Below, piece after piece: positions 1-64,000 of a stretch of 64,000 nucleotides of DNA. How positions within the stretch are numbered: position 1 is the stretch's first letter; every line of letters starts with the position of its first letter. Origin of the DNA: Clostridium sp. (lineage in GTDB: Bacteria > Bacillota > Clostridia > Clostridiales > Clostridiaceae). Position numbers and translations under genes: made by a program. The stretch spans positions 62,001 through 126,000 of the forward strand of contig JARLHR010000097.1 of NCBI GenBank assembly GCA_031292145.1. Direction: 5' to 3'. The notes beneath the pieces are model-generated. The model ran no database searches. It was given only the letters and a program-made list of their open reading frames with translations, and had not been told where the DNA came from.

Positions 1-93
1 TTCATATACACACTAGAAATAAGAATCATATTTTGTGGAGCGGTAATCCCAATTTTAGCCTATACATATATTTTATTTCTAATATTTAGTTAA
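1..93 (+). CDS. C-terminal end of a membrane protein (5' truncated)
   Basis: An open frame runs from the window edge to TAA at 91-93 and encodes 30 residues that are almost entirely hydrophobic (ending AYTYILFLIFS), as expected for a last transmembrane helix. Only the tail is visible, so no family can be assigned. The next gene on the same strand has its own promoter. A chance open frame is possible. Confidence 0.4.
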   Translation, partial: FIYTLEIRIIFCGAVIPILAYTYILFLIFS

Positions 94-118
94 CTTATTG
101 CTAAAAGTGAAGTATAAT
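90..118 (+). promoter_or_regulatory. Probable sigma-A promoter of the GntR gene
   Basis: A perfect TATAAT at 113-118 lies 17 bp after TTAACT (90-95). The start codon follows about 45 bp later. The -10 box is strong and the -35 box is weak. Confidence 0.55.
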
Positions 119-164
119 TAAAATGTATATATTGGATTAAACATATTTTAAAGGAGTGTTTGTT

Positions 165-884
165 TTGCCTAATGTAAAATTTAAAGATATATATCATGCC
201 CTAAAAGACGATATAGATAATGGTAAATATGATGCTTCTATGATGCTTCCTACAGAGATGGAATTAGTAAATACATTTAAGTGCAGTAGAAATACTGTTA
301 GAAGAGCTATTAGTGAGTTAAGCAAGGATGGATACGTTGAAAGCGTTAAAGGTAAGGGCGTTATTATATTAGATAGCAGAGAATCCATAGAACTTCCAAT
401 TGGAAATTTATTAGGTCTTCAGGAATTAAAATTAAAAAAGAAATTCACTACTAGTGTTGTGAGTTTTTCAAAAATAACTATAGATAATCATTTGTCAAAG
501 AAAACTGCTTTAAAAGCTGATACGGAGGTATATCATCTTCATAGAATCAGATTTCTTGATAACGAGCCTATAATTCTTGATATAAATTATTTTAGCTCAG
601 ATGTAGTTAAAGATTTAACTATAGAAATAGCCCAAAAATCTGTATATGAATATATAGAAAAAGAGCTGAATACAAAAATTCTTGCTTCAAAGAAAATTAT
701 TGTTGTGGAACATGCAACTGAATTAGATAAGCGTTATTTGGATTTAGGTACTTATGATTGTGTTGTTATAGTAAAAACCTATGCATATACTGATTCAGGA
801 AAGCTTTTTGAATATACCGAATCTCGCCATAGGCCAGATAAATTTGTTTTTGTTGAAAATTCATCTATGAGAAAAAGCGAATAA
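165..884 (+). CDS. GntR-family regulator with UTRA ligand domain
   Basis: DNA-binding repressor type protein. The N-terminus (KFKDIYHALKDDIDNGKY, then PTEMELVNTFKCSRNTVRRAISEL) is a GntR winged helix-turn-helix. Residues from about 80 to the end form a UTRA-like effector domain (EVYHLHRIRFLDNEPI, then TYAYTDSGKLFEYTESRHRPDKF), as in TreR/FarR-type regulators. The start is TTG at 165 because AAGGAG at 151-156 is 8 nt upstream; the GTG at 156 overlaps that ribosome binding site. It stands at the edge of the D-amino-acid/5-oxoproline cluster and could control it, but the two are convergent and no operator was identified. Its effector is unknown; most characterised UTRA regulators sense sugar phosphates or small metabolites. 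Confidence 0.85.
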   Translation: MPNVKFKDIYHALKDDIDNGKYDASMMLPTEMELVNTFKCSRNTVRRAISELSKDGYVESVKGKGVIILDSRESIELPIGNLLGLQELKLKKKFTTSVVSFSKITIDNHLSKKTALKADTEVYHLHRIRFLDNEPIILDINYFSSDVVKDLTIEIAQKSVYEYIEKELNTKILASKKIIVVEHATELDKRYLDLGTYDCVVIVKTYAYTDSGKLFEYTESRHRPDKFVFVENSSMRKSE

Positions 885-896
885 TTCTAATTTCAA

Positions 897-936
897 GAGC
901 CTACTAAGGCCCTCCCTTAGTAAGCTTTACTTTTAT
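897..936 (+). terminator. Rho-independent terminator after the GntR gene
   Basis: Stem ACTAAGG/CCTTAGT with a 5-nt loop, extended by AGC/GCT, followed by a T-rich stretch. It lies 13 nt after the GntR stop. Confidence 0.6.
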
Positions 937-1071
937 AAATATATATCCTTTATGTAAATATAGTTTTTAGGAATATACATAAAACCATTAAGGCGCATGA
1001 AAATAAATCTTTATTAATCTCTAAAAATTTAGTATTAAAATTTCCACATACGTTATTTATCTATCGCTGAA

Positions 1072-2073
1072 TTAAATTATTATCAGCTCTATTGTTTTTT
1101 TTAATTCTGATATATATTTTTCTCTCTCAAAGTATAACTTTTCTGCTTCTTTCAAACTAATCTGCTTAAAAGTAATACTATCATTAGGTTTAAGCTGGAC
1201 TATTTTTTGAATATCTACAGAAGCTACATGAGCTATCTTTGGATATCCTCCAGTAGTTTGTCTATCTGCTAATAAAATAATAGGATTTCCATCTGGTGGA
1301 ATTTGAATAGTGCCGATAGAAACTTCTTCAGATATCATTTCTAATTTTACTTTAAGCTCTATTTTTTCACCATTTAAACGATATCCCATCCTATCGGATT
1401 TATTATTTATAGTAAATTTTGAATTATAAAATTTCTTTATACTTTCATCAGAAATATCATTAAATTGTCTATCTGGGAAAACTCTTATAATTGCGCTATT
1501 GTATTCTTCAACTACAGATTCCTTTACGTACCAGCTAGTAATTATAAAATCATCCTTTTTATTAGTTTCTTCTAATTTTTTTATTATTTTATTAGATTTT
1601 TCACTTTTAGCACCAATATTCAATATGTCACCCTTTTGTAGAACCCTTCCATTGTAGCCTCCAAATTGTGCTCTTAAGTATGTACTCTTACTTTCCATAA
1701 CTTCTGGAACATCAAACCCACCAGCTATAGCTAAGTAAGAACGACATCCTGCTACGCAATGCCCAAAATTTAATACACAATCTTCATTCAAATAAACAGG
1801 TCTACCCAAGGAAATTTTCCGTCCTTTAATGGTAGGTGAAATATTTCCACCTGTTATAGAGAATAAAGTCCCTTTCTCAAGCTTCAATGACGGCCCAACC
1901 AGTGTAATTTCTAAAACCCCTTCATTTTCATTGTTTCCAACTAAAATATTAGCAAATCTCATAGCATAGGTATCCATAGCTCCGCTAACTATAACACCGT
2001 ATTTTTGATATCCATGCCTTCCCAAATCTTGAATAGTAGTAAGAAGTCCTGAATTTAAAACAGATATATTCAC
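1072..2073 (-). CDS. pxpC: 5-oxoprolinase subunit PxpC (KipA / carboxyltransferase domain family)
   Basis: Subunit C of the ATP-dependent prokaryotic 5-oxoprolinase PxpABC, which opens 5-oxoproline (pyroglutamate) to glutamate. The 333-residue protein has the family start NSGLLTTIQDLGRHGYQKYGV and the later GRPVYL and LADRQTTGGYPKIA motifs of the KipA/urea-amidolyase-related family. It starts at GTG (2073-2071), whose G is also the last base of the pxpB TAG stop, so the two are translationally coupled. It is the last gene of the dat-to-pxpC run. In Bacillus the KipI/KipA homologues were first described as a sporulation kinase inhibitor pair, but co-location with pxpA here supports the enzyme role. 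Confidence 0.9.
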   Translation of the reverse strand: MNISVLNSGLLTTIQDLGRHGYQKYGVIVSGAMDTYAMRFANILVGNNENEGVLEITLVGPSLKLEKGTLFSITGGNISPTIKGRKISLGRPVYLNEDCVLNFGHCVAGCRSYLAIAGGFDVPEVMESKSTYLRAQFGGYNGRVLQKGDILNIGAKSEKSNKIIKKLEETNKKDDFIITSWYVKESVVEEYNSAIIRVFPDRQFNDISDESIKKFYNSKFTINNKSDRMGYRLNGEKIELKVKLEMISEEVSIGTIQIPPDGNPIILLADRQTTGGYPKIAHVASVDIQKIVQLKPNDSITFKQISLKEAEKLYFEREKYISELKKTIELIII

Positions 2074-2783
2074 TATTTTTCCTCCTTTAACTTTAAATAT
2101 TCTTCATAGGAAATAGGATAAAATTTAGCTATATCTCCTGCTTTTAAAAGACTTTTAGGATTTCTATTTAAATTAAACATTTTTAATGGAGTCCTTCCTA
2201 TAAGCTGCCATCCACCTGGAGTTTCTATAGGATATACTCCTGTCTGCATTCCAGCAATTCCAACTGAACCCTCTGGTATCGCAGTTCTTGGAGATTCATG
2301 CCTTGGAGCTGAAATTTTTTCAGACATTCCACCTAAGTATGGAAAACCCGGAGCAAAACCAATCATATAAACTAAATATTTTCCTTCTGAATGAATTTTT
2401 ATAACTTCATCTACAGTAATATTGTTTATTTTCGCAACATTTTCAATGTCTTGTCCAAATTCCCCACCATAACATACTGGAATTTCAACTATATTTTCCT
2501 CATCCATTGAAGAAAAATCAAAGTTTGATATTATATTATCTAATGTAGCTTTTACAACTTCATAAGGAGATTCAATGTCTATATCTAAAGGATTGTAAAT
2601 TATAGAAACGCTTGTAAAGGCAGGCACATACTCTATCAGTCCATTGAAAGGGTGTTCGTTAAGATAAGCACAAAACGTTCTTACTTTCTTATTTATATCT
2701 TCATTAATTTCCTTACCAAATTCAACCAGAGCTGAAGTTTCACTTATTTGAGAAATTTCAGATGTGAATTTATTTTTTTCCAT
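2073..2783 (-). CDS. pxpB: 5-oxoprolinase subunit PxpB (KipI family)
   Basis: Subunit B of the three-part 5-oxoprolinase. The 236-residue protein shows family landmarks: GFAPGFPYLGGM, SPRTAIPEGSVGIAGMQTGVYP and TPGGWQLIGRTPLKMF. The ATG at 2783 is preceded by a purine-rich site. It overlaps pxpC by one base. Unusually, pxpA is not adjacent: alr and a hairpin repeat lie between pxpA and pxpB. The pair PxpB-PxpC is normally one functional unit with PxpA, so all three parts are available here. Confidence 0.9.
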   Translation of the reverse strand: MEKNKFTSEISQISETSALVEFGKEINEDINKKVRTFCAYLNEHPFNGLIEYVPAFTSVSIIYNPLDIDIESPYEVVKATLDNIISNFDFSSMDEENIVEIPVCYGGEFGQDIENVAKINNITVDEVIKIHSEGKYLVYMIGFAPGFPYLGGMSEKISAPRHESPRTAIPEGSVGIAGMQTGVYPIETPGGWQLIGRTPLKMFNLNRNPKSLLKAGDIAKFYPISYEEYLKLKEEK

Positions 2784-2837
2784 ACTTAGCTTCTCCCTTC
2801 AGGCATTTTCTATTTGTATTTCAGTAATTATAAAATT

Positions 2838-2978
2838 TTGGCATATGACGTAACATAACAAGTCAAAGATATAATGTATATTTTCCTCATAACGAATCTA
2901 TTGAAAAAACACACTGGCGAAGTATGACACAATATAGGCTAGCATGCTTACTTGTCATTTTTTTGAATATGCCTTATA
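2838..2978. repeat. Hairpin repeat, family A (GGCATAT termini), copy 1
   Basis: Degenerate member of a short intergenic repeat. The left end GGCATATGACG and right end ATATGCCTTA (2967-2976) are inverted. The inside carries AAGTCAAAGAT and ATGTATATTTTC, shared with copies at 8884 and 10242. The right terminus overlaps the last codon (TAA stop) of alr, so the repeat begins exactly where the gene ends. Confidence 0.65.
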
Positions 2979-4155
2979 TTATTGCCAACCGTTTATCCAT
3001 TAAATTTATTTCATTTTCTGAAATGTGAATTTCCTCTTCATAAATTCTATGAACTCTTTTGCCTAAACCACAAACGAATTCATAATTAAAACTTCCGGCC
3101 ATATTAGCTAACTCTTCTACAGAAATAATCTTATCTCCATCTCTACCCACTAAGGTTACTTCATCCTCAATCCTCACATTTTCAATATGAGTAACATCAA
3201 CCATCATTTGATCCATACATATTCTTCCTATAATTGGAGCATACTGTCCATGTATGAGTACCTTTCCTTTTGATGATAGTGCTCTTGGGTATCCATCACC
3301 ATATCCAACGGAAAGAGTTGCTATCTTAGTTTTGCCTTTTGTTATATAAGTTTTTCCATAACTTACACCATTTCCCGCGTCAACTGTGTTCACATTTATC
3401 ACATGGGTCTTCCATTCCAAAGCTGGTTTTAATTTAATAGCATCTTTATTAACCTCTTCAGATGGGTATAGCCCATAAGTAATTATTCCTGATCTCACCA
3501 TATCAAAGCGGTGATGGTCAAATTCCATTATTCCAGCACTATTACACATGTGCTTAATAGGAATATGAATATTTTTTTCTTCTAATAAAGTTATAAACTT
3601 ATCATACCTACACATTTGCAATTTACTATAATCTTTATCCATTTCATCTGCTGTAGCAAAATGAGTAAATAACCCTTCAACTGATAAATTAGGAAAAGTT
3701 AAAATCTCTTGAATTGCGTGAACTCCTGCTTCATTTGCATCAAAACCAATTCTAGTCATACCAGTATTCAATGCTATATGAACCTTTGCTTCTTTTTTGC
3801 ATATTGCACCTGCCTTTGATATTTCTTTAGCCATTTCTAGATTATATACAGTTTGAGTAATATCATTTTCAATGAGCATCACATATTGACTGGGCGATGT
3901 ATACCCAAGAATTAATATAGGTAATTCTATTCCATATTCTCGAAGCTCCTTTGCTTCTTCTAATGTAGCAACCCCATAATAATCTACATGACTTTTAAGA
4001 AAATCCCCCAGAACAATAGCACCATGCCCGTATCCATTAGCTTTAATTACTGCCATAACCTTCACATTTTTTTCTATTCTTTTTTTTGCTTCATTTATAT
4101 TATGCAAAATTGCCCCTAAATCTATCTTTGCATATGTTCTAAGATATCTTTCCAT
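2974..4155 (-). CDS. alr: Alanine racemase
   Basis: PLP enzyme interconverting L- and D-alanine. The N-terminal barrel has the PLP-lysine motif AVIKANGYGHG (Lys38 from the chosen start), and the C-terminal part has VSYGKTY (catalytic Tyr region) and GRICMDQMMVDVT. The start MERYLRTYAKIDLGAI is chosen at 4155 because an AGAAGG site precedes it; the frame is open for 30 more codons upstream but these look unlike the family. About 393 residues, usual length. It lies in a run of D-amino-acid and 5-oxoproline genes, so it probably supplies or removes D-alanine for the adjacent transaminase rather than acting only for the cell wall. This is inference from context. Confidence 0.93.
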   Translation of the reverse strand: MERYLRTYAKIDLGAILHNINEAKKRIEKNVKVMAVIKANGYGHGAIVLGDFLKSHVDYYGVATLEEAKELREYGIELPILILGYTSPSQYVMLIENDITQTVYNLEMAKEISKAGAICKKEAKVHIALNTGMTRIGFDANEAGVHAIQEILTFPNLSVEGLFTHFATADEMDKDYSKLQMCRYDKFITLLEEKNIHIPIKHMCNSAGIMEFDHHRFDMVRSGIITYGLYPSEEVNKDAIKLKPALEWKTHVINVNTVDAGNGVSYGKTYITKGKTKIATLSVGYGDGYPRALSSKGKVLIHGQYAPIIGRICMDQMMVDVTHIENVRIEDEVTLVGRDGDKIISVEELANMAGSFNYEFVCGLGKRVHRIYEEEIHISENEINLMDKRLAII

Positions 4156-4347
4156 AAACAAGCCTTCTTTATTAAATATATTTTTAAAAACTAAAACTTT
4201 CATTTCTAAATTTTTTCTATAATATATGTATGAAGTTATCATCACACAATTGTCAATTTCTGCTGGACCCCTTTCATATTTTCTTTAAGTTTACTTATAA
4301 ATAATGCAAAATTTCGCATACAATATAAATTACAAAATAATTCTTCA

Positions 4348-5115
4348 TTATATAATTTCATTCAATGGAGCAATCTTTATGTTTTCGTTTTTAAGATAAA
4401 ACTTTATCTTCTTTACAAATTCCAATGCCTTAGCTCCATCTCCATGAACACATATAGAATCCACTTTTATTTTTATATCTTTGCCTGTAATTGCTGTAAC
4501 CTTATTTTCTTTTATCATCCTTATAACTCTTTTAATTGCTGCTTCTTCATCTGTAATCATAGCACCTTCTTTAGTCCTTGCAACTAAAGAGCCATCCTCT
4601 TCATAAGCTCTATCAGCAAAAGCTTCTCTTGCTGCCTTTAGTCCAATATTTTGTGCGGCATTTATCATTTCACTTCCAGATAAGGCAAGCAAAATTAGTT
4701 CATGATTCACTTCAAATATACCTTCACAAATAGCCTCAGCAAGCTTTAAATCTTTTCCTGCCATATTATATAAAGCTCCATGTGGTTTTACATGCTGCAT
4801 TTTAATTCCATGCGCTCTGCAAAAGGAATCTAATGCACCAATTTGATATTGCACTATAGCTTTAGCTTCTTTGGGAGATACATTCATATTTCTTCTTCCA
4901 AAACCAGCCAAATCAGGAAATCCCGGATGTGCTCCAACACACACACCAGCTTCCTTAGCTAAGTTAACAGTATGATCCATTATAAGTGGATCTGATGCAT
5001 GAAAACCACAAGCCACATTAGCAGAAGAGATATATGAAATCACTTCTTCATCTAAGCCAAGCTTATAGCTTCCAAAGCTTTCTCCTAAATCACAATTTAA
5101 GTCTACCTTATACAT
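4348..5115 (-). CDS. pxpA: 5-oxoprolinase subunit PxpA (LamB/YcsF family)
   Basis: Third part of the ATP-dependent 5-oxoprolinase. The 255-residue protein opens with the family signature [12 protein letters not shown] and contains [31 protein letters not shown] and [10 protein letters not shown]. It starts at ATG 5115. It lies between the DUF1445 gene and alr, separated from pxpBC. Substrate of characterised PxpABC is L-5-oxoproline; whether this one accepts the D form made by the neighbouring cyclase genes is not known. Confidence 0.93.
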
Positions 5116-5210
5116 AAGTTTTCCCCTCTCAATACTTTAGCTTTATCCTTAACTCGTCACCTTTAGAACTCTTGTACTACCCATAATATCAAATTTATCT
5201 CTATTCAAAT

Positions 5211-5996
5211 TTAATATTTCAGTTCCACATTTTTAATGTCTGTTATAAGCATATGTCCAGGGGAATGTGTAATTACAATCTTAGGCTTAACATTCATAAC
5301 TATAGATTGCGGTGTCACACCACATGGCCAAAACACTGGCACTTCCCCTTCTTTTATTTTAACACAGTCTCCAAAATCAGGCTTATTAATATCCGAAATT
5401 CCTATAACAGACGGATCTCCTATATGAATTGGGCACCCATGAACCTTTGGCATTGTTCCAGTTACCATTACTGATTTCACAATTTGATCATATGAAATAG
5501 GTCTCATACTTACAACCATTTTTCCATTAAAGATTCCTGCTGGCTCACATTCTATATTAGTTATAAACATAGGCACATTACATTTTTCTTCTATATGCCT
5601 TACAGGTACTCCGGCTTCTAAAAGCTCTGACTCAAAGGAAAAGCTACAACCTATTAAAAAACTCACAAAATCATTTCTCCATAAGTGTTCTACACTTGTA
5701 TATTCACCAGTTAATATTCCCTCTTCATAAACTCTATATTTAGGAATATCCTTAGCAATATCTGCATCTTCTGCAATATATCTTAAGCTCCTGCTTCCTA
5801 CATCGCTAACTTCTAATATAGGACAAGATTTTGGATTTCTTTGAGTAAATAATAAAAAATCGTATGCTAAATCCTTTGGCAAAATAACTAAATTAGCTTG
5901 TGCATATCCCGCACACATTCCTGAAGTTTGTCCTGTAATTTTGCCTTCACGTATTAACTCCCGTACTTCCCTTGGTTTCATTTTAGAATAATCCAT
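5211..5996 (-). CDS. DUF1445/YcsI-family putative hydro-lyase (D-glutamate cyclase N-terminal-type domain)
   Basis: 261 residues of the DUF1445 (UPF0317) family: VRELIREGKITGQTSGMCAGYAQANLVILP, CPILEVSD, SFLIGCSFSFE, then GVTPQ and the C-terminal ITHSPGHMLITDI. Start set at ATG 5996 (MDYSKMKPREV) because AAGGAG lies 8 nt upstream; the longer open frame has a non-family leader. In mammalian D-glutamate cyclase (DGLUCY/C14orf159) a DUF1445 domain precedes a DUF4392 domain in one polypeptide. Here the two are separate, co-directional genes, this one downstream of the DUF4392 gene with a long palindrome between them. Likely role: partner in D-glutamate to 5-oxo-D-proline conversion, by inference. 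Confidence 0.8.
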   Translation of the reverse strand: MDYSKMKPREVRELIREGKITGQTSGMCAGYAQANLVILPKDLAYDFLLFTQRNPKSCPILEVSDVGSRSLRYIAEDADIAKDIPKYRVYEEGILTGEYTSVEHLWRNDFVSFLIGCSFSFESELLEAGVPVRHIEEKCNVPMFITNIECEPAGIFNGKMVVSMRPISYDQIVKSVMVTGTMPKVHGCPIHIGDPSVIGISDINKPDFGDCVKIKEGEVPVFWPCGVTPQSIVMNVKPKIVITHSPGHMLITDIKNVELKY

Positions 5997-6089
5997 ATAC
6001 GTTTCTCCTTTCAACTTAATAATGTTCTTTAATATTTGTGGGTATATAATATTCATTTTATAGTAACTTATAGGTATCCAAAGCAAAAC

Positions 6090-6371
6090 TTAGACTTATG
6101 TGGTGACCTACCGAAATTAGAAATTAGATTTATACCTTGAAATATATCCCATGCTAGAAAGGTAGTGGACTCTTTTATGCAGTGTTGCATTTAGAATATG
6201 GCTGTAGGCATTTCTTCAGTAGAAGTTGTTCCATATAAACTTGTCCTAAGCTTGCCTTAGGAACAAGTTTATATGGTGCAACTTCTACTGTTAGAAATCC
6301 ACAGCTATATTCTATAGCAACCGAAATAACAGAGTCCACTGCCTTTCGGCGGGTTACCTCAAAAGTCTAGT
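6090..6371. repeat. 282-bp imperfect palindrome (family B) inside the cyclase gene pair
   Basis: Two long inverted arms fold about a centre near 6250 (CCTAAG CTTG CCTTAGG). Inner arm pair: GAAAGGTAGTGGACTC (6158-6173) against GAGTCCACTGCCTTTC (6333-6348), one mismatch. Outer ends TTAGACTT...GTGACCTACC and GGGTTACCTC...AAGTCTAG are also inverted. No ORF of note. It separates the DUF4392 and DUF1445 genes, so the operon mRNA would contain a very long hairpin. A partial copy of one end is at 14617. Confidence 0.8.
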
Positions 6372-6404
6372 TTCTGTATTGGTTATCTATACAACTTGTA
6401 TTTT

Positions 6405-7478
6405 CTACATTACATTTTTATAGAAACCTAATTCAATGACTTTTTCAAACCAAGTAGCGCATGTTTTTTCTAATTTAATAGCGTATGATACACATTCTCT
6501 CATTAAATTAACCATTGAAAGATTCATTGATAAGCCAAATCCATCTATGGCAGGCACTAACCATCCATACATATCTATCATTCCACTTCTTGAAGCAACA
6601 ATCATTGCTTCTTCTTGTAATTCTTTTGTATGTAATATTTCTAGGTCTTTCTTTAAATAAGCAATTGCTGCGATCAATCCATAGCAGCCCCAGTCTGAAA
6701 CCGTAGCAGTTATAATATTATCTGCCTTGGTAACTACTGCAATTCCACCATTACATCCACAATTACACCTTCCTTCAGCTGCATATGGAATATATTCTTC
6801 TAAATGTTCACTGATAGTTCCCATACCAATTTCATTTCCAAGGTCACCTATTGCTATATTAAGGACCCCTTTATCCTGTAATTTAGTAAATAAGATATCT
6901 TGCTTAGCCTCTAATTCACTCACATCTAGACCTACTGCATTATGATAAGTTCCAATAGAATTAGCTCCTGGGCACTCAATACTAATAACAGCGCTTGGTA
7001 ACCCCTTAGCTATAATTTCATCTGCCTGCTCATCTGCTTTATTTGCATCTTTTGTAAAAGCTACAGCTGCAATTGATATAGGATATTCTTTTAATTCCTC
7101 TATACTATCATATAAATGAACTCCAATTACTTGAGCTAAATTTTTTACTGCTTCCATATTGTCCTCAGGACATATAATTACTGGTTTTACATTAAAAGCT
7201 TTTACTAATGCCCTGGCTAAAAGCATAGAACTAACAATCCCATCCATCTCTGCTTTCTTAAAAGGGAGAAGTACAAAGCCAGTCATTATATAAACTAAGT
7301 CTCCATCTTTCAATGTATTTACTACTTTTTTTGCTGCATTAGTAGTTAAAGGTTCTTTCGTGTACTCTCTTGATGCAGAATATAAAATACGACATACTCC
7401 ATATCCTCTAGGATCTAAATTCATTAAATTATCTAAATTTTCTCCCAAATTAAATATTGTCAATTCTTCTTGATTCAT
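6405..7478 (-). CDS. DUF4392-family protein, probable D-glutamate cyclase
   Basis: 357 residues of the DUF4392 / glutamate cyclase family. Seen: GDLVYIMTGFVLLP near residue 60, AEMDGIVSSMLLARAL, KPVIICPE, VISIECPGANSIGTYHNA, GIGDLGNEIGMG-like (AIGDLGNEIGMGTI) and the Cys-rich GRCNCGCNGGIAV. The mammalian homologue converts D-glutamate to 5-oxo-D-proline. Start ATG 7478 follows a GGGGGA site; the gap to the upstream transaminase gene is only 10 nt. The product would feed the 5-oxoprolinase genes downstream. Function is by family and context; no stereochemistry can be read from sequence. Confidence 0.8.
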   Translation of the reverse strand: MNQEELTIFNLGENLDNLMNLDPRGYGVCRILYSASREYTKEPLTTNAAKKVVNTLKDGDLVYIMTGFVLLPFKKAEMDGIVSSMLLARALVKAFNVKPVIICPEDNMEAVKNLAQVIGVHLYDSIEELKEYPISIAAVAFTKDANKADEQADEIIAKGLPSAVISIECPGANSIGTYHNAVGLDVSELEAKQDILFTKLQDKGVLNIAIGDLGNEIGMGTISEHLEEYIPYAAEGRCNCGCNGGIAVVTKADNIITATVSDWGCYGLIAAIAYLKKDLEILHTKELQEEAMIVASRSGMIDMYGWLVPAIDGFGLSMNLSMVNLMRECVSYAIKLEKTCATWFEKVIELGFYKNVM

Positions 7479-7488
7479 ATTTGTCCCC

Positions 7489-8337
7489 CTATTCTGCCTT
7501 TGTTTCTTCTAAGAACTCATTTAATAATGCATCTTGTAATTTCTTTATAAGCTCAGGAGCTTTTCCACCTACAAGCCTTCCATCTATTTCACAAGTAGTC
7601 ATGCAAAATTGCCCTGAACTTGTAACGATAACTTCATCTGCTTCCATTAATTCCTTTAGTGTAAATGGTGTTTCATCTACAGGAATATTAAATAATTTAC
7701 ACATTTTAATTAGATGAGCTCTTGCAATACCAGGTAAAATCAAATTATCTGTTGGAGCAGTTTTTAATACACCATCTTTTAAGATTGATACATTGCTATG
7801 GGCGCATTCAGTTACTCTATCCCCTCTATGGAACACAGCTTCTTGACATCCTGCTTCCTCAGTTTTTTGTGCTGCTATTACACTAGGTAACAAATTTAAT
7901 GTTTTAATATTACAGTGTAAAAATCTAGTATCATCCAAAGTAATTAATTTTAATTTTTGTGACATGTCCTTAATATTTAAAGATTTTAACATAATCCATA
8001 GATTTGCTGGTACATCATCTCCTGGAAAAGCATGATTACGCATACCAGTTCCTCTTGTAACTTGCCAATATACAAATTGTTCACCTGAATCAACCTTCTT
8101 TACCATATCCTTAAGAATTTCTTTTAATTGCTCTTTTGTATAAGGAATTTTTATCCCTAATAAACCGGCACTGTTATAAAATCTTTCAATATGTTCATCC
8201 AATGCAAAAATTATATAATTTCTACTATAGGTCGCATCGTAGACTCCATCTCCAAAATAACATACACGGTCAAGCATCGGCACTGTCATTTCCTCTAATA
8301 ATCCAAATTTCCCATTATAATAACCTAAATTCTCCAT
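7489..8337 (-). CDS. dat: D-amino-acid transaminase (class IV PLP aminotransferase)
   Basis: Interconverts D-alanine + 2-oxoglutarate and pyruvate + D-glutamate. The 282-residue protein matches fold-type IV enzymes: GYYNGKF at the start, YFGDGVYDATYSRN, YWQVTRGTGMRNHAFP (the R-x-H carboxylate trap of D-AAT) and HCNIKTLNLLPSV with the PLP lysine at position 145, the same number as in the Bacillus enzyme. Then EAVFHRGDRVTECAHSNV. Start ATG 8337 lies downstream of AGGAGG. First gene of the run to pxpC; its leader contains a strong terminator-like hairpin. With alr it can make or consume D-glutamate, the substrate of the adjacent cyclase. Confidence 0.92.
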   Translation of the reverse strand: MENLGYYNGKFGLLEEMTVPMLDRVCYFGDGVYDATYSRNYIIFALDEHIERFYNSAGLLGIKIPYTKEQLKEILKDMVKKVDSGEQFVYWQVTRGTGMRNHAFPGDDVPANLWIMLKSLNIKDMSQKLKLITLDDTRFLHCNIKTLNLLPSVIAAQKTEEAGCQEAVFHRGDRVTECAHSNVSILKDGVLKTAPTDNLILPGIARAHLIKMCKLFNIPVDETPFTLKELMEADEVIVTSSGQFCMTTCEIDGRLVGGKAPELIKKLQDALLNEFLEETKAE

Positions 8338-8369
8338 TTCATTTTCCTCCTAAAATTTTATAAAATAAA

Positions 8370-8432
8370 AAACTAGATAGATTTTAGACCTTATAAAAAA
8401 ATTGACTTCTTCGTCTAAAATATATCTAGTTT
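8370..8432 (-). terminator. Terminator-like hairpin in the dat leader
   Basis: Arms at 8370-8389 and 8413-8432 pair over 20 bp with one mismatch and a 23-nt loop. On the minus strand a T-rich tract follows, then the dat ribosome binding site about 15 nt further. Placed between any upstream promoter and the coding start, it can only act as an attenuator or processing structure for the D-amino-acid operon. No T-box or known riboswitch core was recognised upstream. Confidence 0.6.
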
Positions 8433-8583
8433 CAAAATGCAAACTTATGCCATATCCATATATTACATTTCAGAGAAATATTTTTCAATATCTTTTCGAA
8501 ATACAATAAATTTTATTGTTTTCATAAATTTTACAGAAAATTTTACTGTATTTATATTTTTTTAACCTCAAATTTAATAAATT

Positions 8584-8613
8584 TTACATAGTGAATATTT
8601 TTTTACTATGTAA
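8584..8613. promoter_or_regulatory. Inverted repeat in the dat-livK intergenic region
   Basis: TTACATAGT (8584-8592) and ACTATGTAA (8605-8613) are a perfect 9-bp inverted repeat with a 12-nt AT spacer. It lies between the divergent dat and livK genes and could be an operator or leader hairpin. No regulator can be assigned. Confidence 0.4.
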
Positions 8614-8773
8614 CTCCATCTCTTTCTCAATTTTTGCTTTATAGATAATGTTTGAAAAAACTTAGTAAATTTCCACCTTCAGCCAATATCGTTTACTGTA
8701 TTTGATTTGATTTTTTTCAATTAGGAATATTTTATGAATAATTATTTTCAAAATTTAACATTTATTATTTATA

Positions 8774-8801
8774 TTGACAAATTAATTTTTTATAGTATTA
8801 T
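8774..8801 (+). promoter_or_regulatory. Probable sigma-A promoter of livK
   Basis: TTGACA (8774-8779), a 16-bp AT spacer and TATTAT (8796-8801). Predicted transcription start is about 8808, only some 10 nt before the terminator hairpin at 8818. Confidence 0.65.
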
Positions 8802-8817
8802 ATAGCATATACGCAAT

Positions 8818-8849
8818 GGACTGGTGTAGATACGCCGGTCCTTTTTTTT
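8818..8849 (+). terminator. Promoter-proximal intrinsic terminator in the livK leader
   Basis: Stem GGACTGGTG / CGCCGGTCC (9 bp with two G-U pairs, loop TAGATA) followed by eight T residues. It directly follows the livK promoter, so most transcripts would stop after about 40 nt unless readthrough is regulated. Confidence 0.75.
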
Positions 8850-8883
8850 ATACTTATTAATAATTTTTAACGTTAAAAATCTA

Positions 8884-9003
8884 TTAAGGCATATGAAAAA
8901 AATAATAAGTCTAAGATGCGATATATATTTCCCGTCAGACAAAGAAGTATGTCTGCCTATTAGGTAAACATGCTGACTTATTATTTTTTAGAACATGCCG
9001 CAA
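8884..9003. repeat. Hairpin repeat, family A, copy 2
   Basis: Begins with TTAAGGCATAT and ends with the degenerate ACATGCCGCAA. Internal arms AAAAAATAATAAGTC and GACTTATTATTTTTT are perfectly inverted. About 120 bp, ending shortly before the livK ribosome binding site. The left half matches copy 3 at 10242 almost base for base (AATAATAAGTC, AAGATGCG, TATATATTTC). Confidence 0.75.
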
Positions 9004-9031
9004 CATTATTTATGATTATGGAGGAGATTTT

Positions 9032-10213
9032 ATGGCAAGAAAAACATTTTTCAAAAAGGTATTAGGGTTAATAACTGTTGTAGCAATGTCAGCAACAATG
9101 GTTATGGGGTGTAGTGAAACAGCCAAAGTAAATTCAAATGGCGGAAATTCAGCTAGTGGAGACACTATTAAACTTGGAGGTGTATTCCCATTAACTGGTG
9201 ATGTTCCATCTATAGGTTCAGCTATGGAAAATGGAGCAAAGCTTGCAATTAAAGAAATAAATGATGCTGGCGGTGTTCTTGGCAAAAAATTAGAGCTTGT
9301 TTCAGAAGATGATCAAAACCAAGCTGCAACAGCTCCAAATGCAATAACAAAATTAATTACACAAGATAAGGTTACAGCAGTAGTTGGAACGTATGCAAGC
9401 AAATGTTCAATTCCAATGGCAGCAGTTGCAAAAGATTCAAAGGTAGTTATGATCACTCCTGTATCAACAAATGAGAAAGTAACTACTGAAGGTGGCGATT
9501 ATGTATTTAGGGCATGTTTTATAGATCCATTACAAGGTAAAGTTGGTGCACAATTTGCAGCACAAAACCTAAAAGCAAAGAAAGTAGCAATGCTTTATGA
9601 TGTAGGAAATGATTACTGCGTAGGTATTGCAAAAGAATTTAAGACAAACTTTGAAGCTTCTGGTGGTACTGTAGCATATGAAAAAACTTATAATGCAGGT
9701 GAAAGTGATTTTAAAGCATTTTTAACTGAAATTAAAGAATTAAATGTAGATGTACTTTATCTTCCTGACAACTACTCAACTGTAGGATTAATTGCAAAAC
9801 AAGCAAGAGAAATTGGTATTACCGCAAAATTCCTAGGTAGTGATTCATGGGGTGATCTAGGAGTTGTAAAAGTTGGTGGAGATGCAGTTGAAGGCGCTTA
9901 CTTTACAGACCATTTATCATTAAAATCAGACAATGCTGCTATTAAGAAATTTGCTGAAAATTATACTAAAGAATATAAAACTGAACCAAGTACATTCGCA
10001 GTACTTAGCTATGATTCAGTATATATTGTAGCACAAGCAATAAAAAATGCAGGTAGCACAGATGAAGCAGCTATCAAGGATGCAATGGCAAAAATTGATG
10101 CAGATTGTGGAACTACTCATTATAAATTTGATGATAAACATAACCCAATCAAGAGTGTAGTTATCAATAAAATTGTAAACGGACAATTTGATTTTGAAGC
10201 TGAAATTAAATAA
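9032..10213 (+). CDS. livK: LIV-type ABC transporter substrate-binding lipoprotein
   Basis: Extracellular binding component of a branched-chain-amino-acid family importer. Lipoprotein signal peptide with lipobox VMGC (Cys27), then a Ser/Gly/Asn linker and the periplasmic-binding-protein type I fold (IKLGGVFPLTGDVPSIGSAMENGAKLAIKEINDAGGVLGKKL, split here only for description). 393 residues, normal length. ATG 9032 follows GGAGG. Its own promoter, leader terminator and a hairpin repeat precede it, and another repeat separates it from livH. LivK-family proteins bind diverse amino acids and amides. Next to the D-amino-acid genes its ligand could be a D-amino acid or 5-oxoproline, which is speculation. 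Confidence 0.9.
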   Translation: MARKTFFKKVLGLITVVAMSATMVMGCSETAKVNSNGGNSASGDTIKLGGVFPLTGDVPSIGSAMENGAKLAIKEINDAGGVLGKKLELVSEDDQNQAATAPNAITKLITQDKVTAVVGTYASKCSIPMAAVAKDSKVVMITPVSTNEKVTTEGGDYVFRACFIDPLQGKVGAQFAAQNLKAKKVAMLYDVGNDYCVGIAKEFKTNFEASGGTVAYEKTYNAGESDFKAFLTEIKELNVDVLYLPDNYSTVGLIAKQAREIGITAKFLGSDSWGDLGVVKVGGDAVEGAYFTDHLSLKSDNAAIKKFAENYTKEYKTEPSTFAVLSYDSVYIVAQAIKNAGSTDEAAIKDAMAKIDADCGTTHYKFDDKHNPIKSVVINKIVNGQFDFEAEIK

Positions 10214-10241
10214 TTAAATTAATTTTTATCCTAACTATAAG

Positions 10242-10400
10242 TTAAGGCATATGAAAGAAAATAATAAGTCAAAGATGCGCTATATATTTCATGTTAGAAA
10301 AAAGCATGTTTACCTCATACCCCACATTAAATAAACACGCTGACAAAGTACAACATGAAAAGAAACATACTTACTGATCAGATTCTAATATATGCCTTAA
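10242..10400. repeat. Hairpin repeat, family A, copy 3 (best preserved termini)
   Basis: 159 bp bounded by perfect 11-bp terminal inverted repeats TTAAGGCATAT (10242-10252) and ATATGCCTTAA (10390-10400). Contains AATAATAAGTCAAAGATGCG shared with copy 2. No coding capacity. Size, TIRs and several copies fit a MITE-like or REP-like element. It lies between livK and livH. Confidence 0.8.
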
Positions 10401-10509
10401 TTTACATAAAATTTAAGATAAAAAAATTTATATATTTAACCCTCAACGTATATATCAACAATTGTTAGATTCATTATTTTCATATATTCGTTTTAAAGGA
10501 GAGATTGAT

Positions 10510-11394
10510 ATGAACACTTTATTACAACAAATTGTAAATGGCATATGCCTTGGTAGTGTATATGCCTTAATAGCTATCGGTTATACCATGGTGTACGGAA
10601 TTATTAAATTAATTAATTTTGCTCACTGTGATATTTATATGGTTGGTGCATTTTTAGGGTATTTCGCTTCAACAGTTCTAGGGTTTGGATTTATTCCATG
10701 TTTAATTTTTTCAATGGTTTCATGTGCTATCTTAGGTATGCTAATTGAAAGAGTAGCTTATAAGCCACTTAGAAATTCACCTAATGTAACATTGTTAATT
10801 ACTACTATGGGTATGGAACTTATATTGCAGAACTTTGTAAAAGCTGATTTCGTTGCAGGACCAAATACAAGGGATTTTCCTCAAGTAATTCCATTGGTAT
10901 CTTATAAATTAGGAGCAATCACAATCAGTAATCTTCAAATAATAGCCCTTGCTGTTACAATAATACTATGTATTACATTACAATATATAGTGAATAAAAC
11001 TAGCACCGGCAGAGCAATGAGAGCAACCTCTTATGATAGAGATGCCGCAGCCCTAATGGGAATAAATATAAACAAAGTAATTTCCCTAACCTTTGCTTTA
11101 GGTTCAGCATTAGCTGCTACTGCTGGTGTCCTTGTTGGTATGCTATATCCTAGACTTGAACCTGCTATGGGTGTTATGCCTGGCCTTAAGTCTTTCGTAG
11201 CTGCTGTTCTTGGCGGAATTGGAATTATACCTGGAGCAATGTTTGGTGGAATTGCAATGGGACTTATTGAAACTTTATCAAAAGTATATATTAGTTCGGG
11301 TTTATCCGATGCAATTGCTTTTTCCATCTTAATTATAATTCTTATTGTAAAACCAACAGGCTTATTTGGTAAGAAAAACAGTGTGAAGGTGTAG
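10510..11394 (+). CDS. livH: LIV-type ABC permease LivH
   Basis: Membrane permease of the importer. Start ATG 10510 (MNTLLQQIVNGICLGSVYALIAIG) is chosen because AAAGGAG precedes it; the frame is open 16 codons further up. Typical LivH segments: YTMVYGIIKLINFAHCDIYMVG, RNSPNVTLLITTMGMELILQN and AAVLGGIGIIPGAMFGGIAMG. About 294 residues with 7-8 hydrophobic segments. The stop TAG is followed immediately by livM. Confidence 0.92.
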   Translation: MNTLLQQIVNGICLGSVYALIAIGYTMVYGIIKLINFAHCDIYMVGAFLGYFASTVLGFGFIPCLIFSMVSCAILGMLIERVAYKPLRNSPNVTLLITTMGMELILQNFVKADFVAGPNTRDFPQVIPLVSYKLGAITISNLQIIALAVTIILCITLQYIVNKTSTGRAMRATSYDRDAAALMGININKVISLTFALGSALAATAGVLVGMLYPRLEPAMGVMPGLKSFVAAVLGGIGIIPGAMFGGIAMGLIETLSKVYISSGLSDAIAFSILIIILIVKPTGLFGKKNSVKV

Positions 11395-12450
11395 GTGATA
11401 TGGATGGAAAATAAGATAAGTAAAAACGAAAAAACTCTCAGTTTAGCTTTAGTTAAATCTATATATACTAGATATCTAATTACTGCAATAGTTCTTGCTT
11501 TAATTTATGTGTTTCTAATGTTTCTTGTAAACCAAGGAATGATTGGCGACTACATTCTAAGACTTATGAAAGAAATTGGAATTTTCTTAATTGCAGCCTT
11601 AGGACTTAATCTTATTTTAGGCTTTACTGGTCAATTTACTATGGGACATGCAGCCTTTATGTCAATTGGAGCATATGGTTCTGCAATAATGACAAAAAAT
11701 TTTAATATGCCCTTTCCTATTGCCTTACTTGTAGGCATTATATTAGCTGGAATTTTAGCAGCCCTAATTGGGTATCCAATTTTAAGACTTAAGGGTGACT
11801 ATTTAGCTATTTGTACCCTAGGTTTTGGTGAAATAGTAAAAGTAGTAATTCAAAATGTAGATTATGTTGGTGGAGCTAGAGGTATTTCAGGAATACCTGG
11901 AAAAACTTCCTTCTTAATAGTTTTTATTGGCGCAGCACTTTGCTATGCAATACTAAAGAATTTGATCCATTCTTCAAAAGGCAGAGCAATTATGTCTATT
12001 AGAGAAGATGAAATAGCTGCAGAAGCCATGGGTATAAATTCTACAAAATATAAAATGATTGCTTTTATTTTAGGTAGTAGTATGGCAGGCCTTGCTGGAG
12101 GCTTATATGCCCACTTTAATTCCTTTATTGACCCAGCAAGCTTTGCCTTTTCTAAATCAATTGAATTAATTACTTATGTTGTATTAGGTGGAATGGGAAG
12201 TTTATCTGGAACTGTAATTGGAACTTCAATTCTTATCTATCTACCTGAAGCCTTAAGGGGACTTAGTGATATATTTAAGACTTATCGTATTCTAATATAC
12301 GCTGTTGCACTTGTACTCATGATGATTTTCCGCCCACAAGGTATTCTTGGTACAAGAGAGATTTCAGTTGCTAACATAATAATATTTTTTAAGAAGTTTA
12401 GAAAAATACCCATAACAAATATAGAACAAAACGAAAAGGCTGGTGAGTAG
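11395..12450 (+). CDS. livM: LIV-type ABC permease LivM
   Basis: Second permease. GTG at 11395 abuts the livH stop; an ATG at 11404 three codons on is an equally plausible start. Family features: GLNLILGFTGQFTMGHAAFMSIGAY, LRLKGDYLAICTLGFGEIV, GGARGISGIPG and LGGMGSLSGTVIG. About 350 residues. The last bases overlap the longest possible livG frame, indicating coupling. Confidence 0.92.
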   Translation: MIWMENKISKNEKTLSLALVKSIYTRYLITAIVLALIYVFLMFLVNQGMIGDYILRLMKEIGIFLIAALGLNLILGFTGQFTMGHAAFMSIGAYGSAIMTKNFNMPFPIALLVGIILAGILAALIGYPILRLKGDYLAICTLGFGEIVKVVIQNVDYVGGARGISGIPGKTSFLIVFIGAALCYAILKNLIHSSKGRAIMSIREDEIAAEAMGINSTKYKMIAFILGSSMAGLAGGLYAHFNSFIDPASFAFSKSIELITYVVLGGMGSLSGTVIGTSILIYLPEALRGLSDIFKTYRILIYAVALVLMMIFRPQGILGTREISVANIIIFFKKFRKIPITNIEQNEKAGE

Positions 12451-12451
12451 T

Positions 12452-13222
12452 ATGTCTTTACTTTCAGTAGAAAATTTAACTATAAAATTTGGTGGTCTTA
12501 CTGCTGTTTCTGATGTAAATATGAAAATTGGTGATCATCAGTTAATAGGTCTTATCGGACCAAATGGTGCAGGTAAGACAACTCTATTTAATATGCTTAC
12601 CGGTGTTTATAAGCCAACTGAAGGAAAAATAGAATTAAATGGAGAGCGTATTGATGGAACTAAACCTTATAATATCACATCAAAACGTATTGCTAGAACC
12701 TTTCAAAATATTAGACTTTTTCCTGAATTAACTGTACTTCAAAATGTTATGATAAGTTTCAATTTTCAAGCAAAATCCAGCTTATTTACTTCAATAATTA
12801 ATACTCCTGCTCACATTTTTGAGGAAGAAAACATGAAACTAGAAGCCTTAGATATATTGAAAATTTTTAAATTAAATGATAAAGCAGAAGAACTTGCTAA
12901 AAATCTTCCTTATGGTAAACAAAGAAGATTGGAAATAGCTAGAGCATTAGCTGCAAAACCAAAACTTTTGCTTCTTGATGAGCCAGCAGCTGGTATGAAT
13001 CCCCAAGAAACAGCAGAGCTAACTGATTTGATTCGTTGGATAAAAAATGAGTTTAAAATTTCTATTTTACTCATTGAACACGATATGAAGCTTGTAATGA
13101 ATGTATGCGAATACATTTATGTACTTTCCTTTGGCCAAATTATTGCAGAAGGACTTCCAAAAGAAATTCAAAAGAATCCTCAAGTAATTGAAGCATATTT
13201 AGGAAAGGGGGCTGCACAATAA
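12452..13222 (+). CDS. livG: LIV-type ABC ATP-binding protein LivG
   Basis: Nucleotide-binding subunit. Walker A GPNGAGKTT, signature-like NLPYGKQRRLEIARALA, Walker B LLLLDEPAAGMNP and the H-loop IEHDM. ATG 12452 is preferred, with GGTGAG just upstream; GTG 12443 inside livM is the alternative. Length (about 256) and the extended insertion before the signature are typical for LivG rather than LivF. Confidence 0.92.
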   Translation: MSLLSVENLTIKFGGLTAVSDVNMKIGDHQLIGLIGPNGAGKTTLFNMLTGVYKPTEGKIELNGERIDGTKPYNITSKRIARTFQNIRLFPELTVLQNVMISFNFQAKSSLFTSIINTPAHIFEEENMKLEALDILKIFKLNDKAEELAKNLPYGKQRRLEIARALAAKPKLLLLDEPAAGMNPQETAELTDLIRWIKNEFKISILLIEHDMKLVMNVCEYIYVLSFGQIIAEGLPKEIQKNPQVIEAYLGKGAAQ

Positions 13223-13927
13223 ATGTTAAAGGTAAGTAATATTAATATATCTTATGGTGCAATTCATGCAATTCATGATTTAAGCCTGGAAGTAAATGAT
13301 GGAGAAATAGTAACTTTAATTGGTGCAAATGGTGCTGGAAAAACCAGTACACTTAGAGCCATTAGTGGATTAAACTCAATTAAGTCTGGTGAAATAAATT
13401 ATGATAGTAAGGTTATTACTAATATAGGCGCACATAAAATTGTAGCTCATGGCATTAGCCAAGTACCAGAAGGAAGAAGAGTGTTTGGTGATCAAACCAT
13501 AGAAGAAAATCTCCTTCTTGGCGCTTATTTAAGAAGAAATAAATCTGAAATTAAAGAATCAATGGAAGAAGTATTTACATTGTTTCCAAGAGTAAAAGAA
13601 AGAAGAAAACAACTTGCCGGAACTATGTCAGGTGGTGAACAGCAAATGCTTGCAATTGGAAGGGCCTTAATGGCAAAGCCTAAGCTATTATTGCTTGATG
13701 AACCATCTATGGGACTTGCTCCAATCGTAGTTGAAGAAATATTTGAAATTATAAAAAATATACGTAAAACCGGAACAACAATTCTTTTAGTGGAGCAAAA
13801 TGCTAATGCAGCCCTTCAGATAGCTGATCGTGGATATGTTTTGGAAACAGGTAGTGTGGTATTAGACGGATTAGCACAAGATTTACTACATGATGATTCT
13901 GTTAGAAAAGCATATTTAGGAGAATAA
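13223..13927 (+). CDS. livF: LIV-type ABC ATP-binding protein LivF
   Basis: Second ATPase, starting directly after the livG stop. Walker A GANGAGKTS, QVPEGRRVFGDQTIEENL, signature MSGGEQQMLAIGRALM, Walker B LLLLDEPSMGLAP and VEQNAN. 234 residues, the standard LivF length. Completes a full five-gene importer. Confidence 0.93.
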   Translation: MLKVSNINISYGAIHAIHDLSLEVNDGEIVTLIGANGAGKTSTLRAISGLNSIKSGEINYDSKVITNIGAHKIVAHGISQVPEGRRVFGDQTIEENLLLGAYLRRNKSEIKESMEEVFTLFPRVKERRKQLAGTMSGGEQQMLAIGRALMAKPKLLLLDEPSMGLAPIVVEEIFEIIKNIRKTGTTILLVEQNANAALQIADRGYVLETGSVVLDGLAQDLLHDDSVRKAYLGE

Positions 13928-13939
13928 TATGCCAAAGTG

Positions 13940-13948
13940 TGGTATAAT
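13940..13948 (+). promoter_or_regulatory. Extended -10 promoter before the kinase-like gene
   Basis: TGGTATAAT (TG-N-TATAAT) lies 13 nt after the livF stop and about 28 nt before the next start codon. No good -35 box is seen, as is usual for extended -10 promoters. Confidence 0.5.
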
Positions 13949-13975
13949 CTTACTATAGAATAGGAGGGGTCTTAT

Positions 13976-14599
13976 ATGGATAAATTTGTAATTGCAATAA
14001 CAAGAACTTGTGGAAGCGGCGGAACAACAATTGGTAAAATGCTTTCTAAGGATTTAGACATAAACATTTATGATAGAGAACTATTACGTTTAGCATCAGA
14101 TGATAGTGGTATTAATGAAGCATTATTTGCAAATGCAGACGAGGATGTAAAAAATAGTTTATTATATAAAGTCTCAAAGCACGTATATAATGGTGAATTA
14201 ATTCCACCTGAAAGTGGTAATTTTACTTCAGATGATAATTTATTTAACTATCAAGCTAAAATATTACGCGAACTAGCCGAAAGAGAATCTTATGTTGTAA
14301 TTGGACGCTGTGCTGATTATATTTTAAGAGATAAACCAAATATATTTAAAATTTTTATTCATGCTTCTGATGAATATTGTATAAAACATGAAATAGATAT
14401 TTTAGGCGCTTCAGAAAAAGAAGCAATCAAAGAAATTAAAAGATTAAATAAATATAGAAGTGACTACTATTATTATCACACAGGTAAAAAATGGGAAGAT
14501 GTAAAAAATTATGATTTATCCCTTGATACAAGTAAATTGGGTTTTGAAAAATGTGTTAAATACATTAAAGAATATATTAAATTAAGAATGGATTCATAA
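13976..14599 (+). CDS. Cytidylate-kinase-like family protein
   Basis: 207 residues of the cytidylate kinase-like (Cytidylate_kin2) P-loop family: IAITRTCGSGGTTIGKMLSKDL (P-loop variant GSGGTTIG), INIYDRELL, ESYVVIGRCADYIL, then a basic lid-like region (RLNKYRSDYYYYHTGKKW). Such proteins are widespread in Clostridia and often sit near transporters or regulators; the substrate is generally unknown. GGAGG precedes ATG 13976. It follows the liv operon but has its own promoter. Confidence 0.75.
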   Translation: MDKFVIAITRTCGSGGTTIGKMLSKDLDINIYDRELLRLASDDSGINEALFANADEDVKNSLLYKVSKHVYNGELIPPESGNFTSDDNLFNYQAKILRELAERESYVVIGRCADYILRDKPNIFKIFIHASDEYCIKHEIDILGASEKEAIKEIKRLNKYRSDYYYYHTGKKWEDVKNYDLSLDTSKLGFEKCVKYIKEYIKLRMDS

Positions 14600-14616
14600 A
14601 CTATAGACATCTAAAA

Positions 14617-14652
14617 CAAAAGCTAGGTTTATATAGTAATTTACCGAAATTA
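14617..14652. repeat. Partial copy of the family B palindrome end
   Basis: CAAAAGCTAGGTTTAT and TTACCGAAATTA align, with scattered transitions, to 6085-6120 at the left end of the 282-bp palindrome. No matching right arm was found nearby. Confidence 0.45.
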
Positions 14653-14698
14653 CACATATTTTTATTCTCCAGCACTTATGAACTTTTTAAAATACAGG

Positions 14699-14716
14699 GG
14701 GCTGTTGCAACAGCCC
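14699..14716. terminator. Bidirectional terminator between convergent operons
   Basis: Perfect 18-bp palindrome GGGCTGTTGCAACAGCCC with a T-rich tail on the plus side. It separates the kinase-like gene (plus) from the lactonase-like gene (minus) and probably serves both. Confidence 0.7.
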
Positions 14717-14738
14717 TTTAATTGTTATTTACTTCTAT

Positions 14739-15542
14739 CTATTCATAAAATTCTGGCGCACGTTTTATTGTTTTAAAGAATTCTTCATCATGAGCAAAGA
14801 ATACTTTAGCATCATATTTTTCTTCTAACCCTCTCACTTTTTCAATTGATTTAAAGAAAGAAAGACTGTCATAAAGTAATCCTGATGCTTTAGCCGGTGG
14901 TCCATAGATTTCTGAACTATATACACAATCTTGTGGAAAAATTAATGTACCTTCATTTTCTAAATGAACTACTACTCCAAGCAATCCTGGTGTATGACCT
15001 GGTAAGTTTACTATTTCTACACCTTTTGCAATTTCAAAGTCTTCTTCTACCAAATGATATTGCTTCACCGAAACATCCAAGTCTGATTTTATATAACCGC
15101 CATGTGTTAACGGATTTTCATTTAGCCTTACTTGAGTTTGAGCTTGCATAAAATCTGCCTTTGGTACATATACATCCGCATGTTTAAACAAATCTAAATT
15201 CCCTGCATGATCTAAGTGCATATGAGAAATTATTACTTTTTTAATTTCTTCTGGCTTTGTACCGCATAAAGCTAATTGATTTTCTATTCTTTGTTCATTG
15301 GTTTGATACAAAGGGTAAACTTCTTGTAAGTGTTTTGGCCAGTAACCTTTCATAGCTTCCGGATTGCTTCCTACATCATATAAAATTTTTCCATCTGGAT
15401 GGTCTATTAAAATAGCCATTACAGGTAATTTGATCCACTTATTTTGTACGTATGGCTGGCTATATGTTCCCATAGTAGCTCCACCCACTACATTATTTTT
15501 ATCAGTTTCTAAATATCCCGTGTCTAAAACATATACTTTCAT
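14739..15542 (-). CDS. Metallo-beta-lactamase-fold hydrolase, AttM/AiiA lactonase-like
   Basis: 267 residues with the zinc motif SHMHLDHAGN near residue 107, LPGHTPG with its His further on, and FAHDEEFF near the end. The layout (KVYVLDTGYL start, DVGSNPEA) is that of the N-acyl-homoserine-lactonase / gamma-butyrolactonase group. It is the last gene of a run with 4-hydroxybutyrate CoA-transferase and 4-hydroxybutyryl-CoA dehydratase, so hydrolysis of gamma-butyrolactone to 4-hydroxybutyrate, as by Agrobacterium AttM/BlcC, is the best-fitting role. A quorum-quenching role is the main alternative; the sequence alone cannot separate them. Confidence 0.8.
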   Translation of the reverse strand: MKVYVLDTGYLETDKNNVVGGATMGTYSQPYVQNKWIKLPVMAILIDHPDGKILYDVGSNPEAMKGYWPKHLQEVYPLYQTNEQRIENQLALCGTKPEEIKKVIISHMHLDHAGNLDLFKHADVYVPKADFMQAQTQVRLNENPLTHGGYIKSDLDVSVKQYHLVEEDFEIAKGVEIVNLPGHTPGLLGVVVHLENEGTLIFPQDCVYSSEIYGPPAKASGLLYDSLSFFKSIEKVRGLEEKYDAKVFFAHDEEFFKTIKRAPEFYE

Positions 15543-15577
15543 AAATTGCGTCCTCCTATACTTTTATAAAATTTTTA

Positions 15578-16888
15578 CTAAAATTTCACCTTGAATCTCT
15601 TTTCCCATTCCTCAGCCAGTTCACTTCTAAAATCAGGATGAGCAATATTTATCAGTGCTCTAGCTCTTTCTTTTAAAGTTTTACCTTTTAGTTCTGCTAT
15701 TCCAAACTCAGTTACAACATAATGCACATCATTTCTTGAAGTGGTTACTGTTGCTCCTTCATCTAAAATCGGCACTATTCTTGAAACCTTTCCTTTACTT
15801 GCAGTTGATGGCATTGCAATTATTGATTTACCACCCTTTGCCATTGCTGCTCCTCTTACAAAATCAACTTGACCACCTACACCACTAAACTGTTTAAGTC
15901 CTATTGTATCAGCAGCAACTTGTCCCATAAAATCTACTTGAATGCAGGAATTAATAGAAACCATTTTATAATTTTCAGAAATAATACATGGATCATTAAC
16001 ATAATCTACCGGATACATAACTACACTAGGATTTTCATTAACAAAATCATAAAGTCTTTTTGTTCCCATTAAAAATGTAACTACTGATTTACCATGATGT
16101 AAAGTTTTTGCTTTATTTGTTATTACACCTGCTTCAATAAGTTCAACAACTCCATCAGATATCATTTCTGAATGTATTCCTAGATCTTTTTTATCCTTTA
16201 AGAATAATAATACTGCATCTGGAATTGCACCAATACCAAGTTGAAGTGTAGCTCCATCGTCTATAAGCTTTGCACAATTTTCACCTATAGATTTTTCTAT
16301 CTCACCTATTTTAGGTGGCTTAAGTTCTATAATTTCATTAGAAGTTTCAATAATATAATCAATCTCAGATATATGAATAAAGGAATCTCCTAAAGTTCTT
16401 GGCATTTTGTCATTTAATTCTGCTATAACAATCTTAGCTGCTTCTGCAGCAGGTTTTGTATAATCATTTGAAACCCCAAAACTACAATAACCATGTGCAT
16501 CAGGAGTACTTAATTGAACTATTGCCACATCTACTGGCAACGAACCTTCCTTAAACATTTTTGGTACTTCTGAAAAAAAGCATGGCGTAAAATCCGCTCT
16601 TCCATCTGAAATAGCTTCCCTTGTTGTTGCACCAGCAAATATGGAATTGTGGCGGAAATTGGCAGCCATTTCAGGCTTAGCATATTCACTTTTCCCCATT
16701 GACACCATATGAACAATCTCTACGTCTTCATATAAATCCTTATTTTGAACCATTTCCTCTATAGTATCCTTTGGTTCTCCACAAGCATGTCCAATTACCA
16801 CCCTATCGCCACTTTTAATTTTTTTTACAGCTTGATCTGCTGTAATTACCTTACTTTTGTATAAATCCTTCCAGTTAATTTTAGACAC
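15578..16888 (-). CDS. abfT: 4-hydroxybutyrate CoA-transferase
   Basis: Activates 4-hydroxybutyrate using acetyl-CoA or a similar donor. 436 residues of the acetyl-CoA hydrolase/transferase family. Landmarks: GDRVVIGHACGEP, VQLSTPDAHGYCSFGVSND, LQLGIGAIPDAV and the catalytic glutamate in GIHSEMISDG (Glu241 by my count; Glu238 in the C. aminobutyricum enzyme), then FSGVGGQVDFVRGA. Length and motifs fit the 4-hydroxybutyrate rather than the short butyrate-acetoacetate type. It lies between the lactonase-like gene and the dehydratase, supporting the assignment. Confidence 0.88.
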   Translation of the reverse strand: MSKINWKDLYKSKVITADQAVKKIKSGDRVVIGHACGEPKDTIEEMVQNKDLYEDVEIVHMVSMGKSEYAKPEMAANFRHNSIFAGATTREAISDGRADFTPCFFSEVPKMFKEGSLPVDVAIVQLSTPDAHGYCSFGVSNDYTKPAAEAAKIVIAELNDKMPRTLGDSFIHISEIDYIIETSNEIIELKPPKIGEIEKSIGENCAKLIDDGATLQLGIGAIPDAVLLFLKDKKDLGIHSEMISDGVVELIEAGVITNKAKTLHHGKSVVTFLMGTKRLYDFVNENPSVVMYPVDYVNDPCIISENYKMVSINSCIQVDFMGQVAADTIGLKQFSGVGGQVDFVRGAAMAKGGKSIIAMPSTASKGKVSRIVPILDEGATVTTSRNDVHYVVTEFGIAELKGKTLKERARALINIAHPDFRSELAEEWEKRFKVKF

Positions 16889-16905
16889 CTCCTGAATATA
16901 ATCTT

Positions 16906-17178
16906 TTACAAACTTTTCAAATCACATAATAAACTGTCATAATCCTTTATATTTTTAACAAAGATTTTTCTATATTTTGAAATATATTTTTCATGGCTTA
17001 CACAACAATTTTGACATCCACAGACTAAAATTAAATAATCGTATTCTTTTGTTTCTTTTGCGATCTCGAGATTATGAGCGTAATCAAGATCTTTAATTAA
17101 ATTTCTAATAAACGCTTTTCTATCGTAGCTAGCGTTACAGCCTCCGCAGTATCTAATACCTATTTCCAACTTATCCAT
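16906..17178 (-). CDS. Small cysteine-rich protein of the 4-hydroxybutyrate operon
   Basis: 90 residues, not recognised. Contains RYCGGCNASYDR near the start (Cys-x2-Cys) and LVCGCQNCCVSHEKYI in the middle, six cysteines in all, suggesting a metal or Fe-S site or a redox role. Hydrophilic, no signal peptide. Located between the CoA-transferase and the NifU-like gene with gaps of a few nt, so it is expressed with them. A helper for the [4Fe-4S]-flavin dehydratase is a reasonable guess. The CGGCN start resembles small clostridial proteins of unknown function. Confidence 0.7.
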   Translation of the reverse strand: MDKLEIGIRYCGGCNASYDRKAFIRNLIKDLDYAHNLEIAKETKEYDYLILVCGCQNCCVSHEKYISKYRKIFVKNIKDYDSLLCDLKSL

Positions 17179-17183
17179 AATAT

Positions 17184-17453
17184 TTATTTTCTAAGAAGCT
17201 TCCTTGCAAAATCTAGCATTTCGCTGCTAACTGGATCAGCCATTTGTACATCTTTTACTCCTGGAATCTCCTTCAATACACTTGCAACTAATTCTTCCAT
17301 GGTAAATCTTGCAGAAGGACAACAGCTACATGCTCCTAAAAGTTTTACATGAGCAATTCCATCCTTAACCTTTACAAGCTCAATATCACCATTATGTTCT
17401 GCAAGTAATGGTTTAATTTTTTCATTTATGGCAATATTAATTTCATCAATCAT
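17184..17453 (-). CDS. NifU C-terminal-domain Fe-S scaffold-like protein
   Basis: 89 residues forming a single NifU-like/Nfu domain: DEINIAINEKIKPLLAEHNGDIELVKVKDGIAHVKLLGAC described in parts, with the ligand motif ACSCCPSARFTME (family CGxCPSS) and GVKDVQMADP. Start ATG 17453 is preferred (GGAG 7 nt upstream), 14 nt after the dehydratase gene ends; a longer frame would overlap that gene. Probably loads the [4Fe-4S] cluster of the dehydratase encoded just upstream. Confidence 0.85.
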   Translation of the reverse strand: MIDEINIAINEKIKPLLAEHNGDIELVKVKDGIAHVKLLGACSCCPSARFTMEELVASVLKEIPGVKDVQMADPVSSEMLDFARKLLRK

Positions 17454-17466
17454 AAGGTTACTCCAA

Positions 17467-18921
17467 TTATTCTTCAATCTTAGCAATACTCTTAGCAATC
17501 TTCTTTTTAGCTGCTAAATTTCCTTGTCTAGATATCATAATTCTTTGAGCCTGTGGTGATCCTGCTCCATGCATTGATTCTGTTCTATATCCAACAGCTG
17601 CAGTTCCTAAGCAAAGATTTTCTATTAATCTTAATATTCTCAATCTATTTTCAGTTGAAACAGAATTAACACCTCTTAAATACTTTTCTATATATGGTCC
17701 TACTGTTTCATCTTTGAAATCAGCTTCTGAAGGCATAGTAACCATTAAACCACCAGCAATATCTTCAGCTAATCTACAAATTTCATAAGGGAATCTTGTT
17801 ACATTTTGTTTGCATACATTTGCAAGTAAGTTATCAATGTAATAATTTCCTGATTCTGTTTTATTTCCCATTGCTGAACATGCTATACCACAAGAGAATA
17901 AGGTTTCATTTAAGTGAGTCATTTCTATTAGCTTATCTTTAATATGTGATGCTTTTGCAGCACCATTATAATCTGCAGCTACTGCAGCAGCTCCAATTAA
18001 AACATCTCCTACCCCGACTTTACATCCACCATAGCTTTGTCTATGATATCCAGCAAATCTTTCAACTATCATTCCAGCAAAATCAGTTTCTCCATTTAAG
18101 AATATTCTTTCATTTGGTACAAACACATTATCAAATATTGTTAATGTCTCTTGTCCACCAAATTCCGCATTTCCAAGGTCAATGTCAGCACCTGCTTCTA
18201 ATTTTCTTGTATCACAAGATTGTCTTCCATATATATGAATTATTCCTTCTGTATCTGTAGGAACTGCAAAAGATATTGCCCAATCCTTATCACTTGGAGT
18301 TAATGCTATTGTTGGCATTACTACTACTTCATGTGAATTTAACATTCCAGTTTGGTGAACTTTAGCTCCTCTAACAACAACACCATCTGTTCTTCTTTCA
18401 ACAACTCTTAAGAATAAATCTCCATCCACTTGGTTACTTGGTGATAATCCTCTATCTCCCTTAGGGTCAGTCATTGCACCATCAACTGTCAAATCATTTT
18501 CTTGAACATATGATAAGAACGTTTTAAAGTTTTCATGATAATTAGTTCCACAAGCTTTATCTATTTCATATGTTGAACTGAATATTGCATTGAATGCATC
18601 CATACCAACACATCTTTGGAAACATGATGCAGTTTTTTGGCCAAGTAATCGTTGCATTTTTACTTTTTTAACAAGGTCATCTGTGCTTTGATGTAGATGA
18701 GCAAACCTATTTACCTTTTTTCCTGTCAAATTTGAAGTAGCTGTCATTAAATCTTCATATTCTGGCATTTGTGCTAAATCATAAGTCATTGCAACTGAAT
18801 TAAGAGATGGTCTTATAATTGGATGGTCAACAACATTCTCAACTTGTTTTCCAAACATGTACACTTTTAAATTTAATTTTCTAAGACTTTCAATATATTG
18901 TTCCTTTGTTTTTAATGGCAT
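17467..18921 (-). CDS. abfD: 4-hydroxybutyryl-CoA dehydratase / vinylacetyl-CoA isomerase
   Basis: Radical FAD/[4Fe-4S] enzyme converting 4-hydroxybutyryl-CoA to crotonyl-CoA. 484 residues. The cluster ligands known from C. aminobutyricum (Cys99, Cys103, His292, Cys299) are matched here by Cys100 and Cys104 in ASCFQRC and His293 and Cys300 in YHRQSYGGC. The 4-hydroxyphenylacetate-3-hydroxylase fold motifs (AMTDPKGDRG, RRTDGVVVRGAKVHQTG) are present. First gene after the sigma-54 promoter at 18966. Its product enters the butyrate pathway. Very secure assignment. Confidence 0.95.
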   Translation of the reverse strand: MPLKTKEQYIESLRKLNLKVYMFGKQVENVVDHPIIRPSLNSVAMTYDLAQMPEYEDLMTATSNLTGKKVNRFAHLHQSTDDLVKKVKMQRLLGQKTASCFQRCVGMDAFNAIFSSTYEIDKACGTNYHENFKTFLSYVQENDLTVDGAMTDPKGDRGLSPSNQVDGDLFLRVVERRTDGVVVRGAKVHQTGMLNSHEVVVMPTIALTPSDKDWAISFAVPTDTEGIIHIYGRQSCDTRKLEAGADIDLGNAEFGGQETLTIFDNVFVPNERIFLNGETDFAGMIVERFAGYHRQSYGGCKVGVGDVLIGAAAVAADYNGAAKASHIKDKLIEMTHLNETLFSCGIACSAMGNKTESGNYYIDNLLANVCKQNVTRFPYEICRLAEDIAGGLMVTMPSEADFKDETVGPYIEKYLRGVNSVSTENRLRILRLIENLCLGTAAVGYRTESMHGAGSPQAQRIMISRQGNLAAKKKIAKSIAKIEE

Positions 18922-18965
18922 AATATCGCATCCTTTACTATTTTTTATCTTTCAATAACTTATGT

Positions 18966-18981
18966 AGCAATAAGCATGCCA
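18966..18981 (-). promoter_or_regulatory. Sigma-54 promoter of the 4-hydroxybutyrate operon
   Basis: Minus strand reads TGGCATGCTTATTGCT, matching the -24 GG and -12 GC elements with exact spacing (consensus TGGCAC-N5-TTGCW). The expected start site lies about 35 nt before the abfD ATG. Confidence 0.85.
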
Positions 18982-19075
18982 AAATAAAAAACTACATAAC
19001 AACTTATATTTCCTATAATAATTATTATAATTTCTTTAGAATTCTTGCATTTTAAAGAAATCAATATAAGTTTTT

Positions 19076-19091
19076 GTTGCAAAAGTGCAAC
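19076..19091. promoter_or_regulatory. Candidate activator site (GTTGCA-N4-TGCAAC)
   Basis: Perfect inverted repeat GTTGCA AAAG TGCAAC about 95 bp upstream of the sigma-54 promoter, the usual place for an enhancer-binding protein. The activator gene lies next to it. Confidence 0.55.
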
Positions 19092-19159
19092 TAAGCTTTT
19101 TTATACAAATATCGCAAAACGTTTACAAAAAGCTATTTGGTGGAAATATTTTTCATTGG

Positions 19160-19171
19160 TGCATTTTTGCA
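19160..19171. promoter_or_regulatory. Second candidate activator site (TGCA-N4-TGCA)
   Basis: TGCA TTTT TGCA has the same core and spacing as the site at 19076, 84 bp further from the promoter. A half site TTTGCAAC-like sequence follows at about 19183. Confidence 0.45.
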
Positions 19172-19311
19172 TCTTGTTTTAGTTTTGCAACAGACAATAT
19201 TATTTCTATTTAACAGTCAAAATAATCCTATAAATAAACAATTTCTATTTTAGACTTATTACTAGAAATATATATTAGTAGATTGCTAACTTACGAATAC
19301 ATCTAAACAAA

Positions 19312-19497
19312 GAAATTAGCTACATGTGAGTTAAGAAATCATTTGAAAATACACTTTTGAATGTTCTTAAGAAGATTGTATTCCATTTTTACTCGTCCAA
19401 TAAAAATTGAAAGCAAGTAGAAATGGGTGTAACCTCCTCTTTAGAAGATTCCATCGGAATTTTCATGGTTCTTCGGAACACACATGTAGCTAATTTC
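19312..19497. repeat. 186-bp imperfect palindrome (family C)
   Basis: Perfect 17-bp terminal inverted repeats GAAATTAGCTACATGTG and CACATGTAGCTAATTTC, with weaker inner pairing (ATTCCATTTTTACT against AAGTAGAAATGGGTG). It lies just after the activator gene, where it may also serve as its terminator. Unlike families A and B in sequence. Confidence 0.7.
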
Positions 19498-19515
19498 GAT
19501 TTATTGCATATAAAT

Positions 19516-21297
19516 CTAGTTTCCGCATTTGATATATTTTTGCCTTTTTCTTACAAAGGTTGATGCATTTATGCCCAATGATTTTGCTGCTGCTCTTACG
19601 TTTCCATACTTATCATAGGCTTTCTTTATTAATTTCTCTTCTATAGAATCTAGGGTTTCTTTTAGATTTATACCTTCTTCAAAGGTATTTAAAGTTACAA
19701 CCATACCATTTGATCCAATTATATTTTTAGGAAGATCTAATCTTTCTATCTTATCCGATTCACTCATTATTACTACTCTCTCAACAATATTCTTGAGCTC
19801 TCTGACATTTCCTGGCCAATTATATTCATACAAAGTTTTTAAAGCATCTGATGCAAATACCTTATTGAAATTATATTTCTTATTAAGCTGATTAAGAAAA
19901 AAATTTATCAATGGAAGAATGTCCTCCTTTCTTTCTCTAAGCGGTGGAATATATAAAGGAACAACATTTAACCTATAATATAGGTCTTCTCTAAATTGTT
20001 TTTTCTTTATCATTTCTTCTAAATCTCTATTGGTTGCAGCTAAAACCCTCACATCAATTTTTATAGATTTAGTACCTCCTATTCGCACTACTTCCATTTC
20101 TTGAAGTACTCTTAATAGTTTAACCTGCATCTCCATAGGAAGTTCTCCAACTTCATCTAAGAATATAGTACCTCCAGATGCTAATTCAAATAGACCTAAT
20201 TTACCTTCTTTGTTTGCTCCAGTAAATGCTCCCTTTTCATATCCAAAAAATTCTGATTCTATCAAGCTTGCAGGCACTGCACCACAATTAACTTTAATAA
20301 ACTGCTTTTTATTTCGGTTACTAACTTTGTGTATATACTTTGCTATTTGGTCTTTTCCTGCTCCTGTTTCTCCGAGCATAAGAATTGTGGTATCAACTTT
20401 TGCAATTCTATTGGCTATCTGAATAATTTCTATAGTTTTATGATCTTCAGCAACTATTTCAGAAGTATTTAATAGTTGAGTTCTCATTTCTTCAATTTCT
20501 GAAACATACTTGCGAGTAATTTCTTTATTTTTTTGAAGCTGCTCTTTTAACTCATAAAGCTGTGTTACATCTCTTACATTGGTTACAACCATAATGATTT
20601 TACCATTCTTATCAAAAATAGGATTACTGCTTACTAAAACTTTTACTCCAGTATTAAATTCCTGTTGAATTGTGGTTGTTTGCCCATTTTTCAGCACCAT
20701 CAGAGTAGCAGATTGAGATATAAAGCCTTCCTTTTCCAGTTCTTTCATATTCTTTCCTAAAACATCTGCCTTTTTTAGTCCTGTTATTCTTTCATAGGCA
20801 TTATTAACTTTTATAGTGTTAGCTTCTCCATCTGTTATATAAATACCATCATAAGAGCATTCAATAATAGAATCTAACTCACTTAAGCTCAACTTTGTAT
20901 TTTTCAAATCCTTATATTTTTTTGAAACTTTTTCAATCAAATTATTAATTAAATCTGTATGTGTTATTATACCTATAAGCTTATCATTGTCATCCACAAT
21001 TGGAATACGTCCAACTTTGTATTTTAAGACATCTTCCAACTTTAATTCACTATTAATTGTTATTACCTTTTTAGGCCCTAAAATCTCAATTTTTGTATTC
21101 ATTCCACATTTATTAAGTATAGCTTTCATCAGATCTGTTTTTGTTATAATATTAGTTATTTTTCCATCCTTATCTACTACAGGTGCTCCATCTATTTTAT
21201 TTTTTACAAATAATTTTGCTGCATCTTCAAATGTATCATCTGGATTTAATACAAATACCTTTTTTGTCATTAAATCTTTTACCTTCAAACTACTCAC
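19516..21297 (-). CDS. Sigma-54-dependent activator with CBS pair, PAS and AAA+ domains
   Basis: 593-residue enhancer-binding protein. Residues 1-125 hold two CBS motifs (KVKDLMTKKVFVLNPDDTFEDAA, then GRIPIVDDNDKLIGIITHTDL, quoted in parts), suggesting adenine-nucleotide or similar sensing. A PAS domain follows (about 140-250: IIECSYDGIYITDGEANTI). The AAA+ domain has Walker A GETGAGKD near 309 and the sigma-54 contact loop GAFTGA near 353. C-terminal Fis-type helix-turn-helix: GNVRAAAKSLGINASTF. It lies between two sigma-54-promoter operons, directly downstream of luxC-like and upstream of abfD, and is the obvious candidate to control one or both. Confidence 0.92.
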   Translation of the reverse strand: MSSLKVKDLMTKKVFVLNPDDTFEDAAKLFVKNKIDGAPVVDKDGKITNIITKTDLMKAILNKCGMNTKIEILGPKKVITINSELKLEDVLKYKVGRIPIVDDNDKLIGIITHTDLINNLIEKVSKKYKDLKNTKLSLSELDSIIECSYDGIYITDGEANTIKVNNAYERITGLKKADVLGKNMKELEKEGFISQSATLMVLKNGQTTTIQQEFNTGVKVLVSSNPIFDKNGKIIMVVTNVRDVTQLYELKEQLQKNKEITRKYVSEIEEMRTQLLNTSEIVAEDHKTIEIIQIANRIAKVDTTILMLGETGAGKDQIAKYIHKVSNRNKKQFIKVNCGAVPASLIESEFFGYEKGAFTGANKEGKLGLFELASGGTIFLDEVGELPMEMQVKLLRVLQEMEVVRIGGTKSIKIDVRVLAATNRDLEEMIKKKQFREDLYYRLNVVPLYIPPLRERKEDILPLINFFLNQLNKKYNFNKVFASDALKTLYEYNWPGNVRELKNIVERVVIMSESDKIERLDLPKNIIGSNGMVVTLNTFEEGINLKETLDSIEEKLIKKAYDKYGNVRAAAKSLGINASTFVRKRQKYIKCGN

Positions 21298-21390
21298 ACC
21301 CTACATCTTTATTTATATAAAACTATATCCACTATACGCTTTTCTATTTAATATATTGTCACAAAAATTAATCAAATCTCAAACAAACTT

Positions 21391-22686
21391 TTACTGTAAG
21401 TTTAATACTGTCCACTTAACTATCTCATTTATAAACATTATGCCATCCCATGGGGAATCATATATATTCATAAAACCAACTTTAACTAATCTATCAACTC
21501 CATTTAAACTAACCATATTTGCAAATCTTATAATTCTATTTTTATCTTCAGAAGCTAGTCCAATAGTTTGCACTCTTTGAGTTATCAGCTTACATACTTC
21601 AAAGATATCTTCAACCTCCTTTAAAAATATAGTTCTATGCTGCACGGGTTCCTCTAACGTTATTTCTTTATCTATTAGAATCGTATATCTAAGATCTTTA
21701 CTACATATTATATCCTTCTCTAACGATAAAAGGTATTCTCCTCTTTTGTTTATTATAGCCGCAGATATTCCTTGACTTATATGAATTTCAGGATTGCGTT
21801 TTAAAGCTTTTTCTAAGGATTCTGAAAGCTTTCGTGCTGCTTCTTTTAAAGATAAATTGCTTTTTTCTATAAATAGTACTTGCGGAGAAGAACAGGCCTT
21901 TTGATCAAAGCTGATAATATCCTTTGCAAGATCATCAAAGGTTCTAGATAATTTATCACTTTCCATAGCCGATTTTTCAAATACAGCAAAAGAATATTTA
22001 GGTCCAAAAATTATATCTTTACAGGTAGTTTTCTTAGGAATAACGGATAAAGTGTTTATAGCTTTATCACCGCCACATATTACACGTACATCTGCTGCTT
22101 GAGACATTTCAGTATTCAGATCTAAGTTGTTACTTGAGAAATTAACAAGTGAAATACTCTTCAATAATGCTATACCACAGTATTCAATTCCTTTAAAATT
22201 GACTTTAATATCTAATAAAGGTTTTAAGAGTTCTACCACAATATTTATAGCTTCTAAAGGAACTCTGCACAAATTAACATTTTTACAAAGAAGCGATTGA
22301 ATTAAATAATATATTGGAAGCGTAGGAACATTTCCAGCCATGAAATGGCATACTAACCCTCTTGGCTGAGCCTTCATAAATTTATCATCTTCAATTTGTG
22401 TAAAATCATCTAAGTATTCTTGTTTTTTTAAATCTAAACATAAAATTTTCTCAATATTACTTTTTTTTAACCATAATGCTAAAAATGGTACACCTTCATA
22501 AGTTAAGAATCTTCTATCCCTTGATAATATTTTACTATACTCATTAATTATTTCAATTATTGCACCAGAAGGATATGAGTAAATTGTTTCCTTGTTTCTA
22601 TTAAGTTCTTCAAGGATTATATCTAAATTATTAAACTTTTTAGGCTCAGGAAAAAAATCATTTCCTAACATAAAACAACTTATCAT
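21391..22686 (-). CDS. LuxC-like acyl-CoA/acyl-protein reductase
   Basis: 431 residues of the LuxC acyl reductase family, which reduces an enzyme-bound acyl group to aldehyde with NAD(P)H. Landmarks: PRGLVCHFMAGNVPTLPIYYLIQSLLCKN (described in parts), CGGDKAIN, FGPKYSFAVF and DQKACSSPQVLFIE with the probable catalytic Cys. The ATG overlaps the luxE-like stop (ATGA), so translation is coupled. No luxA or luxB is present, so the aldehyde is not for light emission. The gap of 93 nt to the activator gene suggests possible co-transcription. Confidence 0.82.
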   Translation of the reverse strand: MISCFMLGNDFFPEPKKFNNLDIILEELNRNKETIYSYPSGAIIEIINEYSKILSRDRRFLTYEGVPFLALWLKKSNIEKILCLDLKKQEYLDDFTQIEDDKFMKAQPRGLVCHFMAGNVPTLPIYYLIQSLLCKNVNLCRVPLEAINIVVELLKPLLDIKVNFKGIEYCGIALLKSISLVNFSSNNLDLNTEMSQAADVRVICGGDKAINTLSVIPKKTTCKDIIFGPKYSFAVFEKSAMESDKLSRTFDDLAKDIISFDQKACSSPQVLFIEKSNLSLKEAARKLSESLEKALKRNPEIHISQGISAAIINKRGEYLLSLEKDIICSKDLRYTILIDKEITLEEPVQHRTIFLKEVEDIFEVCKLITQRVQTIGLASEDKNRIIRFANMVSLNGVDRLVKVGFMNIYDSPWDGIMFINEIVKWTVLNLQ

Positions 22687-23774
22687 TTCTTATCCCTCTT
22701 TTCTGCAAAAGTATCCCCGCACCCTCTTGTTTCAGACTTTTCTACTCTATTTTTAAATTTAAAATACTTGCCATTTCTTCCACACTTACAATCATCTATA
22801 CCTGCAAATTCACCAATATCTTCAGTTAATATAGCTTGGCCTGGGTAACTTGAAGTTAGAATGCTCATAACTTCTATAAATCCACATTGGCCTTTTTCTA
22901 CTTCTTTAAGAGTTAAAAAATCTCTTATAATAATTTCTCCAAAGTCTGGAACGTGTTTATATCCGCATTCACAATCAAGAAAAACAACCCCTAATTGCTC
23001 AACCATCCCATAAAAATCTATCACATTTTCAGGTACAGTTCCAAGAACTTGTGCCACAGCTTCATTAAATTCTTCCTTTTCGACTTTTTGATCCTTTAAT
23101 TTTTTCCAGCCTCCGCTATGAAGCAGTTTAATTTTAGACATAGTTAACTTTATTCCTTTTTCTTTTAAAACCTTAACAAATCTTGTCCAAATAATATAGG
23201 TAAAGCCATATATCAATATGTCTGTATCTTTATATTTCTCCTCAAATTCTTTTAGCCTTTCCACATTAAGTATGAGATTGTCGTCTACCATATCCATAAC
23301 ATAAGTTATACTTTTGCCAAAATTACTTATCCCTCTTATAGCAGCACCTCTAGCTGTTAATATTTCATTTTTTTTATTAACTTCTTTACTATCTATTACT
23401 AACATGGGTCTTCTATAAGAACCTAAAAAATCTGTTAATGTGACTATCAACCCATCAGACTGTCTTATAGATGTCTCATTATCAATGTAGATCTTACTAG
23501 GATTAATTCCAGTTGTGGAACTTGAGTTTAATATTCTAACAACATTTTCTTCACTACAAGTTCTTAAATCAAAATGCTTAAACATATTTACAGGTATAAA
23601 AGGGATTTCTTCAAGAGAATTTATATTATTAATATCCAGCTTCCCGTACATACTATTTAAATTTTCATTTCTTCTATTTTTATCTATTTGTAACTTTAAA
23701 ATCTTTAAAAGCTTCTTTTCTTTATCCTTTTGCATACACTTAAATTGCACGTTATTTATAATTTCATCTATCAT
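22683..23774 (-). CDS. LuxE-like acyl-protein synthetase
   Basis: 363 residues of the LuxE/acyl-protein synthetase family, an adenylating enzyme that transfers an acyl group to itself and the LuxC partner. Seen: EEIPFIPVNMFKHFDL, NSSSTTGINPSKIYID (adenylate-binding type loop), YGFTYIIWTRFV, FYGMVEQLGVVFLDCE, LTEDIGEFAG and CKCGRNGKYFKFKNRVE. Coupled by ATGA overlaps to both neighbours. Partner of the LuxC-like protein downstream. Confidence 0.82.
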   Translation of the reverse strand: MIDEIINNVQFKCMQKDKEKKLLKILKLQIDKNRRNENLNSMYGKLDINNINSLEEIPFIPVNMFKHFDLRTCSEENVVRILNSSSTTGINPSKIYIDNETSIRQSDGLIVTLTDFLGSYRRPMLVIDSKEVNKKNEILTARGAAIRGISNFGKSITYVMDMVDDNLILNVERLKEFEEKYKDTDILIYGFTYIIWTRFVKVLKEKGIKLTMSKIKLLHSGGWKKLKDQKVEKEEFNEAVAQVLGTVPENVIDFYGMVEQLGVVFLDCECGYKHVPDFGEIIIRDFLTLKEVEKGQCGFIEVMSILTSSYPGQAILTEDIGEFAGIDDCKCGRNGKYFKFKNRVEKSETRGCGDTFAEKRDKK

Positions 23775-25252
23775 TTCAAATCACCTATCATTACTTTTCC
23801 AGAAGAATTTTTAGGAAGCCCATCTAGAAATACCACATACCTTGGAACTTTATATGATGGCAGTTTTTCTTTGCAGTGCTCTATTATATACTTTTCATCT
23901 ATTTCAAAGTCTTCTTTATTTACCACTACAAATGCTTTTATAGCTTCTCCAAGTATATTATCTTCAACACCAATCACTGCGGCTTCAATAACACTTGGAA
24001 TTTGAATTATAATATTTTCAATTTCCTTAGGACTTATTCTATTCCCACCACTTTTTATTATTTGCTTTTCTCTTGCCACAATATAAATATAACCATCATT
24101 ATCTACTGTTGCTAAATCACCTGTGTATAGATAACCATTTCTAATAACCTTATTTGTTTCTTCTTCATCATTAAAGTATCCCTTCATTATATTTCCTCCC
24201 AAGGCTACTACTTCTCCAATGTCACCTTCTTTTATTTCATTTCCTTCTTTATCTATAACCTTAAGGATAGTCCCTGGAATACCTTTTCCTATGGAGCCCA
24301 ATTTTTTTTCAAGCATATTAGGTGGAAGGTAAGAAAGTCTTGCAGTTGCTTCAGTTTGCCCATACATTATAAATATTTCTGTTCCATTAAGTGTTTGTTT
24401 AAGCTCTTTAATAAAGCTATCAGGAAGCTTTCCTCCTGCTTGTGCCACATACCTAAGACTTGGTAAATCTCTACTTTTAATACTCGATTTTCTAAGCAAT
24501 ATTTGGTAATTACTTGGAACTCCAGCAAAACCTGTACATTCATATTTTTCTATATCATCAAGAACTGATTCTGGGAACATAAATCTATTATTTATAACTA
24601 AGCTTCCGCCAACTCTTAAATGAGTATGGAGAAGCGATGTTCCAAAGCAATAATAAAATGGCAGCACAACTTCTATTCTGTCCTTACTATTTAACTTAAA
24701 ATATTCTATTATAGAATTTGTATTACAATAGAGATTGTAATGTCTAAGCATTACCCCTTTTGGTTTTGCTATAGAACCAGAGGTAAATAATATCACAGCC
24801 ACATGTTTTTTCAAATCAATTTCTATCTCTTCTTTACCGACTTCAGTATCTTCTTTATCTATTAAAAAAGCGTCCATATCCTCTTCAATAATTATCTTAA
24901 TATCTTTTTTTATAATTTTAGATATTGTATCTAAAAAACGTTTTTCTATAAAAATTGCTTTAGGACTGCAGCTATTTACAATATAATCAATATCCCTATT
25001 ACTTAAAGTTGGATTTATGGGCACGCAGGTGCACCCACTTTTTATTATTCCAAAATAACTTTCAATAAAGAAAAGTGAATTCTCTGATATCAAAATAACC
25101 CTATCTTCATGTCTAACATTAATTCTTTTTATTCCATAAGATATCCTTGATATCCTTGAGTATAATTCTTTGTAACTAATATTAGTTTTATCGATTATAG
25201 CAGTTTTATTAAGACTTGAGGAAAATTCAAAAACATAATCAGTAAAGGTCAT
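23771..25252 (-). CDS. AMP-forming acyl ligase (class I adenylate-forming)
   Basis: 493 residues, ANL superfamily. P-loop-like LFTSGSIAKPKGVMLRH, FIMYGQTEATARLSYLP, GYLYTGDLATVDNDGYIYIVARE and the C-terminal catalytic lysine in KNSSGKVMIGDL. With an acyl carrier protein gene immediately upstream (ATGA overlap), it probably loads an acyl group onto that carrier rather than onto CoA. Acyl specificity cannot be read from sequence. Confidence 0.88.
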   Translation of the reverse strand: MTFTDYVFEFSSSLNKTAIIDKTNISYKELYSRISRISYGIKRINVRHEDRVILISENSLFFIESYFGIIKSGCTCVPINPTLSNRDIDYIVNSCSPKAIFIEKRFLDTISKIIKKDIKIIIEEDMDAFLIDKEDTEVGKEEIEIDLKKHVAVILFTSGSIAKPKGVMLRHYNLYCNTNSIIEYFKLNSKDRIEVVLPFYYCFGTSLLHTHLRVGGSLVINNRFMFPESVLDDIEKYECTGFAGVPSNYQILLRKSSIKSRDLPSLRYVAQAGGKLPDSFIKELKQTLNGTEIFIMYGQTEATARLSYLPPNMLEKKLGSIGKGIPGTILKVIDKEGNEIKEGDIGEVVALGGNIMKGYFNDEEETNKVIRNGYLYTGDLATVDNDGYIYIVAREKQIIKSGGNRISPKEIENIIIQIPSVIEAAVIGVEDNILGEAIKAFVVVNKEDFEIDEKYIIEHCKEKLPSYKVPRYVVFLDGLPKNSSGKVMIGDLK

Positions 25253-25491
25253 ATTTCAACACCATACTTTTCTAACGTCTTTTTAATATCTCCTATAGTA
25301 TACAATCTTGAAACATCTTGAACTGCTAAAGATATTTCAAACTTTTCCTCAAGGGCCATTACAAGTTCAATATGGCTAAGAGAATCCCACGCTTCAATTT
25401 CATTTGGTCCAAGATTATCCCCGATTTCCTCTACATTCTTAATGCTCCAAACATTTTTTATTATTCTGTTGAAAGTTTCTAAATTACTCAT
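25249..25491 (-). CDS. Acyl carrier protein
   Basis: 80 residues with the phosphopantetheine attachment serine in AWDSLSHIELVMALEEKF and four-helix ACP spacing. First gene of the acp-ligase-luxE-luxC operon; the ATGA overlap with the ligase gene supports a dedicated carrier. It is more divergent than the housekeeping fatty-acid ACP (usual motif DSLD). Confidence 0.88.
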   Translation of the reverse strand: MSNLETFNRIIKNVWSIKNVEEIGDNLGPNEIEAWDSLSHIELVMALEEKFEISLAVQDVSRLYTIGDIKKTLEKYGVEI

Positions 25492-25532
25492 TTTTATTCC
25501 TCCAATATTTTTAATTATTCAATAATATTTAT

Positions 25533-25548
25533 AGCAAGATTCATGCCA
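25533..25548 (-). promoter_or_regulatory. Sigma-54 promoter of the ACP-LuxEC operon
   Basis: Minus strand TGGCATGAATCTTGCT has the GG/GC spacing of -24/-12 promoters, about 42 nt before the ACP start codon. An imperfect palindrome AAGTTAC-N5-GTGACTT at about 25603-25621 is a possible activator site. Confidence 0.85.
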
Positions 25549-25641
25549 ACAGCTTTAAATTTGAATTTTTCTTTTTATAGCAATATTTACACAAAATAAT
25601 TTAAGTTACCCAAAGTGACTTATCATTTTTTAGACATTATA

Positions 25642-25680
25642 AAAGAGCTCATGCTTAAATTAACGAAACATGAGTTCTTT
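25642..25680 (-). terminator. Terminator of the chemoreceptor gene
   Basis: Arms AAAGAGCTCATG (25642-25653) and CATGAGTTCTTT (25669-25680) pair with one mismatch; on the minus strand TTTTATAA follows. Downstream of the 25762-27804 gene. Confidence 0.6.
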
Positions 25681-25761
25681 CATTTAATATACAATTATTA
25701 ATTACATAGACCATTCTAAATTCTTTTTTGACTTTGTTGAATACTTTGCATTTTAATCATT

Positions 25762-27804
25762 TTATGTATTCTTGAATTTACTCACTTCCTCAATCATATT
25801 CTTCACTTTTTCATTTTGCTTTAATGCAGAGGATGCAACTTCTGATGAAAAATTACTTATCTGTTCTGCCGATGCAAATATTTCCTCAGATGTAGCAGAA
25901 ATTTCCTGTGCTACTGTTGACGTGGAATCGACCTTTTCCATAATCTCATTCTTTTGAGAATTGATTTGATTAGTGGATACATCAATATTCTCAATTTGAG
26001 GAACTATTACAGAGACTGCATTTACTATTTCCTTAAAAGAATCTATAGAATTGTTAATAACCATAATCTGCATGTTTAATTCTTTACTTGCATATTCAGT
26101 AGTTTCAATAGTCGCTTCATTTTCTTTTGAAATAGTCATAATCAAATTACTAATATTTTCAGAAGATGCCTTTGACTGTTCTGCAAGCTTTCTTATTTCT
26201 GCGGCAACCACTGCAAATCCTTTACCTGCTTCGCCGGCTCTAGCCGCTTCAATTGCTGCATTTAAAGCTAAAAGATTAGTCTGTTCTGCAATACTATTAA
26301 TTAGATTTGTTATTTCTGTAATTTTATTTACATTTACTTTTAAAATATCAACTTTATCTTTTACCTTCTCAAAAGATACATTTATATTATTTATAGAAGT
26401 TGCTAGTGTTTTCAGAGTTTCATTGCTGTTAGTTGCCATTACTTCAATTCTTGAAGCATTGTATACTGCATCTTTTATGGAAGTAAAAATGCTTTCAAGA
26501 TTTCCAGTAAATTCGCCTACCAAATGAGAAATATGCAGTAAATCTTCTGCCTGAGCTGCTACACCTTCTGTAATATCTCTTATTGCAAAGGAAACTTCTT
26601 TAGATGAAGCCTCCATATTTTGTGATACTAAACTTAATTCTTTTGAATGTTCCTGAATATGTCCTGAAGCATCTTTTACCTGCAGCGCTAATATGTTTAC
26701 CTTGCTAACCATAATATTAAAGCTAGCATTCAACTGCCCAATTTCATCATCTGATCCAGTTTTTAGCTTTAAATTTAAATAACCATCACCCACTTTTTTC
26801 ATTGCATCCATTAAATTCTTTATAGGCTTTGAAATAGAGTGAGAGATCTTTATTGAGACGAGTATTGTTAATATAAAGCAAATTATACTTATAATAATTA
26901 TTATATTTCTTATATTATTGGCAGAACTGCTAATTTCGCTATAAGGAATTTCCGCTACATACTTCCAATTAGTAGTTTCTGAAACCGCATGTACAGTTAA
27001 TACATCTCTTTTGCTTGAAGCATCATTATATACAAAGTTTCCAGTACTATCCTTGGCCATTTTATTCACAAGCTCTTGATTGTCTAAACTTTTTCCTAGC
27101 AAATCTTGCTTAGGATGTGACATTACTATATTGTCTTGGTCTAAAATATACATAAATCCACTATCCCCTATTTTAGCATTATCTAGAGCTTTTTGAAATT
27201 CAGCTGCCTTTATATTCATTACTAATACGCCTGCAATTTTATCACCATTTAAATCCTTTAACAACCTGACATTGCTTACAAACAAAGTCGTTTTATCTGG
27301 TGAAAATTCATCATAATGAGGTGGAATCCAAAATCCTTTACCATTTAATTCAATTGCTTTTTTATAAAATTCTGAATCCTTAACCTTAGATAACTGTGAT
27401 GCATTAATAGATATCATAGGGTACCCTATTGTAACACCATCGGGATTTATTATGTATGTACTCTCTACTAACGAATTAGACACCATTATCCCACTTAAAA
27501 TTTTTGAAGCATCTGTGATAATTTCATCCTTTTGCTTTTCTTTATAATCTGTTGTTAAAACTTTTCTCAACTCACTATTAGTTAACAATTGAATAGAATA
27601 ATTATTAACTGTTTCTGCTATATAATCAACATAGTTTTTATTCTGTTCCAAAATTTCGCTAGTTGAAGAGATAACATTTTTCTCCATAGTATTTTTAACG
27701 TTTATAAAACTGGTAACTCCTAAGCACAAAAGAGTTATTAAAATAATAGATGTAAAAGCAAAAACAAGTCTTGTAAATATCGTATTTTTAAGTTTAAATT
27801 TCAT
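25762..27804 (-). CDS. Methyl-accepting chemotaxis protein (Cache-type sensor)
   Basis: 680-residue chemoreceptor. N-terminal membrane helix (about 12-34), an extracellular Cache-like sensor ([13 protein letters not shown], then [26 protein letters not shown] in parts, [19 protein letters not shown]), a second helix near 290-310, HAMP region ([21 protein letters not shown]) and the signalling hairpin tip [19 protein letters not shown]. It sits 55 nt downstream of a sugar-binding lipoprotein gene on the same strand. The two are probably one unit in which the lipoprotein presents a ligand or acts as a co-receptor. Confidence 0.92.
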
Positions 27805-27859
27805 TTAAAAATCCTCCCTCATTTCTTAATCCATAATTATTTATTTAATATAAGAATTC

Positions 27860-28960
27860 TTAATAGATTTTTAAAGGACTTGGATAAAGAGTTTCAGGAT
27901 GTTTTAAATAATCCATCACGTTACTTTTATCTACTATTTTTGTTGGTATTTCAACATATCCCCCTTTAAAGGATTTATTAAGGGCTTCCACAGCCACTTG
28001 AAGGGCAATTTCTCCTGTATTAAACGGACTAGCGCTTACTGTTGCTGTAACCTTATTTGCTGCAATTGCTTCAAAACAGCTGGTGTCACCATCGTTTCCT
28101 AAAAAGATTATATCATTCCTACCCATTTCTTCTGCTGCCTTCTGTGCTCCGATAATTTCATAGTCATTTGCTGCAAACATCATTTTTATATTAGGATTTG
28201 CTTTTAACATGCTTAGTGCTGCTGCTTTTCCTCCTTCTACATTCCATTGTCCATCTGCACTTGCTTTTACATTTAAATTAGATGAATTTTTAATCCCCTC
28301 TAAGAATCCTCCGCATCTTTCTGTAGATAAATATCCCGGCGATCCTTCAATTATTCCAACTTCCATTGCATTACCTTTCGCTAAATTTGCAGCATATTCC
28401 CCTATTGACTTTGTCCCTGAACTCTGCTTATACCCTACTATACCGTGAATAGGTGTTGGAAAATTCTTAAAATCTGAGTTTACAATAATTACAACTATCC
28501 CTTGATCTACAGCCTTCTTTATCAGCGGTGCTTCTTTTTTATCATCGAGTGTTGATAAAATAATCGCATCCACTTTGTTTTCAATAACTTCCTCTAGTAA
28601 GGAAATCTGACCATTAATGTCTTCTCCACTTTGTGGTGCTAGCATAAATGTATCTACTCCAAGTTTCGCGCTAGCGCTTTTTATTCCCTGGCCGATGGCC
28701 ATATAGAAGTTAAATTCTGTGGCTGGTGGCAAATATGCTATTTTGGGTACTTTGCCCTGAGTATATTGCAAATGTTCAAAACTTGCTTGTGAATCATTCT
28801 CAATGGGTTCAGGGCTATCATACTGGATAACTTTTGAACTTGTAAAAGCTTTCTTTTCTGTTAAATCATCGGATTTAGTTTTAATCGAACATGCTGTCAT
28901 AATTAAAGTTAAGATTAAAAAGAAGACTGAATAAATAAATATACATCTTATTTTTTTCAT
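27860..28960 (-). CDS. Sugar-type periplasmic binding lipoprotein without transporter genes
   Basis: 366 residues of the ribose/galactose-binding (type I PBP) family. Lipobox MTAC with Cys24, then KIAYLPPATEFNFYMAIGQGI, VDAIILSTLDD, GIIEGSPGYLSTERCGGFLEGI in parts, MMFAANDYEIIGAQKA and FLGNDGDTSCFEAI. No permease or ATPase follows; the next gene is a chemoreceptor. Likely a ligand-sensing component for chemotaxis. AI-2-binding LsrB and LuxP are members of the same superfamily, so a signal molecule rather than a sugar cannot be excluded. Confidence 0.85.
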   Translation of the reverse strand: MKKIRCIFIYSVFFLILTLIMTACSIKTKSDDLTEKKAFTSSKVIQYDSPEPIENDSQASFEHLQYTQGKVPKIAYLPPATEFNFYMAIGQGIKSASAKLGVDTFMLAPQSGEDINGQISLLEEVIENKVDAIILSTLDDKKEAPLIKKAVDQGIVVIIVNSDFKNFPTPIHGIVGYKQSSGTKSIGEYAANLAKGNAMEVGIIEGSPGYLSTERCGGFLEGIKNSSNLNVKASADGQWNVEGGKAAALSMLKANPNIKMMFAANDYEIIGAQKAAEEMGRNDIIFLGNDGDTSCFEAIAANKVTATVSASPFNTGEIALQVAVEALNKSFKGGYVEIPTKIVDKSNVMDYLKHPETLYPSPLKIY

Positions 28961-29015
28961 AAAACATCACCACCTAATCATATACTACTCTTGGGACTTT
29001 ATTTATATATAACAC

Positions 29016-29062
29016 TTATAAGGAAACCTCAAGGGAAATTTCACTTCCAGGTTTCCTTATAA
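29016..29062 (-). terminator. Terminator after the OYE-type reductase gene
   Basis: Perfect 14-bp stem TTATAAGGAAACCT / AGGTTTCCTTATAA (29016-29029, 29049-29062). It lies between the reductase stop and the lipoprotein start, and may work in the minus direction. Confidence 0.6.
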
Positions 29063-29096
29063 AAATATTATTAAAATACTCAAAATTTATTAGATA

Positions 29097-31034
29097 TTAT
29101 TTTATATTAAGTGCAGCTTCATATCCTTCTTTTACAGATGCTATCCCATCTGCTACTCCAGTAATATCTCCAGCTTTAGTATATGGGTATTTTCCTTTTA
29201 TAATTTCTTCAAGAGCCAAGTTAGGTCTAGAACCTATAGCTAAGATTATTTGATCAGTTGATATTTCCTCAGAAACCCCATTCTTGCTAACAACTATGCT
29301 ATTTTCTCTAATCTCTTCTAATTTAGTTCCTAATCTAGTAACTACCTTGTTATGCTCTAAACTCTTCATCATAAATGCTTTAGGTATTCCTGCCATCTCT
29401 TCTAGATGTGTCTCTCTCATCTCTACTACAGTTACAGAAGATCCATGAACTGCTAGATGTTCAGCTGTTTCCATACCTACTAATCCTCCACCTACAATAA
29501 CTACATTTCTACCTGGCATAACTTTTCCTGATAAAATCTCATTAACTTGTACTATATTTTTATTTGTTTCTATTCCCTTAAATGGAATCGTAATTGGATT
29601 AGCTCCAGCAGAAAGAATTATATGATCTGGATTAAAAGTATTTATAACCTCTTCTGTAACCTCTGTATTTAGATTTACTTTAACATTAAGCTTTTCTAGT
29701 TGACCTTTCAAATATACCACAAATGAATTAAACACTTCTTTTCCTGGTGGTATAGCTGCAAATAACCATTGACCGCCTAATCTGTTAGCTTTTTCAAATA
29801 TCTCAACGGTGTGTCCTTTAGTTGCAGCTACAACTCCAGCCTGCATTCCAGCTAATCCACCACCTATAATCATAACTTTTTTAGGATTAGCTACTTTCTC
29901 TAAATTGTATTCTCCTTCACGACCAGTTCTAGGATTTACTAAACATGAAACTGGTTTTTGAACACCTATATATCCTTGACATCCTTGATCACAAGATATA
30001 CAAGGAACAATATCGTCTAACCTTCCTTCCATGACTTTTTTAGGGAAGGAAGGGTCAGCTATAGAAGCTCTTCCTATGGCTACAAAATCTGCTTTTCCTT
30101 GTTTTAGTATAGATTCAGCTACAAACGGAGTATTAATCTTATTAACTGCAATTACAGGTATACTTACAACAGATTTGATATCTTTAGCTAAATCTGAGAA
30201 TAGAGCTGTAGGAGCTTGGTATGGTGCTGAAGGAAGATATCCTGTTTTATAAACTGCTCCAGATACATGTATAGCTTTAATCCCTGCACCTTCAAGAATA
30301 GTCGCTATAATTTTTGAATCTTCGATAGTAAGTCCGCCCTCTACAAACTCATCAGCACTTATTCTATAAGTGATAACAAAATCTTTTCCAACTTTTTCAT
30401 AAGCTTTGTTTATGATATTTAAAGGAAATCTTAAACGGTTCATTAAGTTTCCACCATAAATATCAGTTCTTTTATTTGAAAAAGGAGATACAAATTGATT
30501 AATTAAATATCCGTGAGCACCATGAAGTTCAATTCCATCATATCCTGCTTTTTGTGCTCTTACTATTGAAGCTACGAATTTATCTTCTAACTCTACTACT
30601 TCTTCTAATGTCAATTCATGAGGAACTTCAAATATTGCTGGATCATGTACTGCTGATGGAGCTACAGGTTGTTGACCCATTACAGATTGACTAGCTTCAC
30701 GTCCTGCATGATATATCTGAACAAAAATTTTAGCTCCATGAGCTTGAACTCTACTTGTTAATTCCTTGTGCTTCTCTATTTGAGAATCATCCCAAAGACC
30801 AGCCAGTTTTGTAAATCCTGCTCCACGAGGCTCTACTGCATTATCCTCAGCTATTATAAGACCAAACCCACCTTTAGCTTTCTCTTCATAATATCTGATA
30901 TATCTTTCTGTAAGATTACCGTCTTCATCTGCATATTCAGTCAACATAGGCGGAACCGCTAAACGATTTTTAATTTCTAAATTTCCTATCTTTCCTGGTT
31001 TAAACATCTCTTTAAACATTTCTTTTTTAAACAT
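29097..31034 (-). CDS. NADH:flavin oxidoreductase, 2,4-dienoyl-CoA/2-enoate reductase type
   Basis: 645 residues: an Old Yellow Enzyme TIM barrel binding FMN (1-360: NRLAVPPMLTEYADEDG, GYDGIELHGAHGYLINQFVSPFSNKRTDIYGG in parts), a [4Fe-4S] motif CISCDQGCQGYIGVQKPVSC, and a C-terminal pyridine-nucleotide/FAD domain (VMIIGGGLAGMQAG, NVVIVGGGLVGMETAEHLA). Such enzymes reduce activated C=C bonds of enoates or dienoyl-CoAs. Transcribed alone, with terminators on both sides. Paralogue of the 48853-50964 gene but without its insertion. Confidence 0.9.
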   Translation of the reverse strand: MFKKEMFKEMFKPGKIGNLEIKNRLAVPPMLTEYADEDGNLTERYIRYYEEKAKGGFGLIIAEDNAVEPRGAGFTKLAGLWDDSQIEKHKELTSRVQAHGAKIFVQIYHAGREASQSVMGQQPVAPSAVHDPAIFEVPHELTLEEVVELEDKFVASIVRAQKAGYDGIELHGAHGYLINQFVSPFSNKRTDIYGGNLMNRLRFPLNIINKAYEKVGKDFVITYRISADEFVEGGLTIEDSKIIATILEGAGIKAIHVSGAVYKTGYLPSAPYQAPTALFSDLAKDIKSVVSIPVIAVNKINTPFVAESILKQGKADFVAIGRASIADPSFPKKVMEGRLDDIVPCISCDQGCQGYIGVQKPVSCLVNPRTGREGEYNLEKVANPKKVMIIGGGLAGMQAGVVAATKGHTVEIFEKANRLGGQWLFAAIPPGKEVFNSFVVYLKGQLEKLNVKVNLNTEVTEEVINTFNPDHIILSAGANPITIPFKGIETNKNIVQVNEILSGKVMPGRNVVIVGGGLVGMETAEHLAVHGSSVTVVEMRETHLEEMAGIPKAFMMKSLEHNKVVTRLGTKLEEIRENSIVVSKNGVSEEISTDQIILAIGSRPNLALEEIIKGKYPYTKAGDITGVADGIASVKEGYEAALNIK

Positions 31035-31260
31035 ATTCTTCTTTACTCCTCATCTTTTTGTAATTTCCCATAACGAACATTGTTTCCTTCAATCAGTTCT
31101 TCACTATTTCACATATTTTAATACCTTGATAAATTAAAGAAATTTTTTATTTTAAAATATTTAAGAATATATAAAACGCATACTTTTTTATAATACAACT
31201 TACCCAAAAGTTTGAATTACTATAACAAGTATAAAATCTCAACTAAAAAGTCTTTCTTTA

Positions 31261-31296
31261 AATATTTGAATTGGTATGTTTACCAATTCAAATATT
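31261..31296. terminator. Hairpin between aldolase and reductase genes
   Basis: Perfect 16-bp stem AATATTTGAATTGGTA / TACCAATTCAAATATT with a TGTT loop. It follows the aldolase gene (minus), so a terminator is likely, although the T tract is poor. The rest of the gap 31035-31447 shows nothing more. Confidence 0.55.
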
Positions 31297-31447
31297 CTAT
31301 ATAGGGGTCAACCTAACTTCTTATAAACCGAAAATATACACTGCATCTTTGTAATTCACGAACCTAATATTCAATATTTCTGATATATCTTGCTTCATTG
31401 AAATTTACATCTATCATTTGATTTCTTCCAATTTAAACAGCTAAAAA

Positions 31448-32311
31448 CTAAGCCTTGTTAACAGAACCAAAAAGATCGATTTTTTCTTTAACTGAAGCTT
31501 TAATGGCTTCAAAACCTGGAGCTATTATTTTACGTGGATCAAAGCCTTTGCCCTCCAAATCTTTTCCAGCTTCAATATACTTACGAGTAGCATCTGCGAA
31601 AGCTAATTGAAGTTCAGTGTTAACATTGATTTTAGCAACACCTAAAGATATAGCTTTTTTAATCATATCTGTAGGGATACCTGTACCACCATGTAATACT
31701 AGAGGAATGTCACCAGTAGCTACCTTGATTTTAGCTAACGCTTCAAAATCTAAGCCTTTCCAGTTTGCAGGGTATTTACCGTGTATGTTACCTATACCAG
31801 CTGCAAGCATTGTAACTCCCAAGTCAGCTACTTGTTTGCATTCGTTTGGATCTGCAATTTCACCTGCTCCAATTACGCCATCTTCTTCTCCTCCAATTGA
31901 ACCAACTTCTGCTTCAACAGAAATTCCTTTTTCATTAGCGATTCTTATTATTTCTTTAGTTTTTTCAATATTTTCATCGATTGAATAATGAGAACCATCG
32001 AACATTACGGAAGAGAAACCAGCTTCAATTACTTTTAAAACTTCTTCATAGCTACCGTGATCAATGTGCAATGCAACAGGAACAGTAATATTTAGATCTT
32101 TTAATAATCCATTAACCATACCTACTACAGTATGGTATCCCCCCATGTATTTTCCTGCACCTTCAGATACGCCTAAAATTACTGGTGAATTGTTTTCTTG
32201 AACTGTTAATAAAATTGCTTTAGTCCATTCTAAATTATTGATATTGAATTGACCAACAGCATACTTTCCTTCTCTAGCTTTGTTTAACATTTCTTTTGCT
32301 GAAACTAACAT
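31448..32311 (-). CDS. fba: Class II fructose-1,6-bisphosphate aldolase
   Basis: Zinc aldolase cleaving fructose-1,6-bisphosphate (or a ketohexose relative such as tagatose bisphosphate). 287 residues: GQFNINNLEW, ALHIDHGSYEEV with zinc His, SVMFDGSHYS, SVEAEVGSIGGEEDG, GIGNIHGKYP, LVLHGGTGIP and KINVNTELQ. Start ATG 32311 is chosen because GGAGG lies immediately before it; the upstream in-frame ATG would place that site inside the coding sequence. Last gene of the transketolase operon. Confidence 0.92.
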   Translation of the reverse strand: MLVSAKEMLNKAREGKYAVGQFNINNLEWTKAILLTVQENNSPVILGVSEGAGKYMGGYHTVVGMVNGLLKDLNITVPVALHIDHGSYEEVLKVIEAGFSSVMFDGSHYSIDENIEKTKEIIRIANEKGISVEAEVGSIGGEEDGVIGAGEIADPNECKQVADLGVTMLAAGIGNIHGKYPANWKGLDFEALAKIKVATGDIPLVLHGGTGIPTDMIKKAISLGVAKINVNTELQLAFADATRKYIEAGKDLEGKGFDPRKIIAPGFEAIKASVKEKIDLFGSVNKA

Positions 32312-32416
32312 ATGCACCTCCATAAAATATATTTTTATATAAAATTAAATATATACTAAACCTCTAATTATTTATCCATTCAAGCTAAAAGTTCACGTAA
32401 TATATCTGAAAATACT

Positions 32417-32740
32417 TTATTTTACTAATTTATATACTGTTAATCTCATATTTTTCGCGAAAGTTCTTTCCATTTGGGGTAGTAATTCAGTTAAATAATC
32501 AGAGTCACAATGAATTTTTAAGGATTTCAAATCTTTCCATTCTTCAATGAAAGAGAACATTGTCATGTTATCTAAATTTTCTATGCCAAACATGTCTATT
32601 TCTAAATTTCTTTCAAAAAGTTCATACTTTATATTACCTGGTTGGTTTTTTCTTGTTAAGTCAATTAATTTAGAACAAACTTCTTTGAATGTATTAACCT
32701 CCTCGTTTCTTACATAACACTCAGCTACTATTTTAATCAT
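32417..32740 (-). CDS. Antibiotic-biosynthesis-monooxygenase (ABM) domain protein
   Basis: 107 residues with the small ferredoxin-like ABM fold: IKIVAECYVRNEEVNTFKEV, RKNQPGNIKYELFERN, FSFIEEWKDLKSLKIHCDS. Function of stand-alone members is mostly unknown; some oxidise or bind quinones or alpha-hydroxy aldehydes. It sits between pfkA and fba. A second ABM gene (38006-38293) flanks the same activator, which is unusual and suggests a shared role in the sigma-54 regulon. Confidence 0.8.
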   Translation of the reverse strand: MIKIVAECYVRNEEVNTFKEVCSKLIDLTRKNQPGNIKYELFERNLEIDMFGIENLDNMTMFSFIEEWKDLKSLKIHCDSDYLTELLPQMERTFAKNMRLTVYKLVK

Positions 32741-32771
32741 TTTTATCAGATCCTTTCATATATAATATTTT

Positions 32772-33722
32772 TTATAAAAGTATATTTAACAAATCATATT
32801 CTGATTCTTTGTTAACATTTTTATAATTTACTTCATCAAAATCTACATCTATTATTTGATTTTCTCTAATTCCAACAGCCTTTCCCGTGAAACCATTCAT
32901 CAATAATTCTACGGCTTTAGCACCCATTTTACTTGCTAATACCCTGTCAAAAGCAGATGGGCTTCCTCCTCTTTGGATAAATCCCAAGACAGTTGTTCTT
33001 ATGCTAATTTTTAGTTTTTCTTCTATATATTTTTGAAGCTCCTCTATGCAATACATTCTTTCAGTAATTATTATTACGTTATCGTTTTTACCCCTACTTA
33101 TATTTTCACTTAATTTTGTGCATATGGTTGCAAAATCTAATTGCTTTTCAGGCGTAGATATTATTTCTCCTCCGCCTGCCAAAGCTGAATATAACGCTAA
33201 GTCACCACAATATCTTCCCATTACCTCTACAATAGTAGTTTTTTCATGAGAAGAATCTGTATCTTTGATTTTCCCAATACATTCTAGTACTGTATTTAAA
33301 GTTGTATCAAATCCTATGCAATAATCTGTATAAGCTAAATCATTATCAATAGTTGCTGGTAATCCTATAACTTTTACACCTAATTTGTTGAGCTTTTGTG
33401 CTCCTTGAAAAGAACCATCCCCTCCAATTACAACTAAACTATCTATTCCAAATTTCTCTAATACTTTTAAGGCCTTTTTTCTACCTTGTTCTTCCATGAA
33501 TTCTAGACATCTAGCTGTTTTTAGTATAGTTCCTCCTTTTTCTGCAATATTATTTACATCTATCGTGCTTAGCTTAATCAATTCTTCTTCTATCAGGCCT
33601 TTATATCCATGATTTATACCAAAAACTTCCGCATTGTTATAATTTGCTGATTTTACTACCGCTCTTATAGCAGCATTCATTCCCGGAGAATCTCCGCCAC
33701 TGGTCAAAACACCTATTTTCAT
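32772..33722 (-). CDS. pfkA: 6-phosphofructokinase
   Basis: 316 residues: KIGVLTSGGDSPGMNAAIRAVV, VVIGGDGSFQGA, PATIDNDLAYTDYCIGFDTTLN in parts (catalytic Asp) and EVMGRYCGDLALYSALAGGGE. ATG 33722 with AGGTGA 6 nt upstream is preferred over the GTG three codons earlier. The residue after GGDGS indicates an ATP-dependent enzyme. It is encoded with transketolase and aldolase and so is probably a second, condition-specific PFK in addition to the housekeeping gene. Confidence 0.92.
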   Translation of the reverse strand: MKIGVLTSGGDSPGMNAAIRAVVKSANYNNAEVFGINHGYKGLIEEELIKLSTIDVNNIAEKGGTILKTARCLEFMEEQGRKKALKVLEKFGIDSLVVIGGDGSFQGAQKLNKLGVKVIGLPATIDNDLAYTDYCIGFDTTLNTVLECIGKIKDTDSSHEKTTIVEVMGRYCGDLALYSALAGGGEIISTPEKQLDFATICTKLSENISRGKNDNVIIITERMYCIEELQKYIEEKLKISIRTTVLGFIQRGGSPSAFDRVLASKMGAKAVELLMNGFTGKAVGIRENQIIDVDFDEVNYKNVNKESEYDLLNILL

Positions 33723-33804
33723 TAACTTCACCTACTACTTACGTGTTTTAAAATATCTTTAAATAGATAATTATTAAAAATTTTATTCATTCTTAATATT
33801 AAGT

Positions 33805-34743
33805 TTATTTTTTCTCTAAAACTTCTTTAACTGCTTGAACAATCTTTTCTTTAGTTAGTCCAAATCTCTCTTTTAGATAATCTAATTTTCCAACCTCTCC
33901 AAATTCATCTTGTATTCCAACTGCTCTTACGGGAACTGGATATTCTGCCACTAGAACTTCTGCTACTGCACTATTTAAACCACCAATTACATTATGATTT
34001 TCACAAGTAACTACTGCTCCTGTTTTCCTTGCAGATTTTACTACTGCTTCTCTATCAATTGGTTTTATTGTATGAATATTTATTATTTCAGCATCTATTC
34101 CTTCTGCTTTTAAGATTTTTTCAGCTTCTAACGCTTCATTTACCATTATTCCTGTTGCAAAGATAGTAATATCTTTTCCTTCTTTTAATGCATCTGCTTT
34201 AAATAAATCGAATTCATAATCTTCCTTGAAAATTACTGGTTGTACTTTTCTAAACATTCTAATATATACTGGTCCGTTATATTCAACAATTTTAGGCATT
34301 GCTTTTGCAAGTTGCATTGCATCTACCGGCTCAAATATTACCATATGCGGAAGACTTCTCATTACTCCAATATCTTCAAAAGCAGCATGAGTCCCCCCGT
34401 TTATTTCTGCTGTAATTCCTGGATCTGATCCAACTATTTTTACGTTTGTTTTTGCATAATTTACTGATATTGCTATTTGATCACAAGCTCTTCTTGTAGC
34501 AAAGGCAGCAAAAGATCCTACAAAAGGAATAAATCCGTAAGCCGACATACCTGCTGCAAAGGCAGTCATATTTTGTTCTGCTATACCCATATTAAATACT
34601 CTATCTGGATATTTATCTTCCAATGGCCTTGTACCATTTGATGATGCTAAGTCGGCATCTAACACTACTATTCTTTCATCTTTTTCTATTAATTTTTCTA
34701 ATTCCTCAGCAAAAACTTTTCTTATTTCTACATTTTCATACAT
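33805..34743 (-). CDS. Transketolase C-terminal subunit (copy 1)
   Basis: 312 residues comprising the pyrimidine-binding and C-terminal domains of a split transketolase: VVLDADLASSNGTRPLEDKYPDRVFNMGIAEQNM in parts (Glu of the TPP ring), FAAFATRRACDQI, NGGTHAAFEDIGVMRSLPH and the final ENHNVIGGLNSAVAEVL. Seventeen nt after the N-terminal subunit gene. Moves two-carbon units between sugar phosphates. The fused form is normal in many bacteria; the split form is common in Clostridia. Confidence 0.9.
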   Translation of the reverse strand: MYENVEIRKVFAEELEKLIEKDERIVVLDADLASSNGTRPLEDKYPDRVFNMGIAEQNMTAFAAGMSAYGFIPFVGSFAAFATRRACDQIAISVNYAKTNVKIVGSDPGITAEINGGTHAAFEDIGVMRSLPHMVIFEPVDAMQLAKAMPKIVEYNGPVYIRMFRKVQPVIFKEDYEFDLFKADALKEGKDITIFATGIMVNEALEAEKILKAEGIDAEIINIHTIKPIDREAVVKSARKTGAVVTCENHNVIGGLNSAVAEVLVAEYPVPVRAVGIQDEFGEVGKLDYLKERFGLTKEKIVQAVKEVLEKK

Positions 34744-34759
34744 AATTATTTTCCCCCTG

Positions 34760-35584
34760 CTATTGAAGTCCTTCTATTGCTTTCTGCATTTGTTCTTTTG
34801 AAACATTCATATGGTGATTTTTGTATCCCAATTCTTCTGCGAAATCAACACCTTTACCCTTTACAGTATTTAGTATTATGGCAGTAGGCTTTCCCACAAA
34901 TTTCTTTGCCAATTCAATGGCTCCATCAATTTGTTCTACATCGTGACCATCTGATACTTCTATAACGTTAAATCCAAAAGCTTTCCATTTATCTCCTAAT
35001 GGATCTACTGGCATAATTTCTGAAACAAAATTATCAACTTGTCCATTATTCTTATCAACGAAGACTATTAAATTATCAAGTTTAAAATTTGCTGCAGACA
35101 TTGCTGCTTCCCAAATTTCTCCCTCTTGGCACTCGCCGTCTCCTACCATACAATATATTTTATTTTCATGATCTTTTAATTTTGCAGCTTTAGCCATACC
35201 TGCTGCTGCTGATAGACCTTGTCCTAGCGATCCAACTGTCATATCTACACCTTTGGCTTTATTCGCATCCGCATGGCTTGGTAAATTTGTTCCTGGTTTA
35301 TTCAATGTATCTAGTTCACTTATTGGGAAAAATCCTTGATCTGCTAATATTGCATATAACGCAGGCGCAGCATGCCCCTTAGATAGTACAAATCTATCTC
35401 TATCCTCTTGTGATGGATTTGAAGGCTCTACTTTCATATGTCTATAATATAAAGTTACTAAAGAATCTACTGCTGATAAAGATCCCCCTATATGTCCAAG
35501 TCCTAATGTTCCAATTTCATGAACTGTGTAACGACGAATTTCACTACACTTATTGACTAAAAACTCTTTCTCTTGACTATTCAT
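34760..35584 (-). CDS. Transketolase N-terminal subunit (copy 1)
   Basis: 274 residues with the TPP-diphosphate domain: GLGHIGGSLSAVDSLVTLYY, DRDRFVLSKGHAAPALYA, GSLGQGLSAAAGMA, MVGDGECQEGEIWEAAMSA and the GDGECQEG...N metal motif. First gene of tkt(N)-tkt(C)-pfkA-ABM-fba after the sigma-54 promoter at 35642. Its first codons and leader are duplicated at 41149-41261 before rpiB. Confidence 0.9.
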   Translation of the reverse strand: MNSQEKEFLVNKCSEIRRYTVHEIGTLGLGHIGGSLSAVDSLVTLYYRHMKVEPSNPSQEDRDRFVLSKGHAAPALYAILADQGFFPISELDTLNKPGTNLPSHADANKAKGVDMTVGSLGQGLSAAAGMAKAAKLKDHENKIYCMVGDGECQEGEIWEAAMSAANFKLDNLIVFVDKNNGQVDNFVSEIMPVDPLGDKWKAFGFNVIEVSDGHDVEQIDGAIELAKKFVGKPTAIILNTVKGKGVDFAEELGYKNHHMNVSKEQMQKAIEGLQ

Positions 35585-35641
35585 TTTTATACCTCCTAAG
35601 TTTATGATTGATTTATCTTCGTTTTCACATATATATTAGTA

Positions 35642-35657
35642 AGCAAGTATCATGCCA
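35642..35657 (-). promoter_or_regulatory. Sigma-54 promoter of the transketolase-1 operon
   Basis: Minus strand TGGCATGATACTTGCT, with correct -24/-12 spacing, about 58 nt before the start codon. Confidence 0.85.
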
Positions 35658-35831
35658 ACCTTCAGAAAATTTCATTTTATATGTACTTTATCTTTCCTAT
35701 TTCTTGTTTGAGCCCTTGAATTTACAATGTTTAGAACTTAGAAATACAATATTAATTTTAATCATCTTTAACTTTTCAAAGTTATGTATAATTCTAGTCT
35801 TCATGTTCTTACACATTGCAAGACAAAAAAA

Positions 35832-35878
35832 ATCCCGCTAATGGGAGATATTTTTCTCATACTTCCCAATAGCGAGAC
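35832..35878. promoter_or_regulatory. Paired activator-site candidates, transketolase-1 operon
   Basis: ATCCC-GCTAAT-GGGAG (35832-35847) and TTCCC-AATAGC-GAGAC (35863-35878), 31 bp apart and about 180-220 bp upstream of the sigma-54 promoter. The same pair also folds as a hairpin followed by T8 on the minus strand, so it can double as the terminator of the activator gene. Confidence 0.6.
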
Positions 35879-35942
35879 TTTGCTTTCTAACTAAAACTCA
35901 ATATTAAATTCTATTCATTAACGATCTATTTAATAATTTTAC

Positions 35943-37868
35943 TTAATCTATATCCTTTGTACATATATTATACTTTTTTATTTTTCTATAAAAAGTAGAT
36001 TTACCTATACCCAACAAGTCTGCTGCTTGTATGACATTATTATTACATTGAGTTAAAGCTCTTTTTAAATTTTCCATTTCAATTGTCTCAATATTTATTA
36101 TGTTTTTTTCATGAACGAAATCATTCCATTCATTATTGTTTATTTGCTCATTTAAGCTTTGCATCAAGCCATTATCATGTATAGTTGAATTTTCACTTAA
36201 AAAATATGCTCTTTCAATCTCATTTTTAAGTTCTCTAACATTCCCCTCCCAATCTTCAGCCATAAGTCTTCTAATATATTCTTCACTTAATTCTTTATCT
36301 GTATTACTTTTCTCATTTAAAATTCTCATGAAATTTTTTGCCAACATTTTAATATCGTCTTTTCTTTCTCTTAAAGGTATTGTCGTTATATTTAAAACAT
36401 TTAATCTATAATATAAATCCATTCTAAATTTATTTTTTTTCACTTCTTCAATTAAATTCCTATTTGTAGCTGCTATAACTCTTATATCAACAAACCTTTC
36501 ATAGTTCCCTCCTACTCTGCTTATCATTTTATTATCCAATACTCTTAATAATTTTGCTTGCATATCAAGCGGCATTTCTCCAATTTCATCGAGAAAAATT
36601 GTTCCTCCATCCCCCAATTCAAATTTACCTATATGACCTTGACTCCTTGCTCCTGTAAACGCTCCTTTTTCATATCCAAAAAGCTCACTTTCAAGCAGTT
36701 CTTTGGGTATTGATGCGCAATTTATAGCCACAAAAGGCTCATTTCTTCTATTGCTATAATTATGTATAGAATGAGCAAAAAGCTCCTTCCCTGTACCACT
36801 TTCTCCTATAACTAAAACATTCGCCTCACTCTTAGCTACTTTTTTAGCATACTCAATTAATACCTTCATTCTAGAGTTCTCTGTCAGCATATCATCAAAA
36901 TTATAAATAGCTCTGTTTCCAACAACTTTATTAACAACTTTGTTAATAATTTTAGAAGTATTAAAAGTAAACACTACACCACTAATATTATATTTAAAAC
37001 TAATAGGAACAATATTAACCACACATTTTATTTTCTTGTAATTCATATTTATATCAAAATCTACATCGTAAAATATTTCTCCTGTCTGCAAAACCTTTTC
37101 AATAAACTTTACATCTTTTATTATTTCTTTAATATTTTTGCCCATTAATTCAGTCTTTGTATACCCCAATATTTCCGATGCCTTTTGATTTAATTTTTCT
37201 ATTTCCAATTGATTATTCAAGATAATCATACCATCTGATATAGATTGAAAAGTAGCAGTTAATAATGAATTAGATTTTTCTAGGTATAATTGCCTTTCTA
37301 TAGAATAAGTAGCAGTTAACACCATACCTAATGTATGTTTATGAGCTTTATGAGATTTTCCTGATAAATTAAGACATCCTATCAAATTTCCAAACTCATC
37401 ATGTATTGGCGCTGCTGAGCAAGTCCAATCATGATGAATTTTACAATAATGTTCTTTCCCTATTATTTGAACTGGTATATCATTTTTTAACACAATTGCT
37501 ATACCATTAGTTCCCACAGTTTCCTCTGTCCACAATGAACCTTTTACAAAATATATTTCAGCTGATTCCTTTACGATTTCTTCATCCCCCACTATATTAA
37601 TGATATATCCTTCTGAATCTGTTAACGTTATAACAAACCCTGAACCTTCTACAATTTTATACATATTATTAATTATGGGACTAGAAACTTTTATCAATTG
37701 AGCACTTTTATTTAATTTTTCTTTTAAATCTTTATCATTTAATATTAATTTATTTATCTTAATAGTGTCTAATCCTCTCACCTTACATCTTTCATTAGAT
37801 TCTATAATTAATTCTCTAATTTTCCCTGTCAAATTAACATCATTTATTATCTCATCTGTCTTACTCAT
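35943..37868 (-). CDS. Sigma-54-dependent activator, GAF-PAS-AAA+ (AcoR/DhaR-like)
   Basis: About 641 residues. N-terminal GAF-like region (60-190: [41 protein letters not shown] in parts) typical of AcoR, a PAS domain (200-310: [19 protein letters not shown]), AAA+ with Walker A GESGTGKE near 354 and GAFTGA near 401, and a Fis-type helix-turn-helix ([21 protein letters not shown]). ATG 37868 follows AGGAGG; a TTG one codon earlier is less likely. It lies directly upstream of the transketolase operon, the same layout as the first activator. Candidate ligand class is small carbonyl or polyol compounds by analogy only. Confidence 0.92.
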
Positions 37869-38005
37869 CAAAATACCTCCTATCAGTTAGGAAAATGTTT
37901 TCTTTAGCTTTAGAATAACATTGTAATAATTAAGTTTACGTAATATCAACTTACTTTAAAAAACAGTTGATAATAAAACTATATTAGCAACTGTTTTAAC
38001 TTAAT

Positions 38006-38293
38006 TTATATTCTCACTCTATATATATTAATTTCACTTTCTCTTTCTTGAAATTTATTAAATTCAGGAACTATCCTTTTAAAATGAACCGAATTCATAT
38101 GTTTGTTCAAGGCTTCCTCATTTTCCCATTCTTCTATAAAAGTTAATATTTGTTTATTATTAATATCTTCATATAAAGCATAAGATATATTTCCTTCTTC
38201 TTTTCTAGTTTCTTCAATCAATTGAATGGCACTTTGTTCAAAGTTATCTACTTGATTCATTTTAATAAAATTTTTGGCAATTACTTTAATCAT
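38006..38293 (-). CDS. Second ABM-domain protein
   Basis: 95 residues: IKVIAKNFIKMNQVDNFEQSA, ARKEEGNISYALYED-like (TRKEEGNISYALYED), LTFIEEWENEEALNKHMNSVHF. Start ATG 38293 follows GGAGGAG with 7-nt spacing; the upstream extension is not family-like. Homologous to 32417-32740. Upstream of and co-directional with the activator gene, 137 nt away. Confidence 0.8.
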   Translation of the reverse strand: MIKVIAKNFIKMNQVDNFEQSAIQLIEETRKEEGNISYALYEDINNKQILTFIEEWENEEALNKHMNSVHFKRIVPEFNKFQERESEINIYRVRI

Positions 38294-38436
38294 ACATTTT
38301 CTCCTCCATTGCATATTATTATTCATTTTTAGATAAATAATATCAAAAAATATTACCCACTTATATTTTTTAAAATTCATATAATTTTTTACTTATAAGT
38401 CTGTCAGCTTCTTTGATCTTCGCATAATTATCTTTA

Positions 38437-38598
38437 TCATACCCTGAAACTATCGCATTTCTTTTCTTCATATTGTACAAGCAACTTATCTAATTCCTGA
38501 CTACAAACCACTACTCGAATATCAGTTAACTCCATATTTTTGAGTAGCAGATATAATCTCTCACGTAGACTTTCAATATTATTTCTTAAATCAGTCAT
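38437..38598 (-). CDS. Spo0E-like aspartyl-phosphate phosphatase
   Basis: Small 53-residue protein beginning MTDLRNNIESLRERLYLLL and containing VVCSQELDKLLVQYEEKK, the SQELDxLI signature of the Spo0E family, which dephosphorylates Spo0A~P. An AGAGG site precedes the ATG. Too short for many gene finders. Supports a sporulating host. It lies between the ABM gene and the alcohol dehydrogenase pseudogene. Confidence 0.75.
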   Translation of the reverse strand: MTDLRNNIESLRERLYLLLKNMELTDIRVVVCSQELDKLLVQYEEKKCDSFRV

Positions 38599-38960
38599 TT
38601 ACAACCTCTTTGCCATTCTCCAATATTTAGCATATATTTAATATAATCTTTCTTAAACAAGAATAAGTTCAACTTATATCCTTAATTTTTATAATAGCTA
38701 GACTTCATTTTCAGTATATATAGTCTTAAATTATTCTTCAAGTACTTACTTTTAGGTAAGGCTTCTTACCTAAAAGTAAGTATATCCCTATTCTTCTTTT
38801 ATAACTGCACACATTAAACATATCTGCCTAATTTCCAAATAAAAAACTTTTTATCGTACTATATTATAAAAAAATCTTAATCTCAATTTTATATAGGGGA
38901 ATACATTAGTGTTATTATTTAAGAAATATTCTATGCTTTCTTTCATTATGTTTAAAATTG
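38599..38960. other. Intergenic region with one strong operator
   Basis: Apart from the tandem palindromes at 38745-38780 no gene or RNA was recognised. Confidence 0.5.
38745..38780. promoter_or_regulatory. Tandem HxlR-type operator candidate (locus a)
   Basis: CTTACTTTTAGGTAAG and CTTACCTAAAAGTAAG, each a 16-bp palindrome, separated by 4 bp and mutually inverted, giving perfect 17-bp outer arms. Related sites are at 43306, 44984, 48087, 56961 and 58360. Confidence 0.65.
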
Positions 38961-40099
38961 TTATTTACTTAATCCATAAAAGGATTTCTTATAGAGATCT
39001 GTTAATTCCCCATTACTAGTTGCTCTTGGATTTGTAGGAGTACATACATCTTTAAAGGCATTTCGAGACATTTCTTTTAAAACAACATTAAATTTATCTT
39101 CACTTATTTCATTATTAGTTAATTTGTTAAATGAATCTGGAATCCCTAGAGTTTTATTTAACCCTCTTATATAATCAGATAAGTTATCAATACCTAAATT
39201 CTTTTCTACTAGGTCATACTTATTTGTACCTTTCTGTTATATTCGATAACATAAGGAAGTAAAATAGCATTTGCTAAACCATGAGTTATTCCAAACTGTC
39301 CTCCCATGCTATGAGCCAAACTGTGAACAATGCCTAAAGACACATTGCTAAATGCACATCCTGCAATAGTAGATGCATTGCATTGCTTCTCTCGCTTCCA
39401 CATCTTGTCCATTTTCATAAGCTTTAGGAAGCCACTTAAATACTAATCTAACTGCTTCGATTGCTAATGAATCTGTTAGCATAGTAGCGGCATTTGAAAC
39501 ATAGCATGTGACAATACATCCATACCAGTATAAGCTGTAGCATTCTTTGGCATTTTAGCTGGAAGATCTGAATCAACTATTGCAACATCTGGTATTATCT
39601 CAGGAGATACAATAGGATACTTTGCACGTGTCCCAGTATCTGTTACTACAAAACATCCTGAAATTTCTGATCCTGTTCCACTTGTAGATGGAATTGCAAT
39701 AAATTTTGCTTTGTTTCTTAATGTCTGAATTGAAAATGGTTTAATTAAGCTTTTGAATTCTATTTCAGGATGCTCATAAAATACCCACATACCTTTAGCT
39801 GCATCTAGAGATGAACCTCCTCCTACAGCAATAATCCAATCCGGTTTAAACTCCAACATATCCTTTGACCCTTTAATAATTGTATCAACTGTTGGATTAG
39901 GTTCTACATAATCTATAACTTTAACTTCAATGCCTGATTTATTTAAATATTTTTCTGCTTTTTCAATAAAACCAAATTTTTTCATTGAAGAACCACCAGT
40001 TACAATTATTTCCTTCTTTCCTTGTATTTCAGAAAGGTATTCCATTGCTCCTTGTTCTGAAACAATAGTATTTGGTACTTTAAACATAGAATAACTCAT
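38961..40099 (-). pseudogene. Iron-containing alcohol dehydrogenase, broken by three small deletions
   Basis: Starts well at ATG 40099 (MFKVPNTIVSEQGAMEYL, VGGGSSLDAAKG, IPSTSGTGSEISG) but leaves frame at about 39480-39500, where roughly 10 nt are missing after VLSHA. A second 2-nt loss occurs near 39380 (before STIAGCAFSNVSLGIVHSLAHSMGGQF), and a 1-nt loss near 39235 after YVIEYNRK. The last frame runs to TAA at 38961 (TNPRATSNGELTDLYKKSF, then YGLSK). All parts of a roughly 380-residue Fe-ADH are recognisable, so decay is recent. The iron-binding His region is intact but unreadable in one frame. Downstream of mgsA and rpiB. Confidence 0.88.
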
Positions 40100-40202
40100 T
40101 ATTAATCCTCTTCCTCTCTTATTTTTAATAATGTATTTTTACCAATTACGGTAAAATTAATCTATAATTATTTTCCTTATCTTTTACTAAAGCTTTTAAG
40201 GA

Positions 40203-40574
40203 CTAACTTCTATATTTTAAGGCCTTAATAAATACTTCGGCTGAACCTAAATTAGTAGCAAGTGGTGTACTATGTACATCACATAATCTAAGCAATGCAG
40301 AAACGTCTGGTTCGTGTGGCTGAGCAGTTAATGGATCTCTCAAAAAAATTATTAAATCAATTTTCCCTTCGGCTACCTTTCCACCTATTTGTTGATCTCC
40401 TCCTAAAGGACCTGATAAAAATCTTTTTACTTCAAGTCCACACTCTTCACTGATGAGTTTTCCTGTAGTCCCTGTAGCAAAAAGATCATGTTCTTCAAAT
40501 ATATGTTTATATCTTTTCACCAAATCCACTATTGTATCTTTTTTATTATCGTGAGCTATTAAGGCTATTCTCAT
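40203..40574 (-). CDS. mgsA: Methylglyoxal synthase
   Basis: 123 residues: [50 protein letters not shown] in parts and [25 protein letters not shown]. Converts dihydroxyacetone phosphate to methylglyoxal and phosphate. Second in the rpiB-mgsA-adh run. With the adjacent ADH (now broken) and the aldo-keto reductase, it fits a methylglyoxal to 1,2-propanediol shunt, by inference. Confidence 0.93.
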
Positions 40575-40593
40575 AATACTTACTCCTCCAATT

Positions 40594-41043
40594 TTATTTA
40601 CAATACTTTGTTTCTATCTCAGCTACCTTATCTAATCTCCTTTGATGTCTTCCACCTTCAAATTCAGTATTTAGAAACTTATCCACAATATCTAAAGCAA
40701 CTCCTACTCCTACAACCCTTTGACCCAACGCTAATATGTTGGCATTATTATGTTCTCTGCAAGCATACGCACTGAAAGCATCACTACAAAGGGCTGCTCG
40801 CACTCCAACCACCTTATTTGCCGCTATAGAAATCCCTATGCCTGTACCACAAATAAGAATACCAAAATCACAATTTTTATCTCTTACATCTTCTGCTACT
40901 TTTAAGGCATAATCTGCATAGTCGCATGATTCTTCATCAAAAGTACCAAAATCATTAACTCCATAACCTCTATTCTTTAAATGTTTTATTATTTCTTTTT
41001 TTAACAAAAAACCAGCATGATCACTTCCTATTGATATTTTCAT
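40594..41043 (-). CDS. rpiB: Ribose-5-phosphate isomerase B
   Basis: 149 residues: [37 protein letters not shown] in parts, [19 protein letters not shown] (the catalytic Cys in CGTG) and [15 protein letters not shown]. Links ribulose and ribose 5-phosphate or allose relatives. First intact gene after the sigma-54 promoter at 41246. Together with the two transketolases it suggests induced pentose-phosphate rearrangement. Confidence 0.92.
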
Positions 41044-41148
41044 AATACAACTACCTTCCTTTTGCTATAACTATTCAATTTAACACGAATTAAATATCAC
41101 ACATATAATTCCACAAATTAAAGATTAAATTCTATCATAATAAACAAA

Positions 41149-41196
41149 CTACAACTGAGCATTCATTGACAAAAATTCTTTTTCTTGAATATTCAT
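41149..41196 (-). pseudogene. Remnant of a transketolase N-terminus
   Basis: ATG 41196 encodes MNIQEKEFLSMNAQL and a stop. The first nine residues match the transketolase-1 start MNSQEKEFL. The leader (ribosome binding site, CTAAGTTTAT and spacing to the -24/-12 promoter) is nearly the same as at 35561-35657. So the promoter and first codons of a transketolase gene persist here while the body is gone. It could still be translated as a short leader peptide. Confidence 0.7.
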
Positions 41197-41245
41197 TTTT
41201 ATACCTCCTAAGTTTATACTTGATTTGTTTTTCATTTATATATAC

Positions 41246-41261
41246 AGCAAATATTATGCCA
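41246..41261 (-). promoter_or_regulatory. Sigma-54 promoter upstream of rpiB-mgsA
   Basis: Minus strand TGGCATAATATTTGCT, correct -24/-12 spacing. About 200 nt before rpiB, with the transketolase remnant between. Confidence 0.8.
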
Positions 41262-41302
41262 ATTCATGAACCTGTGCACTAATCTCATTTATATAACCAA
41301 AA

Positions 41303-41338
41303 ATCCCATTAACGAGAATCTTTTCCCATTAATGAGAT
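41303..41338. promoter_or_regulatory. Paired activator-site candidates, rpiB operon
   Basis: ATCCC-ATTAAC-GAGAA (41303-41318) and TTCCC-ATTAAT-GAGAT (41323-41338), 20 bp apart, beginning 42 bp upstream of the sigma-54 element. They can also pair as a hairpin that would terminate the aldo-keto reductase transcript. Confidence 0.6.
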
Positions 41339-41454
41339 TTCATGTTCTAAATTATTATTTAATGTGAGTCCGAAAAAATAAAATATCCTATGTATGATCG
41401 GTTATTTATCACTTACATATCAATGGATTTTAACTACACTTACCGAATTCAAGT

Positions 41455-42291
41455 TTAAAAATCAAATTTATCAGGATCTGGTCCAACTCTAATATTTTGA
41501 TTCATGCCGTTAATTATTTCCATTTCTTGTGATGTTAACTCAAAGTCAAATATATTAATATTTGATATTATTCTCTCTCTGCGAATAGATTTTGGAATTA
41601 CTATAACATTTCTTTGAATATGCCATCTAAGCACTATTTGAGCAGATGTTTTGTTATACTTACTAGCTATATTAATTAGCGGATAAAAGTTTAGAATATA
41701 TTTTGAAGCCTGATTACCAAGTGGACTCCATGCACTTACCTCAATATTTCTTTTTTGGCAATAATCAATTAACTCTTGATTATTCATTAACGGGTGAGAC
41801 TCGACTTGATTTAAAACAGGTAATGTGGTTGATATTTTCTCTATGATATCTAAATGCTGCTTATGAAAATTACTAACACCTATGGCTTTAATTTTACCTT
41901 CGTTATAAAGTTTCTCCATTTCTAACCAAGCATCTTCCATGCCATCTACTGGCCAATGCATTAAGTATAAATCAATATAATCTACGCCTAATGCGTTAAG
42001 ACTTTCATAAAAAGCTTCTCTTGTTCGCCTTTTACGAATGTCATCATTCCATAATTTAGTTATAATAAAAATATCTTCTCTATCCAACTTAGAATCAGCA
42101 ATGGCAGCTCCTATACTTTTCTCATTATTGTACAATCTAGCTGTATCAATTAATCGGTATCCAGATTCTAATGCCCATTTTGCGGCATAATAAGTTTGGT
42201 TATATTCATTTTCCATACAACAACCTAAACCTATTTTGGGAATTTTCACATAATTATTGAGCTTGATAATATTTTTATTACTATTTATCAT
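41455..42291 (-). CDS. Aldo-keto reductase
   Basis: 278 residues: IPKIGLGCCM, GYRLIDTARLYNNEKSIGAAI in parts (catalytic Asp and Tyr), LYLMHWPVD (His), KAIGVSNFHKQHLD, NQVESHPLM and VIPKSIRRERI. NADPH-dependent reductase of aldehydes or methylglyoxal-like carbonyls. Overlaps the radical SAM stop by one base (TAATG), so coupled to it. Separate promoter from rpiB; the hairpin at 41303 follows it. Confidence 0.88.
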   Translation of the reverse strand: MINSNKNIIKLNNYVKIPKIGLGCCMENEYNQTYYAAKWALESGYRLIDTARLYNNEKSIGAAIADSKLDREDIFIITKLWNDDIRKRRTREAFYESLNALGVDYIDLYLMHWPVDGMEDAWLEMEKLYNEGKIKAIGVSNFHKQHLDIIEKISTTLPVLNQVESHPLMNNQELIDYCQKRNIEVSAWSPLGNQASKYILNFYPLINIASKYNKTSAQIVLRWHIQRNVIVIPKSIRRERIISNINIFDFELTSQEMEIINGMNQNIRVGPDPDKFDF

Positions 42292-43181
42292 TATCTTATC
42301 ACTCTTCCTTCTGTATCCTTATCTGGAATGCTATTCAAAAAGTCATTTGGTAATCTCTTCAAACCCATTTCTAATCGTTCAAGCATTCTTTCTTTGTCAT
42401 AAGGTAACATTCCATGAAGCGGAATAACATTTGAAGTATGTAAACCAAAAAATTCAGTTTCTACAGTTATACCTTTTATTAAATCGATGGATTCTTGAAT
42501 ATTCATTCTAATGGTATTTTCTTTAAAGTTTCCATTTAAACGATCTTTGAATAGAGGTGTTCCTGGATCAACATGTAGATTTGCCACAAATATAAGTCTT
42601 GGTTGTGTTTCATTTATAAATTCAATAGATTTTTCAATATGTTCTTTTGATCCTTCTGCACCAGCACCGCCAATAATTATATTAATACTATAATCGAAAC
42701 CTGCTTTTTTTAGTCGTAATAGTTGTTCTTTAGCTTCTTTTGAAGTGTGCCCTTTATTTAGCTCAGTTACAAGACTGTCTAAACCGGATTCAATACCGAT
42801 ATTAAAATCGTTAAAATTAAGAGCACGAAGTTCTCGAAGTTCTTCATCTGTTTTACTCTTAATATTATTTATAGAAGAATACATTGAAATTGTTTTACAG
42901 CTTGGATATATTTCTGCAACTTTTTGGCCAATTTCCTTTAATCTTGATGCTCTTAATACAAATGCATCAGCATTAACTAAAAATATTCTGTCAGCTTTGT
43001 AAGGGTAAGCGGCAGCTTCTCTTAAGTCAGCTTCAATTTGTTCAATTGTTTCAGTTTGGAATGGTACACCTTGATACATAGAGCAAAATGTACACTTATT
43101 ATGACTGCAACCTACAGTTGCCTGTAATAATAATGATTCACTTTCAAAAGGTGGTCTGTAAACTTTTCCTGTATATTTCAT
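42291..43181 (-). CDS. Radical SAM protein with CX4CX2C-like cluster motif
   Basis: About 296 residues. The cluster motif is GCSHNKCTFCSMY, with four residues between the first two cysteines instead of the canonical three. Other motifs: FLVNADAFVLRASRL, DFNIGIESGLDSLVTELNKGH in parts, YSINIIIGGAGAEGS (GGE-like) and FVANLHVDPGTPLF. Start ATG 43181 (MKYTGKVYRPPFESESLLLQ) has AGGAGAGA upstream. Substrate unknown; members are common in Clostridia. Co-transcribed with the aldo-keto reductase. Confidence 0.82.
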   Translation of the reverse strand: MKYTGKVYRPPFESESLLLQATVGCSHNKCTFCSMYQGVPFQTETIEQIEADLREAAAYPYKADRIFLVNADAFVLRASRLKEIGQKVAEIYPSCKTISMYSSINNIKSKTDEELRELRALNFNDFNIGIESGLDSLVTELNKGHTSKEAKEQLLRLKKAGFDYSINIIIGGAGAEGSKEHIEKSIEFINETQPRLIFVANLHVDPGTPLFKDRLNGNFKENTIRMNIQESIDLIKGITVETEFFGLHTSNVIPLHGMLPYDKERMLERLEMGLKRLPNDFLNSIPDKDTEGRVIR

Positions 43182-43305
43182 AGTTCTCTCTCCTAACATA
43201 CTTTATATTTAAATAATAAATATTTTTAAATATTTATTCATAATAGTCATAACAATATCACAAATATGTGTGTATTATAATCCATAATGCTGTAGTCGAA
43301 AAGTA

Positions 43306-43321
43306 CGCACTTTAAAGTAAG
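43306..43321. promoter_or_regulatory. Single HxlR-type operator candidate (locus b)
   Basis: CGCACTTTAAAGTAAG, 11 of 16 bases symmetric with the core CTTTAAAG. Lies 125 nt upstream of the radical SAM start. Only one clear copy here. Confidence 0.45.
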
Positions 43322-43332
43322 ATATATAATTT

Positions 43333-43428
43333 ATGCCTATCTTTAACAAAAGAGCATATAACTATGGTGGAAATTTCATGAATGGAATGATGTTCCCACT
43401 TGAAATTATAAAAAGAGCAATAGAATAA
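43333..43428 (+). CDS. Possible 31-residue ORF (or gene remnant)
   Basis: Begins MPIFNKRAYNYGGNF and ends FPLEIIKRAIE. No good ribosome binding site. Reads like the C-terminal end of a larger protein. Directly follows operator b. Not recognised. Confidence 0.25.
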   Translation: MPIFNKRAYNYGGNFMNGMMFPLEIIKRAIE

Positions 43429-43438
43429 ATTTTATATA

Positions 43439-43486
43439 AAAAGACACTATAATATTAAATACTGCAAATTAAAATAATTATATGGA
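43439..43486. repeat. 48-bp direct repeat, left copy
   Basis: AAAAGACACTATAATATT through AAATACTGCAAATT to TTATATGGA. Matches 44857-44904 at 46 of 48 positions. The pair brackets the galactose-binding-like gene. Confidence 0.75.
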
Positions 43487-43720
43487 AGATAGCATGAAAA
43501 CTCTCCCTAAACCATAGGACATTAACTAAAATTATATAGCAAATTCATTATTTTCGGGCATTAATCCTACCCAGCAACATAAACGCTTAGGATTTAAAAA
43601 TTAGGACATATTAGTTCCAATTTAAGAAATAATAGTAATTGCGGAGTGTTTGTCAACTTCTGGAATGGTATAGAGGCGTTCAATAAAAGACTTCTTAAGA
43701 AGAGAGGAATGATAGTTAAA

Positions 43721-44779
43721 ATGAAAATACTGAAGAAAATAATTCAACTTAATCTAGTTGCAATAATGATTTTTACACTGACAAATAATAGTCAAATTAA
43801 TACATATGCCAATACAAATCTAAATCCTAGCAGTAAAAACGCAATTAATGTTGCTGTATTTTTCTTTAAATTTGATGATCCATTTATGTCTCTTGTTAAA
43901 CAAAGTTTAGAAAATATTCAGCAGAAAAATGAAAAGGAAGTCAACTTTACTTTCTACGATGGAAAAGGAAATCGAGCTATACAAGATGAAAATATAGATT
44001 CTGCGCTTAAAGAGAATTATGATGTTTTATTAGTAAATTTACCTGATACAAGGGAAAGTGTGGTGACGGACATTGTTAACAAAGCTAAGCAAAAAAATAA
44101 GCCATTAGTTTTTTTTGATGCTGTGCCGCTAGTCATACCACCAATTGTTAAAACCTATAACAAAGTTATTTTTGTAGCAACAGATGCTAAACAATCTGGT
44201 ATTCTCCAAGGACAAATTCTTGTGAATTTATGGAATACTGATAAGAGTATTCTTGATAAAAATAATGACAATATATTGGAATATGTTATGCTTCAAGGTG
44301 AAAGAGATTGCACATCAGCTCTTGCACAAACAAAATATTCTATTTCAACAATTAACGATGCAGGAATAAGCACTAAAGAACTTGAATTTGAAGTTCCTAA
44401 CTGGGATAGAGAAACAGCTAAAAATATTGTTGATGCATTATTTCTTAGATTTGATGATAAAATTGAAGCAATAATTTCAAATAATGATGTTATGGCACTA
44501 GGGGCTATTGACGCGTTGCAAAAATATGGCTATAACAAAGGCGATAAATCAAAATATATAGCAGTCGTTGGAATTGATGGAATACCAGAAGCCAGGGATT
44601 TAGTTGATAAAGGTATTATGGCTGGTACTGTTGTTCGGGATCCTAATGAATTAGCACAAGCACTTTATGCCGTTGGGAAAAATTTGGCTAATAATGTGGA
44701 TCCTCTTGATAATACAAATTATAAATTTGATGAATCAGGAAATACGATCAGATTGCCTTATTATGAATATAAAAAATAA
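43721..44779 (+). CDS. Galactose/glucose-binding-like solute-binding protein (no transporter genes)
   Basis: About 352 residues of the MglB family: signal peptide MKILKKIIQLNLVAIMIF to about TYA, then INVAVFFFKFDDPFMSLVKQ, YDVLLVNLPDTRESV, LVFFDAVPL, FVATDAKQSGILQGQIL, EAIISNNDVMALGAIDALQ and VVGIDGIPEARDLV. MKILK at 43721 starts a clean signal peptide; an ATG at 43709 is the other option (AGAAG upstream). No lipobox. No permease or ATPase is nearby, so it may serve a sensor, as the family does for chemotaxis, or it may be an orphan. It lies between 48-bp direct repeats. Confidence 0.82.
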   Translation: MKILKKIIQLNLVAIMIFTLTNNSQINTYANTNLNPSSKNAINVAVFFFKFDDPFMSLVKQSLENIQQKNEKEVNFTFYDGKGNRAIQDENIDSALKENYDVLLVNLPDTRESVVTDIVNKAKQKNKPLVFFDAVPLVIPPIVKTYNKVIFVATDAKQSGILQGQILVNLWNTDKSILDKNNDNILEYVMLQGERDCTSALAQTKYSISTINDAGISTKELEFEVPNWDRETAKNIVDALFLRFDDKIEAIISNNDVMALGAIDALQKYGYNKGDKSKYIAVVGIDGIPEARDLVDKGIMAGTVVRDPNELAQALYAVGKNLANNVDPLDNTNYKFDESGNTIRLPYYEYKK

Positions 44780-44856
44780 TATAGCGTAATACGCTTTTCG
44801 TATATCTGCTAGAATACAAAACTTAAGTATAAAAACATTTTCATAAATGCTATATG

Positions 44857-44904
44857 AAAAGACAATATAATATTAAATACTGCAAATTAAAATGATTATA
44901 TGGA
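44857..44904. repeat. 48-bp direct repeat, right copy
   Basis: Same sequence as 43439-43486 with two substitutions (C to A and A to G). Followed by operator c and the hydrogenase-fusion gene. Confidence 0.75.
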
Positions 44905-44983
44905 GGGTTAATTTAATCATAACACTTGTAGAATAGTTTCTTTTTTTAACTTAACACCTATTACAATTTAAAATGAAGTAATA

Positions 44984-45019
44984 CTTACCTTTAGGTTAGT
45001 TATCTTACAAAAAAGTGCG
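44984..45019. promoter_or_regulatory. Tandem HxlR-type operator candidate (locus c)
   Basis: CTTACCTTTAGGTTAG and CTTACAAAAAAGTGCG separated by 4 bp, in the same arrangement as locus a, about 80 nt before the hydrogenase-fusion start codon. Confidence 0.6.
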
Positions 45020-45099
45020 TACTACTTTTTCATTTCTTATTATGATAACATTAACATTAATTAAAAATTATTTAGAAAATAAAATAGGAGGCAGTATTA

Positions 45100-47577
45100 A
45101 TGAAAACTCTTTTTGATAAAACCACGCTTAATGGAATGAAAATGAAAAATAGATTTATTAGGTCAGGATTGTATACTGGACTAGGCGGAGAAAAAGGACG
45201 TTTAACACCTGAAATTCACAAAATATATGAGGATTTAGCAAAAGGTGGAGTGGGAACTATTATAACAGGTTATTGTTATATTAAAGAAGACGATCAAGCA
45301 AATCAAAATATGGTAGGCATTCATAATGATTCCTGCATAGAAGACTTTAAAAGATTTACAGATATGATACATAGCCACAATACAAATGTAATTATACAAA
45401 TTGCTTGCGGTGGTTCACTTACTTACATGCCTACAGAGGGAAGAACCATTTTAGGACCATCAGCAGTAGCAACTCAAACAACAAAAATCACACCAACTCC
45501 AATTACAAAAGAACAAATTAAAGAATTAGCAAAGATATATGGCGAAGCTGCACTTAGAGCAAAAAAATCAGGCTTTGATGGTGTTGAAATTCATGCTGCA
45601 CATGGATATTTTTTAAGTCAATTTCTATGTCCATACTTAAATAGAAGAACTGATGAGTACGGCGGTAGTATTGAAAACCGCGCAAGAATTCTATTTGATG
45701 TATATAGAGAAGTACGTATGGCCGTTGGAGATGATTATCCAATATTTTTTAAAATAAATAGTGCGGATTACATGGAAAATGGTTTAACTATAACCGATAG
45801 TTTATATGTTGCTGAACGTTTAGCAGAACTCGGAGTGGATGCTATAGATGTAAGTGGTGGTAACGAATCTATTACTGAATCAATAGAAAATAATCTTACT
45901 ACTGCAAGAAAAGGCGTAGCTAGCAGTATAGAAAAAGAAAGCTATTTTAAAGATTATGCAATAGAACTATCTAAAAGAGTTTCCATTCCTGTTATTTTAG
46001 TTGGTGGTAACAGACATATTGATTTAATGGAAGAAATTTTAAATAACTCGAATGTTGAGTATTTTGCATTAGGAAGACCTTTGACTTGTGAACCAGATTT
46101 AATAAATCGTTGGGCTTCAGGAGATACCAGAAAACCAAAATGTGTGTCATGTAATCAGTGCTATTACACACCTGGTAAAAGATGTTTCTTAAACCTAAGA
46201 GATGGTAAAAAACATGAAAATACAATTAATAGAGTACCAATTGAATGCGATAACCCAAGTATCGTTGTAGACAAATCGAAATGCATACAATGCGGTATGT
46301 GCAAAAAAATGTGCCGAAATGTAATAACAGTCGGCAACATGTATGATTTAAATAAAACAGGTGATTTCGCAATCTGTATTAACTGTGGACAATGTTCTAA
46401 TATCTGCCCAACAGGAGCTATTACTGAAAGATATGATTATCAAAATTTAAAGAATGAAATTCAAGATTCTGAAAAGATTGTTATATTCAGTACTTCTCCA
46501 GCAGTACGTGTTGCTTTAGGAGAAGAATTCGGAAAATTGCCAGGTTCAAATGTAGAGGGGAAAATGGTCGCCGCTTTAAGAGCTCTAGGTGGAGATTATG
46601 TCTTTGATACAACTTTTGCTGCTGACCTTACAATTTGTGAAGAAGCCTCAGAATTAATTAAAAGAATTACAACAAAGGGCAATATTTCGCCACAATTTAC
46701 AAGTTGTTGTCCATCCTGGGTAAAATATGTAGAAACTTTTTATCCTGAATTTATTCAGAATCTATCTACTGCCAAAAGTCCAATAAGTATGCAAGGGGCA
46801 ATAATCAAAACTTATTTTGCAAAGTTAAAGGAAATTGATCCATCAAAAATCGTAACAGTAGCTGTAGCTCCTTGTACATCAAAAAAATATGAAATTAAAA
46901 GACCCGAATTGAGAGATGCTGGGAAGTACAACAATAACAGTGAAATTAAAGATACAGACTATGCCATCACAACAAAAGAGCTTGCTAAATGGATTAAAGA
47001 CGAAAAGATTGATTTCGATAGTTTAAAAGATTCTGAATTTGATAATATTTTAGGTAAGGGAACAGGTGCTGGTATCATCTTTGGAAATACTGGTGGTGTT
47101 ATGGAAGCAGCAGTTAGAACAGCGTATACCTATGTAACAAAAACAAATCCACCAAAAGAATTATTTGAATTAAAACCAGTAAGAGGTATGGATGGAATAA
47201 AAGAAGCGGAATTACAGATTGGTGACGTTACCTTGAGAGTTGCAGTAGTACATGGTATGAAAAACGTTAAAAAACTTCTAGATACGCTAAAGCAAGATAC
47301 TGTTTCCTATGACTTTGTTGAAGTAATGAACTGTCTTGGTGGTTGCATCGGTGGAGGTGGACAACCTAAAACCTTCCCATCAAAGACTAAAGAAGCTAAA
47401 GAACGTAGAATCAGAGGTTTATATAAGGAAGATAATGAAATGGAACGACGTCTAAGCCATGAAAATCCAGATGTTATAGAAGTATATAGTGAATTCTTTA
47501 AAGAACCTTTAAGCAAATTATCAGAGGAACTTTTGCATACTTCTTATAGTGATAAGTCAGATATATTAGGTAAATAA
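45100..47577 (+). CDS. Old Yellow Enzyme - ferredoxin - [FeFe]-hydrogenase fusion
   Basis: 825 residues. 1-335: OYE FMN barrel (NRFIRSGLYTGLGG, FDGVEIHAAHGYFLSQFLCP in parts, RRTDEYGGSIENR). 348-362: [4Fe-4S] ligands C348, C351, C354, C362 (CVSCNQC...RC) as in 2,4-dienoyl-CoA reductases. 388-437: two [4Fe-4S] ferredoxin motifs (C395/398/401/405 and C426/429/432/436). 450-800: H-cluster domain with L1 TSCCPSW (C536 proton relay, C537 ligand), L2 APCTSKKYE (C592) and L3 MNCLGGCIGGGGQP (C745, C749). All H-cluster ligands and the proton-relay Cys are kept, so catalysis is expected. The usual FAD/NAD domain of the OYE enzyme is replaced by the hydrogenase. It could couple H2 to reduction of a C=C substrate or evolve H2 from the flavin. 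GGAGG precedes ATG 45100. Cytosolic, single-gene unit. Confidence 0.93.
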   Translation: MKTLFDKTTLNGMKMKNRFIRSGLYTGLGGEKGRLTPEIHKIYEDLAKGGVGTIITGYCYIKEDDQANQNMVGIHNDSCIEDFKRFTDMIHSHNTNVIIQIACGGSLTYMPTEGRTILGPSAVATQTTKITPTPITKEQIKELAKIYGEAALRAKKSGFDGVEIHAAHGYFLSQFLCPYLNRRTDEYGGSIENRARILFDVYREVRMAVGDDYPIFFKINSADYMENGLTITDSLYVAERLAELGVDAIDVSGGNESITESIENNLTTARKGVASSIEKESYFKDYAIELSKRVSIPVILVGGNRHIDLMEEILNNSNVEYFALGRPLTCEPDLINRWASGDTRKPKCVSCNQCYYTPGKRCFLNLRDGKKHENTINRVPIECDNPSIVVDKSKCIQCGMCKKMCRNVITVGNMYDLNKTGDFAICINCGQCSNICPTGAITERYDYQNLKNEIQDSEKIVIFSTSPAVRVALGEEFGKLPGSNVEGKMVAALRALGGDYVFDTTFAADLTICEEASELIKRITTKGNISPQFTSCCPSWVKYVETFYPEFIQNLSTAKSPISMQGAIIKTYFAKLKEIDPSKIVTVAVAPCTSKKYEIKRPELRDAGKYNNNSEIKDTDYAITTKELAKWIKDEKIDFDSLKDSEFDNILGKGTGAGIIFGNTGGVMEAAVRTAYTYVTKTNPPKELFELKPVRGMDGIKEAELQIGDVTLRVAVVHGMKNVKKLLDTLKQDTVSYDFVEVMNCLGGCIGGGGQPKTFPSKTKEAKERRIRGLYKEDNEMERRLSHENPDVIEVYSEFFKEPLSKLSEELLHTSYSDKSDILGK

Positions 47578-47607
47578 ACATTTTTGTTGTTAAATCAAAA
47601 TTATTAA

Positions 47608-47646
47608 ATGCAGTAGATAATAATGATAAAACTACTGCATTTTTTT
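47608..47646 (+). terminator. Terminator of the hydrogenase-fusion gene
   Basis: Perfect stem ATGCAGTAG / CTACTGCAT with a T-rich tail, 30 nt after the stop codon. Confidence 0.8.
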
Positions 47647-47798
47647 ATTAAATAAATATACTTTATTATTCCATCATAAGCTAATACAGAATTATCATTG
47701 GTTATTGCAAATTGTAATAAAGACACTACATGATATCCTTATTATAATTTTTATCTTATAAAACCTATAGAAAACAACATTGATATAATAAAAAAGCT

Positions 47799-48005
47799 TT
47801 ATGATTCATTTACAATATGATATCCACAAAACTGTATATTCCTCTCAGATTTTACAATGTTATATCCACAAAATTGTATATCTTTTTCTTCATAGCCTTT
47901 ACTCAATCTATATCCAATTATAACCTTTGAATTTATTATATAATCATCTGATTTCTGCAAATTATCGGTATTACTTTCTAAATCTTTTACTATTATTTTT
48001 TTCAT
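47799..48005 (-). CDS. Small protein with two IQFCGY(N/H)IV repeats
   Basis: 68 residues, not recognised. Hydrophilic N-terminal half (MKKIIVKDLESNTDN), then GYRLSKGYEEKDIQFCGYNIV and ERNIQFCGYHIV. The repeat unit is 14 codons, and the DNA repeats 47811-47838 and 47853-47880 agree at 25 of 28 positions. AGGAGG lies upstream (spacing about 11 nt), and the tandem operator at 48087 suggests real expression. The same motif occurs twice in an insertion within the neighbouring OYE enzyme (MHYSGYNIIKP, IQYTGYHVSK). Each copy has one Cys within Tyr/Gly context. Function unknown. Confidence 0.6.
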   Translation of the reverse strand: MKKIIVKDLESNTDNLQKSDDYIINSKVIIGYRLSKGYEEKDIQFCGYNIVKSERNIQFCGYHIVNES

Positions 48006-48086
48006 TCTTATTATAGCCTCCTGTTTAATTTATACATCGCATTAACTTATTATAATTATCTTACAATAAAATCAACTCATCAAGTA

Positions 48087-48121
48087 GGCACTTTATTGTA
48101 AGATGCTTACAATAAAGTAAG
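48087..48121. promoter_or_regulatory. Tandem HxlR-type operator candidate (locus d)
   Basis: GGCACTTTATTGTAAG and CTTACAATAAAGTAAG separated by 3 bp; the pair forms a near-perfect inverted repeat. It lies 82 nt upstream of the small repeat-protein gene. Confidence 0.6.
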
Positions 48122-48766
48122 TCATGGCTTTCTTAATTAAATTTATATTACTTTGCAAACAATTTCTATAAAATATAATAAACCAAATATTCATATTTTG
48201 TGCAAACTAATAACATTTTTTATCACAAAACTTACTGAAAATTATTTGAATTTATGAATATAGTATTAACAAGAAACCGATAATTATAACATAGGAAAAC
48301 CATTTAATTTCATCTGTTTTGTTAGCATTTATAAAATAGATGTTTGTTGTGCTTTTTTCATATGTAACTTATTATCAAATACAGTTTCAATGTTGAGGTT
48401 AATATATAATATTAAATTTATGTTAGTATTGTTACTAAAGTATAATCTTTATACCTCTGATTAAATTTATTGACTGACAGGTAAAAACCGATACTAGAAT
48501 TGTATTTTAGATATTTAAAATTGGAACTTTTAAGTTATACTTATTACTTATAGAAATTTTGGAGTATAAACTTATTAAGAAAATATATATGAGACTCTAA
48601 ATTTAACATATTACATTAGGTGTGCTAAAGATTTAGGCGTGCTCATAATACAAAACCTAAAATATTTAATTATTTGTAAAATATTAATTAATCTTTATTA
48701 TTAATTCGCATAAATAAATTATAAATGAAAAAGCAAACTCTTTGTAATTCGCTCTTAGTTTTTTAC
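48122..48766. other. AT-rich intergenic region, nothing recognised
   Basis: No ORF, RNA or repeat that I can support. Runs of A/T only. Confidence 0.5.
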
Positions 48767-48816
48767 AAAAAAATGGGCTATTCAAAATAAAAATTAAATT
48801 TTTATTTTGATAGCCC
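48767..48816 (-). terminator. Terminator of the second OYE enzyme gene
   Basis: Long stem GGGCTAT...AAAATAAAAATT / AATTTTTATTTTGATAGCCC, with a T7 tract on the minus strand (A7 at 48767-48773). Confidence 0.8.
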
Positions 48817-48852
48817 TTTAATTAAATTTTATAGAAAACAGGTGTCTGTAAA

Positions 48853-50964
48853 TTAGACTGATAATCCTGCTCTGTATCCTTCATCTACGGCTTCGAAGGC
48901 TTTCCTAGCTTTAATTGCATCTCCTATAACTATAATCTCATTTACTTTTCCTTGCAATTTTTCTTTTAGTGTATTTTCTGCTAAAGAACCAGTGGCTAAT
49001 ATTATATTGTCTATATTTTTTATTTCCTTTATAATAAATTTACTAACATGATACCCAGTATATTGTATATCTTCTACTATTGAATCCCTATCCAATTTTT
49101 CTTCTATATCTTTAGTAATAGGTTTAATAATATTGTATCCACTATAATGCATTTTTTCAGCAGCAGAATTTTTATTTATTTTATATCCTACTATAGAATC
49201 ATGACTCAATTTATTATTTATATCATTATCTTTCTCTACTATTACTGAATTTTCTCTTATTTCTTTTACTACTGTTGATGTAATAATATTTACTTTGTTT
49301 TTTTCTAAATTTTCAAGTAAAAAATATTTTTCTGCCGGTTCACTATCACCTACTATTTCATCCTTTTTTTCTATAACAGTTGCATTTTTGCCATGATTTG
49401 CAAGATGTAATGCTGTTTCTACACCAACAAGTCCACCACCAACAACTACTATGTTCTTTCCTACTTCTCTTTTACCTGATAAAATATCCTGGGCTAAAAC
49501 CACGGTAGGCAGCTCACTTCCAGGAATATTAGGAATAATTGGACTTGCTCCAACAGCTACTATAACTGCATCTGGGTTTTCCATTTCCACTTTATCAATA
49601 GTTAATTCTGTATTTAGATGGACATTAACTTTTAATTTTTGTAATTGTGTCTTCTGCCATACAGTTAAAGTATTTAATTCTTCTTTATTTGGAGGAATGG
49701 ATGCTAGTAACCATCGTCCACCTAATCGGTCATTTTTTTCAAATATGTGAACTTCATGGCCTCTTTCTGCTGCAATAATACCTGCTTGCATTCCTGATAT
49801 ACCACCACCTGCTATAAATACCTTTTTCTTCTTCTCTGCCATAGCTATTTCAAGTTCTTTTTCTTTTCCTGTAAAAGGGTTTACAACACAACTTATAGGA
49901 AGCCCTTTGTTTATTCTACCAGCACATCCTTGTACACATCCTATGCAATGTATTATATCATCTAATCTTCCCTCTTTAGCTTTCTTAGGAAGTTCCGGAT
50001 CTGCAAGGGAAGCTCTTCCCATAGCAACCAAATCAGCTTTTCCTGAAAGTAAAACCGCTTCTGCAATTAAAGGATCATTTATTCTTCCTACTGCAATTAC
50101 CGGAATATTAACAACCTTTTTTATTTCCCCAGCTAAATCTACTTTGAATGCATGTGGCACAAAAGATGGTGCGATATTATACATTCCACTTGCATAAACA
50201 CCAAATGATGAATTTATAGCATCTACTCCTGCTTGTTCTAGTAGCATTGCAATTACTTTTGCATCTTCTATTTTAATTCCACCATCCACAAATTCATCTG
50301 CCGAAATTTTTATTAGCATAGGAAAATCTCTTCCTACTTTTTGTCTAACATTTTCAATAATTTCTACTGCAAAACGAGTTCTATTTATAATATTTCCACC
50401 ATATTCATCTGTTCTCTTATTTGAAAAAGGTGACAGAAACTCACCTATTAAATATCCATGTCCAGCGTGAATTTCCACAGCATCGAATCCCGCTTTTTTA
50501 GCTCTTAGGGCTGCATCACCAAATTCTTGTATAATGCCTTTAATTTCTGACACTTGTAACTCATGAGGTGTTTCATCCATTGTTGGATCTTTTATTGGTG
50601 ATGGAGCTAGCGGTATTTGCCCTGTTATGTGGCTTCCTGTTTGCCTTCCTGCATGATATATCTGTGCAGCAATTTTTCCATTTTGAGCATGGACTCTTTC
50701 TGTCACTTTTCTATGACTTTCTATTTGCTTATCATTCCATAATCCTGCTATATTCGAGTATCCTTTAGCATGTTCATCTACAGCATAGTCTTCAGTTATT
50801 ATTAATCCCCATTCGCCTTTGGCTTTAGCTTCATGATACTCTATAAATCTATCTGTTGCTATTCCGTTTTTGTCACAATAATTCGTCACCATAGCTGAAA
50901 CTATCAATCTATTTTTTAATTCCATATTACCTATTTTTATAGGTTCAAAAACTTTCTTTAACAT
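48853..50964 (-). CDS. NADH:flavin oxidoreductase with repeat-containing insertion
   Basis: 703 residues. OYE barrel (NRLIVSAMVTNYCDKNG, FDAVEIHAGHGYLIGEFLSPFSNKRTDEYGG in parts), [4Fe-4S] ligands CIGCVQGCAGRINKGLPISC, and FAD/NAD domain (VFIAGGGISGMQAG, IVVVGGGLVGVETALHLA). Compared with the 29097-31034 paralogue it carries about 60-70 extra residues near 576-645, between RENSVIVEKD and NIDNIILATGS. These include KMHYSGYNIIKP and DIQYTGYHVSKF, the motif of the small protein at 47799. Probably still active, because the insertion falls in a surface region of the FAD domain just before the conserved ATG motif. Encoded 47 nt downstream of the membrane-protein gene. Confidence 0.9.
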   Translation of the reverse strand: MLKKVFEPIKIGNMELKNRLIVSAMVTNYCDKNGIATDRFIEYHEAKAKGEWGLIITEDYAVDEHAKGYSNIAGLWNDKQIESHRKVTERVHAQNGKIAAQIYHAGRQTGSHITGQIPLAPSPIKDPTMDETPHELQVSEIKGIIQEFGDAALRAKKAGFDAVEIHAGHGYLIGEFLSPFSNKRTDEYGGNIINRTRFAVEIIENVRQKVGRDFPMLIKISADEFVDGGIKIEDAKVIAMLLEQAGVDAINSSFGVYASGMYNIAPSFVPHAFKVDLAGEIKKVVNIPVIAVGRINDPLIAEAVLLSGKADLVAMGRASLADPELPKKAKEGRLDDIIHCIGCVQGCAGRINKGLPISCVVNPFTGKEKELEIAMAEKKKKVFIAGGGISGMQAGIIAAERGHEVHIFEKNDRLGGRWLLASIPPNKEELNTLTVWQKTQLQKLKVNVHLNTELTIDKVEMENPDAVIVAVGASPIIPNIPGSELPTVVLAQDILSGKREVGKNIVVVGGGLVGVETALHLANHGKNATVIEKKDEIVGDSEPAEKYFLLENLEKNKVNIITSTVVKEIRENSVIVEKDNDINNKLSHDSIVGYKINKNSAAEKMHYSGYNIIKPITKDIEEKLDRDSIVEDIQYTGYHVSKFIIKEIKNIDNIILATGSLAENTLKEKLQGKVNEIIVIGDAIKARKAFEAVDEGYRAGLSV

Positions 50965-51011
50965 TTTTTCACACTCCCTTAATAGTGAAAATGGACTTTC
51001 ATTGCATTTTA

Positions 51012-51845
51012 TTATTTTTGAATGAATGTAAGTATTATAAAGCTAAGTACAGCAATTACTGTAGCTGGAGGGTCAATATGTGAATCCTGATAACTATTTA
51101 TTGTCCTTTCTACAATATCATTTAATATACCTGCTATTACACCTGCAATCATTCCAATAAATATATTTTGTGTAGCCACAGCCGCATATCCCGCTATCAT
51201 TGTAACATGGTGAGTTGGTGGTATTTCGAAACCTGCAAATAAAAATACTAAAATCGAAACACTTATTGCAAATCCTAAAAATATATTACCTGTTAATAGA
51301 TCAAAATAAGAAACTAAAAGAGCTAATGGTGCATGAAACACAATTGTAGTAAAAAATATATTTTTATCAACAAAATATTTTCTTTTTTCAGTTCCCTCAT
51401 ACTTACCAAATAAGCCTGTTTTACCGAACATAAATCTTGAAACTACAGCTAATACTAAAATTATAATTGCTCCAAAGTCAATCTTAATTTGTAAATATTG
51501 AAGTAACATAAAAAATAAATAACCTATACTTCCAAATATACCACCAACAATAAGCACAACTGGATTTTTCAATTTAAATAATGGTACTGTTATATCTGCA
51601 CCAGTAGGTATTAATTTTTTTCGCCCTGCATAAGCCGTTGCTGCAACTCCTCCTGCAAACGCAACATATGGAGCAAGATATACACCAAAGGCAACTTCAT
51701 TAGTTACAACTGTATTTCCACTTACTGTGGATATAAGTAAAACCCATGCAAAAAATACGATAATTTCAAAGGCTCCTACAGCACTTCCTAGAACTCCTCC
51801 TGCAAATGCTAATAAAATTTTCAATAAAATAGCTTCCATAAACAA
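51012..51845 (-). CDS. Polytopic membrane protein of unknown function
   Basis: 277 residues with about eight or nine hydrophobic segments. Distinct polar motifs: GFEIPPTHHVTMIAGYAAVATQ and YQDSHIDPPATVIAVL near the C-terminus, with TGADITVPLFKLKNP in the middle. Not recognised; the buried-looking THH and HIDPP could bind a substrate or metal. Co-directional with the OYE enzyme gene downstream (47 nt), suggesting a transporter or membrane partner for that enzyme. The nearest promoter found is the sigma-54 element about 400 nt upstream. Confidence 0.75.
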   Translation of the reverse strand: MFMEAILLKILLAFAGGVLGSAVGAFEIIVFFAWVLLISTVSGNTVVTNEVAFGVYLAPYVAFAGGVAATAYAGRKKLIPTGADITVPLFKLKNPVVLIVGGIFGSIGYLFFMLLQYLQIKIDFGAIIILVLAVVSRFMFGKTGLFGKYEGTEKRKYFVDKNIFFTTIVFHAPLALLVSYFDLLTGNIFLGFAISVSILVFLFAGFEIPPTHHVTMIAGYAAVATQNIFIGMIAGVIAGILNDIVERTINSYQDSHIDPPATVIAVLSFIILTFIQK

Positions 51846-51924
51846 TTACCTCCAATTAATAAATTATTTTGTTATCATTTTAAATTGTCAGTTCTTAAAG
51901 AAATAAGCAATGTATTTTTCTTTA

Positions 51925-52157
51925 TGTAACTCCTCATTTCTTATGGTTAAATAAAAATCATAAAAATAAAACTATACCTTAATTGCTCAATTTTTAATTT
52001 ACTTTCTAGCTTGTACGATACATTCCTTAATCTTTTTGTTTTTTCATCACCGTTAGCCTAATATAAATTCAAAGCATAACTATTAACTAAGCTATCAATT
52101 TTAAAGCTAATAGCAATGTTTTCAACTTCAAAATTTCTTATTACTAATATTCTTCAT
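51925..52157 (-). pseudogene. Decayed small ORF
   Basis: Minus strand. A ribosome binding site and ATG at 52157 lead within a few codons to a stop. In the next frame the sequence reads ILVIRNFEVENIAISFKIDS, an in-frame TAG, then ANGDEKTKRLRNVSYKLESK. One frameshift and one stop would have destroyed a protein of about 70 residues. Family not recognised. It lies between the sigma-54 promoter at 52247 and the membrane-protein gene, so the original first gene of that operon may be lost. Low confidence. Confidence 0.3.
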
Positions 52158-52246
52158 CTCCTTCCTACAATTTATTTTTATTTCTAAGTTTATTTTATTA
52201 GTTATTCATTTCCTCCTCATATTAAAGTATTACACTTATTTAATTA

Positions 52247-52262
52247 AGCAATATTCATGCCA
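52247..52262 (-). promoter_or_regulatory. Sigma-54 promoter upstream of the membrane-protein operon
   Basis: Minus strand TGGCATGAATATTGCT, exact -24/-12 spacing. A short ATG-AAT-AAC-stop with GAGGAGGA follows at 52210, and the first intact gene starts at 51845. Confidence 0.8.
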
Positions 52263-52323
52263 AAGAAAATGTTTACAGAGGTTCTTAATTTTCAAGCATT
52301 CCTATTTATAGATTTAAATAAAA

Positions 52324-52369
52324 GTCTCTAAAATCGGAAAAATTCCTTTCCCATTCTCAAGATAGAGAC
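52324..52369. promoter_or_regulatory. Paired activator-site candidates, membrane-protein operon
   Basis: GTCTC-TAAAAT-CGGAA (52324-52339, reverse reads TTCCG-N6-GAGAC) and TTCTC-AAGATA-GAGAC (52354-52369), 30 bp apart, starting 62 bp upstream of the sigma-54 element. Confidence 0.55.
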
Positions 52370-52520
52370 TTTCGACTTTTAATTTCTATTTGATTGGCAT
52401 AAATCTACCGTCTTAAGACGGTATAAGCTTTTAGCCTTTTAGGAAACTGTAAATATAAATTATAGAAAGAATTATGACTTAGGAAGGCTCTCTGCTTAGC
52501 GTAAATATAAGTATACAAGC

Positions 52521-52569
52521 TAAAAAAGAAGCTATCGCTAACGGATTTTAATCCGTGACATGCGACAGC
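52521..52569 (-). terminator. Terminator of the GH16 gene
   Basis: Stem GCTATCGCTAACGGATT (52531-52547) against AATCCGTGACATGCGACAGC (52550-52569), with two small bulges; T-rich tract on the minus strand. Eight nt after the stop codon region. Confidence 0.7.
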
Positions 52570-52576
52570 TCCTTAG

Positions 52577-53983
52577 TTAAACATTAGGAACAGTGTCTTT
52601 GAAGGTAGCTCCACTTGATTTCAAGTTTTGTACTACTGAATTTACTTGATCAGGTGAAAGCATAGTATCTTGGGCATAATATACCCAGTCTACATCCTGC
52701 ACATAGGTGCTTGCATTAAGTGGATTTTCCCCTTTACCTGTAATGAACCATAAGTTAAAGTCAATATTCATAAGCTTTCTAGGTCCATAATAAGAACCAT
52801 CTTGTGTAAATTGTAAACCATCAATAAAATAGGTTGTAGTTCCATCAGCAGCTACATTAATAACCAAATCATGCCAGCCTGCATAAGAGTTCACATCAAA
52901 TTTAGAACTTCCATCTTTATACCAAGGCATAGCTGTATAGGTATGCCAAGAAGTTGTCCACATTGCTTGTCCTTGTGCCCATCCTCCATTTGCAAGGTAT
53001 TCAAAGTCCAATTCACTGTAGTTAGGATCCCTATAGATTTCTAATGGCGAAATTGTAAAGAAAGTTTCGTTAATACCCGCACCATCCGTTCCGGAAACCG
53101 GTGAGTCTGTAAATCTAACCCTAGCAGCATAAGTTCCTTTATTAAACTTCCTGTTTGAAGTACATATTTCAGCTTCACTAGTACCTTTAGCTGTACCATC
53201 AGTACTTGCAGTAAGTCTCATTAATTTATTTGAAGAATTCTGAGGATCGGTTAAAAATGAAATGTTACTTTTCGAAAAATTACACCCCTCTGGTCCAGGT
53301 CCAGCTATCTCATTCCTAAGAGCCCAGCCGTGTGTTCCCAAATTACTGTCATCTGAATTACCATAATTGAAGTCATCAAACATAAATTTACTTGGAGAAG
53401 GGACTACAGTATCTGCAGACCAAACCTGCACTTCTGAATAATGATTATATGGATTTACATTGCTTCCGTTTGAATATAATCTTACATATCTTGCATTTAC
53501 TGTAGGGAAGGTTATGGATTTACCAGCAGAAGTTTCAGCATATTCAGCCTCTGTTCCTGTACCCAAGCCTGCACTATTATTTGTATCGTTATTGAATACT
53601 GTGGTTACTCCACTGTTAAAGCTTGGGTCATTTGATACTCTTACTATTACATCATGGTATATTCTTCCATCAGAAAAATAATGCCATAAACCTACCTTAT
53701 TTATATTATATGCCTGTCCCAAATCAATTTGTATCCATTGCAGGTTTTGTGTAACTCCAACATAGTTATTAGAATTTGCATCCCCGTCTGTTACAAAAGA
53801 GGAGGTACCTGATATGCTATCACTGGCAGTAATACTCTTACCTGCCGCAATATTGGTAGTGGCTGCATGAGCATCCTTGCTAAAAATCACTGTACCTGCA
53901 AGCGTTAGAGATAAAGATAAAGATAGTGGTAATACCAAAAGTCTGAGATAGTTTTTTGATTTTGTAAATTTTCTTTTAATCAT
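52577..53983 (-). CDS. Secreted glycoside hydrolase family 16-like enzyme with F5/8-type carbohydrate-binding domain
   Basis: 468 residues. Signal peptide about 1-40 (KNYLRLLVLPLSLSLSLTLAG to DAHA). 42-190: discoidin/CBM32-like domain (AAGKSITASDSISGTSS, QWIQIDLGQAYNINKVGLWH, NARYVRLYSNGSN). 200-430: GH16-like beta-jelly roll (FDDFNYGNS, YAARVRFTD, SELDFEYLANGG with the E-x-D-x-E catalytic pattern, AGWHDLVINVAADGTTTYFIDG in parts, MNIDFNLWFITG). Likely an endo-acting beta-glucanase or galactanase; the fine specificity is not readable. C-terminal 40 residues resemble no domain. Single gene with its own terminator. Confidence 0.82.
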   Translation of the reverse strand: MIKRKFTKSKNYLRLLVLPLSLSLSLTLAGTVIFSKDAHAATTNIAAGKSITASDSISGTSSFVTDGDANSNNYVGVTQNLQWIQIDLGQAYNINKVGLWHYFSDGRIYHDVIVRVSNDPSFNSGVTTVFNNDTNNSAGLGTGTEAEYAETSAGKSITFPTVNARYVRLYSNGSNVNPYNHYSEVQVWSADTVVPSPSKFMFDDFNYGNSDDSNLGTHGWALRNEIAGPGPEGCNFSKSNISFLTDPQNSSNKLMRLTASTDGTAKGTSEAEICTSNRKFNKGTYAARVRFTDSPVSGTDGAGINETFFTISPLEIYRDPNYSELDFEYLANGGWAQGQAMWTTSWHTYTAMPWYKDGSSKFDVNSYAGWHDLVINVAADGTTTYFIDGLQFTQDGSYYGPRKLMNIDFNLWFITGKGENPLNASTYVQDVDWVYYAQDTMLSPDQVNSVVQNLKSSGATFKDTVPNV

Positions 53984-54342
53984 AAATTTTTCAACCTTTC
54001 TTTAACAATTTTTATATTAATAGTACTTGCTCCACTAAAAATATATTTCAAAATTTAACTTTTCTAATAAAAAAGCAAAAGTCAGATTATTTAACTTGTT
54101 TATAAATAAGTTTTTTAAGATTAAATAATCTAACTTTAGAGAGATAGGCTGATTTTCCATATAATAACATCATTTAAACTAGGCATTCTGCTTAGTTCTT
54201 TAAGGTTTACACTTTTATATTCAGCTTTAATGACTGAATAAATAACTACTCTAATTGAGTAAATAGAAAAGTATTTTTACAAATATTAAGTTAAAGACAA
54301 GCCTATAACCTAAGGAATAATGCTATAAGCTTATCTTATTAA
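53984..54342. other. Intergenic region with terminator only
   Basis: Contains the transketolase-2 terminator at 54068-54137; otherwise AT-rich without recognisable features. Confidence 0.5.
54068..54137 (-). terminator. Terminator downstream of transketolase 2
   Basis: AAAGTCAGATTATTTAA (54078-54094) against TTAAATAATCTAACTTT (54121-54137), one mismatch in 17, with a T6-7 tract on the minus strand. About 200 nt after the gene end. Confidence 0.65.
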
Positions 54343-55299
54343 TTATGAATTAAGCATTACTTTCATATTTTTAACAAGACCTTCTACATCATATTCATTT
54401 TTGTGGAATAGATAAGGTGCAGTTGCAATAGGAACAAAATGATCTGGAGCACCAAGAATTTTAAATTGTGTTGATATACCTGCTTCAGCAATGACAGTTC
54501 CTACGTAATATCCCAGGCCTCCAATGATATTATGATCCTGTGCAGCTATAACTCTGCCAGTTTTTGCTGCAGAAAGAACTGCAGCAACATCAATTGGCTT
54601 AATTGTGTGCATATCTACAACTCTAATATTCTTACCAAGTTCTGCTTTAATAATTTCTGCTGCTTCTAGAGCAAACTGAACAACTATACCGCTGCATATA
54701 AAAGCTCCATCATCCCCTTCATTAGCTATGATCGCCTTACCAATTTCATACTTGTAATCTCCAGAGTAAATAGGTTTTATTGCTTCAATACCGCTACGGA
54801 TGTATATAGGCCCTTCATAATCAAGAGTTGCTTCAAGCATTTTACAAATCTGAGATGGATCACCTGGTTCTAAAATAGTCATTCCAGCTATACTACCCAT
54901 AATTGCACAATCTTCTAAAGCACAGTGTGTTGCACCAGATACACCTGATGAATAACCTGCATAATTTCCAATTAATCTTACGTTTAAATTACCATAAGCC
55001 ACGTCAGTACGACATTGTTCACAAGCTCTCATAGTTATAAAAGGAGCCATAGTAAATGCATATGGCATAAATCCTTCGTGAGCTAGACCTGCTGCAAAAC
55101 TTACTAAATTTTGCTCAGCTATTCCTACATTGAAAGTTCTTTCTGGAAATTCTTCAAAGAATCCACGGTTTCTGCTTGTTCCCATAAGATCAGCATTAAC
55201 TATAACTACTTTATCATTTTTTTCGCCAAGAGTTGTAATGTAGTTTCCAGCAACATCTCTAATGGCTACCATATCTCCAAAGCTTTGTGTATTACTCAT
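54343..55299 (-). CDS. Transketolase C-terminal subunit (copy 2)
   Basis: 318 residues: VVIVNADLMGTSRNRGFFEEFPERTFNVGIAEQNL in parts, APFITMRACEQCRTDVAYGN, SGATHCALEDCAIMGSI, GPIYIRSG and AAQDHNIIGGLGYYVGTVIAE. Start ATG 55299 lies 1 nt after the N-subunit stop (AACTAAAATG), so coupled; a longer frame overlaps that gene. Only moderately similar to copy 1 (33805-34743), so it is not a recent duplicate. Substrate range may differ. Confidence 0.9.
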   Translation of the reverse strand: MSNTQSFGDMVAIRDVAGNYITTLGEKNDKVVIVNADLMGTSRNRGFFEEFPERTFNVGIAEQNLVSFAAGLAHEGFMPYAFTMAPFITMRACEQCRTDVAYGNLNVRLIGNYAGYSSGVSGATHCALEDCAIMGSIAGMTILEPGDPSQICKMLEATLDYEGPIYIRSGIEAIKPIYSGDYKYEIGKAIIANEGDDGAFICSGIVVQFALEAAEIIKAELGKNIRVVDMHTIKPIDVAAVLSAAKTGRVIAAQDHNIIGGLGYYVGTVIAEAGISTQFKILGAPDHFVPIATAPYLFHKNEYDVEGLVKNMKVMLNS

Positions 55300-55300
55300 T

Positions 55301-56155
55301 TTAGTTTCCCCACTTTCTTTCAAATTCAGCTGTTAATTGATTAATAGCATCTTCACAATTTTCCTTACTTAATTTTCCCGCATGCCATTTAACCTCATTT
55401 TCCATAAAGTCTACACCTTTTCCTTTGATAGTGTGACAAATAATTACTGTAGGCTTATCAGAGTCTGCTGGCGGAAGATTATCAAATACTTCTATAAGAG
55501 CATTCATATCGTGGCCATCCACTTCAATTACCTTCCAACCAAAAACTCTGTATTTTTCACCAATGTCACCAATACCGCTTATTTCTTCAAGAGTACCGTC
55601 AAAACAAAGTTTATTACTATCTACAATACCAATTAAATTACCAAGTTTTTGATGACTTGCATTCATAACTGCTTCCCAAATTGAACCCTCAGATTGTTCA
55701 CCGTCACCCATAACAACGTATACTCTAGATTTTGTATTCTTCTTCAATTTTATTGCAGCAGCAATTCCACCACCTACAGGTAATCCGTGACCTAAGCTTC
55801 CAGTAGATACTTCTACATGCGGATTAATTAAGTTGCAAGAGTGCATAGCAAAACGACCATTATCACCTGCATATTCCTTATTGATGTCTTTTGAATCATA
55901 ACATCCTATAGCTGCTTGATTGTAGCTAGTAACTGCAGCAGCATGGCCTTTTGATAGGATGAAGCGATCTCTATCCTCCATTTTAGGATTTTGTGGATCA
56001 TAATTAATTTTGTACTGCCATAGAGCTGTCATTACATCTGTAACAGATAGATCTCCGCCGATGTGGATAACTTGCTGAGTACATAATTCAAGAAGTTCTT
56101 TTCTGATTTCAAGTGCAGCCTTTTCAAGCTTTTTTACCATTTCTTTACTTGCCAT
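55301..56155 (-). CDS. Transketolase N-terminal subunit (copy 2)
   Basis: 284 residues: QVIHIGGDLSVTDVMTALWQYK, DRDRFILSKGHAAAVTSYN, GSLGHGLPVGGGIAAAIKL, YVVMGDGEQSEGSIWEAVMNASHQK (TPP motif) and ICHTIKGKGVDFMEN. AAGGAAG precedes ATG 56155. Expressed from a sigma-54 promoter with the same kind of paired upstream sites as copy 1, so both transketolases look co-regulated. Confidence 0.9.
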   Translation of the reverse strand: MASKEMVKKLEKAALEIRKELLELCTQQVIHIGGDLSVTDVMTALWQYKINYDPQNPKMEDRDRFILSKGHAAAVTSYNQAAIGCYDSKDINKEYAGDNGRFAMHSCNLINPHVEVSTGSLGHGLPVGGGIAAAIKLKKNTKSRVYVVMGDGEQSEGSIWEAVMNASHQKLGNLIGIVDSNKLCFDGTLEEISGIGDIGEKYRVFGWKVIEVDGHDMNALIEVFDNLPPADSDKPTVIICHTIKGKGVDFMENEVKWHAGKLSKENCEDAINQLTAEFERKWGN

Positions 56156-56313
56156 GTTATGACTTCCTTTCTAAAAATATATTTTAAATTTGCTAAATTT
56201 AACTTATTGCACGTAAGGATTTTAGTCTACAGTATCTTTAATTGTATTCGCGTCGTATACCTCACTTTACACTATTGTTAAAAATTGCACTTACTTTGTA
56301 CACTTATTTATAT

Positions 56314-56329
56314 AGCAAGATCCTTGCCA
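56314..56329 (-). promoter_or_regulatory. Sigma-54 promoter of transketolase 2
   Basis: Minus strand TGGCAAGGATCTTGCT; GG and GC spacing exact. About 160 nt before the start codon. Confidence 0.8.
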
Positions 56330-56392
56330 AAGAAGAGTTTTGCACAAAACCTTGATTTTTAGGCTTTCCCATATCACAAACTTAAAATCAAA

Positions 56393-56438
56393 TTCTCCCT
56401 AATGAGAAAATTCTCTTACTTTTTCCCGCATTAGAGAC
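56393..56438. promoter_or_regulatory. Paired activator-site candidates, transketolase 2
   Basis: TTCTC-CCTAAT-GAGAA (56393-56408) and TTCCC-GCATTA-GAGAC (56423-56438), exactly 30 bp apart, starting 64 bp upstream of the sigma-54 element. No minus-strand gene ends here, so a terminator role is unlikely at this copy. Confidence 0.6.
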
Positions 56439-56468
56439 TTTTATGTAATAAACTAATTAGAAATTCTA

Positions 56469-56497
56469 TTTCAAATTTTATTTTTTTGTATTATAAT
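56469..56497 (+). promoter_or_regulatory. Probable promoter of the HxlR gene
   Basis: TATAAT at 56492-56497 is consensus; the -35 (TTTCAA, 17 bp before) is weak. It overlaps the transketolase-2 upstream region. Confidence 0.45.
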
Positions 56498-56534
56498 AAG
56501 CTATAAAATACATTTTAAAGTAGGTGGTTTGATT

Positions 56535-56870
56535 TTGATAGAATATAGAAACAAATCTTACATATGCCCTTTAGATTTAGGATTTGAAATGATTCGCGGA
56601 AAATGGAAGGCTGTAATATTATGTCATTTAAATGATGGAGCAAAAAGATTTCTTGAATTACAAAGAATTACCTGTGGTGTAAGTCAAAAAGTATTAAATG
56701 AATCCTTAAAACAACTTGAAGATGATGGATTAGTAAAAAAGCATATTCATGCAGAGATGCCTCCAAGAGTGGAATACTCATTAACTGAAAAAGGCTCTGA
56801 ATTAGTTCCTGCTTTGAAAATTATTGAAGGATGGTCTAATAATCATTTTTCTGATATTACAGATAAATAA
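56535..56870 (+). CDS. HxlR-family winged-helix regulator
   Basis: About 111 residues: ICPLDLGFEMIRGKWKAVILCHLNDGAKRFLELQRI in parts, GVSQKVLNESLKQLEDDGLVKKH and PPRVEYSLTEKGSELVPAL, the complete HxlR/MarR-like domain with the conserved N-terminal Cys (CP). Start TTG 56535 has AGGTGG at 56522-56527; the TTG at 56529 is too close to it. Upstream of an MFS gene, with a tandem operator between them. Family members often sense electrophiles or aldehydes through that Cys. It is the best candidate to bind the CTTAC-N6-GTAAG sites at six loci here. Confidence 0.88.
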   Translation: MIEYRNKSYICPLDLGFEMIRGKWKAVILCHLNDGAKRFLELQRITCGVSQKVLNESLKQLEDDGLVKKHIHAEMPPRVEYSLTEKGSELVPALKIIEGWSNNHFSDITDK

Positions 56871-56890
56871 AAATTTTCACTTTATCACCT

Positions 56891-56930
56891 AAAAGATTAT
56901 CGGTTTTAATTAGAACTGATAATCTTTTTT
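56891..56930 (+). terminator. Terminator after the HxlR gene
   Basis: Stem AAAGATTATC / GATAATCTTT with further pairing of GGTTTT/AGAAC region, then T6. Confidence 0.75.
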
Positions 56931-56960
56931 ATTTCGCAATACTTAGTACCTTATTAATTT

Positions 56961-56995
56961 CGCACCTTGAAGTAAGCATATTACTTTAAAGTGGG
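56961..56995. promoter_or_regulatory. Tandem HxlR-type operator candidate (locus e)
   Basis: CGCACCTTGAAGTAAG and ATTACTTTAAAGTGGG separated by 3 bp, between the HxlR and MFS genes. This is the classic place for the local regulator to act. Confidence 0.65.
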
Positions 56996-57108
56996 TACTT
57001 TCTTTTTTCTTAAATATATCTGATAATAGCTTTAAAGCAAAAAACTTAAATTTTAAATAGGCCTTTTAAAATTAAGACAAAAATCAAATTAAATTGGAGG
57101 AAATATTT

Positions 57109-58314
57109 TTGGAAATAAATATTAATTATAATTCAAAACAAAATACAAAAGAAAAAAAAGGATATCTTGCATTAATAGCTTTAGCTATTAGCGCTTTTGC
57201 TATTGGAACTACTGAATTCGTAATTGTTGGTTTACTCCCTTCCATAGCTGAAAATTTAAATATTTCAATTACTTCAACTGGACTTTTAGTTTCAGGTTAT
57301 GCCCTTGGCGTAGCATTTGGTGCGCCCATTCTAACATCACTTACAAGTAAAATATCCCGTAAATCACTTTTACTAATTTTAATGATAGTTTTCATTATTG
57401 GAAATATTACAGCTTGTTTATCTCAAAGTTTTACTTTATTATTAACAGCTCGCGTCATATCTGCTTTTGCTCATGGTGTATTTTTTTCTATAGCTTCAAC
57501 TATAGCTTCTGAATTAGTTCCAGAAGATAAAAAAGCTAGTGCAATTGCATTAGTTTTTACTGGTTTAACAGTTGCTACTATTACCGGAGTACCTTTAGGA
57601 ACTTATATTGGTCAACATTTTGGCTGGAGAGCAACCTTCTTTAGTGTATTTATCTTAGGTATTATTGCTTTTATTTCTACTTTAATCCTTGTTCCTAATA
57701 ATTTAAAAGCTTCTTCTTCTGTTTCATTAAAAGATCAAGTAAAGTTAATAACAAATAAACGTTTAATATTAGCTTTCCTTATAACAGCCTTAGGATATGG
57801 CGGCACCTTCGTTACATTCACTTTTTTAAGTCCGATACTTGAAAAAATAACTGGGTATTCCGAAAACTCTGTTACCTTTATATTACTCTTATATGGAGTT
57901 GCTATTGCTATTGGAAATACTCTAGGCGGAAAGGCAGCCAATAAAAATCCACTTAAAGCTTTACTATGGATGTTTGCTATTCAAGCTATAGTACTTTTAG
58001 TTCTATCGTTCACAGCTCCTTTCAAGATAGCTGGTACAATAACTGTTTTAGTAATGGGCATATTTGCATTTATGAACGTGCCTGGACTTCAATCATACGT
58101 TGTGCAGCTAGCTAACAAATATGTACCTTCTGCAGTTGATGTTGCTTCTGCTATAAACATATCTGCATTTAATTTAGGTATAGCATTAGGTGCGTTTATA
58201 GGTGGAATTGTAGTAAATACTTTAGGATTGCTTGCTACCCCTTGGATTGGTGCTTTACTAGTTTTAATTGCCGTTTTTCTTACTATTATAAGTATTAAAT
58301 TAGAAAATAAATAA
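57109..58314 (+). CDS. MFS transporter, drug-efflux/AraJ type
   Basis: About 401 residues with 12 hydrophobic segments: ALAISAFAIGTTEFVIVGLLP (the FxxGTxEF motif of DHA1 AraJ/YdhP-type exporters), GYALGVAFGAP, ARVISAFAHGVFFSIAS and GVPLGTYIGQHFGWRATFF. TTG 57109 is the start, 8 nt after GGAGG (57096-57100); the frame start at 57094 includes that site. Probably exports a toxic compound or sugar-like effector sensed by the HxlR regulator. Confidence 0.88.
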   Translation: MEININYNSKQNTKEKKGYLALIALAISAFAIGTTEFVIVGLLPSIAENLNISITSTGLLVSGYALGVAFGAPILTSLTSKISRKSLLLILMIVFIIGNITACLSQSFTLLLTARVISAFAHGVFFSIASTIASELVPEDKKASAIALVFTGLTVATITGVPLGTYIGQHFGWRATFFSVFILGIIAFISTLILVPNNLKASSSVSLKDQVKLITNKRLILAFLITALGYGGTFVTFTFLSPILEKITGYSENSVTFILLLYGVAIAIGNTLGGKAANKNPLKALLWMFAIQAIVLLVLSFTAPFKIAGTITVLVMGIFAFMNVPGLQSYVVQLANKYVPSAVDVASAINISAFNLGIALGAFIGGIVVNTLGLLATPWIGALLVLIAVFLTIISIKLENK

Positions 58315-58359
58315 TATTATGTTTTTTACTACCTATAAAATTACTTCACCAGAAACACA

Positions 58360-58398
58360 CTTACTTTAAAGTAAGTGTGTTTCTAACTTAAAAGTGCG
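58360..58398. promoter_or_regulatory. HxlR-type operator candidate pair (locus f)
   Basis: CTTACTTTAAAGTAAG is a perfect 16-bp palindrome within a 32-bp perfect palindrome (58352-58383), followed after 7 bp by CTAACTTAAAAGTGCG. It lies between the MFS gene and the PocR-type gene and may also be the MFS terminator. Confidence 0.6.
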
Positions 58399-58512
58399 TA
58401 CTTTACTTATTCCAATTAAACTACAATAATTATAGTATTGTAGTTTCACATGGTTACTTGATAACATTAGCGATAGATAGTTAAAAAATTTATAAATAAG
58501 GAAGTGAATTTT

Positions 58513-59541
58513 ATGAATAATAGTACAAATTATGAATCTTGGCTTGAAAGCATAAACTTAAGTGATATATTAGATATAAATCTTTTACAAAAGTTTCAGG
58601 ATGATTTTGCAAAAAATTTTGGTATTTCTTGTATTACTTTTGACACCAATGGAAAACCTCTTACAAAAGTAAGCAATCCTACTGAATTTTGTGAAAAATA
58701 TACTCGCTGCAGCAAAATAGGAAACTCACGTTGCAATCAATGTGATTTAGATGGATTAAAACAATCTATTGAAACAGGGAAAGTTTTCATTTATAAATGT
58801 CATACTGGATTGGTGGATTTTGCAGTTCCAATAATAATTGCTAGAAAGCATCTAGGCGGTATATACGGTGGACAAGTTGCTTATGAAAAATTAGAAGAAA
58901 ATATAATTAGGAAAATTTCTAGAGAATTAGGTATAGATGAAAATGAATATTTGACTTCTGCTAATAAAGTTAATATTATTTCTACTGATAAGATTCAAAC
59001 AGCTTCAAATATTTTATATACTGTTGGAAATACTTTAGCACAAATAGGATTTAAACAATTCTTGTTTAAAAAAATGTTTGAAACCTTAAAGATAAATGTA
59101 GAGCAATCATCATCTATATTAAATAATTTATCAACTTCTGCCACGGAAGTATCTAAGAATCAACAAAATTTAAACTCTGAGATAAAAAAAGTGGACGAAT
59201 TATCTTGTAAAATTAATAAAATATCAGAGTTTATAAAACAAATCGCAAAAGAAACTAACATGTTAGGATTAAATGCTGCTATAGAAGCATCTCGAGCTGG
59301 AACTGCTGGCAATGGCTTTAATATAGTCGCCAATGAAATAAGAAAACTTTCGGATAAGTCAAAAGAAACTGTAAACAATATAGTAGAAACAAATGTAGCT
59401 ATTTCAAAATCATTAAATAACACCCAAAACCTATCTGAATCTACTCTTGATTTAACTGAGAAGCAAACCTCTTACATTAGAGAAGTTGCTGAAACAATAC
59501 AAGAAGTACTGGAAATGGCTAATTCATTAAATAATATTTAA
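58513..59541 (+). CDS. Cytosolic PocR-domain methyl-accepting protein
   Basis: 342 residues. 1-190: PocR sensor (NFGISCITFDTNGKPLTKVSN, CSKIGNSRCNQCDLDG, FIYKCHTGLVDFAVPIIIARK in parts, GGIYGGQV) with a cluster of conserved Cys that bind small diols or polyols in the PocR family. 200-342: short chemotaxis signalling domain (KETNMLGLNAAIEASRAGTAGNGF in parts). No membrane helices, so a cytosolic chemoreceptor. Start ATG 58513 with GGAAGTG upstream; the GTG at 58504 is too close. Preceded by operator f. PocR activates 1,2-propanediol use in Salmonella, so with mgsA in the window the sensed ligand may be a diol, by inference. Confidence 0.85.
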   Translation: MNNSTNYESWLESINLSDILDINLLQKFQDDFAKNFGISCITFDTNGKPLTKVSNPTEFCEKYTRCSKIGNSRCNQCDLDGLKQSIETGKVFIYKCHTGLVDFAVPIIIARKHLGGIYGGQVAYEKLEENIIRKISRELGIDENEYLTSANKVNIISTDKIQTASNILYTVGNTLAQIGFKQFLFKKMFETLKINVEQSSSILNNLSTSATEVSKNQQNLNSEIKKVDELSCKINKISEFIKQIAKETNMLGLNAAIEASRAGTAGNGFNIVANEIRKLSDKSKETVNNIVETNVAISKSLNNTQNLSESTLDLTEKQTSYIREVAETIQEVLEMANSLNNI

Positions 59542-59893
59542 TCTAATATTTTATGCTATAATAATTACTAATTCATACTTTGAATATTATATATTTTGCA
59601 TTTTGCTGAAAATCACTGCGCCTGTAGACATTAAGAATAAGTGCAAAACTTAACTGCAAATTATTTAAAAGCTTCAAAATATTTAATTTAGGATTAATCA
59701 TAAAAAAATCGTAAAATGTATATGTCTAACATTCTCAGAGCACTCCACTGTTTTACGTATATATCAAGATTTCTTTTTCCCCAGTTATATCAGCTTTTAT
59801 TATGGATTTAGTATTTTGTTCTATATGTTATATACTATGAAAGTAAATATAGACATACCTATGAATATAACAATAGAAAAATGTATTTACATG
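59542..59893. other. Intergenic region between convergent genes
   Basis: A weak inverted pair CGTAAAA / TTTTACG (near 59711 and 59752) might terminate both neighbours; nothing else is supported. Confidence 0.4.
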
Positions 59894-60349
59894 TTATTCA
59901 TCTATATCAGGTATTACACTGAATATATTTTTCACGGTCTTTAGTACAAAATGAGTTTTTGTTGCCGATACCCCTTCTAAACTCTTTATTTCCCTATGTA
60001 TCCTTTCAAGGTGATCAGATGATTTACAAAATATTTTAAGCATAAAATCAAAATCTCCGGTCAAATAATAACATGAAACAATATTATTATTGTTTTTTAT
60101 TGCTGTAGCAAAAGATTCATAAAACTTTGGATGCTCAAGACTGACCTCCATCAAGGCTGTCATATCATTGCCTAATTTCTTTTGATCTACAATAATAGTA
60201 TAATTTTTAATTACATTGTTTTTTTCCATTTTACGTATACGTTCAATAACCGCTGAAACTGATAAATGAATTTCTTTACTTATATCAGATGCTTTATTTC
60301 TTGCATTTAATTTTAGATATCTTAATATTTTATAATCCATTTTATCCAT
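59894..60349 (-). CDS. Lrp/AsnC-family regulator
   Basis: 151 residues: KILRYLKLNARNKASDISKEIHLSVSAVIERIRKME in parts (N-terminal helix-turn-helix), then the RAM ligand domain with VIKNYTIIVDQKKLG, CYYLTGDFDFMLKIFCKS and LEGVSATKTHFVLKTVKN. ATG 60349 has AGAGGAT upstream. Amino-acid responsive regulation is typical. Target unknown; single gene. Confidence 0.9.
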   Translation of the reverse strand: MDKMDYKILRYLKLNARNKASDISKEIHLSVSAVIERIRKMEKNNVIKNYTIIVDQKKLGNDMTALMEVSLEHPKFYESFATAIKNNNNIVSCYYLTGDFDFMLKIFCKSSDHLERIHREIKSLEGVSATKTHFVLKTVKNIFSVIPDIDE

Positions 60350-60463
60350 AAATAAAATCCTCTCTTCCTAGAAATGATGGCAACAGACTAAAAAAATACT
60401 AATTATAGTCTTCATTAGTATTCTAATAACATATTAATTCATGGGAAATATATTATTTTTAAC

Positions 60464-60510
60464 AAAAAAAATACTTCTCCGTGGAAAATGCCTTCCACGA
60501 TGAAGTATTT
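60464..60510 (-). terminator. Terminator of the purine permease gene
   Basis: Stem AATACTTC-N-CCGTGGAA / TTCCACGATGAAGTATT, loop AATGCC, with T8 on the minus strand. Just after the stop at 60526. Confidence 0.85.
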
Positions 60511-60525
60511 ATATTAATTATATAC

Positions 60526-61860
60526 TTATAGTGCGAATAATACAACAAATGCTGCTGCAATAAAATACATTGGTACTGGAATATCTTTTGATTTCCCAGT
60601 AAATAATTTTATTAATACATAAGATACAAATCCAAATGCTAAACCATCTGTAATTGAATATGTTAAAAGTGTTAATATTAATGTTAAGAATACAGGCATC
60701 CCTTCAGTAAAATCTGAAAAATCAACCTTTGTTATTGGTTCCATCATTACTACTCCTAAAACTATTAGAACTGGAGCTGTAGCAAATCCTGGTATAGCAG
60801 TTAAAACTGGCGAAAAGAATAATGATAAAAAGAATAATGCTGCTATTGTAAGTCCTGCAAGTCCTGTTCTTCCACCTTCAGCAATACCTGATGCTGATTC
60901 TATATATGCTACAGGTGTAGAAGTTCCTAAACATGCTCCAATTGTTGAACCAATTGCATCAGCTGTTAATACTTTATCAGCATTAAGAACATTACCCTTT
61001 TCATCTAAATAACCTGCTTTTGAAGCTAGACCAATCAAAGTTCCAATACTGTCAAATACATCAATAAATAACATGGAAACAATAGCCGGAATTATTCCTA
61101 CTACCATTGCACTTTTAAAATCAAATTGCATAAATACTGGAGCAACTGATGGAGGCATGGACACTATTCCAGCAGGTGCCGCAGCAACTCCAAATATCAT
61201 ACCAAGTATATATACAGAAAACATTCCAATAATAAATGAACCCTTTATATTTTTATAAAATAATACTGCTATTATAATTACACCTAAACAAGCTAGAAGA
61301 ACTGTTGGATCTTTTAAATTTCCTAAACCAACTAATGTAGCCTGGTTACCAACGATTATTTTAGCATCTTGAAGACCAATAAATGCTATAAAGAATCCAA
61401 TCCCAATACTAATTGCATATTTTAATGTTTGAGGAACACTATCAATAATTACTTGTCTAATTTTAAATACATTAAGTAATAAAAATATAATTCCTTCAAT
61501 TAATGAAGCTGCTAAAGCTGTTTGCCATGAAAACTTCATTGTTAAACAGATTGTAAATGTAAAAAATGCATTTAACCCCATACCTGGTGCCATACCAAAT
61601 GGATAATTAGCAACAAGTGCCATAATTACAGTTCCAATAAAGGAAGCTAATGCTGTTGCTGTAAATACTGCTGATATATCCATACCTGATTGGCTTAAGA
61701 TACTTGGATTTACAACTAATATGTATGCCATAGTTAAAAAAGTAGTTAATCCTGCTAACATTTCAGTCTTTACATTTGTTTTGTTTTTTGATAAATGAAA
61801 TATTTTTTCAAGTATCCCATTTTCTGTGTTCTTTACCGTATTTTTTGATACATTGTCCAC
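60526..61860 (-). CDS. Guanine/hypoxanthine permease, NCS2 PbuG-like
   Basis: 444 residues with about 12-13 hydrophobic segments: TNVKTEMLAGLTTFLTMAYILVVNP in parts, GMAPGMGLNAFFTFTICL, FDSIGTLIGLASKAG, DAIGSTIGACLGTSTPVAYIESASG in parts and GGRTGLAGLT. These are the marks of AzgA/PbuG-type purine permeases. A guanine riboswitch with a terminator precedes it, so transcription is reduced when guanine is abundant, and guanine or hypoxanthine is the expected cargo. Confidence 0.93.
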   Translation of the reverse strand: MDNVSKNTVKNTENGILEKIFHLSKNKTNVKTEMLAGLTTFLTMAYILVVNPSILSQSGMDISAVFTATALASFIGTVIMALVANYPFGMAPGMGLNAFFTFTICLTMKFSWQTALAASLIEGIIFLLLNVFKIRQVIIDSVPQTLKYAISIGIGFFIAFIGLQDAKIIVGNQATLVGLGNLKDPTVLLACLGVIIIAVLFYKNIKGSFIIGMFSVYILGMIFGVAAAPAGIVSMPPSVAPVFMQFDFKSAMVVGIIPAIVSMLFIDVFDSIGTLIGLASKAGYLDEKGNVLNADKVLTADAIGSTIGACLGTSTPVAYIESASGIAEGGRTGLAGLTIAALFFLSLFFSPVLTAIPGFATAPVLIVLGVVMMEPITKVDFSDFTEGMPVFLTLILTLLTYSITDGLAFGFVSYVLIKLFTGKSKDIPVPMYFIAAAFVVLFAL

Positions 61861-61995
61861 TTTTAATTCCTCCTATTTTTGAGCTACACAAATACACTTC
61901 CACTCTAAAAGAATATTTTTGTTAGCATTTACACTAACAAACTAAAATATAAAAGAATAATAACAAGAATTTATAGTTACCAAGCCATTAAAAAC

Positions 61996-62027
61996 ATAAA
62001 CCCCTTTGTTATTACAAAGGGGTTTAT
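61996..62027 (-). terminator. Expression-platform terminator of the guanine riboswitch
   Basis: Perfect 14-bp stem ATAAACCCCTTTGT / ACAAAGGGGTTTAT, followed on the minus strand by TGTTTTT. It lies 18 nt downstream of the aptamer. Confidence 0.8.
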
Positions 62028-62045
62028 AAGCAAAATACCTATAAA

Positions 62046-62115
62046 CACCCATAGTCAGACAATTTACGGTAGTCCGGTAGAGACACTTAGACCTTATTTC
62101 TAAGCATATACGGGT
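62046..62115 (-). promoter_or_regulatory. Guanine riboswitch aptamer (purine class)
   Basis: Minus strand: P1 ACCCGTATA ... TATGGGTG, P2 CTTAGA-AATAAGG-TCTAAG, the J2/3 core TGTCTCTACC, P3 CGGACTACCGTAAATTGTCTG (described; loop kisses with the P2 loop), and J3/1 ACTATG. The ligand-pairing base is C (GACTAT), not U, so guanine/hypoxanthine rather than adenine. Upstream of the purine permease gene, as expected. Confidence 0.93.
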
Positions 62116-62373
62116 AAAATTTCAAATTTTACATATGATCTATCAATCCACTATATTCCATTCTTGCATATAACATCTTAAATTATATGATTAACAAAAT
62201 ATAATATATTAAGAGTGTGATACATAGCTCTCTTTTTATATACCTAATCCTACAACAAATCTCTTCATAAATCAATAGCAATTTTATTATTTTAAGTATT
62301 TTTTTCAATTTTCGAAGTTAATCGTTCGTCTTTTTCACAATGTAATCATACACAGTATTAGTAATTCAAATTA
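62116..62373. other. Intergenic region upstream of the riboswitch
   Basis: Should contain the permease promoter on the minus strand; no box strong enough to call. No gene seen. Confidence 0.4.
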
Positions 62374-63102
62374 TTATTTTTTGCATTTATTCAGTAAATT
62401 ATATAGTTTTTCAATTTCATTAGTAATGATACTGTCTGGTCTAACTTTAATAACCATTTTCATGTGTTCTTCCTTATTTACTGTATATGGGTTTACTACT
62501 ATTCCTGCTTCTTTTATTTCTTTCATATATTCATCATTCAATATGCTTGGAAAGCAAGGATGATAACATTCAACTGAAATATCTTTTAAGTATTTAGGTA
62601 CATTTACTAGCGTTGAATCAGTTAATGCTCCTAGCCTTATTTCATTATCTAACCTCCTTATCTTAACCAAACTTAAATGATTAAAACTTGAAATTATAAT
62701 CTTTTCTTTTAAATTATATTCATAAATCATTTCTAAAACTTTTTCTTCTAACCCTTCATATGGAAATATGCTGTTTTTCAATTCTAAATTTAATACTTTA
62801 ATATTTAATTCAACTGCAAATTCCAATAGTTCTTTTAGTGTTGGGATTTCTTCACCATTTTTTGTTCTAAATTTTTTTAATTCCTCTAAAGTATAATCCT
62901 TAACATAGCCTTTACCATTAGTAGTTCTATCTAAAGTTTCGTCATGAATTATAATCGGTATATTATCCTTTGATAATTGTACATCAGTCTCAATCCCATC
63001 AGCCTTATACTCTATAGCTTTTCTAAAAGCAATCATAGTGTTCTCATCAAATTTTCCACTATATCCTCTGTGAGCTATATTTAAAATTTTCAAATTACAC
63101 AC
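62374..63102 (-). CDS. Glycerophosphodiester phosphodiesterase
   Basis: 242 residues: NIAHRGYSGKFDENTMIAFRKAI in parts (catalytic HRG and ENT), KADGIETDVQLSKDNIPIIIHDETLDRTTNGKG in parts (metal Glu/Asp, second catalytic His), ELKN and YTVNKEEHM. Releases glycerol-3-phosphate from glycerophosphodiesters. No signal peptide, so intracellular. Seven nt after the ABC binding protein gene on the same strand, a typical ugp arrangement. Confidence 0.92.
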   Translation of the reverse strand: MCNLKILNIAHRGYSGKFDENTMIAFRKAIEYKADGIETDVQLSKDNIPIIIHDETLDRTTNGKGYVKDYTLEELKKFRTKNGEEIPTLKELLEFAVELNIKVLNLELKNSIFPYEGLEEKVLEMIYEYNLKEKIIISSFNHLSLVKIRRLDNEIRLGALTDSTLVNVPKYLKDISVECYHPCFPSILNDEYMKEIKEAGIVVNPYTVNKEEHMKMVIKVRPDSIITNEIEKLYNLLNKCKK

Positions 63103-63109
63103 TTCCCTT

Positions 63110-64000
63110 TTATTTATTAGCTTTATTGTACTTCTCTATCGATGTATTTATTGATTTTTCACTAGCATCTAAAGCCTGTTCTGGAGTAGATTTTCCTTGT
63201 ATCATTGCTTCTATATTTGTTTCAACAATTTGTCTTGCTTCTGTAAATACTCCAAGTAGTGCTCCTCTAGATTCCACTGGTGATGAATGTAATTGATCAA
63301 TTGCAGTTTTAAACTGAGGTGTCTTTTGTAAATGATCTTTCATTTCTTGTAAATCATAAGCTTTCGTAGTTACAGGGAAATATCCTGTTTTTTCATTCCA
63401 ATAAACTTGTTGTTCTGGCTCTATCATAAATTTAATAAATTCAAAAGTTGCTTTTTGCTTTGCTTGATCACCTTTATCTAATATCCACATTGATGCACCG
63501 CCAATTGAAACGCCACCTTTATCGTCTTTATTTATTTTAGGTAAATATGCTGTTCCAACTTCAAATTTTCCATTAACACCATCTAATACAGTTTTTAGAC
63601 TTGCTGTTGACTCAATAAACATATCTGCTTTTCCTGCTATAAAAGCTTGTTCTGTATCTTGAGTCTTTCTTCCATAATTTCCAAGCAACCCTTGATCATA
63701 AAGACTCTTCCATGAATTTAATATATTTAGTCCACCGCCATTACTTTTAAAGTCTACACTTGTAGCAGCTGCATCTCTTCCATTTCCATTGTTAACATAT
63801 GGTTTTAATTGTTTAGCCATGAATTCTTCAAAAAGCCATGCATAAATTGGTAAAGAAATTCCATATTCCGTAACATTACTTCCATCCTTTTTAGTTAACT
63901 TTTCTGAATATTGTTTTATTTCATCAAAATCTTGTGGAGCCTTTTCTGGATCTAATCCTGCAGCTTTAAATGCAGTCTTATTATAATAAAGAATTGGAGT
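63110..64000 (-). CDS. ABC solute-binding protein, family 1 (UgpB-like), 5' truncated by the window edge
   Basis: The C-terminal 296 residues are visible; the frame is open to position 64000. Visible motifs: TPILYYNKTAFKAAGLDP, WLFEEFMAKQLKPYVNNGNG in parts, FIAGKADMFIESTAS, GASMWILDKGDQAKQKATFEFIKFM in parts and WNEKTGYFPV. This is the maltose/glycerol-3-phosphate-type fold; glycerol-3-phosphate or a glycerophosphodiester is suggested by the neighbouring GDPD. The M at 63820 is internal, not a start. Confidence 0.85.
   Translation of the reverse strand, partial: TPILYYNKTAFKAAGLDPEKAPQDFDEIKQYSEKLTKKDGSNVTEYGISLPIYAWLFEEFMAKQLKPYVNNGNGRDAAATSVDFKSNGGGLNILNSWKSLYDQGLLGNYGRKTQDTEQAFIAGKADMFIESTASLKTVLDGVNGKFEVGTAYLPKINKDDKGGVSIGGASMWILDKGDQAKQKATFEFIKFMIEPEQQVYWNEKTGYFPVTTKAYDLQEMKDHLQKTPQFKTAIDQLHSSPVESRGALLGVFTEARQIVETNIEAMIQGKSTPEQALDASEKSINTSIEKYNKANK

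Follow-up and report, generated by a model that had tools for sequence, protein, structure and literature searches.

In clostridial 2-enoate reductases, 2,4-dienoyl-CoA reductase and BaiCD, an Old Yellow Enzyme (OYE) barrel is followed by a [4Fe-4S] motif, and the relay of electrons from this [4Fe-4S] cluster to the FMN is established. In iron-sulfur OYEs, 2,4-dienoyl-CoA reductase among them, the FMN is fed via the cluster in one-electron steps, and the electrons of these three enzymes are drawn from NAD(P)H via a C-terminal FAD/NAD domain. NAD(P)H is oxidised by many OYEs. Among the hydrogenases, CpII is the uptake hydrogenase of Clostridium pasteurianum, for which the signature residues S99, T137 and T223 are reported (PMC5506873). 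CperHydR is reported to be a CpII-like hydrogenase fused to a rubrerythrin that performs H2-dependent H2O2 reduction and in which H2 evolution is nearly absent (PMC11926857). A hydrogenase-type protein with a flavin redox module is described in the hydrogenase-SfrB composite ACL20074 of Desulfitobacterium, from a strain reported to be without maturation enzymes (PMC9888536). Laboratory H2-driven OYE reductions reportedly combine separate hydrogenases and ene-reductases (PMC10962552, PMC11380674).

We analyzed a 64-kb stretch of DNA from a Clostridium sp. (the window, taken at its full length) in which an OYE, a two-cluster ferredoxin domain and an [FeFe]-hydrogenase are encoded by one gene, as a frame of 825 aa without internal stop (45100-47577, + strand). 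The features of this locus are:

44783..44795, no strand assigned: weak terminator-like site in the gap that separates the fusion from the sugar-binding-protein gene upstream of it (consensus scan)
45086..45091, + strand: AGGAGG ribosome-binding site of the fused gene (duplex -10.2 kcal/mol)
45100..46194, + strand: OYE (Oxidored_FMN) domain, residues 1-365, with the HAAHGY active-site motif at 165-170
46141..46185, + strand: OYE iron-sulfur motif C348-x2-C351-x2-C354-x7-C362 (motif reading)
46195..46212, + strand: the join, ..NLRDG followed by KKHENTINRVPIE.., where the hydrogenase N-terminus directly follows the OYE end, with a zero-length linker (alignment)
46207-46212, + strand: A6 run at the join (sequence)
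46261..46425, + strand: two [4Fe-4S] ferredoxin motifs, residues 388-442, with C395/398/401/405 and C426/429/432/436 (Pfam)
46474..47358, + strand: H-cluster domain Fe_hyd_lg_C, residues 459-753 (Pfam E 4.9e-90; motifs)
47392..47556, + strand: Fe_hyd_SSU C-terminal segment, residues 765-819 (Pfam)
47606..47642, + strand: terminator-like hairpin then T run just 3' of the fused gene (fold -12.4 kcal/mol, without shuffle control)

The single 825-residue frame with an OYE barrel and a [4Fe-4S] motif, as claimed in the preliminary description, was borne out by the ORF, by Pfam and by the four-Cys motif. The same holds for its two ferredoxin motifs, full H-cluster ligand set and proton-relay Cys, which were recovered by Pfam, NCBIfam and motif reading. 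In the OYE half, Oxidored_FMN (PF00724) matched residues 4-341 with an E-value of 3.2e-57, which identifies an FMN-binding TIM barrel, and the HAAHGY motif aligned with that of YqjM (1z41), the closest solved structure to this half by sequence. We take this motif to be the substrate-binding His pair and the catalytic Tyr. The hydrogenase half carries L1, L2 and L3 of a group A [FeFe]-hydrogenase with the four H-cluster Cys and the relay Cys all present: L1 is TSCCPSW (relay C536, ligand C537), L2 is APCTSKKYE (ligand C592) and starts with Ala, and L3 provides C745 and C749 with MNC in place of MAC. The roles of the Cys residues as H-cluster ligands, relay and cluster ligands are those established for the family. 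The group A model TIGR02512 scored 483.6 bits, above its cut-off of 405.95 (NCBIfam), and the best NCBIfam match by E-value was the NADH-dependent A6 model, which remained below its cut-off (562.3 versus 765 bits). By sequence, the closest solved structure to this half is 8a6t, a bifurcating hydrogenase, through its HydA1; Pfam and motif reading gave two accessory [4Fe-4S] clusters and no more. The HydE, HydF and HydG models each scored above the family cut-off in the genome of the fusion, and thus the H-cluster can be made. The sequence supports the reading of the product as an intact, maturable hydrogenase joined in frame to an intact OYE.

Structure prediction supported both catalytic domains and left the join at residues 348-380 at low confidence. 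A first AlphaFold model (27 alignment rows) had a mean pLDDT of 80.1 and a pTM of 0.54, with residues 257-276, 349-428, 431-442 and 758-762 below pLDDT 50. A second model (54 rows) reached a mean pLDDT of 86.3 and a pTM of 0.60; the ferredoxin part improved, residues 348-380 and 268-275 were still below 50, and most blocks of both catalytic domains exceeded 85. Foldseek with the first model returned hydrogenase chains among the 50 matches listed and nothing on the OYE half.

The fused gene has a single well-supported start. It is probably monocistronic, as judged from the upstream terminator-like site and the downstream hairpin and T run. The upstream site is weak because the window holds 3 such sites against 1.3 expected by chance; the downstream hairpin, with its loop of 15 bases, is absent from the list of the consensus terminator scan. 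The neighbours of the gene are the sugar-binding protein gene and a BaiCD-like OYE gene (48853-50964, - strand), whose 703-aa product has a repeat-like insert near its C-terminus. Next to the latter lies a 68-aa ORF with 2 copies of a QFCGYxIV repeat (47799-48005, - strand); the 12-base core of this repeat gave 2 matches in 396 kb of the genome, only in those 2 genes. HydB and HydC partner genes were absent beside the fused gene in both flanks inspected, and an electron-bifurcating HydABC complex was rejected on this ground. Elsewhere in the window, a redox regulator of the RrpA/RrpB kind that scored below the NCBIfam cut-offs (56529-56870, + strand) resembles by eye the regulators beside stand-alone relatives of the fusion's OYE in loci L009 and L023. 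A purine riboswitch (62032-62133, - strand, 84.7 bits), the sole Rfam match above gathering score in the window, lies upstream of a gene at 60526-61860 that is a purine permease gene by eye.

To place the OYE half we used it as a query against 200 family genomes, with at most ten candidates scored per genome, and obtained 55 places in 43 genomes at E 1e-75 or better. The open frame at the window's own match was 829 aa, and the other 54, with 230-391 aa, represent stand-alone OYEs or pieces of such proteins. The 4 closest relatives (79, 60, 58 and 59% identity, the closest in genome G121) are stand-alone proteins in open frames of 375-379 aa. The preliminary description had the hydrogenase replacing the usual NAD/FAD domain of an OYE; this was wrong, since the closest OYE relatives are stand-alone and single-domain, and the hydrogenase was therefore added without replacing such a domain. 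No Pyr_redox domain was present among the 12 Pfam matches of the fusion. The four-Cys spacing was kept in all 7 close relatives read (L009, L023 and L025-L029), and this conserved motif may serve as a one-electron port. The fusion has the OYE barrel and the [4Fe-4S] motif in the same order as the 2-enoate reductases, 2,4-dienoyl-CoA reductase and BaiCD, but a hydrogenase where these have the FAD/NAD domain, and it differs from the three-domain enoate reductases in its x2-x2-x7 Cys spacing and its single-domain OYE relatives. Assignment to the three-domain 2-enoate/2,4-dienoyl-CoA reductase type was rejected because the fusion lacks a C-terminal FAD/NAD(P)-binding domain.

The hydrogenase half fell inside the CpII/HydR-type clade (57 rows, SH-aLRT 97) in a 73-row tree, a quick one built without bootstrap. 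Its sister in this tree was the hydrogenase of locus L181 (SH-aLRT 99), on a long branch. The L181 protein is a stand-alone hydrogenase (2989-5563) 10 nt upstream of a gene for an FAD/NAD(P) oxidoreductase (Pyr_redox_2/Fer4_20), which we take to be GltD-like; together the two are possibly an H2-NAD(P) enzyme. With the whole protein as query, the 14 hydrogenase places listed in family genomes showed 56-64% identity, and their ORFs mostly start MSKH..R[VI]PIE. A C-terminal extension was present in 6 family ORFs (L014, L016, L017, L020, L021 and L024), and a C-terminal rubredoxin/rubrerythrin partner in 5 of these (L014, L017, L020, L021 and L024). The CpII-like hydrogenases of L016, L220 and L243 have 2 or 3 C-terminal rubredoxin-like domains, and a rubrerythrin di-iron domain was absent among their Pfam matches. 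The L016 and L183 rows are identical and represent the same gene, L183 being from Clostridium sardiniense; the genome of L016 belongs to the same genus as the window organism, which places that organism in the genus of L183. Across the loci examined, 59 of the 96 ORFs with at least 50% identity carry a C-terminal extension of more than 40 aa, mostly rubredoxin/rubrerythrin-like by eye, with Pfam run on 3 and with at least 3 being second copies of the same gene. The clade is therefore often wired to other redox modules.

Residues 366-825 have the same architecture as CpII, which, unlike the fusion, is stand-alone; 2 of the 3 second-sphere residues are common to both, the third being Ala for Thr (PMC5506873). 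This comparison runs via the hydrogenase of L012, which is CpII-like by its signature residues. All 3 of these were present in L012 and L013, residues 366-825 were 60% identical to L012, and in the fusion the 3 positions are occupied by Ser, Thr and Ala, the last being A590. Compared with CpII, L2 has Ala for Thr and also Ser for Ala, the Ser being shared with CpI; both positions are linked to the bias, and a CpII-like bias is therefore not assured. Because the hydrogenase half lies in the CpII/HydR clade, the sequence favours H2 oxidation as the probable direction. CperHydR resembles the fusion in belonging to the same clade, in having two [4Fe-4S] clusters and the H-cluster, in carrying another catalytic redox module on the same polypeptide, and in its proposed H2-oxidising direction (PMC11926857). 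The partner of CperHydR is, however, a C-terminal rubredoxin/rubrerythrin, whereas that of the fusion is an N-terminal FMN OYE, and L2 reads APCTSKKYE in the fusion versus TPCTAKKFE in the HydR type. Membership of HydR was rejected since the fusion has no rubredoxin/rubrerythrin Pfam domain and the protein stops at residue 825. The Desulfitobacterium composite ACL20074 also joins a hydrogenase-type protein to a flavin redox module, but this module is of the FAD/NAD(P)H type and not an OYE, and the hydrogenase part is HndD-like (PMC9888536).

Further OYE-hydrogenase fusions were sought in 4 overlapping genome draws, comprising 206 family, 225 order, 391 class and 398 phylum genomes with cut-offs of 1e-150, 1e-110, 1e-110 and 1e-130, respectively, and with 2-4 candidates per genome scored as a rule. 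The genomes with a match, the window's own included, numbered 16 of 206, 139 of 225, 270 of 391 and 35 of 398, and none of the matches listed from any draw was a second one spanning fusion residues 1-825. A class-draw match (G446, contig C13) covered query residues 227-820 at 40% identity with 2 internal stops and an open frame of 577 aa. In a scan of an 84,980-species collection, which gave at least 594 pattern matches and at least 578 confirmed relatives, none of the 80 relatives kept covered the OYE half, and an OYE gene lay within their flanks (up to 3 kb) only at L251. A script found no ORF matching both halves in loci L009-L066 and L177-L256 and 4 loci of the fusion's own genome. A single-protein pattern scan of genome contigs gave 24 pattern matches and no relatives by tblastn, and none of the 43 plasmid records with a match covered 80% of the fusion query.

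Two 826-aa frames of the phylum draw that looked like the fusion turned out to be phosphotransacetylase-hydrogenase fusions (Pfam on one). They lie at L257 6251-8716 (+ strand) and L258 1483-3951 (- strand), in genomes G665 and G883, and combine an N-terminal phosphotransacetylase domain with a CpII-like hydrogenase; the domain is a Pfam match to PTA_PTB in L257 and was assigned by eye in L258. Their L1 is TSACPSW, with Ala in place of the relay Cys, and in both loci the fusion gene adjoins another gene that by eye is PTA-like and stand-alone. This phosphotransacetylase fusion and the 59 of 96 extended ORFs mark the CpII/HydR clade as fusion-prone.

The OYE-hydrogenase fusion is a singleton, found in one genome among those searched, and there is therefore no conservation evidence for selection of the fused state. 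We found no published description of an OYE-[FeFe]-hydrogenase fusion in the literature searched, whose coverage leaves out most subscription journals, and none is given in the available excerpts of PMC8924675, PMC9431212 and PMC5882074.

We propose that the protein is a genuine natural, self-contained H2-dependent OYE reductase that arose from the joining of an iron-sulfur OYE gene and a CpII/HydR-type hydrogenase gene, a reading to which we assign a probability of roughly 55%. A single-domain iron-sulfur OYE gene would have been joined end to start, without a linker, to the hydrogenase gene. The H-cluster would split H2, and single electrons would travel via both ferredoxin clusters to the OYE's own cluster and on to the FMN. 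An electron-poor double bond or another electrophile (an enoate, enone, quinone or nitro compound) would then receive hydride from the reduced FMN, the hydrogenase supplying the electrons that a single-domain OYE would otherwise take from a soluble donor. By analogy with the known iron-sulfur OYEs and with CperHydR, we infer this flow from H2 to FMN, and an enoate is a possible substrate. The fusion would then resemble CperHydR in its mode of action and differ from it in the acceptor. That this may be the first natural single-chain hydrogen-driven ene-reductase, in which H2 would reduce the FMN via the Fe-S clusters of the protein itself, with neither NAD(P)H nor a soluble carrier involved, is a claim for which we see even odds.

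A different use of the same domains would have the OYE half acting as a flavin port for NAD(P)H, making the fusion, instead of an ene-reductase, an NAD(P)H-linked hydrogenase (an H2:NAD(P)+ reductase or an NAD(P)H-dependent H2 former). The capacity of many OYEs to oxidise NAD(P)H speaks for such a port, as does the NADH-dependent A6 model being the top NCBIfam match by E-value, sub-cut-off though it is. The nearest tree relative, L181, sits 10 nt before an FAD-NAD(P) oxidoreductase gene, and NAD(P)H could therefore still be a partner of the fusion. However, the open frames of all 54 other OYE matches are too short to accommodate an NAD/FAD domain, the hydrogenase clade has a bias towards H2 oxidation, and the OYE retains the presumed His pair and Tyr for enone/enoate reduction, so that we regard this alternative as unlikely.

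The join itself bears on whether a fused protein exists, because only certain lengths of the A run (46207-46212) give the fused frame. This frame was preserved in silico with A3, A6 and A9, whereas A4 or A7 stopped the OYE at 371 or 372 residues, close to ATG 46202, from which the hydrogenase could then start. An indel is therefore a serious rival: two overlapping genes, OYE then hydrogenase, would appear fused through an artefact or a very recent mutation in the A run. The occurrence of the fusion in no other genome searched fits this. However, ATG 46202 is without a Shine-Dalgarno sequence (+1.0 kcal/mol), and the required frame offers no other start from 46150 up to the A run; random positions had a median of 0.4 kcal/mol, and three-quarters of 4,000 were as strong or stronger. 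Hydrogenase starts of relatives were at -5.9 to -11.7 kcal/mol in 13 of 13 cases (L022, a fourteenth, was left out). ATG 46214 reaches -5.2 kcal/mol, but its frame does not lead into the hydrogenase. Moreover, OYE and CpII-like hydrogenase genes were never adjacent in 16 relative loci (L009-L024, flanks of up to 1.5 kb).

A survey of 396 kb sampled from the assembly flagged no frame breaks in the approximately 146 kb covered by relatives' proteins, and an earlier, smaller survey none in approximately 39 kb covered. The survey detected 104 of 150 single-base deletions planted in the covered part (121 kb by a stricter count), and a control on genome G024 gave 2 sites in approximately 84 kb, which trace to a single query ORF. 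An iron-containing alcohol dehydrogenase gene 5 kb from the fusion (38961-40099, - strand) is nevertheless broken, its frame closing after 207 aa and similarity continuing in another frame. The survey left this gene unflagged and is therefore insensitive to clustered breaks, a point in favour of an artefact. Overall, a sequencing or assembly error joining two genes, a possibility raised in the preliminary description, is made less likely by the weak ATG 46202 and the absence of flagged breaks, while the dependence on A6 remains. We consider an artefact or very recent mutation improbable, and a natural gene fusion very probably the better reading. Least probable of all is a translated but electronically uncoupled fusion, serving mere co-expression or co-localisation of two enzymes or having one inactive half, since against the zero-length linker and the low AlphaFold confidence of the join (348-380) stand the intact catalytic and cluster ligands of both halves and a pLDDT above 85 in most blocks of both catalytic domains.

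If the proposed H2-dependent OYE reductase is real, it would be a natural one-chain version of, and a ready template for, H2-driven OYE reductions, and the single-domain clostridial OYEs would gain a testable physiological electron source. The CpII/HydR hydrogenase clade would then represent a plug-in H2 electron source that evolution has attached to different catalytic modules, and the cell may use H2 directly to hydrogenate a small molecule.
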